DNA of 46,824 nucleotides, from the NCBI GenBank assembly GCA_903903975.1, contig CAIVAS010000137.1, positions 1 to 46,824 on the forward strand. The letters run 5' to 3'. The position numbers were made by a program, and so were the translations under genes. Each line of letters begins with the position of its first letter. Position 1 is the stretch's first letter. Below, piece by piece: positions 1 to 46,824 of the stretch. This DNA comes from an uncultured Burkholderiales bacterium. Its GTDB lineage: Bacteria; Pseudomonadota; Gammaproteobacteria; Burkholderiales; Burkholderiaceae_E. A model generated the notes under the pieces. It did no database searches. It was not told the DNA's origin and saw only the letters and a program-made list of their open reading frames with translations.

Positions 1-98
1 ATTGGCGCCGGATCGGCCCTGCACCGATATCGGTCGCCCCACCGGCGGCGCCGGCCAACCCCGCGCTGGCCCGCCTCCAGGCGGCCTTCGTGCGCTGA
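1..98 (+). CDS. 3' end of an unidentified gene (partial)
   Basis: An open frame runs from the window edge to a TGA at 96-98. It reads as an Ala/Pro-rich C-terminus ending ALARLQAAFVR. It lies 69 bp upstream of a peptide-type ABC binding protein on the same strand. It could therefore be the tail of the missing importer ATPase, but too little is visible to name a family. Other frames here also stay open for a short way, so even its coding status is inferred from composition and position. Confidence 0.35.
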   Translation, partial: WRRIGPAPISVAPPAAPANPALARLQAAFVR

Positions 99-167
99 TG
101 ATGCCTTTATCGCGAACCGCTTTCTGACGATCCCCTTGAACCCTGCCCTCATGACGAGACCGACTCC

Positions 168-1697
168 ATGACACTCAACCCCAGGCTCCTGAAAACCTCC
201 CTTCTCGCACTGGCCCTGACCTGTGCCGGCATTGCACCGGCCAGCGCCCAGAGCACGCTGCGTATCGGCCTGGCCGAGGATCCCGATCTGCTCGATCCGA
301 CCATGGCGCGGACCTATGTCGGGCGGATCGTGTTTGCCTCGATCTGCGACAAGCTCTTCGACATCGACGAGAAGCTCAATTTCGTGCCGCAGCTGGCGCT
401 GTCGCACCAGACCTCGGCCGACGGCAAGACCGTGACGATCAAGCTGCGCCCGAACGTCAAGTTCCATGATGGCGAGCCCTTCGATGCCGAGGCGGCAAAG
501 TTCAGCCTCGAGCGCCACCTGACCCTGCCCGGGTCGTTCCGGCGGGCCGAGATCGCCCCGATCGACAAGGTCGAGGTGGTCGACCCCCTCACCGTGCGAA
601 TCCTGCTCAAAGCGCCGTTTTCGCCGCTGATGGCCCAGCTCACCGACCGCGCCGGCATGATGGTCTCGCCCAAGGCCGCGAAAGCGCTGGGTGACAAGTT
701 CGGCATCGCGCCGGTCTGCGCCGGTCCCTACAAGTTCGTCGAGCGGGTCGCCCAGGACCGCATCGTGGTCGAGCGTTTCCCCGACTACTGGGACAAATCC
801 CGCGTCAATATCGACCGCATCATCTACCGGCCGATCCAGGACTCGACCGTGCGACTGGCCAACCTGAAATCGGGCCAGCTCGATCTGCTCGAGCGGCTGC
901 TCGCCACCGACATCGCCGAGGTGAAAAAGGATTCCAGGCTGCGCCTGGCGACCGGCTTCGAGCTCGGTTATCAGGGCGTGACCATGAATGTGGCCAACGG
1001 CGAGAAGGCCAATAACCCGCTTGGCAAAAGTGCCAAGGTGCGACAGGCATTCGAGCTGTCGATCGACCGCGAGGCACTCGACACCGTGGTCTTCAACGGC
1101 GTGCAAAACCCGGACAACCAGTGGGTGACCGCCACCAATCCCTATTACCAGTCCAAGTTTCCGATGCCCAAGCGCGATGTCGCAAAGGCTCGCGCGCTGA
1201 TCAAGGAGGCCGGCGTGGCCACGCCGATCGTCCTCGACTTCATGGTGCCGAACAATCCCGAGACCAAGGCGGTGGCCGAGGTGATGCAGTCGATGGCGGC
1301 CGAGGCCGGCTTCGAGCTCAAGCTGCGGGTCACCGAGTTCGCCACCTCGCTCGACGAGGCCGAGAAGGGCAACTTCCAGCTTTATCTGCTGGCCTGGAGC
1401 GGGCGCACTGACCCTGACGGCAACATCTTTTCGTTTGCCTCCTGCAAGGGTCCGCTCAACTACGGCAAGTATTGCGATCCGGCGCTCGACGCCCTGCTCG
1501 AGAAGGCCCGCACGGTGACTGCGCAGGCCGAGCGCAAGGCGATCTACGAGCAGGTCGCGGCCAAGTGGCTGACCGAGGGCTCGGTGCTCTATCTCTATCA
1601 CCGCGCGCTGCTCTTTGCGCACACCCCGAGGCTTGAGGGGTTCAAGGTCCTGCCCGATGGGCTGATCCGCGTGACCGACCTCAAGCTCAAGCCCTGA
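168..1697 (+). CDS. Peptide-type ABC transporter substrate-binding protein (SBP family 5)
   Basis: Periplasmic solute receptor of a dipeptide/oligopeptide/glutathione-type ABC importer, 509 aa. A signal peptide is visible (residues 1-27, ending PASAQ) with no lipobox cysteine. The mature protein starts TLRIGLAEDPDLLDP, the usual opening of SBP family 5, and has the typical family motif around KLRPNVKFHDGEPFDAEA (about residues 94-111), where KFHDG is diagnostic. Length and C-terminal lobe fit DppA-like receptors. It is followed after 69 bp by two permease genes, so the three form one transcription unit. The ligand cannot be read from sequence; peptides, glutathione or opine-like compounds are all possible. 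The family call is firm, the substrate unknown. Confidence 0.93.
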   Translation: MTLNPRLLKTSLLALALTCAGIAPASAQSTLRIGLAEDPDLLDPTMARTYVGRIVFASICDKLFDIDEKLNFVPQLALSHQTSADGKTVTIKLRPNVKFHDGEPFDAEAAKFSLERHLTLPGSFRRAEIAPIDKVEVVDPLTVRILLKAPFSPLMAQLTDRAGMMVSPKAAKALGDKFGIAPVCAGPYKFVERVAQDRIVVERFPDYWDKSRVNIDRIIYRPIQDSTVRLANLKSGQLDLLERLLATDIAEVKKDSRLRLATGFELGYQGVTMNVANGEKANNPLGKSAKVRQAFELSIDREALDTVVFNGVQNPDNQWVTATNPYYQSKFPMPKRDVAKARALIKEAGVATPIVLDFMVPNNPETKAVAEVMQSMAAEAGFELKLRVTEFATSLDEAEKGNFQLYLLAWSGRTDPDGNIFSFASCKGPLNYGKYCDPALDALLEKARTVTAQAERKAIYEQVAAKWLTEGSVLYLYHRALLFAHTPRLEGFKVLPDGLIRVTDLKLKP

Positions 1698-1766
1698 CCT
1701 CTGAGCACGGAGCCCTGAGTACCGCCCGCCCCGCCTTGAGCTGACCTGAGCTGACCGCCCCGCCCG

Positions 1767-2708
1767 ATGCTGCATTTCCTGCCCCGCCGCCTGCTGCAGC
1801 TGCTGCCGACTGTCTTTCTGGTGTCGGTGCTGATCTTCTCGCTGCAGCAGCTGCTGCCGGGCGACCCGGCGCTGGTCATGGCGGGCGAGGAAAAGGATCC
1901 GCAGGTCATCGAACAGATCCGCCGTCAATATCACCTCGATGAACCGCTGCCGATGCAGTACGGCCGCTGGATCGCCGGCGTGCTGCAGGGCGACCTCGGC
2001 GAATCGATGCGCATCAAGCAGCCGGTGGCCCAGCTGGTGGCCGAAAAGCTCCCGGTGACGCTTCAGCTTGCCACCATGGCCATGCTGATCGCATTGGTCA
2101 TCGGCATTCCGGCGGGCATCCTGTCGGCGGTCAAAAAGGGCAGCGCCTGGGATGTCGGCGCCAATGTCTTCGCCCTGTGGGGCCTGTCCACTCCGAATTT
2201 CTGGCTGGGCATCATGTTCATCTTTCTTTTCTCGGTGAAGCTGGGCTGGCTGCCGGCCTCGGGCTACGTGAGTCCCCGCGAAGACCTGATGCAGTCGCTG
2301 GCCGCGACCATCATGCCGGCCTTTGTGCTTGGCAATGCGATTGCGGCAGTGCTGATGCGCCACACCCGCTCGGCGATGCTGCAGTCGATGAACGCCGACT
2401 ATGTGCGCACGGCGCGGGCCAAGGGGCTTTACGAACCCGCGGTGGTGTTGCGCCATGCCCTGCGCAATGCGCTCACGCCGGTGATCACGCTGGGTGCGCT
2501 CGAATTCGGCACCCTGCTGTCGGGGGCAGTGCTGACCGAGCAGGTCTTCTCGATTCCGGGCTTTGGCAAGCTGATCGTCGATGCGGTCTTCAACCGCGAT
2601 TACGCAGTGGTCCAGGGCGTGGTGCTGGTGACCGCCACGGTCTACATCCTCCTCAATCTGCTGGCCGACGTGCTCTACGTGCTGGTCAACCCGAGGCTGC
2701 GCACATGA
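1767..2708 (+). CDS. Peptide-type ABC transporter permease, DppB-like
   Basis: Inner-membrane permease of the importer whose receptor lies just upstream, 313 aa. The N-terminus (FLPRRLLQLLPTVFLVSVLIFSL) is the conserved first transmembrane helix of DppB-type permeases, followed by the PGDPA motif and the QYHLDEPLPMQYGRWI periplasmic loop. The cytoplasmic EAA loop that docks the ATPase is visible as DYVRTARAKGL with HALRNALTPVIT behind it. About six hydrophobic segments are evident. The stop codon overlaps the next permease start (ATGA at 2705-2708), implying translational coupling. Confidence 0.94.
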   Translation: MLHFLPRRLLQLLPTVFLVSVLIFSLQQLLPGDPALVMAGEEKDPQVIEQIRRQYHLDEPLPMQYGRWIAGVLQGDLGESMRIKQPVAQLVAEKLPVTLQLATMAMLIALVIGIPAGILSAVKKGSAWDVGANVFALWGLSTPNFWLGIMFIFLFSVKLGWLPASGYVSPREDLMQSLAATIMPAFVLGNAIAAVLMRHTRSAMLQSMNADYVRTARAKGLYEPAVVLRHALRNALTPVITLGALEFGTLLSGAVLTEQVFSIPGFGKLIVDAVFNRDYAVVQGVVLVTATVYILLNLLADVLYVLVNPRLRT

Positions 2709-3586
2709 GCGTGGTGGCCGCCGGCGCGGTGCCTCCCGGCAATGGTCGCATCGACAGCCCCGGGCGCCTCGCGCTTCGTGCGCTGCTGAGCCGCCCGACC
2801 GCGGTCTTCGGTGGCGTGGTGCTGATCGGCATGATGGGGCTGGCACTGTTCGCGCCCTGGATTGCGCCCTATGACCCACTGGCCACCAGCTGGACGCTGG
2901 TGCGCAAGGCGCCGAGTGCCGCCCACTGGTTCGGCACCGACGAGGTCGGCCGCGACCTGCTGTCGCGCATCATCTGGGGTGCGAGAGCGTCGCTGTCGGC
3001 CGGCGTGATCGCCGTGGCGATCGCGGTCGGTGTCGGTGTGCCCACCGGCATGGTCGCCGGTTATGTTGGCGGCTGGACCGATGGGCTGATCAGCCGTCTC
3101 ACCGACGCGATGCTTGCCATCCCGTTTCTGATCCTGGCGATCGCACTGGCCGCCTTTCTGGGCCCGAGCCTTGGCAACGCGATGATCGCCATCGGCGTCA
3201 CCGCCACCCCGATCTTCGTGCGTCTGGCCCGCGGGCAGGTGCTGGCCGCGCGTGCCGAGGACTATGTCGAGGCCGCTCGCGCCGTGGGCAATCCGCCGAT
3301 CCGCATCCTGCTGCGGCACATCCTGCCCAATATCCTGCCGCCGGTGATGGTTCAGGCCACGCTCGCGGTGGCCGCCGCGATCATCGCCGAGGCCAGCCTG
3401 TCGTTTCTCGGCCTGGGTCAGCAGCCGCCTGCGCCGAGCTGGGGGTCGATGCTCAACACCGCGCAGCGTTTTCTGACGCAGGCGCCGTGGATGGCGATTT
3501 TTCCGGGTCTGGCCATCTTCCTGACGGTGCTGGCCTTCAACCTCTTCGGCGATGGCCTGCGTGACGCGATGGATCCGCGCCGCTGA
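2705..3586 (+). CDS. Peptide-type ABC transporter permease, DppC-like
   Basis: Second inner-membrane permease of the importer, 293 aa from the ATG that overlaps the upstream stop. It shows the DppC-type signature: APYDPL before a region carrying HWFGTDEVGRDLLSRIIWGARASL, then the EAA loop EDYVEAARAVGNPPIRILLRHILPN near residue 195. A longer open frame exists upstream, but it is only the shadow of the DppB gene. No ATPase gene follows: the next feature is a tandem repeat and a gene on the other strand. The nucleotide-binding subunits must lie outside the window, perhaps upstream of position 1. Confidence 0.93.
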   Translation: MSVVAAGAVPPGNGRIDSPGRLALRALLSRPTAVFGGVVLIGMMGLALFAPWIAPYDPLATSWTLVRKAPSAAHWFGTDEVGRDLLSRIIWGARASLSAGVIAVAIAVGVGVPTGMVAGYVGGWTDGLISRLTDAMLAIPFLILAIALAAFLGPSLGNAMIAIGVTATPIFVRLARGQVLAARAEDYVEAARAVGNPPIRILLRHILPNILPPVMVQATLAVAAAIIAEASLSFLGLGQQPPAPSWGSMLNTAQRFLTQAPWMAIFPGLAIFLTVLAFNLFGDGLRDAMDPRR

Positions 3587-3629
3587 CGCTGCATCAGGGC
3601 GGCGCGCTGCCGACCGCATGGTCGACCGC

Positions 3630-3696
3630 GATTCCGACGCAGATTCCGACGCAGATTCCGACGCAGATTCCGACGCAGATTCCGACGCAGATTCCG
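3630..3696. repeat. 12-bp tandem repeat between convergent genes
   Basis: The unit GATTCCGACGCA occurs in five perfect consecutive copies (3630-3689), followed by a partial sixth (3690-3696). It sits in the 123-bp gap between the DppC stop (3586) and the stop of the convergent metallo-hydrolase gene (3710), so it lies in both 3' untranslated regions. In one plus frame it would read Asp-Ser-Asp-Ala repeats, but that frame has no credible gene. The perfect copies suggest recent slippage or unequal exchange. Confidence 0.9.
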
Positions 3697-3709
3697 GCCA
3701 GGCCCGGCT

Positions 3710-4645
3710 TCAGCCGCCCAGCATGTTCACCGGTATCCGCAGATAGCTCACGCCGTTGTCGTCAGCCGGCGGCAGATGCCCGGCCCTCACATTCACCTGG
3801 ATCGACGGCACCAGCAGCATCGGCACGTCGAGCGTGGCATCACGGGCCGTGCGCATTGCCACGAAGGCTTCTTCGTCGATGCCGTCTCGCACATGGATAT
3901 TGCCCTTGCGCTGGTCGCCTACCGTCGTGCGCCAGGCCGGCTCGCGCCCGGCCGGCGGATAGTCGTGACACACATAGATCGCGGTGTCGGCCGGGAAATC
4001 GAGCAGACGACGAATCGAGTGATAGAGCGCCCGCGCATCCCCGCCCGGGAAATCGGCGCGAGCGGTGCCGACATCCGGCAAAAAGAGCGTATCGCCGACA
4101 TAGAGCCCGCCGTCGATCAGAAACGCCATGTCGGCCGGTGTATGACCCGGCACCCAGAGCGCGCTTGCTTCGGTCTCGCCGATCCGGAAGGTCTCGTTGT
4201 CGGCAAACAGGTGGTCGAACTGATGGCCGTCGGGCACAAACGCCGACTCGAAATGAAAGAGCTTGCCGAAGGTGTCCTGCACGGCGCGGATGTGCGCGCC
4301 GATCGCGACCTTCCCGCTGGCCTTGCTTTTGAGGTATTGCGCGGCCGAGAGGTGATCGGCATGGGCATGGGTCTCGAGGATCCAGTCGAGATGCAGATCA
4401 TGGTCGCGCAGGTAGGCCAGGATCAGATCGGCCGAGCCGGTGCTGGTGCGCCCCGACCGGAAGGCGTAATCAAGGACCGGGTCGATGACCGCGGCCCGGC
4501 GGCTGGCATGGTCCCAGACCACATACGACACGGTGGAGGTGCCCGGGTCGAAAAACGCCTGACTGGTCGTCTTGCCGCTCGCGCCGGGCATGGCAGACGC
4601 GCTGCTCGGGCCTGACGGGGTCGATGCGCTGGATGCGGTGGTCAT
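3710..4645 (-). CDS. Metallo-beta-lactamase-fold persulfide dioxygenase (Blh/ETHE1-like)
   Basis: Probable cytoplasmic sulfur dioxygenase that oxidises glutathione persulfide to sulfite and glutathione, 311 aa. The metal motif T-H-A-H-A-D-H is at residues 92-98 (H93, H95, D97, H98), with further ligands H168 (VPGHTP), D185 (GDTLF) and H227 (CHDY). The stretch GTARADFPGGDA after GDTLFLPDV is typical of Blh-type persulfide dioxygenases. The start is the ATG at 4645 because AGGGAG lies six bases upstream; a TTG at 4666 is the alternative. The first 25 residues are Ser/Ala-rich and unlike the family core. The gene diverges from a BigR-like repressor, which supports a role in sulfide or persulfide detoxification. 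Confidence 0.88.
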   Translation of the reverse strand: MTTASSASTPSGPSSASAMPGASGKTTSQAFFDPGTSTVSYVVWDHASRRAAVIDPVLDYAFRSGRTSTGSADLILAYLRDHDLHLDWILETHAHADHLSAAQYLKSKASGKVAIGAHIRAVQDTFGKLFHFESAFVPDGHQFDHLFADNETFRIGETEASALWVPGHTPADMAFLIDGGLYVGDTLFLPDVGTARADFPGGDARALYHSIRRLLDFPADTAIYVCHDYPPAGREPAWRTTVGDQRKGNIHVRDGIDEEAFVAMRTARDATLDVPMLLVPSIQVNVRAGHLPPADDNGVSYLRIPVNMLGG

Positions 4646-4710
4646 GGTGGTCTCCCTCAAGATCAAAACATTATATTGATTTATAGTTTATTCGCAAGTA
4701 TAGTGAAGCC
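4646..4710. promoter_or_regulatory. Divergent promoter/operator of the sulfur-response genes
   Basis: This 65-bp gap separates the start codons of the persulfide dioxygenase and the ArsR-type repressor. It holds a strikingly AT-rich core (4666-4704) inside a GC-rich neighbourhood. TATA occurs at both ends of a 14-base element (TATATTGATTTATA, about 4672-4685), and a TATAGT hexamer lies close to the repressor start. Known BigR sites are AT-rich imperfect palindromes between divergent genes, so an autoregulatory operator here is likely. The exact operator and -10 boxes are inference. Confidence 0.55.
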
Positions 4711-5118
4711 ATGACCTCCTCCATGACCTCCAAAACTCACGCGCCTGCCATCAAGCCGATGCCCTTCGGTACGCCACCCCCGTCTGCCATGGCGCCGCCT
4801 GCCGGGGCGATCGACACGCAGCGCCTGCGTCAGGCAGCCGGCCGCGCGGTGGCCGCCCTCAAGCTGCTCGGCAACGAGGACCGCCTTTTGCTTCTCTGTC
4901 AGATGTCGCAATCCGAGTGCTGTGTGGGCGACCTTGAAACGCTGCTCGGCATCCGTCAGCCCACGCTCTCTCAGCAACTTGCGGTCCTGCGCGCCGAAGG
5001 CGTCGTGCAGACCCGCCGTGACGGCAAGAAGATTTTTTATCGCATCGCCGACCCCGCCATCCTCGAGGTTCTGGTGGTGCTTTACCGGCTCTATTGCCCA
5101 GAGGACGAATCATCATGA
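4711..5118 (+). CDS. ArsR-family persulfide-sensing repressor, BigR/SqrR-like
   Basis: Winged-helix transcriptional repressor, 135 aa, expected to dimerise and release DNA when two cysteines form a polysulfide or disulfide bridge. The recognition helix region reads QPTLSQQLAVLRAEGVVQTRRDGKKIFYRI (about residues 83-112), a standard ArsR fold. C63 (LLLCQMS) and C129 (YRLYC) sit where BigR and SqrR carry their sensing pair; C70 and C71 are extra. The first 33 residues are a Pro-rich extension, and a later Met may be the true start because no good ribosome site precedes 4711. The stop overlaps the start of the following YeeE gene (ATGA). Context with the dioxygenase and YeeE/YedE genes supports the BigR assignment. 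Confidence 0.87.
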   Translation: MTSSMTSKTHAPAIKPMPFGTPPPSAMAPPAGAIDTQRLRQAAGRAVAALKLLGNEDRLLLLCQMSQSECCVGDLETLLGIRQPTLSQQLAVLRAEGVVQTRRDGKKIFYRIADPAILEVLVVLYRLYCPEDESS

Positions 5119-5549
5119 CCATCGACTGGACCGCTTTCACCCCCGGCAGCGCATTGACAGGCGGCGCGCTCATCGGCTTGGCCGCGGCGATCTTCGTGCT
5201 CTTCAATGGCCGCATCGCCGGCATCAGCGGCATCCTTGGCGGCCTGCTTCGACCGGTGGCCGGCGATATCGGCTGGCGCGTCGCTTTCGTGGCCGGTCTG
5301 CTCGCCGCCCCGCTCGCCTGGCGCCTCTTTGCAGCAGTGCCCACGCCGCATATCGATGCCGGCACCGGTGCGCTGGTGCTGTCGGGCCTGCTGGTTGGCG
5401 TCGGGACCCGCTTTGGCGGCGGCTGCACCAGCGGACACGGCGTCTGCGGCATCTCCCGCCTGTCGCCACGGTCGCTTGCCGCGACCGCCAGCTTCATGGC
5501 GGCCGGGTTTGTCACCGTTTATGTCCTTCGCCACTGGCTGGCGGCCTGA
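5115..5549 (+). CDS. YeeE/YedE-family membrane protein (first of pair)
   Basis: Small polytopic inner-membrane protein of the YeeE/YedE (DUF395, sulphur transport) family, 144 aa. The signature FGGGCTSGHGVCGISRLS spans about residues 100-117, with C104 and C111. In thiosulfate importers of this family such cysteines line the pathway. About four hydrophobic helices are evident. It starts inside the repressor stop codon and is followed 41 bp later by the second half-size partner, so the two probably form one thiosulfate- or persulfide-handling unit like PmpA/PmpB. An upstream TTG at 5094 is less likely because the ATG has AGAGGA at a usable distance. Confidence 0.88.
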   Translation: MTIDWTAFTPGSALTGGALIGLAAAIFVLFNGRIAGISGILGGLLRPVAGDIGWRVAFVAGLLAAPLAWRLFAAVPTPHIDAGTGALVLSGLLVGVGTRFGGGCTSGHGVCGISRLSPRSLAATASFMAAGFVTVYVLRHWLAA

Positions 5550-5590
5550 CCCGCCCTGTCGACAGCCGTCGTCATTCCAGGAGCACCACC

Positions 5591-6058
5591 ATGCAGATCC
5601 TCACCTCACTGATCACCGGGCTTGTCTTCGGCATCGGCCTGATCGTCTCCGGCATGGCTGACCCCGCCAAGGTGCTCGGCTTTCTCGACCTCGCCGGGCG
5701 GTGGGACCCCTCGCTTGCGTTGGTCATGGCCGGCGCCATCGGCGTCGGGGCGCTGGCCTTTGCGATCGCCGGGCGCCGCACGACCTCCCTCATCGGTCTG
5801 GACATGAAGCTGCCGACGTCCCGCGAACTCGATCGCCGCTTGCTGGCAGGCAGTGTCGTCTTCGGTGTGGGCTGGGGCGTCGCCGGCTTTTGCCCGGGTC
5901 CGGGGTTGGTGGCGCTGGGCATGGGTGAGACCAAAGCGCTGATCTTCGTGGCCGCCATGATTGCCGGCATGGGGCTCTTCGAAGTGATCGAGCGTCGCCG
6001 CCAGGCCGGCTTGCTGCAGTCCTCGCAGTCCGCGCAGTCCGCCGTCTCGGCGCAATGA
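5591..6058 (+). CDS. YeeE/YedE-family membrane protein (second of pair)
   Basis: Companion half of the YeeE/YedE pair, 155 aa. The N-terminus FGIGLIVSGMADPAKVLGFLDLAGRWDPSL is the standard opening of the second subtype, and the signature GVGWGVAGFCPGPGLVALG (about residues 92-110) carries the single conserved C101. Four hydrophobic segments are visible. The Ser/Gln-rich tail (QSSQSAQSAVSAQ) is not conserved. CAGGAG lies about ten bases before the ATG. The stop overlaps the DUF599 start (ATGA at 6055-6058), so the downstream gene belongs to the same transcript. Confidence 0.88.
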   Translation: MQILTSLITGLVFGIGLIVSGMADPAKVLGFLDLAGRWDPSLALVMAGAIGVGALAFAIAGRRTTSLIGLDMKLPTSRELDRRLLAGSVVFGVGWGVAGFCPGPGLVALGMGETKALIFVAAMIAGMGLFEVIERRRQAGLLQSSQSAQSAVSAQ

Positions 6059-6711
6059 CGACCGTCGGCGTCTGGCTGGCCGTCCTCACGACGGTCGTGG
6101 CGCTGGTTGCGTACGAACTGTCGCTCGCGCTGGCGCAGCGCCGCGATCCGCTTGGCCTTGCACGCACTGCCCACGCCACGATGCGCGAGGAGTGGTTCAT
6201 CGCCGTCTCGCATCAGCCGGGCTCCGAGATTCTGGCGGTCCAGACCCTGCGCAACTCGATGATGTCGGCCACCATGATTGCCTCGACGGCAGCGCTCGCC
6301 CTGATGGGCACGGCGGCACTGAGCGTGCCCTCACTGCATATCGGCCTGCACGGCGCAAACACCGACCCCCTCGCGATCGAGCCGCGAACCGTCCTCGACC
6401 TCATGCTGATGACCATGCTCTTCGCGTCGCTGCTGTCGTCGGCCATGGCAATGCGCTATTACAACCATGCCGGCTATATCGGTGCGATGCCAGTGGGCAG
6501 CGATACCCGCGCCCGCTGGCTTGCCGTGGGAGTGCGCTATGTCAGGGCGGCCGGCACGCTCTACAGCTGGGGCCTGCGCCATCTGATCATGGTGGTTCCG
6601 ATCGTCGCCGCGATCGCCTACCCGCTCGCCGGGCCGATCATGGCCGTCGCGCTGATCACGATATTGCGTCGCTTCGACCGCGTCGGTGTGGCGGTCCCAT
6701 CGATCGAATGA
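6055..6711 (+). CDS. DUF599 family membrane protein
   Basis: Polytopic membrane protein of 218 aa matching DUF599. The diagnostic stretches are LARTAHATMREEWF (about residues 35-48) and IL-VQTLRNSMMSATMIAST (about 59-78), then three or more hydrophobic segments and the MRYYNHAGYIGAMPVG loop. The biochemical role of DUF599 is unknown. Here it overlaps the second YeeE/YedE gene by four bases, so it is probably co-regulated by the BigR-like repressor, which is a clue to a sulfur-linked function. Nothing in the sequence shows catalytic residues. Confidence 0.82.
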   Translation: MTTVGVWLAVLTTVVALVAYELSLALAQRRDPLGLARTAHATMREEWFIAVSHQPGSEILAVQTLRNSMMSATMIASTAALALMGTAALSVPSLHIGLHGANTDPLAIEPRTVLDLMLMTMLFASLLSSAMAMRYYNHAGYIGAMPVGSDTRARWLAVGVRYVRAAGTLYSWGLRHLIMVVPIVAAIAYPLAGPIMAVALITILRRFDRVGVAVPSIE

Positions 6712-6775
6712 GGCTGCAACCGGCAACAAGCATGCTGCGGCGCGACAAACTCCTCACTGCGCCTCACGATCCTTT

Positions 6776-6804
6776 TTGACCGGTCCAGTCTGATCGCCTA
6801 TACT
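6776..6804 (+). promoter_or_regulatory. Sigma70-type promoter of the atp operon
   Basis: TTGACC (6776-6781) and TATACT (6799-6804) are separated by exactly 17 bp, a near-consensus housekeeping promoter. The predicted transcript start near 6811 lies about 35 bases before the atpI start codon. It is in the 134-bp gap after the DUF599 gene, so the ATP synthase genes need not depend on the sulfur operon promoter. Confidence 0.8.
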
Positions 6805-6845
6805 TCGCCGTCTTTGCCGGCCGGCTGTCCGACTGCACTTCAAGA

Positions 6846-7199
6846 ATGTTTATCGCAGTCGGTCTGCAAGTCGCCACAGTCGCGGTACTCGGTCTTCTGA
6901 CCGGCATCGTCTTCGACTGGCACAGTGCCGAATTTCTGGTGCTGGGCGGCGTGGCAGCAATTATCCCGAACGGCCTGTTCGCTTTGCGACTGGCAGCCAA
7001 TCGGGGACGAACCGCCGAGTCGTATCCGGCTGTGTTCTTCCTCGGCGAGTTCGCGAAGATCGGCCTGACGGTCGCGCTGATTGCGCTGATCGCCAGACTG
7101 TCCGAGTCGCTGAACTGGCTGCCAATGCTGATCGGTCTGATTGCTGCATTGCAGGCACCGCTGTTCGCGCTCCTCTGGGCGCGTGAAAAAAAGAAGTAA
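6846..7199 (+). CDS. atpI: ATP synthase accessory protein AtpI
   Basis: Small membrane protein (117 aa) that heads the ATP synthase operon and is thought to assist assembly of the c-ring. Four hydrophobic helices are visible, with the family feature of a short FFLGEFAKIGLTVALIALI helix near residues 60-78 and a basic C-terminus (WAREKKK). It is 67 bp upstream of atpB. The ribosome site is weak (a CAAG-type sequence), in keeping with low expression of this accessory gene. Confidence 0.85.
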   Translation: MFIAVGLQVATVAVLGLLTGIVFDWHSAEFLVLGGVAAIIPNGLFALRLAANRGRTAESYPAVFFLGEFAKIGLTVALIALIARLSESLNWLPMLIGLIAALQAPLFALLWAREKKK

Positions 7200-7266
7200 T
7201 GCATCAAGAGCACCTCGACGAACCGAAACGCCTCATCGACCGATTTAGCGACCGACTTAGCAGACC

Positions 7267-8112
7267 ATGGCCGACGCCGCGCACGCTCCCTCCGCTTCCG
7301 AGTACATCGTCCATCACCTGACGCACTTCAATACCTCGGGCCATCCCCAGGAAAAGGTGATCGATTTTTCGCTCGTGAACCTCGACACCGTGTTCTGGGC
7401 GGTGCTGATGGGCCTGATCAGCTGCTTCCTGATGTACCGCGCCGCCAAATCAGTCACCTCGGGCGTGCCGAGCCGCTTCGTCGGCGCGATCGAATCGGTC
7501 GTCGAGTTCGTCCATGAGCAAGCGCGCTCGATCGTCAAGGGCGACATCACCTACATCGCTCCGCTGGCGCTGGTGTCGTTCGTCTGGATCTTCTTCATGA
7601 ACGCCATGGACTTCATTCCCCTCGATCTGATTCCCAAGATCTGGGAGAGCATCCACGGTGCTGCCGGTGGCGATCCCGAGCATGCCTACATGCGGGTCGT
7701 CCCCACCGCCGACCTGAACGCCACGCTGGCAATGTCGCTGGTGGTGCTGGGTGCATCGATCTATTACGGCATCAAGGCCAAGGGTTCAGGTGGCTTCTTC
7801 CATGAACTGGTCTCAGCACCCTTCGGCTCTGGCGTGCTGCTGGCCCCGATCAACCTGCTGATGCAGCTCATCGAATATCTCGCCAAGACCATTTCGCTCG
7901 GCATGCGACTGTTCGGCAACATGTTCGCCGGCGAACTCATCTTCATGCTGATTGCCCTGCTCGGCGCGTCGGCCACCTGGTGGGGAACGGGTCTGCACAT
8001 CCTCACCGGTCTGGGCTGGGCCATCTTTCACATTCTGATCGTGGCGCTGCAGGCTTTCATCTTCATGATGCTGACGCTGGTTTATATCGGGCAGGCTCAC
8101 GAACACCACTGA
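7267..8112 (+). CDS. atpB: F1Fo ATP synthase subunit a
   Basis: Stator membrane subunit that forms the two proton half-channels against the c-ring, 281 aa. The essential arginine is R214 in GMRLFGNMFAGEL, and PTADLNATLAMSL (about residues 146-158) is the conserved fourth-helix motif. Five to six long hydrophobic helices are visible. The His-rich end (QAHEHH) is usual for betaproteobacteria. The short loop after helix three (IHGAAGGDPEHAYMRVVP) is typical of the group. It is followed by a 118-bp intercistronic region that carries a hairpin and a pyrimidine-rich tract before atpE. Confidence 0.97.
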   Translation: MADAAHAPSASEYIVHHLTHFNTSGHPQEKVIDFSLVNLDTVFWAVLMGLISCFLMYRAAKSVTSGVPSRFVGAIESVVEFVHEQARSIVKGDITYIAPLALVSFVWIFFMNAMDFIPLDLIPKIWESIHGAAGGDPEHAYMRVVPTADLNATLAMSLVVLGASIYYGIKAKGSGGFFHELVSAPFGSGVLLAPINLLMQLIEYLAKTISLGMRLFGNMFAGELIFMLIALLGASATWWGTGLHILTGLGWAIFHILIVALQAFIFMMLTLVYIGQAHEHH

Positions 8113-8122
8113 CACAGCGCGA

Positions 8123-8470
<348 letters not shown>

Positions 8471-8540
8471 TCCGGGCCAAGCGCATCGCCATGCCCGTCA
8501 CCGGACTGTCGTACCAGGTCCCCTTCGGAGGAAACCGTTC

Positions 8541-9014
8541 GTGAACATCAACGCGACGCTTTTCGTCCAGATCGCCGTTTTCCTGGCGCTCTGGTGGTTT
8601 ACTGCCAGGTTCGTCTGGCCGCCGATCGTCAAGGCACTCGACGAACGAAGCAAGAAGATCGCCGACGGTCTGGCTGCGGCCGATAAGGCCAAGTCCGAAC
8701 TCGCCGCCGCTGAAAAGCGCGTCGAGGCCGAGATCAAACAGGCTCGCGCCAGTGCTGCCGAAGTTCGCGCTTCCGGCGAGAAGCAGGCCGCGCATCTGGT
8801 TGAAGAGGCGCGTGCCGAGGCGGCCCGTATCGTTACCGAAGCCCGCAAGGCTGCCGAGGGCGAAGCCGCTCTGGCCGCTCAGCGCGCCAAGGATCAGCTT
8901 CGCGAACAGGTCGCGCTGCTGGCGGTGTCGGGTGCCGAACGCATCCTTCGTCGTGAGATCGATTCTTCGGCTCACGCGCAGTTGCTGACCGGCCTCAAAG
9001 CCGAGCTTCGCTAG
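8541..9014 (+). CDS. atpF: F1Fo ATP synthase subunit b
   Basis: Peripheral-stalk subunit, 157 aa. The start is a GTG at 8541, chosen because GGAGGA sits eight bases upstream and the protein then begins with [20 protein letters not shown], the single N-terminal membrane anchor. The rest is a long charged coiled coil rich in Ala, Glu and Lys (about residues 30-130) that holds the stator to F1. The family usually has 156 residues, which fits. Extending the frame upstream would add a non-conserved Arg/Pro-rich stretch. Confidence 0.95.
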
Positions 9015-9028
9015 GACGCTGCCCTGCC

Positions 9029-9562
9029 ATGGCCGAATCGCTCACCATCGCCCGTCCTTACGCCGAAGCCGCTTTCAAGCTGGCTCAGGGTTCTCAAGCA
9101 CTGGCGCATTGGTCCGATGCGCTGTCGCGCCTGGCTGCGGTGATTGCCAGCCCGGCGGCTCATGACCTGCTCGGTAACCCGCGCATCAAGCCTGAGCAGG
9201 TTGCACAGATGGTCAGCGAAGTCGCCGGCGACCTGTCGACCGACCAGCTTGGTTTCCTGAAGCTGCTGGCGCAAAACCAACGGCTGACGGTTCTGCCCGA
9301 AATCGTCGGTCACTTCGAGCGCCTCAAGAACGACGCCGACGGCGTGCTCGATGCCCGCATCGACTCCGCCTATCCGCTGACCGAGCAGCAGTCGGCTGAG
9401 GTGGTTGCGGCACTCGAAACCAAATACGGCCGCAAGGTCAAGGCAACTGTCTCAGTCGTCCCCGAACTGATCGGCGGCATCTCGATTCGCATTGGTGATG
9501 AGGTGCTCGACACCTCCGTGCGCGGCAAGCTCGCGCAGCTTGCCGATGCGCTGATGAAGTAA
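9029..9562 (+). CDS. atpH: F1Fo ATP synthase subunit delta
   Basis: Soluble stalk subunit joining the top of the alpha3beta3 head to subunit b, 177 aa, the standard length. The N-terminal helical domain begins TIARPYAEAAFKLA, the conserved opening, and the C-terminal half carries the typical SAYPLTEQQSAEVVAALE and SVVPELIGGISIRIGDEVLDTSVRGKL motifs (final about 40 residues). It lies 14 bp after atpF and 30 bp before atpA. Confidence 0.96.
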   Translation: MAESLTIARPYAEAAFKLAQGSQALAHWSDALSRLAAVIASPAAHDLLGNPRIKPEQVAQMVSEVAGDLSTDQLGFLKLLAQNQRLTVLPEIVGHFERLKNDADGVLDARIDSAYPLTEQQSAEVVAALETKYGRKVKATVSVVPELIGGISIRIGDEVLDTSVRGKLAQLADALMK

Positions 9563-9592
9563 GCGCTGAACAAAACTCCACGAGAGAAACGA

Positions 9593-11134
<1,542 letters not shown>

Positions 11135-11181
11135 TCGCCCTCCCGCGCAAGCGACCACCGCAGACGAAGGCATAGGCCGCC

Positions 11182-13927
<2,746 letters not shown>

Positions 13928-13938
13928 GACTCCTTGCA

Positions 13939-13961
13939 GGATCGGGGCAGAACCCCGATCC
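13939..13961 (+). terminator. Hairpin after the atp operon
   Basis: GGATCGGGG (13939-13947) is perfectly complementary to CCCCGATCC (13953-13961) around the loop CAGAA, 12 bases after the atpC stop. No T-run follows, so it may be a weak or Rho-assisted terminator, or a stabilising 3' end structure. Confidence 0.6.
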
Positions 13962-13999
13962 GGTCGCTTGCAGTTCTTCGCAACGCTGGCATCGCACTG

Positions 14000-14045
14000 C
14001 CGCACCACCCGGCAACAGTAACATCCGGTACCGCACCACCCGGCA
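14000..14045. repeat. Short direct repeat downstream of atpC
   Basis: The 15-mer CCGCACCACCCGGCA occurs at 14000-14014 and again at 14031-14045, a 31-bp period, in the gap between atpC and the NIPSNAP gene. No function is evident. Confidence 0.6.
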
Positions 14046-14128
14046 CGGCACTCCTGCGGGATCTTCATGGTACCCAGGCCGCTGGCTGCGCTGAGAAACA
14101 ACCATAACAACGACTTCAGGAGACTTCC

Positions 14129-14455
14129 ATGCTCTACGAGATGCGCATCTACCATTGCATGCCCGGCCGGTTGCCCGACCTCAACAAACGCTTCGACACC
14201 ATCACCCTGACGCTCTGGCAGAAACACGGCATCGTGCCGGTAGGCTTCTGGACCAATGTCATCGGTGACAGCAACAGCACCTTGACCTACATGCTGCAGT
14301 GGGAAAGTCTCGCCGAGCGCGAGCAGAAATGGGCGGCCTTTGGCGCCGATCCGGAGTGGCTCGCCGCGCGGGCAGAGACCGAAAGGAATGGCCCACTTCT
14401 CACGCATTTCAGCAATGCGATCATGGCGCCGACGGCCTATTCCCCGATGAAGTGA
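14129..14455 (+). CDS. NIPSNAP family protein
   Basis: Small dimeric alpha-beta barrel protein, 108 aa. The opening MLYEMRIYHCMPGRLPDLNKRF and the central LQWESLAEREQKWAAFGADPEW (about residues 57-78) are typical of NIPSNAP domains. The family is widespread in proteobacteria, and no catalytic role has been firmly assigned to bacterial members. CAGGAG lies about eight bases before the ATG. It stands alone between the atp operon hairpin and an unrelated exported protein, so context gives no hint of function. Confidence 0.85.
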   Translation: MLYEMRIYHCMPGRLPDLNKRFDTITLTLWQKHGIVPVGFWTNVIGDSNSTLTYMLQWESLAEREQKWAAFGADPEWLAARAETERNGPLLTHFSNAIMAPTAYSPMK

Positions 14456-14570
14456 AAAGGAGCCAGATCGGCCTTGCTGATTCAATTGTCGGAGATCGAC
14501 TCACGAGCCCGAGCCTGAACGCCGCAAATAGGCCGACAGTACTAGCCAAGATGTAAATGTATGTCCCTTG

Positions 14571-14593
14571 CGGCGCAGGTATTTGCTGCGCCG
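14571..14593 (+). terminator. Hairpin downstream of the NIPSNAP gene
   Basis: CGGCGCAG (14571-14578) pairs perfectly with CTGCGCCG (14586-14593) around a seven-base loop. It lies in the 241-bp gap before the next gene and lacks a T-run. I see no gene in this gap; its right half is AT-richer and probably carries the promoter of the exported protein. Confidence 0.45.
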
Positions 14594-14696
14594 GAGCATA
14601 ATAACGGCAGGTCGATCATAAAACTCAAGCGTCGACCGATCCGAATTTCGAATCAATCCCGAATCAAATACTCATCAAAGTAAAGCGAGTCAAATC

Positions 14697-15092
14697 ATGC
14701 GCTTCAACCGCCGCCTCATCAGTGTCGCTATCGCCTCGTCGCTGGCATTTCTCAGTGTTGCCAACACGGCCAGCGCTGCCGACCCGATGGTCGATCAGCG
14801 TACCGCGCTGACCAAAGTCGACCAGGACTATAAAGCCAAGACCAAGGCCCTTCGTACCGAGCGCAGCGATGCGATCAAGGCGGCCGGTGACAAGGCTGCT
14901 GCCGATGCAAGCGCAGCCGGCAAAGATCCTCTGACCGCACGCCGCGCCGCCGAAAGTGAAGTCAAAGCCAGCTACAAGCCGAAGATGGATGCGATGTCAA
15001 AAGAGTTCAAAGACGCGCGCGCCGGTGTGAAATCGCAGTACTCGGCTTCGGTGAAGGCCGAAGCCAAGAGCCTCAAGCCGGCCCAGCCCTGA
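14697..15092 (+). CDS. Small Lys/Ala-rich exported protein of unknown function
   Basis: A 131-aa protein with a clear Sec signal peptide (residues 1-27, ending NTASAA). The mature part is almost entirely helical in composition, rich in Lys, Ala, Asp and Ser with no cysteine and few aromatics. Recurring pieces such as DYKAKTKALRTERSDAIKAA and SYKPKMDAMSKEFKDARAG suggest a coiled coil or extended amphipathic helix in the periplasm. I do not recognise a family. It is monocistronic: a hairpin precedes it, and a long structured segment plus a strong terminator follow. Confidence 0.75.
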   Translation: MRFNRRLISVAIASSLAFLSVANTASAADPMVDQRTALTKVDQDYKAKTKALRTERSDAIKAAGDKAAADASAAGKDPLTARRAAESEVKASYKPKMDAMSKEFKDARAGVKSQYSASVKAEAKSLKPAQP

Positions 15093-15097
15093 TCGCC

Positions 15098-15168
15098 TTG
15101 CAGTGAATGTCGTCTGCTTTCCCTTGCCTGCGGGCAAGTCGGTTAGCCTGCGAAAGCAATCACTGCAA
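15098..15168 (+). ncRNA. Nested long hairpin in the 3' UTR (candidate structured RNA)
   Basis: Three concentric perfect stems are visible: TTGCAGTGA (15098-15106) with TCACTGCAA (15160-15168), TGCTTTC (15115-15121) with GAAAGCA (15152-15158), and CTTGCC (15123-15128) with GGCAAG (15133-15138) around the loop TGCG. Internal loops separate them. The structure begins six bases after the stop of the exported protein gene and ends ten bases before a Rho-independent terminator, so it would be at the end of that mRNA or a 3'UTR-derived small RNA. Calling it an RNA gene is inference. Confidence 0.45.
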
Positions 15169-15177
15169 ATTGAGATG

Positions 15178-15215
15178 AGCCCCGCCACCGGGATCGCCGG
15201 CGGCGGGGCTTTTTA
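15178..15215 (+). terminator. Rho-independent terminator
   Basis: GCCCCGCC (15179-15186) pairs with GGCGGGGC (15202-15209) and is followed by TTTTTATT. This is the strongest intrinsic terminator in the window. It ends the transcript of the small exported protein. Confidence 0.88.
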
Positions 15216-15336
15216 TTCTGCGCCGTGTGCTGTTTGGCTGGAAACACCGCTATTTGACTGGCGTCGCCGATTTTTCATTCGGCAAGCGCCTTTAGCTCGT
15301 CCTGCCGATCACGGCGACGCCACGCACCGCAGTGGC

Positions 15337-15903
15337 TCAGGCCCGGGCGCGCGACCTGAATAACTCCCGCAGATTGACCTCGCGAGGGCCTGCAATCAGT
15401 TCGATCGGATCGCCGGCGCATAGCTGCCCCGGAGAAATTACCGCCAGATAACTGCCGCAAAATCCCGACTGAACCATCAGCTTGCTTGCATGCGAAAAGC
15501 CCATGCTTGCATTGAACTTGAAGCACGGAAAACGCGGCTCGCTGACAGCGAGCACGCACGACGGCAGCTTGAGACGATCGCCAATCCAGAGCTGATCTTC
15601 GAGCAGCCCCTCGACCGTCAGATTCTCGCCCATCGAGCCAGGAGCCAGCGGCGCATCCCACAGCGACACCTGCGCCTGGGCACGCACGGTCTGCCAGAAA
15701 GCATAGTGCTCCAGCGGGTAGGCATACACCGCTTTGCCAAGCCCACCGTGCACCGACAAGTCGGCCTGCTCATCGCCCTCAAGGCCAAGTGGTCTGACCG
15801 CCACCGATCCGCTGACCGCCTCCTTGCCGATGGCGGTCATGACTTTGCGGCCGTTGATCAATACCTCACGCGCTATTGCGCGATTAACCGATACAAGCTT
15901 CAT
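15337..15903 (-). CDS. MOSC domain protein (YiiM-like)
   Basis: A 188-aa single MOSC domain protein. The signature GLEGDEQADLSVHGGLGKAVYAYPLEHY (about residues 40-67) and APGSMGENLTVEGL (about 87-100) match the YiiM branch, which handles N-hydroxylated substrates and molybdenum cofactor. The conserved cysteine lies in EPRFPCFKF near residue 127. The C-terminus carries a short helical extension. It ends 122 bp from the plus-strand terminator. It is 19 bp downstream of the Bug-type binding protein gene on the same strand and may be co-transcribed with it. Confidence 0.87.
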   Translation of the reverse strand: MKLVSVNRAIAREVLINGRKVMTAIGKEAVSGSVAVRPLGLEGDEQADLSVHGGLGKAVYAYPLEHYAFWQTVRAQAQVSLWDAPLAPGSMGENLTVEGLLEDQLWIGDRLKLPSCVLAVSEPRFPCFKFNASMGFSHASKLMVQSGFCGSYLAVISPGQLCAGDPIELIAGPREVNLRELFRSRARA

Positions 15904-15922
15904 CGTCAGACCTGCACAGCGA

Positions 15923-16975
15923 CTACTCGAGCTCGATGCCAGCAGAGCGCATGGTCTTGCTCCACGCGCCGAGCTGATCCTTGACCAGGGTGGAGAGCAC
16001 CTCAGGCGTCGACGGCGCTGGCAGCAGTCCGAGCTTCTCGTACTGCTCCGCGACGTCAGGTCGGCGCATCACGACGTTGAAGTCACGGGAGATTCGATCA
16101 ACGATATCGCGCGGCAAGCGCGCCGGGCCGAACAGCCCACCCCAGGGGGAAATATTGACCAGCGGCTGCCCTGCTTCAGCCATCGTCGGCACATCCGGAT
16201 AGGTGGTCGTGCGTCGCGGCAACAGCACCGCCAGCATCTTGAACTTCTCCGTGAGCAGCTGCGGCATCACCGCCGGCGTGGCAAACATCGCCTGCACCCG
16301 GCCTCCGACCATATCAATCACGGCCTGCGCTTCACCCTTGTAAGGCACATGCGTCATATCGAGCTTGTTGGCCTGCGAGAGCTGCGCCATCGACACGATG
16401 CCGGTGCTGTTGCCGGTCGCATAGGCAATCTTGCCCGGATTGGCCTTCGCATAGGCGACGAAATCTGCCAGGTTGTTGACCGGCAGACTTGGTTGCACCA
16501 TCAGATAGAAAGTGAAGATGCACAGATTCGAGATGGCCGTGAAATCGGTCGTCGGATCGTAGGGCGGCACTTTCTTGATGGAGGGCGTATACGACATCGA
16601 TGTCGCGGTGCCAAAGTAGAGCGTGTGGCCATCGGGCGCTGACTTCACCACCTCGAGCGCTGCCACCGCACCGTCGGCACCCGCACGATTTTCGACGATC
16701 ACCGGCTTGCCAAAAGCAGTCGCCATATGGACCGAGATCACGCGTGCCCCCATGTCGGCTCCGCCGCCGGCCGGAAACGGCACGACAAAACGAATGGGTT
16801 TGGTCGGCCATTCGGCCTGAGCCCGCGCAGAAAAAGGCAGGGAGGCACCAACCGCGATCGAACCGGCTGCCGTCAGCAGTCGCCGACGCGGCACCGATAA
16901 CACCGCGTCGGGAGAGTATTCGGTGCAAGCACTGGCATCGATGCCAAATGAAGTCGGGGCATTTGAACGAACCAT
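15923..16975 (-). CDS. Bug-family tripartite tricarboxylate transporter receptor, Tat-exported
   Basis: Periplasmic solute receptor of the Bug/TctC family, 350 aa. The start is the ATG at 16975 because AGGAG lies six bases upstream; an upstream start would add 16 residues. The leader has a twin-arginine signal, RRRLLTAAGSIAVGAS, ending SARAQA. The domain then opens WPTKPIRFVVPFPAGGGADMGAR, the family hallmark, with VENRAGADG and THVPYKG further on. No TctA or TctB permease genes are nearby, so it is an orphan receptor of the kind abundant in Burkholderiales. Ligands are usually carboxylates; this one cannot be assigned. Confidence 0.92.
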   Translation of the reverse strand: MVRSNAPTSFGIDASACTEYSPDAVLSVPRRRLLTAAGSIAVGASLPFSARAQAEWPTKPIRFVVPFPAGGGADMGARVISVHMATAFGKPVIVENRAGADGAVAALEVVKSAPDGHTLYFGTATSMSYTPSIKKVPPYDPTTDFTAISNLCIFTFYLMVQPSLPVNNLADFVAYAKANPGKIAYATGNSTGIVSMAQLSQANKLDMTHVPYKGEAQAVIDMVGGRVQAMFATPAVMPQLLTEKFKMLAVLLPRRTTTYPDVPTMAEAGQPLVNISPWGGLFGPARLPRDIVDRISRDFNVVMRRPDVAEQYEKLGLLPAPSTPEVLSTLVKDQLGAWSKTMRSAGIELE

Positions 16976-17059
16976 GGATGTCTCCTGAAAAGCCGGTGCC
17001 TTGTATCGGGACTTCGGCGACAAACCGAAGCTTACAAGCTATCTCGGCGACGTCAGAGA

Positions 17060-17875
17060 TCAGCGCCAGGCGCGGCAGCGCTGGCGCAACAGTGCACCCA
17101 GTCCTGCAAGGACCAACCATACCGAGCCCGGCACAGGAACCGGATGCGGCGCGTCAGGATCGACCGGCTTGTCTGTGACCGGCGGGATCGGGTCAACAGG
17201 CGGGATCGTCACGACAGGCGGGATCGGGTCAACAGGCGGGATCGGTGCGATCGGAGGATAGACCGGAGGATTGACAGGAGCAGGCTTTTCGACAGTCGGA
17301 ATTTGAGAACCGCCACCAGGCGGTGTCGGCAGGAGGGCAATCGGAAACGACGGCCCCAAGCCCTCGCCCGGCAGGCCGGTGCGAATCCCTTCCAAGGGAT
17401 CCTGCCGAACACTCGATTCGCTGAGCAGCCGAGTGGGCGGATCGATGGGCGTGAACCGAGGCGAGTCGATCAGCGGCGCTCTGACCGCCGCCTGCGGATC
17501 GGCGACCGGCGTGCAGCTTGGCACCGCCTTCGCCGCCGGCTTGGGCGCTGACTGTTGCGAGGCCGCGAGATTGGCGGTGGCGGGCGGCCGTTTGCGGTGC
17601 ACCACCACACGTGGACGAGCCGGCGGTTGTTGCTTTCCCTGACCCACAGGCTGCGACTTCGGCTCGGCCAGAGCATTGAGATCAACCGAAGAGGGGGGCC
17701 GCTTGACCACAGGACGCACCGGCGGGCGCGGCTTCGCCGGCATCACGACCGCCTTGGGGGCGGCAGCAACCACGCAATCATCCGCACTCGCAAAGCCCGG
17801 GATCAGGGCAAGCGCCACCAGCAGCGAGCAGGTGCTGGGCAGATGAAGCAGGGCGGCGGACTGACGAACGGTCAT
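17060..17875 (-). CDS. Proline-rich exported protein with PEP-CTERM-like C-terminus
   Basis: A 271-aa protein with a signal peptide (residues 1-31, ending GFASA). The mature part is low in complexity and rich in Pro, Ala and Lys, with an Arg/Lys-Pro segment and then a run of PPVDPIPPV-type repeats encoded by a 28-bp direct repeat of 36-bp period. The end reads VPVPGSVWLVLAGLGALLRQR: a Pro-Gly-Ser motif, one hydrophobic helix and a basic tail, the layout of PEP-CTERM/exosortase sorting signals but with VPVPGS in place of VPEPGS. The frame stays open upstream, but the Met at 17875 gives the signal peptide. No exosortase gene is in the window. Confidence 0.7.
   Translation of the reverse strand: MTVRQSAALLHLPSTCSLLVALALIPGFASADDCVVAAAPKAVVMPAKPRPPVRPVVKRPPSSVDLNALAEPKSQPVGQGKQQPPARPRVVVHRKRPPATANLAASQQSAPKPAAKAVPSCTPVADPQAAVRAPLIDSPRFTPIDPPTRLLSESSVRQDPLEGIRTGLPGEGLGPSFPIALLPTPPGGGSQIPTVEKPAPVNPPVYPPIAPIPPVDPIPPVVTIPPVDPIPPVTDKPVDPDAPHPVPVPGSVWLVLAGLGALLRQRCRAWR
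17180..17243. repeat. 28-bp direct repeat, 36-bp period
   Basis: The 28-base segment starting GGCGGGATCGGGTCAACAGG occurs at 17180-17207 and 17216-17243. It lies inside the proline-rich exported protein gene and encodes a 12-residue period of Pro-Pro-Val-Asp-Pro-Ile type on the minus strand. Confidence 0.85.
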
Positions 17876-18049
17876 GGCAAGGATCAACAGGGAACTCGAC
17901 GGAGCATCTGCGCCGACCGACGGTATGCCGAGGAACTTCTGCACGCCGTGCGTCAGAAACCGGGCCGAGCGCCGTAGAATGGCGGACCGAGTCGCTTCCG
18001 GGTCGCGCTCTGGCGTCCCTGACCCGCCCTTTCCCGTGCCCTGCGCCCC

Positions 18050-19165
18050 ATGAAGAACGACACTTTTTTGCGCGCCTTGCTGCGCCAGCCTACCGACCAC
18101 ACCCCGATCTGGCTGATGCGCCAGGCGGGCCGCTACCTTCCCGAATACAACGCCACACGCAAGCGGGCCGGCAGCTTCCTGGCGCTTTGCAAGGCGCCTG
18201 AACTCGCCTGCGAGGTCACACTTCAACCGCTCGAGCGCTATCCGCTCGATGCCGCGATTCTGTTTTCCGACATCCTCACCGTGCCCGATGCGATGGGACT
18301 CGGCCTCTACTTCGCCGAAGGCGAGGGCCCGAAGTTCAGCAACCCGGTGCGTGACGAGGCTGCGGTTCGCCGCCTGGCGGTGCCTGATGTCAACACCGAA
18401 CTGCGCTATGTCATGGATGGCGTGTCGACCATCCGAAGGGCGCTCGATGGCCGAGTGCCGCTGATCGGCTTTTCGGGCAGCCCCTGGACGCTGGCCTGTT
18501 ACATGGTTGAAGGGGGGGGCAGCGACGATTTCCGTCAGGTCAAGACGATGCTCTACAAGCGCCCGGACCTGATGCACACCATGCTGACGGTGACCGCCGA
18601 CGCAGTCCGCGACTATCTCAATGCCCAGATCGATGCCGGCGCCCAGGCGGTCATGATCTTTGACACCTGGGGCGGCATCCTTCCGGACGGCCATTACCAG
18701 AAGTTCTCCCTCGGCTACATCCGCCGGGTGATGGAGGGTCTGCGCCTCGAACGCGAAGAGCGCGCGCCCGATGGAACGGTCACGCGGGTGAGGGTGCCCT
18801 CGATCGTCTTTACCAAAGGGGGCGGACTATGGCTGGAGGACATTGCGGCCAGTGGTTGTGACGCCGTCGGTCTCGACTGGACGGTCAATCTTGGCCAGGC
18901 CCGCGCTCGGGTTGGTTCGCGTGTTGCACTGCAGGGTAACCTCGATCCGATGATCCTCATGGCCAATCCCGAGCAGATTCAGGCCGAGGCCATCAAGACC
19001 CTCGAGAGTTATGGCGCCCCGCAATCAGGCCAGGGACATATCTTCAACCTTGGCCACGGCATCTCGCAGTTCACGCCGCCCGACAACGTGATTGCGCTGG
19101 TTGAAGCGGTGCATCAATACAGTCGAGAACAGCGTCGTCGCGGCGCTGCGGCGTCCGATTTATAG
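18050..19165 (+). CDS. hemE: Uroporphyrinogen III decarboxylase
   Basis: Cytoplasmic haem-pathway enzyme that removes four acetate carboxyls from uroporphyrinogen III to give coproporphyrinogen III, 371 aa. The N-terminal signature [15 protein letters not shown] (about residues 20-34) and the catalytic-aspartate loop [14 protein letters not shown] (about 74-87) are intact. [16 protein letters not shown] matches the second signature. It is slightly longer than the E. coli enzyme, with an insertion around [17 protein letters not shown] and a short basic tail. A TAGAAT hexamer at 17975-17980 could be its -10 box, but the -35 is poor. Confidence 0.97.
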
Positions 19166-19439
19166 GTCGGCGCGCACCACTTATGCACATTTTGGGTGAC
19201 CCTGTCGAGTGCCCCCTCTGATCGCCTGCTCCTGCTTTGTGTGTTTCGCAAGTGACTGATTTATTTAGTATTAATTTTGTCGAATATTTAAGCATACGGC
19301 GTCGGACCGCGCAACAGCGCGGGTTTGCGGGCAACCGACCAACGCTGTCCACACTATTGTCCACAGCTTCTGTGAACACATCGGAAAACACCTGCGGGTC
19401 CAAGACTTTCCGACCTATTTGAAGGTTTTACTTTAAGTT
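19166..19439. promoter_or_regulatory. AT-rich hemE-priA intergenic region with DnaA-box-like sites
   Basis: This 274-bp gap holds a perfect TTATNCACA match (TTATGCACA, 19181-19189), CTGTCCACA (19345-19353), TTGTCCACA (19357-19365, the form favoured in high-GC genomes) and GTGTTCACA on the minus strand (19371-19379). About 39 bases at 19258-19296 are 82 percent A/T in an otherwise GC-rich window. A small hairpin, CCGCGC-AACA-GCGCGG, is at 19307-19322. Layout resembles a DnaA-binding cluster beside an unwinding element. It may be a replication origin, a DnaA-titration site or a DnaA-controlled promoter of priA; sequence alone does not decide. Confidence 0.5.
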
Positions 19440-21626
19440 GTGATCGCTCCGGCCACCATTGCCCGCGTGGCACTCGACCTGCCCTTGCCGGAGTTGTTCG
19501 ACTACGCCCTGTCTGCTGATTCACCGATTTGTCCGGGTGACTGGGTCATCGTGCCCTGGGGCCGCAGCCGTCGGGTCGGTCTGGTGGCGGCGCTCGCCGA
19601 CAGCACGACCGTGCCTCCCGATCGCCTGCGAGTGCTCGACGAACGATTGCCCGGCATGCCTCGTATGCCGGCCCACTGGCTCGAGCTGATCGGCTTCGGA
19701 TCCCGGTATTACCACGCCGGTTTTGGTGAGCTGGCGCTGCCGGCGGTACCCAAGCTGTTGCGCACGGTCCCGGGCGCGCGCAGCCGTGGGTCGGCGGTTG
19801 TTCGGGCACGGGAACGTTTCGCGGCAGATCTGCCCAAGCCGACTGAAGGTATCGACCATCCAGATGGTGAGCGGGTACTGACTTCCGGCCAAGCGGAGGC
19901 ACTCAGCCAGATTCAGTCCTGCACCGGGCATGCGGTTTTCCTGCTGCACGGGATCACCGGCAGCGGCAAGACCGAGGTTTATTTCCGGTGGCTTGCGGCC
20001 TTGCTGGCGCATGATCAGGCCGCGCAGGCGCTGGTGCTGGTGCCTGAGATCGCCTTGACGCCCCAGTTCGCTCAGCGCATTCGCGAGCGATTTCCGATGC
20101 TGCCGCTCGCCATCCTGCACAGCGACATGCCCGACGCCGAACGCGCCGCGCACTGGCTGGCGGCGGCCGAGGGGCGCGCCCGGATCGTGCTGGGCACCCG
20201 GCTTGCCGTGCTGGTGCCGCTGCCAGCCCTGGTGGCGGTGGTGGTCGACGAGGAGCACGATGCGTCCTTTAAGCAGCAGGAGGGGGCGCGCTACTCGGCC
20301 CGCGACCTGGCGATCGCGCTGGCCGCGCGCCGCGGCCTGCCGATCGTGCTCGGGTCGGCCACGCCGTCGCTTGAGAGCTGGCACGCCGCCCGCCGCGGCC
20401 GCTACCGGCTGGTCAGCCTGCGCGAACGCGCCTCGGGCGCGAGTTTGCCGCTGGTGCAGCGCATGGCGCTGCGCGGTGCCCGTCTGCAGCATGGTCTGAC
20501 CGATCCGGCGATCGCGGCGATCAACGAGACCGTCGCCCGTGGCGAACAGGCCCTCATCTTCCTGAATCGCCGCGGCTATGCGCCGGTCCTGAACTGCGGC
20601 GCCTGCGGCTGGCTCAGCAGGTGCGACCAGTGCGATGCCTATCGGGTCATGCATAAGGTCCCGCATCGGGTGACGCATCAGGCCACGCAGCAGGTGGGCG
20701 CTGCGACACCCGTGCGGCCAGCCTCGAGCAAGAGCGAGTCGCCGCGTTCGCAGGCTGACGCGACCCCGTCTGCCTCACCACAGCGCTATCGGTTAGTGTG
20801 TCATCACTGCGGCGCAGATCAGCCTGTACCCAGGTCTTGCCCCGAATGTGGCAATGTCGATCTGGCCGGACTCGGTCGTGGCACCCAGCGGCTTGAAGAG
20901 GGCCTGCAGTCGCTGTTTCCGAGCGCGCGCATCGGCCGGCTCGATCGCGATGTCGCTCGTCGGCGCGGCGCGGCGCAGCAGATGCTCGATGCTGCGCATG
21001 CCGGCGAGGTCGATCTGCTGGTCGGCACCCAGATGCTCGCCAAGGGTCACGACTTCCGGCGTCTCACTCTGGTGGTGGTGGTTGATGCCGACGCGGCGCT
21101 TTTTGCCGCCGACTTTCGTGCGCCCGAGCGGCTCTTTGCCACGCTGATGCAGGTGGCCGGGCGTGCCGGGCGCCATCATGCCGCCAGCCGGGTGCTGATC
21201 CAGACACGCTTTCCGGAGCATCCGGTGTTCGTCGCCCTCGCCGCCCACAACTTCGATCGCTTCGCCGCCGACCAGCTCACCGAACGCGAGCAGGCCAGCC
21301 TGCCGCCCTTCGTGCATCAGGCGCTGCTGACGGTGCAGGCCCGATCGGCCGACGACACCATCGCCTTCCTGGCTGATGCCCGACACCGGCTGCTGTCGGC
21401 CGACACCGATCCGCCGATTCCCGACACCGTGCTGGCCGCGCTCACCGTCTGCGACCCGGTACCGATGCCGCTCGCCCAGATGCGCGGCCTGGCCCGTGCG
21501 CAGATGCTGGTCGAGTCGCCGTCGCGCCCGGCGCTGCATGCCGCGCTTGGCCCCTGGCTGGCCGCGCTGCGTGCCCAGCGCCATGCGGCGCGCTGGCAGC
21601 TGGTCGTCGATCCGCTTGAAATCTGA
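19440..21626 (+). CDS. priA: Primosomal replication protein N' (PriA helicase)
   Basis: Replication-restart 3'-to-5' helicase, 728 aa, GTG start. The DNA-binding N-terminus opens ARVALDLPLPELFDYAL. Walker A GITGSGKT is at residues 171-178 and DEEHD at 270-274. Eight zinc-binding cysteines are present: C386, C389, C395, C398, C454, C457, C467 and C470. Between the fourth and fifth, about 41 more residues are found than in E. coli PriA (roughly 407-449), rich in Ser, Pro, Ala, Gln and His. The helicase C-terminal motifs GTQMLAKGHDF and QVAGRAGR follow normally. It is 24 bp upstream of the rep-type helicase gene. Confidence 0.96.
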   Translation: MIAPATIARVALDLPLPELFDYALSADSPICPGDWVIVPWGRSRRVGLVAALADSTTVPPDRLRVLDERLPGMPRMPAHWLELIGFGSRYYHAGFGELALPAVPKLLRTVPGARSRGSAVVRARERFAADLPKPTEGIDHPDGERVLTSGQAEALSQIQSCTGHAVFLLHGITGSGKTEVYFRWLAALLAHDQAAQALVLVPEIALTPQFAQRIRERFPMLPLAILHSDMPDAERAAHWLAAAEGRARIVLGTRLAVLVPLPALVAVVVDEEHDASFKQQEGARYSARDLAIALAARRGLPIVLGSATPSLESWHAARRGRYRLVSLRERASGASLPLVQRMALRGARLQHGLTDPAIAAINETVARGEQALIFLNRRGYAPVLNCGACGWLSRCDQCDAYRVMHKVPHRVTHQATQQVGAATPVRPASSKSESPRSQADATPSASPQRYRLVCHHCGADQPVPRSCPECGNVDLAGLGRGTQRLEEGLQSLFPSARIGRLDRDVARRRGAAQQMLDAAHAGEVDLLVGTQMLAKGHDFRRLTLVVVVDADAALFAADFRAPERLFATLMQVAGRAGRHHAASRVLIQTRFPEHPVFVALAAHNFDRFAADQLTEREQASLPPFVHQALLTVQARSADDTIAFLADARHRLLSADTDPPIPDTVLAALTVCDPVPMPLAQMRGLARAQMLVESPSRPALHAALGPWLAALRAQRHAARWQLVVDPLEI

Positions 21627-21650
21627 CGTGATGCCATCCACCGGGACACT

Positions 21651-23654
21651 ATGATCGACACCCTCAATGAGGCGCAGCGCGAGGCTGTCCGATATCTCGA
21701 TGGTCCCTGCCTGGTGATTGCCGGTGCCGGCAGCGGCAAGACCCGGGTGATCACCCGCAAGATCGTCCATCTGATCGACAGCGGCGTCACGTCCCGGGCG
21801 ATTGCCGCGATCACCTTTACCAACAAGGCGGCCCAGGAGATGGCCGCGCGCCTGAAGGAGATGGTCAGTCTGCGTGAAAGCGATCGGCCGCTGGTCTCGA
21901 CCTTTCATTCGCTAGGCGTGCAGATGCTGCGCGAAGACGGCGCATCGATCGGCCTGAAGAAGGCGTTTTCGATTCTGGATGCCGATGATGCCGGCTCGAT
22001 CATCGCGCAGCTGGTGGGCACCACCGACCGCAAGGTGGCGCGCGCGGTTCAAAGTCAGATCTCGCTCTGGAAGAACGCCGGCCTGGAGCCCGACGAGGCC
22101 GCGGCTTCGGCCCGCGACAACCAGGCACATGCCGCAGCGCACGCCTATCGCGACTATGCCGCCACCCTCAAGGGCTATCAGGCGGTCGACTTCGACGACC
22201 TGATCGGCCTGCCGCTGCACATGCTGCGCACCCAGCCCGAAGTGACCGAACGATGGCAGAACCGCCTGCGCTATCTGCTGGTCGACGAATACCAGGACAC
22301 CAATGCCACGCAATACGAGCTGCTCAGGCGCCTGGTCGGCCCGCGGGCCGCGTTCACCGCGGTCGGCGACGACGATCAGTCGATCTATGGCTGGCGGGGT
22401 GCGACGCTCGAAAATCTGCGGCGCCTGACGGTCGATTTTCCGAAGCTCAAGGTGATCAAGCTCGAGCAGAACTACCGCTCGAGCCGCAACATCCTGACCG
22501 CGGCCAACCAGCTGATCGCCAACAACCCCAAGCTGCATGAAAAGCGCCTCTGGTCGGAGCTCGGAGTGGGTGATCCGGTGCGGGTGGTGCCGATGGACGA
22601 CGATGAGACCGAGGCCGAGTCGATTGCGATGCGCCTGCAGTCATTGCGCTTTGAGCGCCGCGGCAAGTTCTCGGACTATGCGGTGCTTTATCGCGGCAAC
22701 CATCAGGCGCGGATCATCGAGCAGGCGCTGCGCAAGGAGAAGATTCCGTATGTGCTGTCGGGCGGCCAGTCGTGGTTCGAGCGCGCCGAGATTCGCGATG
22801 TGATCGCCTGGCTGCGCCTGCTGGCCAATGACGACGACGACCCGGCTTTCATCCGATCGATCACCACGCCCAAGCGCGGCATCGGCGCCCAGACCCTGCA
22901 GGCGCTGGGCAACTATGCGGCGCAGCGCCAGCGCTCGATGTTCGCAGCGCTCTTCGAGAGCGGCGCCGAGTCGCATCTGCCGGCGCGTCAGATCGGGCCA
23001 CTGCGCGAGTTCGGCGAGTTCGTCAACCGGATCGGCTGGCGGGCCAAGAAAGAGCCGCCGGGCGAGCTGCTCGGGGAGTTGCTCAAGGCCATCGACTATC
23101 ACGAGCACCTGCTGGCGACCTGCGATGAACGCCAGGCCAGCCAGCGCTGGCAGAGCGTCACCGATTTTGTCGCCTGGATTGCCAAGCGTGGCGAGGAGGA
23201 CGGCAAGACGCTGATCGAGCTGGCCCAGACGATCGCGCTGCTGTCGCGTCTGGATGGCAAGGATGCCGATGCCGACGCGGTGCGCCTGACCACGGTCCAT
23301 GCCTCGAAGGGTCTGGAGTTTCCGCATGTCTTTATCGCCGGCTGCGAGGAAGGTCTGATGCCGCATTCCGGCGATGCCAAGGTCGACGGCGAAGAGGGCG
23401 AGGAGGCTGATGCGCCGCAGCAGCGGATCGAGGAGGAACGGCGCCTGATGTATGTGGCGGTGACACGCGCGCAGCGCACGCTGACCATCAGCTGGTGTCG
23501 CGAGCGCAAACGCGCCAAGAGCACGCTGGCCCGGTTGCCCTCGCGTTTCATCGAAGAGATGAAGCTCGATGCCCAGGGCGGTGCGTCGGCGGTGGTGAGC
23601 ACCGAGTCGGCCAAGCAGCGTCTGGCGGCACTCAAGGGGCTGCTCAAGCCCTGA
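21651..23654 (+). CDS. rep: UvrD/Rep-family ATP-dependent DNA helicase, Rep type
   Basis: Superfamily 1 3'-to-5' helicase, 667 aa, close in length to E. coli Rep. Motif I GAGSGKT is at residues 25-31, motif II DEYQDTN at 212-218 and motif III GDDDQSIYGWRGA at 239-251. The segment LVSTFHSLGVQMLREDG resembles Rep more than UvrD, and the C-terminus carries RLTTVHASKGLEFPHVF and the EERRLMYVAVTRAQ motif VI. Following priA directly, it probably acts with it in clearing and restarting replication forks. The C-terminus lacks the long tail found in UvrD. Confidence 0.93.
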   Translation: MIDTLNEAQREAVRYLDGPCLVIAGAGSGKTRVITRKIVHLIDSGVTSRAIAAITFTNKAAQEMAARLKEMVSLRESDRPLVSTFHSLGVQMLREDGASIGLKKAFSILDADDAGSIIAQLVGTTDRKVARAVQSQISLWKNAGLEPDEAAASARDNQAHAAAHAYRDYAATLKGYQAVDFDDLIGLPLHMLRTQPEVTERWQNRLRYLLVDEYQDTNATQYELLRRLVGPRAAFTAVGDDDQSIYGWRGATLENLRRLTVDFPKLKVIKLEQNYRSSRNILTAANQLIANNPKLHEKRLWSELGVGDPVRVVPMDDDETEAESIAMRLQSLRFERRGKFSDYAVLYRGNHQARIIEQALRKEKIPYVLSGGQSWFERAEIRDVIAWLRLLANDDDDPAFIRSITTPKRGIGAQTLQALGNYAAQRQRSMFAALFESGAESHLPARQIGPLREFGEFVNRIGWRAKKEPPGELLGELLKAIDYHEHLLATCDERQASQRWQSVTDFVAWIAKRGEEDGKTLIELAQTIALLSRLDGKDADADAVRLTTVHASKGLEFPHVFIAGCEEGLMPHSGDAKVDGEEGEEADAPQQRIEEERRLMYVAVTRAQRTLTISWCRERKRAKSTLARLPSRFIEEMKLDAQGGASAVVSTESAKQRLAALKGLLKP

Positions 23655-23731
23655 AGCGGGGGGCCTATGCACGCGGTTCCGAGAGCCTGAGAGTTCGAGG
23701 CCCCGAGGCTGAAGCAAGGGCCGGAAACGAC

Positions 23732-23755
23732 AAGGCCGCGACAGAGCGCGGCCTT
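23732..23755. terminator. Hairpin between convergent rep and cytochrome genes
   Basis: AAGGCCGCG (23732-23740) pairs perfectly with CGCGGCCTT (23747-23755) around ACAGAG. It lies in the gap between two convergent genes and can fold in either transcript, so a shared bidirectional terminator is likely, although T-runs are weak on both sides. Confidence 0.65.
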
Positions 23756-23781
23756 GGCTGGTCAGCGAGACGCAGACCGCT

Positions 23782-24666
23782 TTACTTGGCGGCAGCCACC
23801 ATGTACTGGACCGCAGCTTTGATGTCGTCGTCGCTGGCGCCCGAGCCGCCCCTGGGCGGCATGGCGTTCTTGCCCTTGATGACCGAGGTATAGAGCGTGT
23901 CCATACCGGTGGCAATCCGCGGTGCCCAGGCAGCCTTGTCGCCGAACTTGGGCGCGCCGGCCACACCGGCCGCGTGGCAGGCCATGCAGATCGAGTCGTA
24001 GAGTTTCTTGCCGGCATCGGATGACGGCGCGGCGGCGGCTGTAACCGCTGCGACCACCACCGGGGCTGCCGCTGCTGCGGCCGCCGGAGCGGTTGCCGCC
24101 GGCATCGGTGCGGCGGCGGCGGGTGCTGCCGCCGCCATGGGCGCCGCTGCAGGAGCGGCCGCCGCAGGTGCCGCCGCAGCAGGTGCCTGCGGTTCGGCAA
24201 AAGTCGCGCCGGCTTTGTTCGTCATGTAGACCACCGCGCGACCGATCTCGGTATCGTCGTATTCGCCGCCGCCCTGAGCCGACATCGCGTTCTTGCCCTT
24301 GAGCGCAGAGGTCAGCAGCGCGTCATAGCCGGTCTTGATCCGCGGCGCCCAGGCAGCCGCATCGCCGAACTTGGGTGCGCCGGCGACACCGGCTGCATGG
24401 CAGGCCGAGCATTGTGCGGTGTAGACCGTCTCGCCCGAGCGCAGCACTTTGGGCGCACTGGCGTCTTTCAGCTCGAAATAGGCAACTGGCTTGATCCGGG
24501 CATCGATCGCCTCGGCTGACATCGAATCGGTGCCGGCGCCGGTGCGCTTGCCTGAGTTGACGTAGCTGACCAGCAGCACGATCACAAGGATCGGGACGAT
24601 CAGGGACAGGACAACGACAGTGATCAGTTGGCCGGGGGTCTTGATGAAGCTTGAATGCTCACTCAT
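23782..24666 (-). CDS. Membrane-anchored dihaem c5-type cytochrome
   Basis: Periplasmic electron carrier tethered by an N-terminal helix (about residues 14-35), 294 aa from the ATG at 24666, which has AGGA upstream. There are two c-type haem domains: C86-S-A-C89-H90 with likely axial M128, and C227-M-A-C230-H231 with M269. The two domains share a nearly identical stretch beginning CHAAGVAGAPKFGD and ending AAWAPRI, pointing to internal duplication. They are joined by an Ala/Pro-rich linker of about 60 residues (157-215). Its partners are probably terminal oxidases or the bc1 complex, which is inference. A TATACT on the minus strand (24722-24727) is a good -10 candidate. Confidence 0.92.
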   Translation of the reverse strand: MSEHSSFIKTPGQLITVVVLSLIVPILVIVLLVSYVNSGKRTGAGTDSMSAEAIDARIKPVAYFELKDASAPKVLRSGETVYTAQCSACHAAGVAGAPKFGDAAAWAPRIKTGYDALLTSALKGKNAMSAQGGGEYDDTEIGRAVVYMTNKAGATFAEPQAPAAAAPAAAAPAAAPMAAAAPAAAAPMPAATAPAAAAAAAPVVVAAVTAAAAPSSDAGKKLYDSICMACHAAGVAGAPKFGDKAAWAPRIATGMDTLYTSVIKGKNAMPPRGGSGASDDDIKAAVQYMVAAAK

Positions 24667-24769
24667 GCGGTTTTCCTGAGGCGCTGACGCGCGTGCCACA
24701 TCGGGCGGTTGCAAAGCGCAAAGTATAGCTGGAAGCATGTTTGCGCTGCAGCATTCGGCTGTGACAGGC

Positions 24770-24775
24770 TACAAT
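24770..24775 (+). promoter_or_regulatory. -10 box of the tRNA-Arg promoter
   Basis: TACAAT at 24770-24775 ends ten bases before the mature tRNA 5' end, the expected place for a stable RNA promoter. The -35 region is not close to consensus. Confidence 0.4.
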
Positions 24776-24785
24776 TACCGACTAC

Positions 24786-24861
24786 GCGCCCGTAGCTCAG
24801 GGGATAGAGTATTGGCCTCCGAAGCCAAGGGTCGCACGTTCGATTCGTGCCGGGCGCGCCA
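24786..24861 (+). tRNA. tRNA-Arg (CCG)
   Basis: A full cloverleaf can be drawn. The acceptor stem GCGCCCG pairs with CGGGCGC, the anticodon stem is TTGGC/GCCAA with loop CTCCGAA, giving anticodon CCG, and the T arm is GCACG-TTCGATT-CGTGC. The CCA end is encoded (24859-24861). It reads CGG arginine codons. No integrase or element lies next to its 3' end. Confidence 0.95.
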
Positions 24862-24968
24862 GTTTTCGTTTTCCCCTCGTTCTGCGTCCGAGGCCCAGGC
24901 GTCATGCAGACGGTGCCGGCCGGCGCACTCGCTTACTTTTCTATTCTTACTGCGCGGCGCGTTTTCAA

Positions 24969-26216
24969 TTGAAACCCGGGATCAGCACCCGTATCCTCCA
25001 CGCCGACCGGCTCGCCGGCAGTGAGCACGACGCGGTCCACAAGCCGCTCCATGTGGCGGCCACTTACGCCTACCCGAATGCACGGGCGCTGGCCGACGTC
25101 TTTCAGGGACGCCAGTCGGGCTATGTCTATTCGCGTCAGGGCAACCCGACCGGCGCAGCGCTCGAATCCAAGATCTCAATGATGGAAGGCGCAGCCGGTA
25201 CGGTGGTGTTTTCCACCGGCATGTCGGCAATCGCCGCCATGATGATCTCGCTGCTGCGCGCAGGCGATCATGTGGTGTCGAGCCAGTTTCTGTTCGGCAA
25301 CACCAGTTCGCTCTTTCACACGCTGCTTGGCATGGGCATCGAGATGAGCTTCGTCGATGCCACCGATGTCGACCAGGTGAGTGCGGCCATTCGCCCGACC
25401 ACCCGCATGGTGTTTGTCGAGACCATCGCCAATCCGCGCACCCAGGTCGCCGACCTCGCCGGCATCGGTGCGCTGTGCCAATCGCGCGGCGTGCTCTATG
25501 TGGTCGACAGCACGCTCACCACGCCGCATCTGTTTCGCGCCAGCGATGTGAAGGCCGGGCTGGTGATTCACTCGCTCACCAAGGGCATCAGCGGTCACGG
25601 TAATGCGCTCGGCGGCTCGGTGAGCGATACCGGCCTTTTCGACTGGCGCGGCTTTCCGAACATTGCCGAAGCCTACAAGCAGCTCGACCCGAGGGTCTGG
25701 GGACTGCAGCAGATCCGCAAGAAGGGGCTGCGCGACATCGGCGCCACCCTGCGGGCCGAGGATGCGCACCGCATCGCGGTGGGCGCCGAGACCCTCGCGC
25801 TGCGCATCGAGCGCAGCAACGACAATGCGCTGACACTTGCCCGCTGGCTCGAATCGCAGCCGCAGGTGGGGCGGGTCCACTATCCCGGCTTGGCCAGCCA
25901 TGCCCAGCATGCCCGTGCCGCCGAGCTTTTCGGCGGTCGCTTCGGCAGCCTGATCGGCTTCGAGCTGCGCCCCGACATCGACACCTTTGCGTTTCTGGAT
26001 GCGCTTCGGCTGGTGATTCTTTCAAGCCATCTGTCCGACAACCGCACGCTGGCGATTCCAGTGGCGCACACGATCTTTTACGAGATGGGTGCCGAACGCC
26101 GGGCCTCGATGGGCATTGCCGAAGGGCTGATCCGCCTGTCGGTCGGCATCGAAGAATGCGCCGATCTTCGCGACGATCTGGCGCAGGCGCTCGGCCAATT
26201 CCCGGCCCTGGTCTGA
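24969..26216 (+). CDS. Cys/Met-metabolism PLP enzyme (cystathionine gamma-synthase family)
   Basis: Pyridoxal-phosphate enzyme of the Cys/Met metabolism family, 415 aa. The PLP lysine is K205 in HSLTKGISGHGNALGG, D180 pairs with the pyridine nitrogen (VVDSTLTTP), and the phosphate-binding GYVYSRQGNPT lies near residues 51-61. The family includes cystathionine gamma-synthase, O-acyl-homoserine sulfhydrylase and methionine gamma-lyase; which reaction applies is not clear. The frame begins with TTG and no good ribosome site is visible, so the start is uncertain. It stands alone after tRNA-Arg. Confidence 0.87.
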   Translation: MKPGISTRILHADRLAGSEHDAVHKPLHVAATYAYPNARALADVFQGRQSGYVYSRQGNPTGAALESKISMMEGAAGTVVFSTGMSAIAAMMISLLRAGDHVVSSQFLFGNTSSLFHTLLGMGIEMSFVDATDVDQVSAAIRPTTRMVFVETIANPRTQVADLAGIGALCQSRGVLYVVDSTLTTPHLFRASDVKAGLVIHSLTKGISGHGNALGGSVSDTGLFDWRGFPNIAEAYKQLDPRVWGLQQIRKKGLRDIGATLRAEDAHRIAVGAETLALRIERSNDNALTLARWLESQPQVGRVHYPGLASHAQHARAAELFGGRFGSLIGFELRPDIDTFAFLDALRLVILSSHLSDNRTLAIPVAHTIFYEMGAERRASMGIAEGLIRLSVGIEECADLRDDLAQALGQFPALV

Positions 26217-26309
26217 CCCGCACCGATCTGAAATTCGGACCGCGACGTCGCGCGCAGGCGTCGATCATCGTAGAGTGCGCGGCAATGGCACTCCCCCGGA
26301 CCCCGACTC

Positions 26310-27116
26310 ATGCTGACTTTCCCAAGACTGGCCGGCGCAGCCGTGTTCGCAGTACCGTTCCTGGCAGTGCCATTATTTGCTGTGCCGCTTGCCCTGGCAG
26401 CCTTGTTCGCCAGTCAGCCCGCTCAGGCGCAAACCGCCTTTCCTGATCACTTCGTTGGAGAGGTCGGCGGTGCGGCTTACCTGAAGTCGGGCATCGTCAA
26501 GGGGGACGCCACCTCGACGCTGGCGTTGCCCTATGTCTATGGCGATTACGGCCGCTTCTTCGGTCGCATCGATACCTTCGGCGTCAAGACGCTGGCGATG
26601 GGCTGGGGTCATCTCGAACTGGTGGGCCGCGTCAATACCGAAGGCTTTCGCACCGATACCGTCGCCCTGCGGGGCCTGAGCGACCGCCGCAATCCGGTGC
26701 CGCTCGGCGTGGGCACCTTTCAGCGCACCCCGATTGGCGGCTTCTTTTTTTATGCGATGCACGATGTGACCTCGGGCGGCATGCTGGCCGAGGCGACCTG
26801 GGGCACGAAGCTCGAGGCCGGCTGGGCGACCTTCTATCCGCTGGTCAGTCTCGAGTACCGCAGCAGCGCCTATGTGAACTATCTCTATGGCGTGACGCCT
26901 GGCGAGTCGGCGGCAAGCGGCTACGCCGCCTACAGCCCAGGCGCATCGGTCGTGCCGCTGGTGGGCCTGGCGGCTAGCGTTCCGATTGCCGGTGACTGGG
27001 CCCTGCAGCTGCAGCTTCGTCATCGCTGGTTCGATTCGGCGATCACCAACAGCCCGATCGTCAGCGCCCGCACCCAGCAGACCGGCAATATCGCGATCAC
27101 TTACGAGTTCAAGTAG
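26310..27116 (+). CDS. MipA/OmpV family outer-membrane protein
   Basis: Outer-membrane beta-barrel of the MipA/OmpV family, 268 aa. A long signal peptide (about residues 1-41) ends PAQAQ. The barrel shows alternating hydrophobic strands, the family motif YGVTPGESAASGYAAYSPGA (about residues 193-212), and ends with Phe-Lys after an aromatic-rich last strand. Members act in peptidoglycan enzyme scaffolding or as small-molecule channels; which applies is unknown. It converges with the CinA-family gene across a shared inverted repeat. Confidence 0.85.
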   Translation: MLTFPRLAGAAVFAVPFLAVPLFAVPLALAALFASQPAQAQTAFPDHFVGEVGGAAYLKSGIVKGDATSTLALPYVYGDYGRFFGRIDTFGVKTLAMGWGHLELVGRVNTEGFRTDTVALRGLSDRRNPVPLGVGTFQRTPIGGFFFYAMHDVTSGGMLAEATWGTKLEAGWATFYPLVSLEYRSSAYVNYLYGVTPGESAASGYAAYSPGASVVPLVGLAASVPIAGDWALQLQLRHRWFDSAITNSPIVSARTQQTGNIAITYEFK

Positions 27117-27124
27117 GCACGCCG

Positions 27125-27191
27125 AGCGGGCGCTGACACGCAGCGCAGGTGCGACGCCTTGGGCGCTTTGCTCAGCGCGTCAGCGCCCGCT
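27125..27191. terminator. 13-bp inverted repeat at a convergent gene end
   Basis: AGCGGGCGCTGAC (27125-27137) is perfectly complementary to GTCAGCGCCCGCT (27179-27191), with a 41-base spacer. The right arm lies within the last codons of the minus-strand CinA-family gene. It may stop or stabilise both convergent transcripts; no T-run follows. Confidence 0.5.
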
Positions 27192-27660
27192 GCAGCAAGT
27201 CGAGTGCGGCCATCGAGAAGGCGCGCATGTTGCCCACGCGATCGGCGCTGCCGGTTTCAAGCGTGATGGCCAGCTCGAAGCCGCTGCGGTGGCTCACTGC
27301 CAGGCAACTGTGGCCGGCGGCATCGCCATAGCCGTTGCCGGTCGGCCCGCTTGCGCCGGTCTCGGACAGGCCCCAGTCGGCGTCGAGCCGCTCGCGCGCG
27401 GTGCGGGCGAGCATCAGCGCATAGGGCTCGGAGGACGAGCGCACGCCCTTCATGTCGACATCGGCCATACCCATCAGCATTCGGCGTGCGGGTCGGGTAT
27501 AGACCACCGCGCCAGCCTTGAAATAGGCCGATGCACCCGGGATGGCGAGCAGCGAGGCCGCGATCAGGCCGCCTGCCGAGGACTCGGCCACCGACACGGT
27601 TTCGTTGCGGTCTTTGAGCAGTTGCGCGGTGCGTGCGGCAAGGGGCAGCAGGGTATCCAT
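27172..27660 (-). CDS. CinA-family nicotinamide-nucleotide amidohydrolase
   Basis: Stand-alone CinA C-terminal domain, 162 aa. Such proteins (PncC type) hydrolyse nicotinamide mononucleotide to nicotinic acid mononucleotide and ammonia in NAD recycling. The motif VSVAESSAGGLIAASLLAIPGAS (about residues 23-45) and the later TGASGPTGNGYG (about 101-112) are the family hallmarks. GGAGA precedes the ATG closely. Upstream lies a 20-bp motif that recurs before the TTC38-type gene. Confidence 0.88.
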   Translation of the reverse strand: MDTLLPLAARTAQLLKDRNETVSVAESSAGGLIAASLLAIPGASAYFKAGAVVYTRPARRMLMGMADVDMKGVRSSSEPYALMLARTARERLDADWGLSETGASGPTGNGYGDAAGHSCLAVSHRSGFELAITLETGSADRVGNMRAFSMAALDLLQRALTR

Positions 27661-27710
27661 GGGGTCTCCGAGTGGTGTGCATGAGCGCCAGCCGCTGTGC
27701 GGGCTGTTGG

Positions 27711-27730
27711 CCGATCTGCCAAGCTAGCAC
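27711..27730 (-). promoter_or_regulatory. Shared upstream motif, copy 1 (CinA-family gene)
   Basis: On the minus strand this reads GTGCTAGCTTGGCAGATCGG. A copy with 18 of 20 identical bases lies at 29098-29117 before the TTC38-type gene. TGCTAGCTT resembles an extended -10 element, so both may be promoters of one class, or a common operator. The function is inferred from repetition and position only. Confidence 0.4.
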
Positions 27731-27763
27731 GGCGAGTGGCGTCCGATTGCAAGCGACTTGCGA

Positions 27764-29020
27764 TCAGCGCAGCGCCTTCGGCAGCGGCCGCACCCGATGG
27801 CGGGCCCAGGGCCCGGTCTGCCCGGACCGGCGCTGCGCTACCAGCACGGTCTGCTCGATCAGGTCGCGCTGAGCGCGGCTGCCGCCGAGTCGCTCGTGGG
27901 TGGCCATCAGCGGCCACAGCTGCTCGAGCGCCTGCGCGTCATGGCCCTGAGCGAAGGCTTCGAAGCCGCGGGCGAGGGTGATCACCAAATCGGCGGCCGG
28001 CCCGCGCGCGCCGGCGATCAGGCGCGACAGCGCGTCGTTGTCGCCGGCCATTGCATAGGCGAGTGCGGCATGCGCATCGACAAACGCCAGGCCCGGTTTC
28101 GGGAACTGCTCGTGCGCATAGCCGGCGAGCATCTGCCACTCATCGAGCGGGCGCTGCGCACCGAGCAGTTCGGCACGCAGCAAGAAGGAGCTGGCATCGG
28201 TGAGCACATTGAGCGGCGGCCCCCAGGCGGCATACGGCTTGACCTGCGTGTCGAACACCTTGCGGGCGGTGGCGTTGTCGCCGAGCTCGAGCGCCGACAG
28301 CGCGCTGTGCCACGACAGATGGCCATGCATTGCCCCGGCCTGCGGATAGTCCTCGAGCCAGCGCGACAGCCAGACCAGGCCGTCGGCATCGTCGCCGCAT
28401 TCGTAATCGACATGGGTGCGGATGTGCGCGCCGTGCGCATTGCGCGGCCGTTGCGCCAGCGATCGCTCGGCATTGGCGCGGGCGGCATCGAGCTGGCCGA
28501 CCTCGCATTGCGAAAACGCCCGGGCGGCCTGGAACCACCAGTCGCCGGCGCAGGGCGCATCGAACTGCGCCATGAAGTCGTAAAGCGCTTGCTCGCGCCC
28601 GGCCAGCCCGGAAAAGCCGATCAGCCCGAAGACGCCGGCGCAGGGCGCCATCACCATGAAGTCGCGCGGCCAGGAATGCAGGTGAGGGCGTGCTGCGGCC
28701 ATCGCGCCTGCGGCATCGCCCATGACCACTCGCTCGAGCACGTGCACATGGCTGCGCTCGCGCTCGCTTTGCCCGGCCACTGCGTGCACCGCGTGCGCCA
28801 TCGCCGCTCGGGCATCGGCGCCACGGCCATGCAGCTGATGCGCGCGGGCCAGCACCGCATGGGCGAGCGCGCATTGCGGGTCGGCGTCGATCGCGCGCTG
28901 TGCTGCGGCTTCCATGCCGGGCAGGGCGCACAGGAAGCGCTCGACCGCATCGAGATAAGCCTCGAGCGCGGCGGGCGAGTCGGTCGACATCTCGAGTCCG
29001 AAGGCATCTTCGAATCGCAT
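27764..29020 (-). CDS. TTC38-type tetratricopeptide repeat protein
   Basis: An all-helical repeat protein of 418 aa without signal peptide. Early TPR-like units are visible (EAAAQRAIDADPQCALAHAV with ARAHQLHGRGADARAAMAHA after it), and the middle carries HSWPRDFMVMAP and GLIGFSGLAGREQALYDFM, strongly typical of the TTC38 family. The biochemical role of the family is not established. GAGAGA lies about eight bases before the ATG. It is divergent from the MFS gene and preceded by the second copy of the shared upstream motif. Confidence 0.85.
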   Translation of the reverse strand: MRFEDAFGLEMSTDSPAALEAYLDAVERFLCALPGMEAAAQRAIDADPQCALAHAVLARAHQLHGRGADARAAMAHAVHAVAGQSERERSHVHVLERVVMGDAAGAMAAARPHLHSWPRDFMVMAPCAGVFGLIGFSGLAGREQALYDFMAQFDAPCAGDWWFQAARAFSQCEVGQLDAARANAERSLAQRPRNAHGAHIRTHVDYECGDDADGLVWLSRWLEDYPQAGAMHGHLSWHSALSALELGDNATARKVFDTQVKPYAAWGPPLNVLTDASSFLLRAELLGAQRPLDEWQMLAGYAHEQFPKPGLAFVDAHAALAYAMAGDNDALSRLIAGARGPAADLVITLARGFEAFAQGHDAQALEQLWPLMATHERLGGSRAQRDLIEQTVLVAQRRSGQTGPWARHRVRPLPKALR

Positions 29021-29097
29021 CGGGCAGGTCTCTCTGGTGGTCAGGATGGGCGGTCAGAATAGATCGGTAAATCGGCGCCAGGACGCACCGATCCCAG

Positions 29098-29117
29098 CCG
29101 ATTCGCCAAGCTAGCAC
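29098..29117 (-). promoter_or_regulatory. Shared upstream motif, copy 2 (TTC38-type gene)
   Basis: The minus strand reads GTGCTAGCTTGGCGAATCGG, differing at two positions from the copy at 27711-27730. It ends 78 bp before the TTC38-type start. Apart from this motif I see nothing definite in the 224-bp divergent gap up to the MFS gene. Confidence 0.4.
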
Positions 29118-29244
29118 AGCAGGCGCGCACGCTGCAGCACCTTCGTCCTAAGTCGAAAAGCGGTATTCGCATGACCCTGACAGCGCACTTGCCCCCGATA
29201 ATGCAAGGCTCACATCAACCCTCGGCCATCGCCCCCACCGCCCC

Positions 29245-30564
29245 TTGACTGCACCCGCCTCCGGGTCACCCGTTGCCGATTCGCAGATCGCGGCCAATCG
29301 TGCCGCGCTCGGCGTGCTGATGATGTGTACCGTGATCAGTGCGATTTCGCGCGGCGTGGGCGAGAGCTTCGCGATCTTCCTGCTGCCGATTGCCCGCGAG
29401 TTTCACACCGATCGCGCCGCGCTCACCGGCATCTACTCGGCCTACATGGTCGCGCTTGGCGTGATGTCACCCATCGCCGGCACGATCTTCGACCGGCTCG
29501 GCGCGCGGCTTTGCTACAGCGTCGGCATGGCGGTCTTTGGCGGCGCCTGCCTGCTTGCCTCGCAGGTGAGCGCGCTGTGGCAGCTCTACCTGCTCACCGG
29601 GCTGGGTGGCGCGATCGGCGCATCGATGATCGGCATGCTGCCGGCGTCCAGCCTGGTCAGCCGCTGGTTCCAGAAAAAGCTCTCAAGCGCGATGGGCGTG
29701 ATCTCGGCCTCGATGGGCGTCGGCCTGCTGGTGTTCTCGCCGATCGTGCAGTCGCTGGTCGCGCAGCGCGGCTGGCGCGGCACCTATCAGGTGCTCGGGC
29801 TGATGCTGCTGGCGGTGCTGGCGCTGATCCAGTTGTTGCCCTGGCGCCGGATTGCCGCCGGTGCGCCCGAGATCGCTGCGGCGCGCAAGCAGCAGGCTGC
29901 CGACGGGGAGGCCTGGACGGTGAGTCGAGCCCTGCGCACGCCGGTCTTCTGGGCGCTCTTTGCCGTCATGTTCTGCACCTCGGTAAGCACCTTTGCGGTC
30001 AGCGTCCAGCTGGTCGCCTATCTGATCGAATCGGGCCTGCCGCCACTGCAGGCGGCCTCGATTTACGGGCTGGTCGGGATGGTCTCGATCGTGGGCACTT
30101 TCCTCGCCGGAAGCCTCGCCGAGCGCATCGGTGAGATGCGGGTCGCGATGATCTCCTATGGCTCGACAATCGCCGGCGTGGCCGCGCTCGCGGCGCTCGG
30201 AAGTTCGCATGCCATGGCCATGGTCGCTGCCTTCGTGGTGCTTTTCGGCACGATGCAGGGCTCGCGCGGGCCGCTGGTGGCGGTGCTGTCGGCGCGCAAC
30301 TTCGCCGGTGGACGCCAGACCGGCATCTACGGTGCAGTGCTCTTTGGCATGGGCATGGGTGGCGCGCTCGGCTCCTGGGGCAGCGGTGCGCTCTACGACC
30401 TCACCGGCGGCTATTACGGCGGCTTTGCGCTGTCGGCCGCCGGGGCGGCCTGCGGCCTGCTGCTCTTCGTGACCGTGCCCGGCTTACGCGGTCAGCGCCC
30501 GCCCACACTCCACGACGCCCGCGCATTGAGCGTCTCGGCATCAAAGCCTGCCAGGCGCTTGTAG
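29245..30564 (+). CDS. MFS transporter (monocarboxylate / oxalate-formate antiporter-like)
   Basis: Twelve-helix inner-membrane carrier, 439 aa. The loop 2-3 motif appears as GTIFDRLGARLCY (about residues 79-91), and its repeat in the second half as GSLAERIGEMR. The N-terminal half has SRGVGESFAIFLLPIAREF, common in OFA/MCT-like carriers of organic acids. The frame begins with TTG and lacks a clear ribosome site, so a start some codons later is possible. The last 73 bases overlap the 3' end of the convergent flavin monooxygenase gene. The substrate is unknown; an aromatic or short organic acid would fit the neighbours. Confidence 0.9.
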   Translation: MTAPASGSPVADSQIAANRAALGVLMMCTVISAISRGVGESFAIFLLPIAREFHTDRAALTGIYSAYMVALGVMSPIAGTIFDRLGARLCYSVGMAVFGGACLLASQVSALWQLYLLTGLGGAIGASMIGMLPASSLVSRWFQKKLSSAMGVISASMGVGLLVFSPIVQSLVAQRGWRGTYQVLGLMLLAVLALIQLLPWRRIAAGAPEIAAARKQQAADGEAWTVSRALRTPVFWALFAVMFCTSVSTFAVSVQLVAYLIESGLPPLQAASIYGLVGMVSIVGTFLAGSLAERIGEMRVAMISYGSTIAGVAALAALGSSHAMAMVAAFVVLFGTMQGSRGPLVAVLSARNFAGGRQTGIYGAVLFGMGMGGALGSWGSGALYDLTGGYYGGFALSAAGAACGLLLFVTVPGLRGQRPPTLHDARALSVSASKPARRL

Positions 30565-31745
30565 CGCGCCTCGACCTCCTTCAGTTCTGCCTGCGCGCCG
30601 GCATGCGCGTCCTGGCGGACCATCGCGCTGACCTTGGCCATCACGTCGTTGGCCTGCCGCCGGTTGGCGAGCTGCACCGCGCTGGCCACCGGCAGCCGTT
30701 CGGCCTGATAGGCGGCAAGCGCAGCATCGATATCCGGCTGCGTTGCCAGGTGCCAGGCCAGCACGCGGGCATCCAGAATGGCCTGCGAGGCGCCGTTGGA
30801 GCCGAAGGGATACATCGCATGCGCGGCATCGCCCAGCAGCGCTGCGCGTCCGAAGACCCATTGCGACAGCGGATCGAAGTCGGCCATCGGATATTCCCAG
30901 GCGATGTCCGATCCGGCGACCAGCGCCGGCACATCCAGCCAGTCGAAGGTCCAGTCCTGCACGCACTGCGCGATCGCCTGTGGCTCGACCGACCGGTTCC
31001 AGTTGCCAAGCGCCTCTGCGGCGTTCTGATGTGTGGCGCCCTCGTTTGTGCCGTCCTCAGCCGGGCGCACCAGCAGCCAGTTGTTGACGCCCGGCTCGAT
31101 CGGATAGACCACCACCCGCAGATGTTCGTCGCCGATGATGACCATCGACGAGCCGCTCAGAAACCGCCCGCTGCGGGTCGTGCCGCGATACATCATCCAG
31201 CCGTTGGTGGCGAGTGCACCCAGGGCCGGGTCGGCCGACTGGCGCACCGCCGAGCGGATGCCGTCGGCACCGATCAGCAGATCGGCCTCGATCGTGCGCA
31301 CAGCACCGCTGCGCTCAGTGACCTGCACGCGCGCGCCGGCCGCCATCGGCGCAAAGCCGCTTACACGCTGGCCGGTGCACACCACCGCTTCGCCCAGTCG
31401 GGCCACCACCGCATCAAACAGGATCTGCTGCAGCCGCCCGCGATGAATCGAGTACTGCGGCCACCGGTAGCCCGCGCCCAGGCCGCGCGGCTCGGCCCAG
31501 ATCAATTTGCCGCGCCGGTCGTAATACGAGAGCTCCGAGGTCGGGATGCCGTGCTGCGCCAGCGCCTCGCCCAGCCCGAGTTCGGTGAGTTCGCGCACCG
31601 CATGCGGTGGCAGGTTCACCCCCACGCCGACCTGGCGGATCTCGGAGGCGGCTTCGAGGACCTGCACCTCGTGCAGGCCCGCCGCATGCAGGCTGAGTGC
31701 GGCAGCCAGCCCGCCGATGCCGCCACCGGCGATCAGGATGCTCAT
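30492..31745 (-). CDS. FAD-dependent aromatic hydroxylase / monooxygenase
   Basis: Group A flavoprotein monooxygenase, 417 aa. The FAD-binding GGGIGG is at residues 7-12, the DG motif at 161-162 (GADGIRSAVR) and the ribityl-binding GDAAHAMYPFGSNGA begins near 305. The stretch GVNLPPHAVRELTELGLGEAL and PQYSIHRGRLQQIL resemble PhzS-type and salicylate-hydroxylase-like enzymes that hydroxylate aromatic acids with NAD(P)H. Its start overlaps the upstream MaoC stop by four bases, so the two are coupled. The last 73 bases overlap the MFS gene on the other strand. The substrate is unassigned. Confidence 0.9.
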   Translation of the reverse strand: MSILIAGGGIGGLAAALSLHAAGLHEVQVLEAASEIRQVGVGVNLPPHAVRELTELGLGEALAQHGIPTSELSYYDRRGKLIWAEPRGLGAGYRWPQYSIHRGRLQQILFDAVVARLGEAVVCTGQRVSGFAPMAAGARVQVTERSGAVRTIEADLLIGADGIRSAVRQSADPALGALATNGWMMYRGTTRSGRFLSGSSMVIIGDEHLRVVVYPIEPGVNNWLLVRPAEDGTNEGATHQNAAEALGNWNRSVEPQAIAQCVQDWTFDWLDVPALVAGSDIAWEYPMADFDPLSQWVFGRAALLGDAAHAMYPFGSNGASQAILDARVLAWHLATQPDIDAALAAYQAERLPVASAVQLANRRQANDVMAKVSAMVRQDAHAGAQAELKEVEARYKRLAGFDAETLNARASWSVGGR

Positions 31746-32179
31746 AGCACCGGAAATTCGACCATCGCCTCGCCCTGCGCCACCAGTTCGTCGCGCTGAT
31801 TGCGCACGCCCACATCGAGCGTCAGCCAGCGGCTCTTGCCGGTGGCCTTGCGGGCGGTGACCACCGCATGCGCGGTGATGGTGTCGCCCGGTTTGACCGG
31901 CGCCTTCCAGCGTGTCTCGAGCCGGCGATGCACGCCGCCCAGCGGATACAGCCAGTCGGTGAGGGTCTTGCTGATGACGCCGAAATTGTTCATGCCGTGC
32001 ATGATGATGCCGCCGAACTGGGTCTTGCCGAAGCTGCTTTTCATGTACTCGTCGTCGAGGTGCAGCGGATTGAAGTCGAGCGAGGCCTCGCAGAATTCGC
32101 GGATCGATTCGCGGGTCGGTGAAAAGGGCACGCCGTCGATGCGGGTGCCGATCTCGATGGTGTCGAAGGGATGGCTCAT
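31742..32179 (-). CDS. MaoC-type hotdog hydratase/dehydratase
   Basis: A 145-aa single hotdog domain. The hydratase pair is D35 and H40 in DFNPLHLDDEY, and GGIIMHGMNNFG (about residues 56-67) is the usual following helix. Such enzymes hydrate or dehydrate acyl-CoA-type double bonds. It has cGAGGAc six bases before the ATG, and 17 bp separate it from the companion hydratase gene, so the two probably form a heterodimer or act in sequence. Confidence 0.88.
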   Translation of the reverse strand: MSHPFDTIEIGTRIDGVPFSPTRESIREFCEASLDFNPLHLDDEYMKSSFGKTQFGGIIMHGMNNFGVISKTLTDWLYPLGGVHRRLETRWKAPVKPGDTITAHAVVTARKATGKSRWLTLDVGVRNQRDELVAQGEAMVEFPVL

Positions 32180-32196
32180 GGTCGCGTCCTCGCGTC

Positions 32197-32679
32197 TCAG
32201 GCCGGGCGGATCGTCTGGCCGCGGCCCGAGCAGATCACCTGGTTGTGCTGGTTGAAAAACACATTGTCGTGGACCACGAAAAGGCGGTCCTTGCGGATGA
32301 ACTTGTCGAGCGCGCGGGCCTCAAGGCGGATCGTGTCGCCCGGTCGCGCCGGCAGGTTGTAGCTCCACGACTGGCCGGCATTGACCGTACCGGGGCTGCG
32401 CATCCAGTCGTCTGCCGGCGTGCAGGCGAACATCAGCAGGATATGAATCGCGGGCGGCGCGATCAGGCCCTTGTAGGGCGTGGTCAACGCATAGGCCTCA
32501 TCAAAATAGAGCGGATGCAGGTCGCCCACCACCCGGCAGTATTTCTGGATCGCCTCGAGCGTCAGCAGATACGGAATGGTCTTGCGCGGCTCGCCCGGGA
32601 TGATCTGATCCCAGACCTTGCGCAGTTGTTCGTCCTTCCAGAAATCGGTTTCAAATGTCTGTGCCGATGGTGTGCTCAC
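32197..32679 (-). CDS. FAS1-like dehydratase-domain (MaoC N-terminal type) protein
   Basis: A 160-aa hotdog protein of the MaoC N-terminal/FAS1-like dehydratase type. VVGDLHPLYFDEAYA (about residues 50-64) and GLIAPPAIHILLMF are the family features; D53 and H55 are the likely active-site positions. The start is a GTG at 32679 with GGGGAGA at good distance. Paired small MaoC proteins of these two types usually form one hydratase acting on a CoA thioester. The DUF2252 gene lies 44 bp upstream on the same strand. Confidence 0.87.
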   Translation of the reverse strand: MSTPSAQTFETDFWKDEQLRKVWDQIIPGEPRKTIPYLLTLEAIQKYCRVVGDLHPLYFDEAYALTTPYKGLIAPPAIHILLMFACTPADDWMRSPGTVNAGQSWSYNLPARPGDTIRLEARALDKFIRKDRLFVVHDNVFFNQHNQVICSGRGQTIRPA

Positions 32680-32723
32680 CCGGTGTCTCCCCGAAGTTGT
32701 TGTTGATGCTCGTATGGCAGACC

Positions 32724-34199
32724 TTAGTCTTCTGATGCGCCCAGCGACGTCGACACCGAAGGTACCTCGCCCCTGGCAATCGCGGCCACCAGACGCGCAT
32801 GGTCGACCTCGGTCTGGTCGGCATAGCTGATCGACCAGCGCAGCAGCGCCTCGTCAAGCTGCTGTCCGCTGTCCGCGCCGCAATAGCCTGCAATCGCGGC
32901 GGCATCGCCGGTGCGCGCATGGGCGCGCGCAAGCAGCCCGCCATAGCTCCAGCAAAAAGCCGCAAAGGTCGGCGGCGACAATTTGTCGGGCGCGATCGAC
33001 CCCTTGAGATTGCGCATCTGACGGACGTAATAAGGCAGCCCGTCGATGGTGGTCCAGCCCAGCAGCGGGTCGCCGAGTGCCTGCATCAGGCGCTGGCCAT
33101 AGACCACCCGCCGGCCTTCATGCGAGCCGAGATCATGCGGCTGTCTGGTTACATAGGGCGCGTGCACTGCGGGCGCGGCCTGCTTGACCTGCAAAAAGAG
33201 CGGATCGTTGCTGTCATTGCCAAACAGCATTACGCACCAGGCGCGCAGACCCACGCTGCCCACACCGACCACCCGATGGGCCACATCGGCCACCGAATAT
33301 CGCTGCAGCATGAACCGGCGCTCCGGCGACAGGGTATCGAGATAGTCGTGCAGGCCGTTCGCGATGCGATCGCGGGTCGCGCTATCCGGCCGGGTGAGCA
33401 CCGGCGGCTCGTCGATGAAGCGATGTCCTTCGATCTCGTCATGGCGGGTCATGCGCTGCAACAGCGCCGCGTTGTCGGATTGCCGCGCTTTTTCTTCGGC
33501 CTTGCCGAGCAGCACATCCACCTTCGCATCCGGCGCCCATTCGGCTGGCACGTCAGCCACCAGCTCGGCGACAGTGGTCCGGCGCTGCCACAGCGTGAGC
33601 ACCGGCATGGCAGCACTGCGATGCATCATGGTCCGATAGCCGGCCACTGCGCCGCGCACCGCGTGCGATCGCTGCGAGGCGTCCAGGCCGATCTCGCGCC
33701 CGGCCACTTCGATGCTCGCGGTCAGGCGTTTGAGGTCCCACTCCCAGGGGCCGATCAGCACCTCGTCGAAATCGTTCAGATCGACCACGATTTGCGCATC
33801 CGGCGTGCCGAAGATGCCGAAGTTGTTCATGTGCGCATCGCCGTCAAGCATCACGTCCAGTCCGCTTGAGGGCAGGGTGGCCAGGTCGGCCGCCATCACC
33901 GATGCCGAGCCGCGCAAGAAGGTGAATGGCGAGACCGCCATCCGAGACATCCGCAGCGGCACGAGTGCCGGGTCGCGCCCGGTATTGCCGGCCATCAGAC
34001 GCGCGACCGGATCGAGCCGGTCGGCAGACGGCTTCCAGTCGCCGATCGATGCGCGGGGCGCGGCGTCGCGCCGAGCGCGCCCGAGTTGCTCGCGCTTGGC
34101 TGGTGCCAGCGACGGTGTATCGAGCCCGAGTGTGCGGATGCGCTGCGGCTGCAGCAGTCCGGCATCGACGGCAGAAAGCGGGCTTGTTGGCTCTGACAT
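32724..34199 (-). CDS. DUF2252 family protein
   Basis: A 491-aa cytoplasmic protein of DUF2252. The core motif DGDAHMNNFG (residues 119-128) followed by VVDLNDFDEVLIGPWEWDLKRLTAS (about 138-162) resembles the metal and phosphate-binding loops of aminoglycoside-phosphotransferase-like kinases; the function is not known. The ATG at 34199 is preferred over an upstream GTG because GGGAGA precedes it. It may be the first gene of a four-gene minus-strand unit with the two hydratases and the flavin monooxygenase. Confidence 0.85.
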   Translation of the reverse strand: MSEPTSPLSAVDAGLLQPQRIRTLGLDTPSLAPAKREQLGRARRDAAPRASIGDWKPSADRLDPVARLMAGNTGRDPALVPLRMSRMAVSPFTFLRGSASVMAADLATLPSSGLDVMLDGDAHMNNFGIFGTPDAQIVVDLNDFDEVLIGPWEWDLKRLTASIEVAGREIGLDASQRSHAVRGAVAGYRTMMHRSAAMPVLTLWQRRTTVAELVADVPAEWAPDAKVDVLLGKAEEKARQSDNAALLQRMTRHDEIEGHRFIDEPPVLTRPDSATRDRIANGLHDYLDTLSPERRFMLQRYSVADVAHRVVGVGSVGLRAWCVMLFGNDSNDPLFLQVKQAAPAVHAPYVTRQPHDLGSHEGRRVVYGQRLMQALGDPLLGWTTIDGLPYYVRQMRNLKGSIAPDKLSPPTFAAFCWSYGGLLARAHARTGDAAAIAGYCGADSGQQLDEALLRWSISYADQTEVDHARLVAAIARGEVPSVSTSLGASED

Positions 34200-34377
34200 G
34201 GCGTGTCTCCCGATGGAAGTTGGCAGTGGGTGCGGTTGAACGACCATTCAGCGAACATTGAACGAACATTCAGCGCGCGACCCGCAAGCCTGCCTGATCA
34301 GCCCGGTCGGGTTCAAGTGCCCGATCCGAATCCTGCGGCTTCGACTACCATTGATGGAATAACTTGGAGATTTTCCG

Positions 34378-35355
34378 ATGAAACGCAGCACCTTCCTGTC
34401 GATGGCCATGGCCTCCCTGTTCGCCGCGTTGCTGCCTGGCGCAGCGCATGCACAGGGCTATCCCAACAAACCGATCCGCCTGGTCGTGCCCTATGCGCCG
34501 GGTGGCGCGACCGACATCATCGGTCGGGCTGCCGCGGCCGAACTGAGCAAGACCATGGGCCAGCAGGTGATCATCGAGAACCGTCCGGGTGCCGGCGGCA
34601 ATCTCGGCGCCGAGATGGTCGCCCGCTCGGCCCCTGACGGTTACACCCTGCTGGTGTCGCCCAGCAGCCTGCACGGCATCACCCCCTTTCTCTACAACAA
34701 GCTCGCCTACGATCCGAACAAGGACCTCGCCCCGATCATCGTGCTGGGCTCGTTTGCCAACGTCCTGGTCATGAATCCCTCGATCAAGGCCAACTCGGTG
34801 AGCGAGCTGGTGGCCCTGATCAAAGCCTCGCCCGGCAAGTTCACCTATGCCTCGAGCGGCAGCGGCTCAACCATTCACCTGTCGGGCGAGATGTTCAAGT
34901 CGATGCTCAACCTCGACATCGCCCATGTCCCCTACAAGGGCAGCAGCCCGGCGCTGACCGACCTGATCGGCGGACAGGTGAGCATCATGTTCGACAATAT
35001 TCCGTCGGCAATCACCTTCATCCGCTCGGGCAAGCTCAAGGCGCTTGCCACCACTGGCCCGACCCGGGCGACCTCGCTGCCCGAGCTGCCCACCATGATC
35101 GAGGCCGGATTCCCGGGCTATATCTCCACCGCCTGGTTCGGCATCGTGGCGCCTGCCGGCACGCCGAAGGAGATCATCGCGAAGCTCAATGCCGAAGGTC
35201 AGAAGGCGGCCAAGTCGCCCGACTTCATCAAGCGCATGAACGAGCTGGGCTATGACATCGTCGGCGGCAGCCCCGAGAACATGGCCGCGATGATCCAGGA
35301 AGAGGTCAAGCGCTGGGGGCCAGTGGTCAAGGCATCGGGTGCCCAGGTCGACTGA
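34378..35355 (+). CDS. Bug-family tripartite tricarboxylate transporter receptor
   Basis: Periplasmic receptor of the Bug/TctC family, 325 aa. A Sec signal peptide ends AAHAQ (residue 26). The mature protein opens YPNKPIRLVVPYAPGGATDIIGR, and VIIENRPGAGGNLGAE and AHVPYKGSSPAL follow, all family hallmarks. GGAGA lies seven bases before the ATG. The monooxygenase gene begins two bases after its stop, so uptake and breakdown of one ligand are likely linked. No TctAB permease is nearby. Confidence 0.94.
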   Translation: MKRSTFLSMAMASLFAALLPGAAHAQGYPNKPIRLVVPYAPGGATDIIGRAAAAELSKTMGQQVIIENRPGAGGNLGAEMVARSAPDGYTLLVSPSSLHGITPFLYNKLAYDPNKDLAPIIVLGSFANVLVMNPSIKANSVSELVALIKASPGKFTYASSGSGSTIHLSGEMFKSMLNLDIAHVPYKGSSPALTDLIGGQVSIMFDNIPSAITFIRSGKLKALATTGPTRATSLPELPTMIEAGFPGYISTAWFGIVAPAGTPKEIIAKLNAEGQKAAKSPDFIKRMNELGYDIVGGSPENMAAMIQEEVKRWGPVVKASGAQVD

Positions 35356-35357
35356 CC

Positions 35358-36440
35358 ATGACAATCCTGCGAAGCCTCGAATTCGGCTGGTTCCTGCCCA
35401 CCGCCGGCGACACCATCACCTACGGCAGCCGCGACGGCACGGTGCCGCCCTCGATGGACCTCTTCGAGAAGATTGCCAAGGCTGCTGAGACGGCGGGCTT
35501 CGAGTATCTGCTGGTGCCGGTGGCCTCGAGCTGCTGGGATGCCTACATCAGCTCGGCGATGGTGCTGGCGCGCACCAGCAAGATCAAGATGCTGGTCGCG
35601 GCCCGCCCGGGCTATGTCAATCCGGTGCTGCTCGCCCGCATGATCGGCGCGATGGACCAGCTCTCGGGCGGGCGTGTGGCGGTCAATCTGATCGCCGGAC
35701 AAAGCGACGAGGAAGCCCTGCAGGACGGTATCCGGCTGGCCAAGGAAGACCGCTACGCGCAGATGGACGAGGACGTCACCATCATGAAGGCGCTCTGGAG
35801 CGGTGCCGCGCCGGTGTACTTCGAGGGGCGCTTTCATGTGCTCAAGGGCGCGCGCGTGGCGCCGCGCCCCGAGCATCAGCCGCGCTTCTATCTCGGAGGC
35901 GGCTCTCGTGAGGCCTGGGAGGTCTCGGCCCGTCATGCCGATGTGCATCTGTTCTGGGGCGATACCGTCGACACCATTGCCGCCAACATGGTGACGCTGC
36001 GCGAGATGGCGGCCCGCCATGGCCGCGAGCAAGCGCTGGGCTTCGGCATGCGCCTGCAGGTCGTCTGCCGCGAGACCGAGGACGAGGCCTGGGCCGCCGC
36101 ACAGGCCCTGATTGCCGGTGTCACCGAATCGCAGACCGATTTCATCCGTCGTCATTACGCCAGTTCGGCCGCCAATCAGCGCGTCCAGGAACTCGCGCGC
36201 ACACATGGTGAACTGATCGCCCCGCATCTGTGGACCGGCATCACGCGCGTGCGCCCCGGCGCGGGCATCGTGGTGGTCGGCAACCCGCAGCAGTGTGCCG
36301 ACACCCTGCAGCAGTTCATCGACATCGGCTGCCATTCCTTTTGCCTGTCGGGCTATCTGCACGACGAAGAGGCCGAGCGCTTTGCGCGCATGGTCAGGCC
36401 GCTGCTGGCCGCCCGCAATCCCGGTCGCATGCCGACATGA
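35358..36440 (+). CDS. LLM-class flavin monooxygenase (alkanesulfonate monooxygenase-like)
   Basis: FMNH2-dependent monooxygenase of the bacterial luciferase-like class, 360 aa TIM barrel. The region FGWFLPTAGDTITYGSR, the cluster SSAMVLARTSKIKMLVAARPGYVNP, and RVAVNLIAGQSDEE resemble SsuD-type enzymes that desulfonate alkanesulfonates. The usual substrate-loop region (LAKEDRYAQMDEDVTIMKALW) is present. It is the middle gene of a three-gene unit (Bug, LLM, SDR), so the substrate may be a sulfonated or other organic ligand imported by the Bug receptor. No flavin reductase is seen in the window. Confidence 0.9.
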   Translation: MTILRSLEFGWFLPTAGDTITYGSRDGTVPPSMDLFEKIAKAAETAGFEYLLVPVASSCWDAYISSAMVLARTSKIKMLVAARPGYVNPVLLARMIGAMDQLSGGRVAVNLIAGQSDEEALQDGIRLAKEDRYAQMDEDVTIMKALWSGAAPVYFEGRFHVLKGARVAPRPEHQPRFYLGGGSREAWEVSARHADVHLFWGDTVDTIAANMVTLREMAARHGREQALGFGMRLQVVCRETEDEAWAAAQALIAGVTESQTDFIRRHYASSAANQRVQELARTHGELIAPHLWTGITRVRPGAGIVVVGNPQQCADTLQQFIDIGCHSFCLSGYLHDEEAERFARMVRPLLAARNPGRMPT

Positions 36441-37375
36441 GCGGCGCCGCGACGATGACGGCAGCAGTGGGAACGACAAAGGCACCCGGCGCCGCGCGCA
36501 TCGTCGTGGTCACCGGCGGCGCAAGCGGTATCGGCGAAGCCTGCGTGCGCCGCTTCGTGCGCGATGGTGACCGCGTCGTGATCGCCGATCGCAACCTGGT
36601 CGGCGCACAGGCGCTGGCCGATGAGCTCTCGCGCCTGCCCGGCGTGATGGGTGTAACCGGTGCATCCGGTGCATCCGGTGCATCCGGTGCATCGGGTGCA
36701 TCGGGTGCATCGGGTGCATCGGGTGCATCGGGTGCATCGGGTGCATCAGTCGAAGCCATCGCCATCGACCTCGGCGACGAGGCCTCGGTGGCTGCGGCCG
36801 CCCGCGAGATCGAGGCTCGGATCGGTCCGGTGCAGGTGCTGGTCAACTGTGCCGGCGTCCTGCAGCGCACCCTGCCGCCCGAGGAGCTCACGCTCAAGGA
36901 GTGGGACATCGTCGCCCGCATCGACCTGCGCGGCACCTATGTCTCGTGCGCGGCCTTCGGTGTGCCGATGGCTGCGCGCGGCCATGGCGCGATCGTCAAC
37001 ATCGCCTCGGTCGCCGGCATGCGATCGGGGCCGCTGCATGCCTATGGCCCGGCCAAAGCCGGCGTGATCAGCATCGGTGAAAGTCTCGCGGCCGAGTGGG
37101 GTCCGAAAGGCGTGCGGGTCAACACTGTCTCGCCGGGCTACACCCTCACGCCGGCGCTGCAAAAGGGCATGGCGCTCGGCACGCTCGACCATGACCTGAT
37201 GATCGGGTCGAGTGCGATCGGCCGACTGGTGCGGGCCGACGAGATTGCGGCCGCGGTGGCCTTTCTGGCGGGCGATGAGGCCAGCGCCATTACCGGCGTC
37301 AATCTGCCGGTCGACGGCGGCTATCTGGTGGCCACGCCTTGGGCGGGTTACGGCGGATTGAGACGCCCGGCCTGA
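36437..37375 (+). CDS. Short-chain dehydrogenase/reductase with a (Gly-Ala-Ser)10 insert
   Basis: NAD(P)-dependent oxidoreductase, 312 aa from the ATG overlapping the LLM stop. The cofactor motif TGGASGIG is at residues 26-33, NCAG at 137-140, and the catalytic S191, Y203 and K207 are intact (YGPAK). Ten perfect Gly-Ala-Ser units (residues 75-104) interrupt the loop between helix alphaB and strand beta3, just before [10 protein letters not shown]. Without them the protein would have the usual family length. The DNA is a 9-bp tandem repeat, so copy number may vary. The last 28 bases overlap the end of the histidine kinase gene on the other strand. Confidence 0.92.
36659..36748. repeat. 9-bp tandem repeat, ten units, in frame in the SDR gene
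   Basis: Units read GGTGCATCC (three), GGTGCATCG (six) and GGTGCATCA (one). Only the third base of the serine codon changes, so every unit encodes Gly-Ala-Ser. The repeats are uninterrupted and homogeneous, which points to recent slippage expansion. Confidence 0.93.
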
Positions 37376-39573
37376 GCCTCGGCGGGCACCCACTTGGCCA
37401 TGCAGTCCGACAGGATCGACATGACCAGCGGCTTCGACAGGAAATCGTCCATGCCGGCGTCCATGCAGGCTTCCTGATCCTCCTGCATTGCATTGGCGGT
37501 GACCGCAATGATCGGCGTGGTCTTGTTCGGCCCTGACCCTGCCCGGATGCGACGTGTCGCCTCCAGTCCGTCGACTTCCGGCATCAGCACGTCCATCAGG
37601 ATCGCTGCATAGCGACGGCCTTTGGCCATCTGATGCGCGATTTCGCCGTTTTCGGCCAGCGCGACCTGATAGCCCATGCGCTCGAGCATCAGGGTCGCGA
37701 CCTTCTGGTTGACGATGTTGTCTTCGGCGAGCAGCAGCAGCGGTCGGTCCAATTCGAGCATCGTGAGTTGTTCGTTTGGCGCGGCCACACGTGCAGGGCT
37801 TGAATCGGGCTCGACCGGGGCCTTGCCCATGGCCTGTTGCGACGGCTGCACGCTTTGCGGGATGCGGACCGCGTCGATCCTGACCCGCGGCGCCTCGCTC
37901 GTTGTTTCGAGCGGCAGACGAACCCAGAAGACCGTTCCCGGGCCATCCTCGCGGGCATGAAAGCCGATTGCGCCGCCCATGGCCTCGGTCAGATGCTTGC
38001 TGATTGCAAGCCCGAGGCCGGTGCCTTCAAAGCGCCGGGCGCGCGACATGTCGACTTGGCTGAAGCTTGCAAAGACCCGATCCCGCGATGCAGCCGGAAT
38101 GCCCACGCCGCTGTCGATCACCTCAATCAGCACCCCCTCGTCGGTCGACATCAGCCGCAGGTTGACGCCGCCGCGCTCGGTGAACTTGATCGCATTGCCA
38201 AGCAGGTTGGTCAGGATCTGTCGAATCCGCAAGGGGTCGCCGACGAAATAGCCGCTGGCGTCAGGCGCCAGCGCCATCGCCAATGCCAGCCCTTTTTGTC
38301 TGGCCTGAAAGGCGAACAGGCGCCGGATCGAATCGACGAGTTCGCTCATCGAGAACGGCTCGCTTGCCAGGTCGAGATGCCTGGCTTCGATTTTCGACAG
38401 ATCGAGGATGTCGTTGACGATCGCGACCACCGCCTCCCCCGAGCGCACGATGTTGACCGCGAAGTCGTGCTGCCCGTCGTTGAGCGGCGTCTCGAGCAGC
38501 AGCTGCGACTTGCCGATCACGCCATTGAGCGGCGTGCGGATCTCATGCGACACATTGGCGAGAAAACGGCTTTTTTCGCGGTTGGCCGCCTCCGCGACGT
38601 CGCTGGCTGCGGTCAGCTCGGCCATCATCTCGCGATTGCGCTTCAGAGCTTTCAGCAGCAAGCTCAGCATCCCGAGCACACCCGCGGAGATCAGGACTGC
38701 CGCCGCCAGCCACTTCTTGCGATCGTCGGCTGAGATCGCCAGGACCACCTCTTCGGAGCGCGCCGCGACGCAACTCACACCGAACTCGGGCAGGGTGTAC
38801 CAGGCATAGATTCGCCGTTTGCCATCGATCGGCGACACCCGTCTGAACACACCGGTGTCGGGCGCGCCTGGCGCGAGCTGAGGGCTGCCGGTGACAACCG
38901 TGCCAAGCGCGCTGTTCGTGCTCGGATAGCGCGCCATGATCTCGCCGCTCAGTCGCACGATCGAGACGATGTCGTCTTCACGGGTTGCCAGGCTCTTCGA
39001 AAAGGTTTCGAAGAGCTCGGGCTTCACCGAAATCTGGATGACGCCTGCAAAGGCGCCCGAGCGGATGATCGGGCGGGTCAGGTGGATCTGCCAGACTCCG
39101 GAGACCTTGCCCTTGAGCGGTTTGGTGACGAAGAGCTGATCGCGGGCAAAAAACTCACGATGAAAAACGAATTGCTCCCGGTCACTCAGGTCGACGCGCT
39201 GACTGCCCTGAGTCGAGAAGACCATCATGCCGCGGGCATCGATCACCGAGATCTGCATCGCATAGTTGGCCATGCCGGCGCGCTCGCGCTCGATCTCGTC
39301 GTCGGAAATCTGCAGCCTGGCATCGAGCATCGGGCGCAGCTCGAGCAACAGCGAATCAAGGTGATTGAACACCGTGCGGGTGTATTCCGCGAGCACCGCC
39401 GCTTTGCCCTCTGCGCGCAGCTCGGCCTGCTTGATGTCCTGAGCGCGGCTTTGCTGGATGGCGAACCACAGGGCTCCCCAGAGCAGACAGAGCGCGACCG
39501 CGACGAAGCCGATCACCAGGCGTCGCGGGTCGCTTGTGCTTGCCTGCACCGGACTGGCGGCCGGGTTGTTCAA
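37348..39573 (-). CDS. Membrane hybrid histidine kinase with C-terminal receiver
   Basis: Sensor kinase of 741 aa. It has transmembrane helices at about 19-40 and 287-308 flanking a periplasmic sensor of the dCache type (about 45-275, with DARGMMVFS and SDREQFVF). Then follow a HisKA dimerisation helix with H343 ([11 protein letters not shown]), an HATPase domain with N456/N460, DSGVG near 487 and the GTGLGLAIS box near 517, and a receiver domain (about 610-730) with phosphoacceptor D661 and K714. No HPt domain or output regulator is nearby. The TTG start overlaps the stop of the upstream hydrolase gene (TTGA), implying coupled translation. The signal sensed is unknown. Confidence 0.93.
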
Positions 39574-40580
39574 GCCGCGACGCCTCGGACATCAGGGCGC
39601 TCATCCAGAAAGAGCTGAACCTCATTGATCAGCTGCATCCGGTGCTTCTCCATGAGGACCATGTGCGTGCCTTCGCCCAGCTCGATGTAACGTTTTCGCG
39701 GCGCATTGACCAGGAGTGCAAAGAGTTCGCGGGCCATTTCAACCGGCGTGTCGCGGTCCCATTCGGCCACGATCAGCAGCACCGGCACCCTGATCTCGGC
39801 CGGATCCCAATCCATGCGCCCGATGGCGGCCTGGCGCATGGCGTCGGCAATGACGCCGTTGGGCGCGCGCACGACCGGTGGCGTCTGCGCGGCACCGATC
39901 GGGTCGCTGGCCTGCGAGGCCTGCATCCAGGCCTCGAACCAGCCCGGCGGAATCAGGCCAGTCACCTTGTCGGGCGGCACGCCATTGACCCAGCGCGCCA
40001 GTGCCTGATCGCTGTTGACCGCCCGCCAGGCCCCCAGCGGCCCATTGCCGGTGCTGATCGGAAAGGGTGTGCGACGGAGCCACATCGGCGCATAGAGGAC
40101 GAGCTTTTCGACCTTGTCGCCGAACTCGCAGGTGTATTGCTGGGTGGTGGCCGTGCCCCATGACCAGCCGAGCAGCACCAGCCTGTCGATGCCCCGCCGT
40201 TGGCGGATGAAGTCGACCACCGCGTCGATATCGACCAGCGCCTGCGCGGCGGTGGCAAAGGGCGGATTGTCGGCGGCGGGCACGTCCATCTGCGGCGGAC
40301 GCGTCGACAGGCCATAGCCGCGGATGTCGAGCAGATAGACGTCGTAGCCGGCGCGGGCGATCAGGTCCATCCAGGAGGCGCCATCGAGCGGCAGGTCGAA
40401 AGCCGATTCGGCCGGGTAGGTCGCGCCGTGCACAAAGAGCACGGTGCTTGCCGCATCGAAGTCAGTCATGCCCGCCGGATGCTTGTTGCGGACATAGATG
40501 TCGATGCCGGGCTCGCTCGACACCCTGAATTCATGGGTCTCGAGGGCAGGGGCCGCATTCGAATTGCTGTTGCGAGCCAT
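39570..40580 (-). CDS. Alpha/beta hydrolase
   Basis: An alpha/beta-fold hydrolase of 336 aa with no signal peptide. The nucleophile elbow is G-W-S-W-G with S140; the oxyanion HG is at 51-52 (LFVHGAT), a likely acid Asp lies in VAEWDRDTP, and the final His is in [13 protein letters not shown]. Esterase, C-C hydrolase and epoxide-hydrolase-like roles are all possible. The ATG at 40580 is chosen; a GTG at 40604 would add eight residues. It overlaps the start of the hybrid kinase gene by four bases. Confidence 0.88.
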
Positions 40581-40872
40581 GACAGAAGACCGGGAATCGC
40601 GCACAGACTTAATGCTACCTCAGGCTTACCGACGGTGATTGGGTGCTCAGGATGGGCTACCGCGATTGGCGCGCCTTCGAGGCGGTGCCGTTCGTCCGTT
40701 CGTCGGAAATCGACTGCGCAGTGACCACAGTTTCACGCCGAACGGCAAGCCCTGTGGTGTGGACGGTCAGTGCTCCGAAAAGCGGTAGGCGACCGCTTGG
40801 ATGGCGCGGCTACACTCGGCTCAACTTGTCAATCAATGGTCAGCGGTGTCTCTGATGCTGGCCTCGGGACTC
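40581..40872. other. Divergent intergenic region before the polysaccharide locus
   Basis: This gap lies between the divergent hydrolase and the SLBB export gene. It holds a perfect seven-base inverted repeat, AAGCGGT-AGGCG-ACCGCTT (40780-40798), and a TACACT hexamer at 40811-40816 that could be a -10 box. If it is, the export gene start must lie after about 40822, which favours the Met codons at 40855 or 40873 over the one at 40801. No gene is seen here. Confidence 0.4.
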
Positions 40873-43461
40873 ATGAATTCATTGCTCAGTCATTCGGTTT
40901 TGACGCTTCGCTTCGCGGCCTTTTCTGCAGTGGTGCTGGCCTGCGCCATGCCGCCGGCCTCGGCTCAATCCGCTGGCGGTTTATTCGGTGGCGGTGGCGG
41001 ATCCGGCGCGCGAAGTGCAGCCGCTGCGATGGGCTTGGGCAGCGGTGGTGCTGACACCGGCGACAGCAGCGGCAGTGGGTTCGGGGGCATGTCGGGGCAG
41101 GGCGGCATGTCAGGGTTGAGTAGTGGCCAGGGGCTCAGCGGCGCTGGCAGTTTGGGTCGCACAGGTCTGCCCAACGCGATGCCCGGCGGCATGTCGTTCC
41201 CGATGGGCATGCGTCCGACCGACTTTTCCGATCCGCAGTTGCAGGGCGCGCTCACTCGCCCCTTGACGCCCCTGGAGCCCAACGATTTCCAGAAGTTCAT
41301 TCAGGCCGGCACGGGTCGTTTGCTGCCGATCTTCGGTGCGAGCCTGTTCGATGAGGCACCAGGAACCTTTTCACCGATTGGCGCGGTGCCGGTGCCGGCC
41401 GACTATGTGATCGGCCCGGGCGACGAAGTGATCGTGCGCTCCACCGGCGTGCTCGACTTCGAGTTGCGTCCGGTGGTCGATCGCGATGGTCAGATCGTCT
41501 TGCCCAAGGTGGGTGCGGTGCAGCTGTCGGGCGTGCGTGTGGGCGAGCTTGAGAAGGTTCTGACCCAGCAGCTCGGCAAGAGCTTTCGCAACTTCACGCT
41601 GTCGGCCACCCTCGGCCAGTTGCGCGGCATCGACGTCTATGTGGTCGGACAGGCGCGCAGGCCGGGCAAGTACACCCTGAGCAGCCTGTCGACGCTGGTC
41701 AATGCGCTCTTTGCCAGTGGCGGCCCGAACGCTAACGGCAGCATGCGGCGCGTGCAGCTGATGCGCGGCGACAAGTCGGTCTCGACCATCGATCTCTACG
41801 AGTTCATCGTCAAGGGCGACAAGACTCGCGACATGAAGCTTTTGCCGGGCGATGTGATCGTGTTTCCGCCGGCCGGCCCGCGCGTGGCGGTGACTGGCTC
41901 GCTCAACACGCCGGCGATCTACGAGCTGATCCGCAACGACACGCCGATCCGCGAAGTGCTGGCGTTGTCGGGTGGTATGACCATCCTGGCCGATTCGCAG
42001 CGCGGCCAGCTCGAGCGGCTGCAAAGTGCCGGTGGCAAGGCGCCCCGCGAGGTCGAGTCGTTCGCGCTCGATGAGGCCGGCCAGAGCCGACGCATGCGCG
42101 ACGGCGATCTGCTCACGCTCTTTGCGATCAGCCCACAGTTTTCCAACGCGGTGACGCTGCGTGGCAACGTGGCTGCGCCGCTGCGCTATCCCTTCAAGCC
42201 CGGCATGCGGGTACGCGACTTGATTCCCGATCGTGAGGCGCTGATTACGCGTGACTACTGGTTGCGCAAGAATCTGCTGGTGCAGTTTGAGGATCCACTA
42301 CCGGTCTTCAATCCCGTTACGCAGGGTACGGGCGCAAAGGGTAGCGATGCGACCAAGTCGGGTGATGCCAGCAAGGACGCGGCCCTTCGAGATGCCGCCT
42401 TGCGCGATGCGACGACGCAGGACGCGGGTCAGGGGGTCGACCTCGAGAAGTCTCGCCAGGACATCCGCAACAACTTCGACGAGGTGAACTGGGACTATGC
42501 GGTCATCGAGCGGCTCGATCGTGGCGAGCTCAAGTCCCGGCTGATTCCCTTCAATCTCGGGCGCGTGGTGCTCAATGCCGATGAATCGCAGAACCTCGAG
42601 CTGATGCCGGGCGACGTGGTGACCATCTTTGGAGTGCGCGATCTGCAGGTCCCGCGTGAACGTCAGACCCGGCTGGTGAGACTCGAGGGAGAGATCGCAG
42701 CACCCGGCATCTATTCGGTGGATTCGGGCGAAACCTTGCCGCAATTGATTGCCCGGGTCGGTGGTTTGACCCGCGACGCCTATCTGTTTGGCACCGAATT
42801 TTCGCGCGACAGCGTGCGCAAGCAGCAGACCGCGACCCTGCAGACCGTGGTGCAAAAGCTCGAGGAACAGGTCATGGCAGGGGCGGCGAATCGCGCGGCC
42901 AATGTGACGGTGAGTGATCCGACGCAGCTTGCGATTCAGCAGCAGCGAGTCCAGACCGAGGAGCGGCTGGCGCGCGAGCGACTCAACCGTCTGAGGACGA
43001 TGAAGCCCAGTGGTCGTATCGCGCTCGAGCTCGACCCGGCCTCACCGCAGTTGCCCGCGATCACACTCGAAGACGGTGATCGCATCGTGATCCCGCCGCG
43101 CCCGTCCTTTGTGAGCGCAGCCGGCGCGGTCTACAACGACAACGTGCTGGTCTGGAAGCAGGGCCGCACTGTGGGGGATTACCTGCAGAGTGCGGGGCCG
43201 ACCGAGAATGCGGACCTCTCCAATCTGTTCATTCTGCGCGCCGATGGCAGCGTGAAATCGCGCCAGGAAAGCAACTTTCTGGGTACCGGGCGAGGTGATC
43301 TCAAGTCGCTCGTGATGGTGCCCGGCGATACCTTGGTGATTCCCGACAAGATTGATCGTGAGACCGGCTATACCGCCTTCGTACGCGGCCTGAAAGATTG
43401 GACCCAGATCATCTATCAGCTGGGGCTCGGGGCCGCTGCGGTCAAAGTGTTGAGGCAATAA
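40873..43461 (+). CDS. Large SLBB-domain polysaccharide export protein
   Basis: Outer-membrane polysaccharide exporter of the Wza/GumB class but much longer, about 862 aa from the Met at 40873 (alternatives 40801 and 40855). The signal peptide ends PPASAQ. A Gly/Ser/Met-rich, disordered stretch of about 80 residues follows, then the polysaccharide-export domain (PADYVIGPGDEVIVRSTGVLDFEL, REVLALSGG) and several SLBB repeats (VYVVGQARRPGKYTLS, VAVTGSLNTPAIYELI, VRLEGEIAAPGIYSVDSGETL). A low-complexity insert with repeated AALRDA units lies near 42310-42440. There is no lipobox cysteine. It heads a probable exopolysaccharide operon with the Wzz-type gene two bases downstream. Confidence 0.87.
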   Translation: MNSLLSHSVLTLRFAAFSAVVLACAMPPASAQSAGGLFGGGGGSGARSAAAAMGLGSGGADTGDSSGSGFGGMSGQGGMSGLSSGQGLSGAGSLGRTGLPNAMPGGMSFPMGMRPTDFSDPQLQGALTRPLTPLEPNDFQKFIQAGTGRLLPIFGASLFDEAPGTFSPIGAVPVPADYVIGPGDEVIVRSTGVLDFELRPVVDRDGQIVLPKVGAVQLSGVRVGELEKVLTQQLGKSFRNFTLSATLGQLRGIDVYVVGQARRPGKYTLSSLSTLVNALFASGGPNANGSMRRVQLMRGDKSVSTIDLYEFIVKGDKTRDMKLLPGDVIVFPPAGPRVAVTGSLNTPAIYELIRNDTPIREVLALSGGMTILADSQRGQLERLQSAGGKAPREVESFALDEAGQSRRMRDGDLLTLFAISPQFSNAVTLRGNVAAPLRYPFKPGMRVRDLIPDREALITRDYWLRKNLLVQFEDPLPVFNPVTQGTGAKGSDATKSGDASKDAALRDAALRDATTQDAGQGVDLEKSRQDIRNNFDEVNWDYAVIERLDRGELKSRLIPFNLGRVVLNADESQNLELMPGDVVTIFGVRDLQVPRERQTRLVRLEGEIAAPGIYSVDSGETLPQLIARVGGLTRDAYLFGTEFSRDSVRKQQTATLQTVVQKLEEQVMAGAANRAANVTVSDPTQLAIQQQRVQTEERLARERLNRLRTMKPSGRIALELDPASPQLPAITLEDGDRIVIPPRPSFVSAAGAVYNDNVLVWKQGRTVGDYLQSAGPTENADLSNLFILRADGSVKSRQESNFLGTGRGDLKSLVMVPGDTLVIPDKIDRETGYTAFVRGLKDWTQIIYQLGLGAAAVKVLRQ

Positions 43462-43463
43462 GA

Positions 43464-44594
43464 ATGAGTGTCGACACTTTGATGCCGAGCGATCAGAGAA
43501 GCGCTTCGAGCGCCAGGGAAGATGAGTTATCGGCCGCAGACCTCTTCACGATGCTTCGAGCGCGCTGGAGGCTGCTGGCTTTGGTCCCGCTCTTGGTCGG
43601 TCTGCTGGCTTTCGGCGCGACATTTCTGCTTCCGAAAATGTATACCGGCACGTCGAAAATCCTGCCGCCGCAGCAGAACCAGGGCCTGGCCGCAATGTTG
43701 GCCCAGCAATTTGGCGGCGTGGCTGCGCTTGCTGGCGCCGCGGGTGGACTGAAGAATCCCAATGACCAGTTCGTCGCTCTGTTGACGAGTCGCACTGTCG
43801 TCGATCGATTGGTCGAGCGCTTCGAGCTCAAGCAGCTCTATGGGAGTGAATTCCAGGAAGACGCACGCAAGGTGCTTGCTGGCCGTAGCTCAATCGCGGC
43901 AGGACGGGACGGTTTGATAACGGTTGAGGTCGACGACCGGGATCCGGGTCGCGCGGCGGCATTGGCTAACGCTTATGTTGAGGCGCTGGGCAAGCTGATG
44001 CGCGGACTGGCCATGACAGAGGCAGCACAGCGTCGCGTGTTTTTTGAGAACAAGCTTGCGGAGTCCAAAGAGCGCCTGATCATGGCCGAAGCCGCGCTTG
44101 GATCGAGTCCGGTGAGCGAGCGTGTTCTGAAGACCGAACCAAGGGCTGCTGCGGAGATCATTGCTCGACTTCGTGCGGAAATCGCAGTCAATGAGATTGC
44201 TCTCGCAACGATGCGGGGTTACCTCGCAGACGGCAGTCCCGAGCTGAAACTGGCCCAGGGCAGGCTCAGCGCGCTTCGGTCACAGTTGGCGGCTGCGCAA
44301 ATGGCCGATGTGAGACCTGCAGAGCCTGACCGCGATAGCTACATCTCGAAATATCGCGAATTCAAGTACTCAGAGGGCGTGTTCGAACTGCTCGCCAAAC
44401 AATATGAGCTGGCTCGGATCGATGAGGCTCGAGACGGCTCATCGATCCAGATCGTTGATCTGGCAGTGCAGCCAGAGCGAAACAGTAAACCCTATCGGGC
44501 CCTTATTTCGATTGCGAGTGCGCTGTCTGCACTCGTCATTGTCCTTGCGTGGGTGTTATTTGGACCCGTCGATCGTGTCGGCAAATCACGCTAG
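43464..44594 (+). CDS. Wzz-type polysaccharide chain-length / co-polymerase protein
   Basis: Inner-membrane co-polymerase of 376 aa. The N-terminal helix (LLALVPLLVGLLAFGATFLLP, about residues 36-56) and a C-terminal helix (about 350-370) flank a large periplasmic part rich in helices, with the Wzz signature YTGTSKILPPQQN after the first helix and SYISKYREFKYSEGVFELLAKQYELARIDEARD near the end. The cytoplasmic tyrosine-kinase domain of Wzc proteins is absent. It probably sets polymer length together with the SLBB exporter, whose stop lies two bases upstream. Confidence 0.88.
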   Translation: MSVDTLMPSDQRSASSAREDELSAADLFTMLRARWRLLALVPLLVGLLAFGATFLLPKMYTGTSKILPPQQNQGLAAMLAQQFGGVAALAGAAGGLKNPNDQFVALLTSRTVVDRLVERFELKQLYGSEFQEDARKVLAGRSSIAAGRDGLITVEVDDRDPGRAAALANAYVEALGKLMRGLAMTEAAQRRVFFENKLAESKERLIMAEAALGSSPVSERVLKTEPRAAAEIIARLRAEIAVNEIALATMRGYLADGSPELKLAQGRLSALRSQLAAAQMADVRPAEPDRDSYISKYREFKYSEGVFELLAKQYELARIDEARDGSSIQIVDLAVQPERNSKPYRALISIASALSALVIVLAWVLFGPVDRVGKSR

Positions 44595-45633
44595 ACCAGC
44601 ACTCGATTTCTACTGGCGCAGTTCGCGAAACCGTCAGGGAAATTCAAGCGTACCGATCGCCCTGACGATTTTCGTGATCGTCAAAATGTTTTACATCCTG
44701 CTTTTCTATACCACGCTGATTGGCGTCGTTAATATTGGCGATACCGCCGACTATGCGGAGTCAGCGCATCTGGCTTCGGACGATTTCTCGTCTTTTACGA
44801 TGCTGCTGTCTTTGCTGAGCAGCCTTGTCGGTGGGCAGGTCTGGGTCTTTGATCTGGTATTTCTGGCGTATTCAACGTTACTGCTTTACTGGCTATTTCA
44901 GGATAATAATATTCCCCGGTTGAGCAAACAGCTGATCTTCATAGCGTTTTTAATGCCATGTCAGCTACTGTTTCTGACAGTCTATTCAAAGGAGTCTTTC
45001 GTATTCCTGGCGCTGACAACCGCATTCTGGCTGACAGGAGCAGGCCGGCTCAAGACCTTCTTTGTGCTGTTGAGCAGTACGGTGCTGCTGCTTCTGGCCA
45101 AACCGACATTCATCCTTGCCTATTATTATTTTGTGCTTTTTTCGCGTCGACGGACTCCAGGTCTCGCAGTCAGCATCTTTCTAGTCGCCCTGACACTTCT
45201 GATCATTGGCGTTTCCGAACTTTTGCTCCTCAGGCTCTACTCTGAAATTGCCCATCATTTCGCAGACGGTCGACTTACGTACTCAAAACCGAGTGTTGAT
45301 GTACCCGGCTTTCCATGGTGGGCGGTTGCCCGGATAACGATGACCGATTTCTTCAGTTTCAGGGGTGAATCCAAGGCGCTGTTTTTTCAGTTCTCGTTTC
45401 ATCTGATGCTGCTTGCTGCTTTTCTGGGTGTCCGTACCCGGCGCAACGACGCAGAGTTTATTACTGCGGCGCCAACGGTGCTGGTGGTGCTCGCATCAAT
45501 TGCACCTTACGCCCTGTTCAATATCGGTTCCTATGCGCGTTACTCCGCGCCGATGCTCCTGATGCTCATCATATTCATCATAAAAAATCGATTTGGAACG
45601 AATGATATTGCCTGGGTCAAAAAGCGCGTTTGA
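44575..45633 (+). CDS. Polytopic membrane protein, candidate polysaccharide polymerase
   Basis: A protein of about 352 aa with eight or more hydrophobic segments and no recognisable enzyme motif. Position between a Wzz-type gene and a flippase gene, and the alternation of long helices with the loop HHFADGRLTYSKPSVDVPGFPWW, suggest a Wzy-like polymerase, which is inference. A GTG at 44575, overlapping the Wzz end, is taken as start; a TTG at 44560 is the alternative and neither has a strong ribosome site. The gene is clearly AT-richer than its neighbours, a common sign of horizontal exchange in such loci. Confidence 0.6.
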   Translation: MSANHARPALDFYWRSSRNRQGNSSVPIALTIFVIVKMFYILLFYTTLIGVVNIGDTADYAESAHLASDDFSSFTMLLSLLSSLVGGQVWVFDLVFLAYSTLLLYWLFQDNNIPRLSKQLIFIAFLMPCQLLFLTVYSKESFVFLALTTAFWLTGAGRLKTFFVLLSSTVLLLLAKPTFILAYYYFVLFSRRRTPGLAVSIFLVALTLLIIGVSELLLLRLYSEIAHHFADGRLTYSKPSVDVPGFPWWAVARITMTDFFSFRGESKALFFQFSFHLMLLAAFLGVRTRRNDAEFITAAPTVLVVLASIAPYALFNIGSYARYSAPMLLMLIIFIIKNRFGTNDIAWVKKRV

Positions 45634-45740
45634 ACGAGCATTCTTATTCAGGGCAGGTTTAAGTCAATGTTATCAATACGGCTTTTCCGCTTGCTTGCTG
45701 CAACAGCGAATTCCCCCAACCCTGCTGGGGAGCATCTGAC

Positions 45741-46824
45741 TTGAGCAGCGCCACCACAGTTATCGCATCAGAAAACGCAAACAGCCGAGCCCTGAGGGCA
45801 ATGGTTCGAGTGGTGGTGTTCGTCATGATCGGACGACTCGCTGTGGCCTCTCGCGAAATCGGGATAGCGTGGCGCTTCGGGACCGGCGAGCTCGTCGACG
45901 CCTACCTGATCGTCACCACGATCATCAACTGGTTTCCCCTTGTCTGGTCAGGCGTACTTTCGGTCGTCTATGTACCCTTGATTACCCGGTTTGAAGCTGC
46001 CTCTGGCATTGCCCAGGCTCGCCGGTTTGTGGGTGAGCTGACAGGCGCAACCATCCTGTTCGCATCATTGCTCTCTGGAGCAGCCGCGATTGCGCTTCCG
46101 CGTTTGCTGCCGCTCCTCGCGCCGACGCTTGAGCCAGCGGCCGCAGCTTGGGTCGGTCGAATTGCTGCCCCGCTTTCGATCCTGTTGCCGACCGGCATGC
46201 TTGCGGGTCTGATGATAGCGGTGCTTGCGGCACGCGAAAGGCATGTCGGTACCCTGTCTGAAGGCGTACCTGCGCTGTGCATTACTGCAGCGATCTTGAT
46301 CGCTTGGCTGCCCGATGACACGGCGCTCGTGTACGGCACACTGTGTGGGGCAGTGATGCAGGTCTGCCTACTCGCCTGGGCGGTCAATCGTGCAGAACTT
46401 TATGGTCGCCCGGCGCTGGTGCCTCGCTCGGCGGCTTGGCCGATCTTCTGGCGCGGGATGGGGGTGCTGCTTGCGGGGCAAGCGGCGATGAGCCTCGTCA
46501 ATCTGGTTGATCCCCTGATGGCAACTGGTTTCGGTGGCGGATCGGTTGCCTCGCTCGGCTACGCGCAGCGAATGATAGGTCTGCTGACTGCGATCGGGGC
46601 TACCGCCGTGGCGCGCGCGGTCTTGCCCGTGCTGTCTTCGCATGTGGCCTCCGGTGCTCTATCCGATGCTGATCGTCTTGCGCGCCGGCTAGCGGCCATA
46701 TCGTTTGCTGGCGGGTTGGCCATCGCATCGGTTGGCTGGTTCGCCGCACCGTGGGCGACCAAGCTGCTGTTTGAGCGCGGTGCATTCGGCCCGGATCAGA
46801 CAGCGGCAGTCGTATCGCTGGTTC
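45741..46824 (+). CDS. MurJ/MviN-family lipid-linked sugar flippase (3' end outside window)
   Basis: The frame opens at a TTG (45741) with GGGGAG eight bases upstream, or at an ATG at 45801, and stays open to the window end (at least 361 residues). Multiple hydrophobic helices are visible, and LLFERGAFGPDQTAAV near the end is the characteristic MurJ/MviN motif. SREIGIAWRFGTGELVDAYLIV near the start also matches the family. In this context it probably flips the lipid-linked repeat unit of the exopolysaccharide rather than lipid II. The C-terminus is not visible. Confidence 0.82.
   Translation, partial: MSSATTVIASENANSRALRAMVRVVVFVMIGRLAVASREIGIAWRFGTGELVDAYLIVTTIINWFPLVWSGVLSVVYVPLITRFEAASGIAQARRFVGELTGATILFASLLSGAAAIALPRLLPLLAPTLEPAAAAWVGRIAAPLSILLPTGMLAGLMIAVLAARERHVGTLSEGVPALCITAAILIAWLPDDTALVYGTLCGAVMQVCLLAWAVNRAELYGRPALVPRSAAWPIFWRGMGVLLAGQAAMSLVNLVDPLMATGFGGGSVASLGYAQRMIGLLTAIGATAVARAVLPVLSSHVASGALSDADRLARRLAAISFAGGLAIASVGWFAAPWATKLLFERGAFGPDQTAAVVSLV

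Follow-up and report, generated by a model that had tools for sequence, protein, structure and literature searches.

A conserved cluster of DnaA boxes with an IHF-type site between hemE and priA in Burkholderiales, probably a DnaA-reactivating control element of the DARS2 type

The sequence analysed here, referred to as the window, is a stretch of 46,824 nt from an uncultured Burkholderiales bacterium (G000:C137:1-46824) whose genome amounts to 3.95 Mb in 270 contigs. Within it, hemE and priA are separated by a gap of 274 bp (19166-19439), with ATP synthase genes upstream of the gap and a UvrD/Rep-type helicase gene 3′ of priA. The G+C content of the gap is 50%, compared to 64% for the window. 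The features of the locus are as follows.

18050-19165, plus strand: hemE, uroporphyrinogen decarboxylase, left flank (Pfam URO-D, 1.3e-135)
19172-19186, plus strand: Fis-consensus match GNNYANNNNNTRNNC, 0 mismatches, overlapping box A (loose consensus; a chance match is possible)
19181-19189, plus strand: DnaA box A, distal, TTATGCACA (conserved in relatives)
19249-19261, plus strand: IHF-type site CAAGTGACTGATT, 1 mismatch to YAANNNNTTGATW, 68 bp after A (consensus match)
19253-19291, no strand: A/T-rich 39-mer, 82% A/T, overlapping the IHF-type site and its flank
19345-19353, plus strand: DnaA box B, CTGTCCACA, at the position of DARS core box III (sequence match)
19357-19365, plus strand: DnaA box C, TTGTCCACA, at the position of DARS core box II (sequence match)
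19371-19379, minus strand: DnaA box D, GTGTTCACA, inverted, at the position of DARS core box I (sequence match)
19440-21626, plus strand: priA, primosomal helicase, right flank (Pfam PriA_3primeBD, DEAD, PriA_C)

A preliminary description of this DNA had placed four DnaA boxes in the gap, three on the plus strand and one on the minus strand, together with a 39-base segment of 82% A/T. All of these are present at the places listed above, and the segment at 19253-19291 is the A/T-richest of all 39-mers in the window. That dnaA is absent from the window, as was also claimed, is correct: the gene was found on contig C13 of the same genome, between open reading frames that we identified as rnpA/rpmH and dnaN by reading rather than by profile scan, with a single exact TTATCCACA in its upstream DNA. 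Four products of the genome match the HU/IHF family, three strongly and one weakly, with HU and IHF counted together. A structured RNA in the gap was considered and rejected, with no Rfam match in 18900-19800 at E values up to 1. On a plasmid-like contig of the same genome (L301, G000:C142), which carries a rep-like reading frame without a Pfam match, a ParA gene and a ParB-like reading frame, we noticed a DnaA-box pair between rep and parA (rep and ParB identified by reading).

The number of boxes does not exceed chance and was therefore dropped as evidence for an element. Allowing up to one mismatch, TTRTCCACA matches five times in the whole window against 7.76 expected, which is no excess, and the single exact TTATNCACA (0.13 expected) was equalled in 13 of 100 shuffles. 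Compared to TTWTNCACA, box C has one mismatch, and B and D, which are weak, have two each. The arrangement is another matter: B lies 12 bp before C and the inverted D 14 bp after it, and the geometry of box, IHF-type site and box was reproduced in none of 60 whole-window shuffles and none of 2000 gap shuffles, with a template whose tolerances were chosen with the data already in view. Stronger evidence comes from conservation in relatives.

To compare relatives, we assembled 93 hemE-priA gaps from 80 named loci, mostly labelled betaproteobacteria, and 30 loci from a relatives search of 61 genomes. The set includes the window's own gap and some species twice, leaving 90 unique gaps; each gap was taken to begin at the stop of hemE and to end where the priA alignment starts, and a few contain an additional kilobase. 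Two exact same-strand TTRTNCACA boxes, 174-189 bp apart and in the places of A and C, occur in 76 of the 93 gaps, so that the boxes are kept across relatives; the first is TTATGCACA in 58 of these 76 and the second TTATCCACA in 70. The C box is present in 85 of the 90 unique gaps. Relative to it, and using the best-fitting candidate where one gap offered several for C, B stands at -12 (up to two mismatches) in 82 of 85 gaps, D at +14 in 61 of 85, and both in place in 59 of 85. These offsets are sharply preferred: 56 of 57 inverted boxes found 8-29 bp after C with up to one mismatch are at +14, and 63 of 68 direct boxes found 8-30 bp before C are at -12. Judged from this sequence conservation, the cluster of DnaA boxes in the hemE-priA gap is genuine and ancient.

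The IHF-type site is similarly constrained. After removal of three duplicates and of 17 gaps without the A/C anchor pair, 73 anchored unique gaps remained, of which 55 have a match to YAANNNNTTGATW (up to one mismatch) 61-72 bp after A, with 50 matches at 66-68 bp. As a control, the reversed IHF consensus gave 12 matches anywhere in the 73 A-C intervals, compared to 73 for the true consensus.

Across the order, the two-box (A/C) pattern has matches in 190 of 300 genomes, compared to two matches for a reversed control in the same 300; places were taken only among the matches listed, and some matches resemble unrelated box pairs. With TTGTCCACA as its box C, the window itself escapes this pattern. 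In G106:C1, G060:C11 and G313, two or three such matches are scattered over one genome. The element sits at the end of tatD, away from hemE and priA, in two f25-family genomes (L303, about 2657-2841; L291, 4977-5160), the identity of tatD being Pfam-supported in L303 and assigned by reading in L291.

The box-IHF-box template was applied more widely. GTDB's class Gammaproteobacteria takes in the betaproteobacteria, and within that class the template matched in 46 of 370 genomes, with no matches in the controls; 30 of the places were examined. In a sample of the phylum, using exact boxes only, it matched in 41 of 397 genomes, again with none in the controls. By hand count, these divide into 24 of 39 genomes in the order and 17 of 125 elsewhere in the class, with 0 of 233 genomes outside the class in the same exact-box sample. 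The distance from the IHF-type site to box C is 108 bp in the window and 107-113 bp in the 30 class loci. From A to the IHF-type site, the class loci (L258-L287) mostly show 67-70 or 77-78 bp, a difference of roughly one helical turn. Four of the five template matches in family f215 were examined and served as a positive control: all four adjoin queG, three of them with a tRNA-Gly cluster, which is the neighbourhood of datA in E. coli. Because the template recovers these queG loci, it collects both datA and the hemE-priA-type element, and it is the core that separates them.

GC skew was sampled in stretches per genome, in relatives that carry the element far from dnaA; further genomes of the same configuration, such as G234, G084, G125 and G242, were left out. 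The four genomes sampled hold the complete element, with the IHF-type site 107-111 bp before C (up to one mismatch), B at -12 and D at +14 (up to two mismatches each). In G040, dnaA is at 1.282 Mb and the element at 0.143 Mb, and the skew stays minus or close to zero as far as 1.70 Mb and is plus beyond. Five exact DnaA boxes at 1,695,210-1,695,399 (C1; L216 15211-15400) lie within 5 kb of that switch, and this cluster, far from both dnaA and hemE-priA, is possibly the true origin of that family. By eye, a match in G089 at 3,178,162 resembles the five-box cluster. In G261, with dnaA at 2.457 Mb and the element at 1.266 Mb, the switch falls between 2.22 and 2.60 Mb, around dnaA; samples at the element and directly behind it are close to zero (-0.004, +0.010), with minus values on either side. 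G252 has dnaA at 0 and the element at 1.847 Mb in the plus arm; its weak skew is minus at 0 and plus between 1.35 and 2.4 Mb, which puts the switch between 0.02 and 1.35 Mb. G264, a genome of 1.30 Mb with dnaA at 0 and the element at 0.496 Mb, likewise has the element in the plus arm; the skew is plus in the five samples taken between 0.06 and 0.58 Mb, turns minus at 0.75 Mb and is near zero at 0.95 and 1.20 Mb. G050 has hemE and priA at separate places and no match to the two-box pattern; its switch zone, 1.16-1.44 Mb, is broad and takes in dnaA. Where the element is nearer dnaA (G018, G043, G055, G057), the skew is too weak, or the candidate places too close, to separate them.

These data bear on the interpretation given in the preliminary description, which saw in the gap a possible replication origin or a DnaA-controlled promoter. 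Its recognition of a DnaA-type element is borne out by the conserved geometry. Were the gap the chromosomal origin, DnaA would oligomerise on boxes A-D, with IHF bending the DNA, and unwinding would take place in the A/T-rich stretch; DnaA boxes, an IHF-type site and an A/T-rich tract do co-occur in the gap, features that proteobacterial oriC shares with the element, and the skew of the window changes sign near the gap, from -0.039 on its left to +0.010 on its right. In C. metallidurans, the skew is reported to switch some 90 kb away from dnaA, beside a region of 213 nt that contains three perfect DnaA boxes and may or may not correspond to the hemE-priA element (PMC2864759). With the conservation and this report in view, we first favoured an origin as the best reading and gave it up after the skew tests, in which the minus-to-plus switch lies away from the element in all four relatives tested that have it far from dnaA (G040, G252, G261, G264). 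Two complete copies of the element also stand side by side in G043 (L210, G043:C1:5094463-5095123), the oriC of E. coli does not fit the box-IHF-box template, and the A/T-rich stretch coincides in part with the IHF-type site and adjoining DNA, so that it does not have to serve for unwinding. We therefore regard an origin as unlikely, if less firmly so for the fragmented genome of the window itself, and on sequence grounds it looks less likely than a DnaA-recharging switch arranged like DARS2. Multiple matches to the two-box pattern alone were seen elsewhere, with three in G106 and neighbouring ones 0.5-1.2 kb apart in G012, G027 and G192. When such an element lies near dnaA, searches for DnaA boxes can mistake it for the origin. 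For chromosome 1 of B. cenocepacia, PMC4948915 leaves the precise origin uncertain.

The alternative of a priA promoter region under the control of DnaA and IHF draws on position. In hemE-priA gaps the element lies 5′ of priA; priA follows it in 10 of the 30 class loci, with the element pointing to priA in all 10; and in G222 it adjoins priA though hemE is elsewhere. Against this, 20 of the 30 class loci have no priA within flanks of up to 1.5 kb, and the element is distant from both priA and hemE in G179, G237, G264 and G314, following tatD in G314 and a reading frame read as tatD in G264. At least 6 of the 30 class loci (L260, L261, L262, L270, L277, L278) place it between convergent reading frames, a count based on mechanically called frames in loci some of which are related. 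Since the element stands away from priA in some genomes, a priA promoter cannot be its sole role, and we consider this reading very unlikely as the account of the element. Control of priA, as suggested earlier, survives as a possible extra role where the element precedes the gene and fails as a general one.

From its anatomy, the hemE-priA gap probably holds a DARS2-type control element that reactivates DnaA. The mechanism we propose is modelled on DARS2 as described in PMC4245941 and PMC8682772. ADP-DnaA would assemble on a DARS core formed by B (box III), C (box II) and the inverted D (box I), in which C and D point towards each other. A bend made by IHF at 19249-19261 would return the distal box A to the core, perhaps together with a Fis-like factor. 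Contact between the distal site and the core would then promote release of ADP from DnaA and regenerate ATP-DnaA before initiation. That DnaA and IHF bind here and that nucleotide is exchanged is what we infer by analogy, as are the part played by box A and any effect on the timing of initiation. In the literature consulted, DnaA recharging between rounds of replication was worked out mainly in E. coli, and a conserved, easily recognised element at hemE-priA makes it testable in betaproteobacteria. A literature search covering few subscription journals had, among the titles and abstract openings listed, none that names this element at hemE-priA, and an earlier description is possible.

The comparison with known systems begins with the core. 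We scanned the DARS1, DARS2, datA and oriC stretches of E. coli K-12 for the same three-box arrangement. DARS1 and DARS2 share with B-C-D of the window a core of direct boxes at 12 bp and an inverted box at 14 bp, with two mismatches in total in DARS1 and five in DARS2, where the core is weak in the scan. At equal tolerance, no such core was found in the scanned datA and oriC stretches, and the gap is the sole such place in the window. PMC5742627 likewise describes three boxes equally spaced in DARS1 and DARS2, with box I opposite to II and III. The likeness to DARS2 extends outward, with an IHF-type site 109 bp before its middle box (II) on the same strand, compared to 108 bp before C in the window; this figure assumes the nearer of two candidates, the second lying 184 bp before box II, and may not refer to the footprinted site. 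The likeness has limits within the hemE-priA gaps themselves, where D is off +14 in 24 of 85 and the IHF-type site is off its place in 18 of 73.

The distal side differs from DARS2. By scan, DARS2 has no box at the place of A, whereas the hemE-priA element has a strong box there, and as a result the box-A template fits neither DARS1 nor DARS2. Going outward from the IHF-type site, box A follows after 67-78 bp, on the same side as the Fis cluster of DARS2. DARS2 requires Fis and has the Fis sites FBS2-3 beyond its IHF site; in the window, a candidate Fis match at 19172-19186 fits a loose consensus and may be due to chance. Matches to this consensus in DARS2 may or may not be the footprinted sites. 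Both the consensus, GNNYANNNNNTRNNC, and the description of the distal site of DARS2 as a Fis cluster including DnaA box V come from PMC4245941 and PMC8682772. The genomic place is also different, at mutH for DARS2 and at hemE-priA for the present element. In a hand tally of 25 genomes, a non-random sample with the hemE-linked element and dnaA on one contig, 21 have the two no farther than 0.52 Mb apart; E. coli DARS2 is located between oriC and terC. DARS-like sequences are reported to be conserved in many proteobacteria (PMC10380432) and the DARS2 spacing in beta- or gammaproteobacteria proximal to E. coli (PMC5742627).

datA, which together with IHF stimulates hydrolysis of DnaA-bound ATP and represses untimely initiation, offers the other comparison. 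Its resemblance lies in the order of parts, a strong box, the IHF site and a strong box in the same direction with an inverted box at the end, and the box-IHF-box series is all in one orientation, as in E. coli datA. The spacings are close, with 68 bp from A to the IHF-type site compared to 65 in datA and 96 bp from there to B compared to 97. The box-A template, moreover, fits E. coli datA and not DARS1 or DARS2, and it recovers queG loci (four examined of five f215 matches). Measured to the conserved partner C, however, the distance from the IHF-type site is 108 bp rather than the 97 of datA, about one helical turn longer; the inverted box is at +14 rather than the +12 of E. coli datA; and the genomic place is another. 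Box B is absent from the datA loci (0/5). Conversely, in all five datA loci the first strong box (box 2) is preceded at 12 bp by a weak one, which we infer from the sequence to be 'box 7', and none of 66 hemE-priA loci and none of the 30 class loci has it; at other offsets in the range of 9-20 bp before A, a weak box was seen in 4 of the 66 and 1 of the 30, respectively. The weak/strong doublet stands before the IHF site in 5 of 5 datA loci and after it in 61 of 66 hemE-priA loci and 29 of 30 class loci. With the doublet on the opposite side of the IHF site and the spacing of a DARS core, we abandoned a pure datA homologue, and a datA-type element is in our view unlikely from the sequence.

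Compared half by half, the right half of the element is DARS2-like to within about 1 bp and the left half datA-like. Alongside the DARS2-type reading, we tentatively put forward a bolder one, which the sequence makes conceivable although we doubt it: the element may be a composite DnaA-nucleotide switch of Beta- and Gammaproteobacteria, often tied to priA, that joins a datA-like half (distal box and IHF site) to a DARS core at the DARS2 distance and is perhaps the ancestor of enteric datA and DARS2. If so, the distal DnaA box would take the place of Fis, and the state of DnaA itself would decide between reactivation and inactivation.
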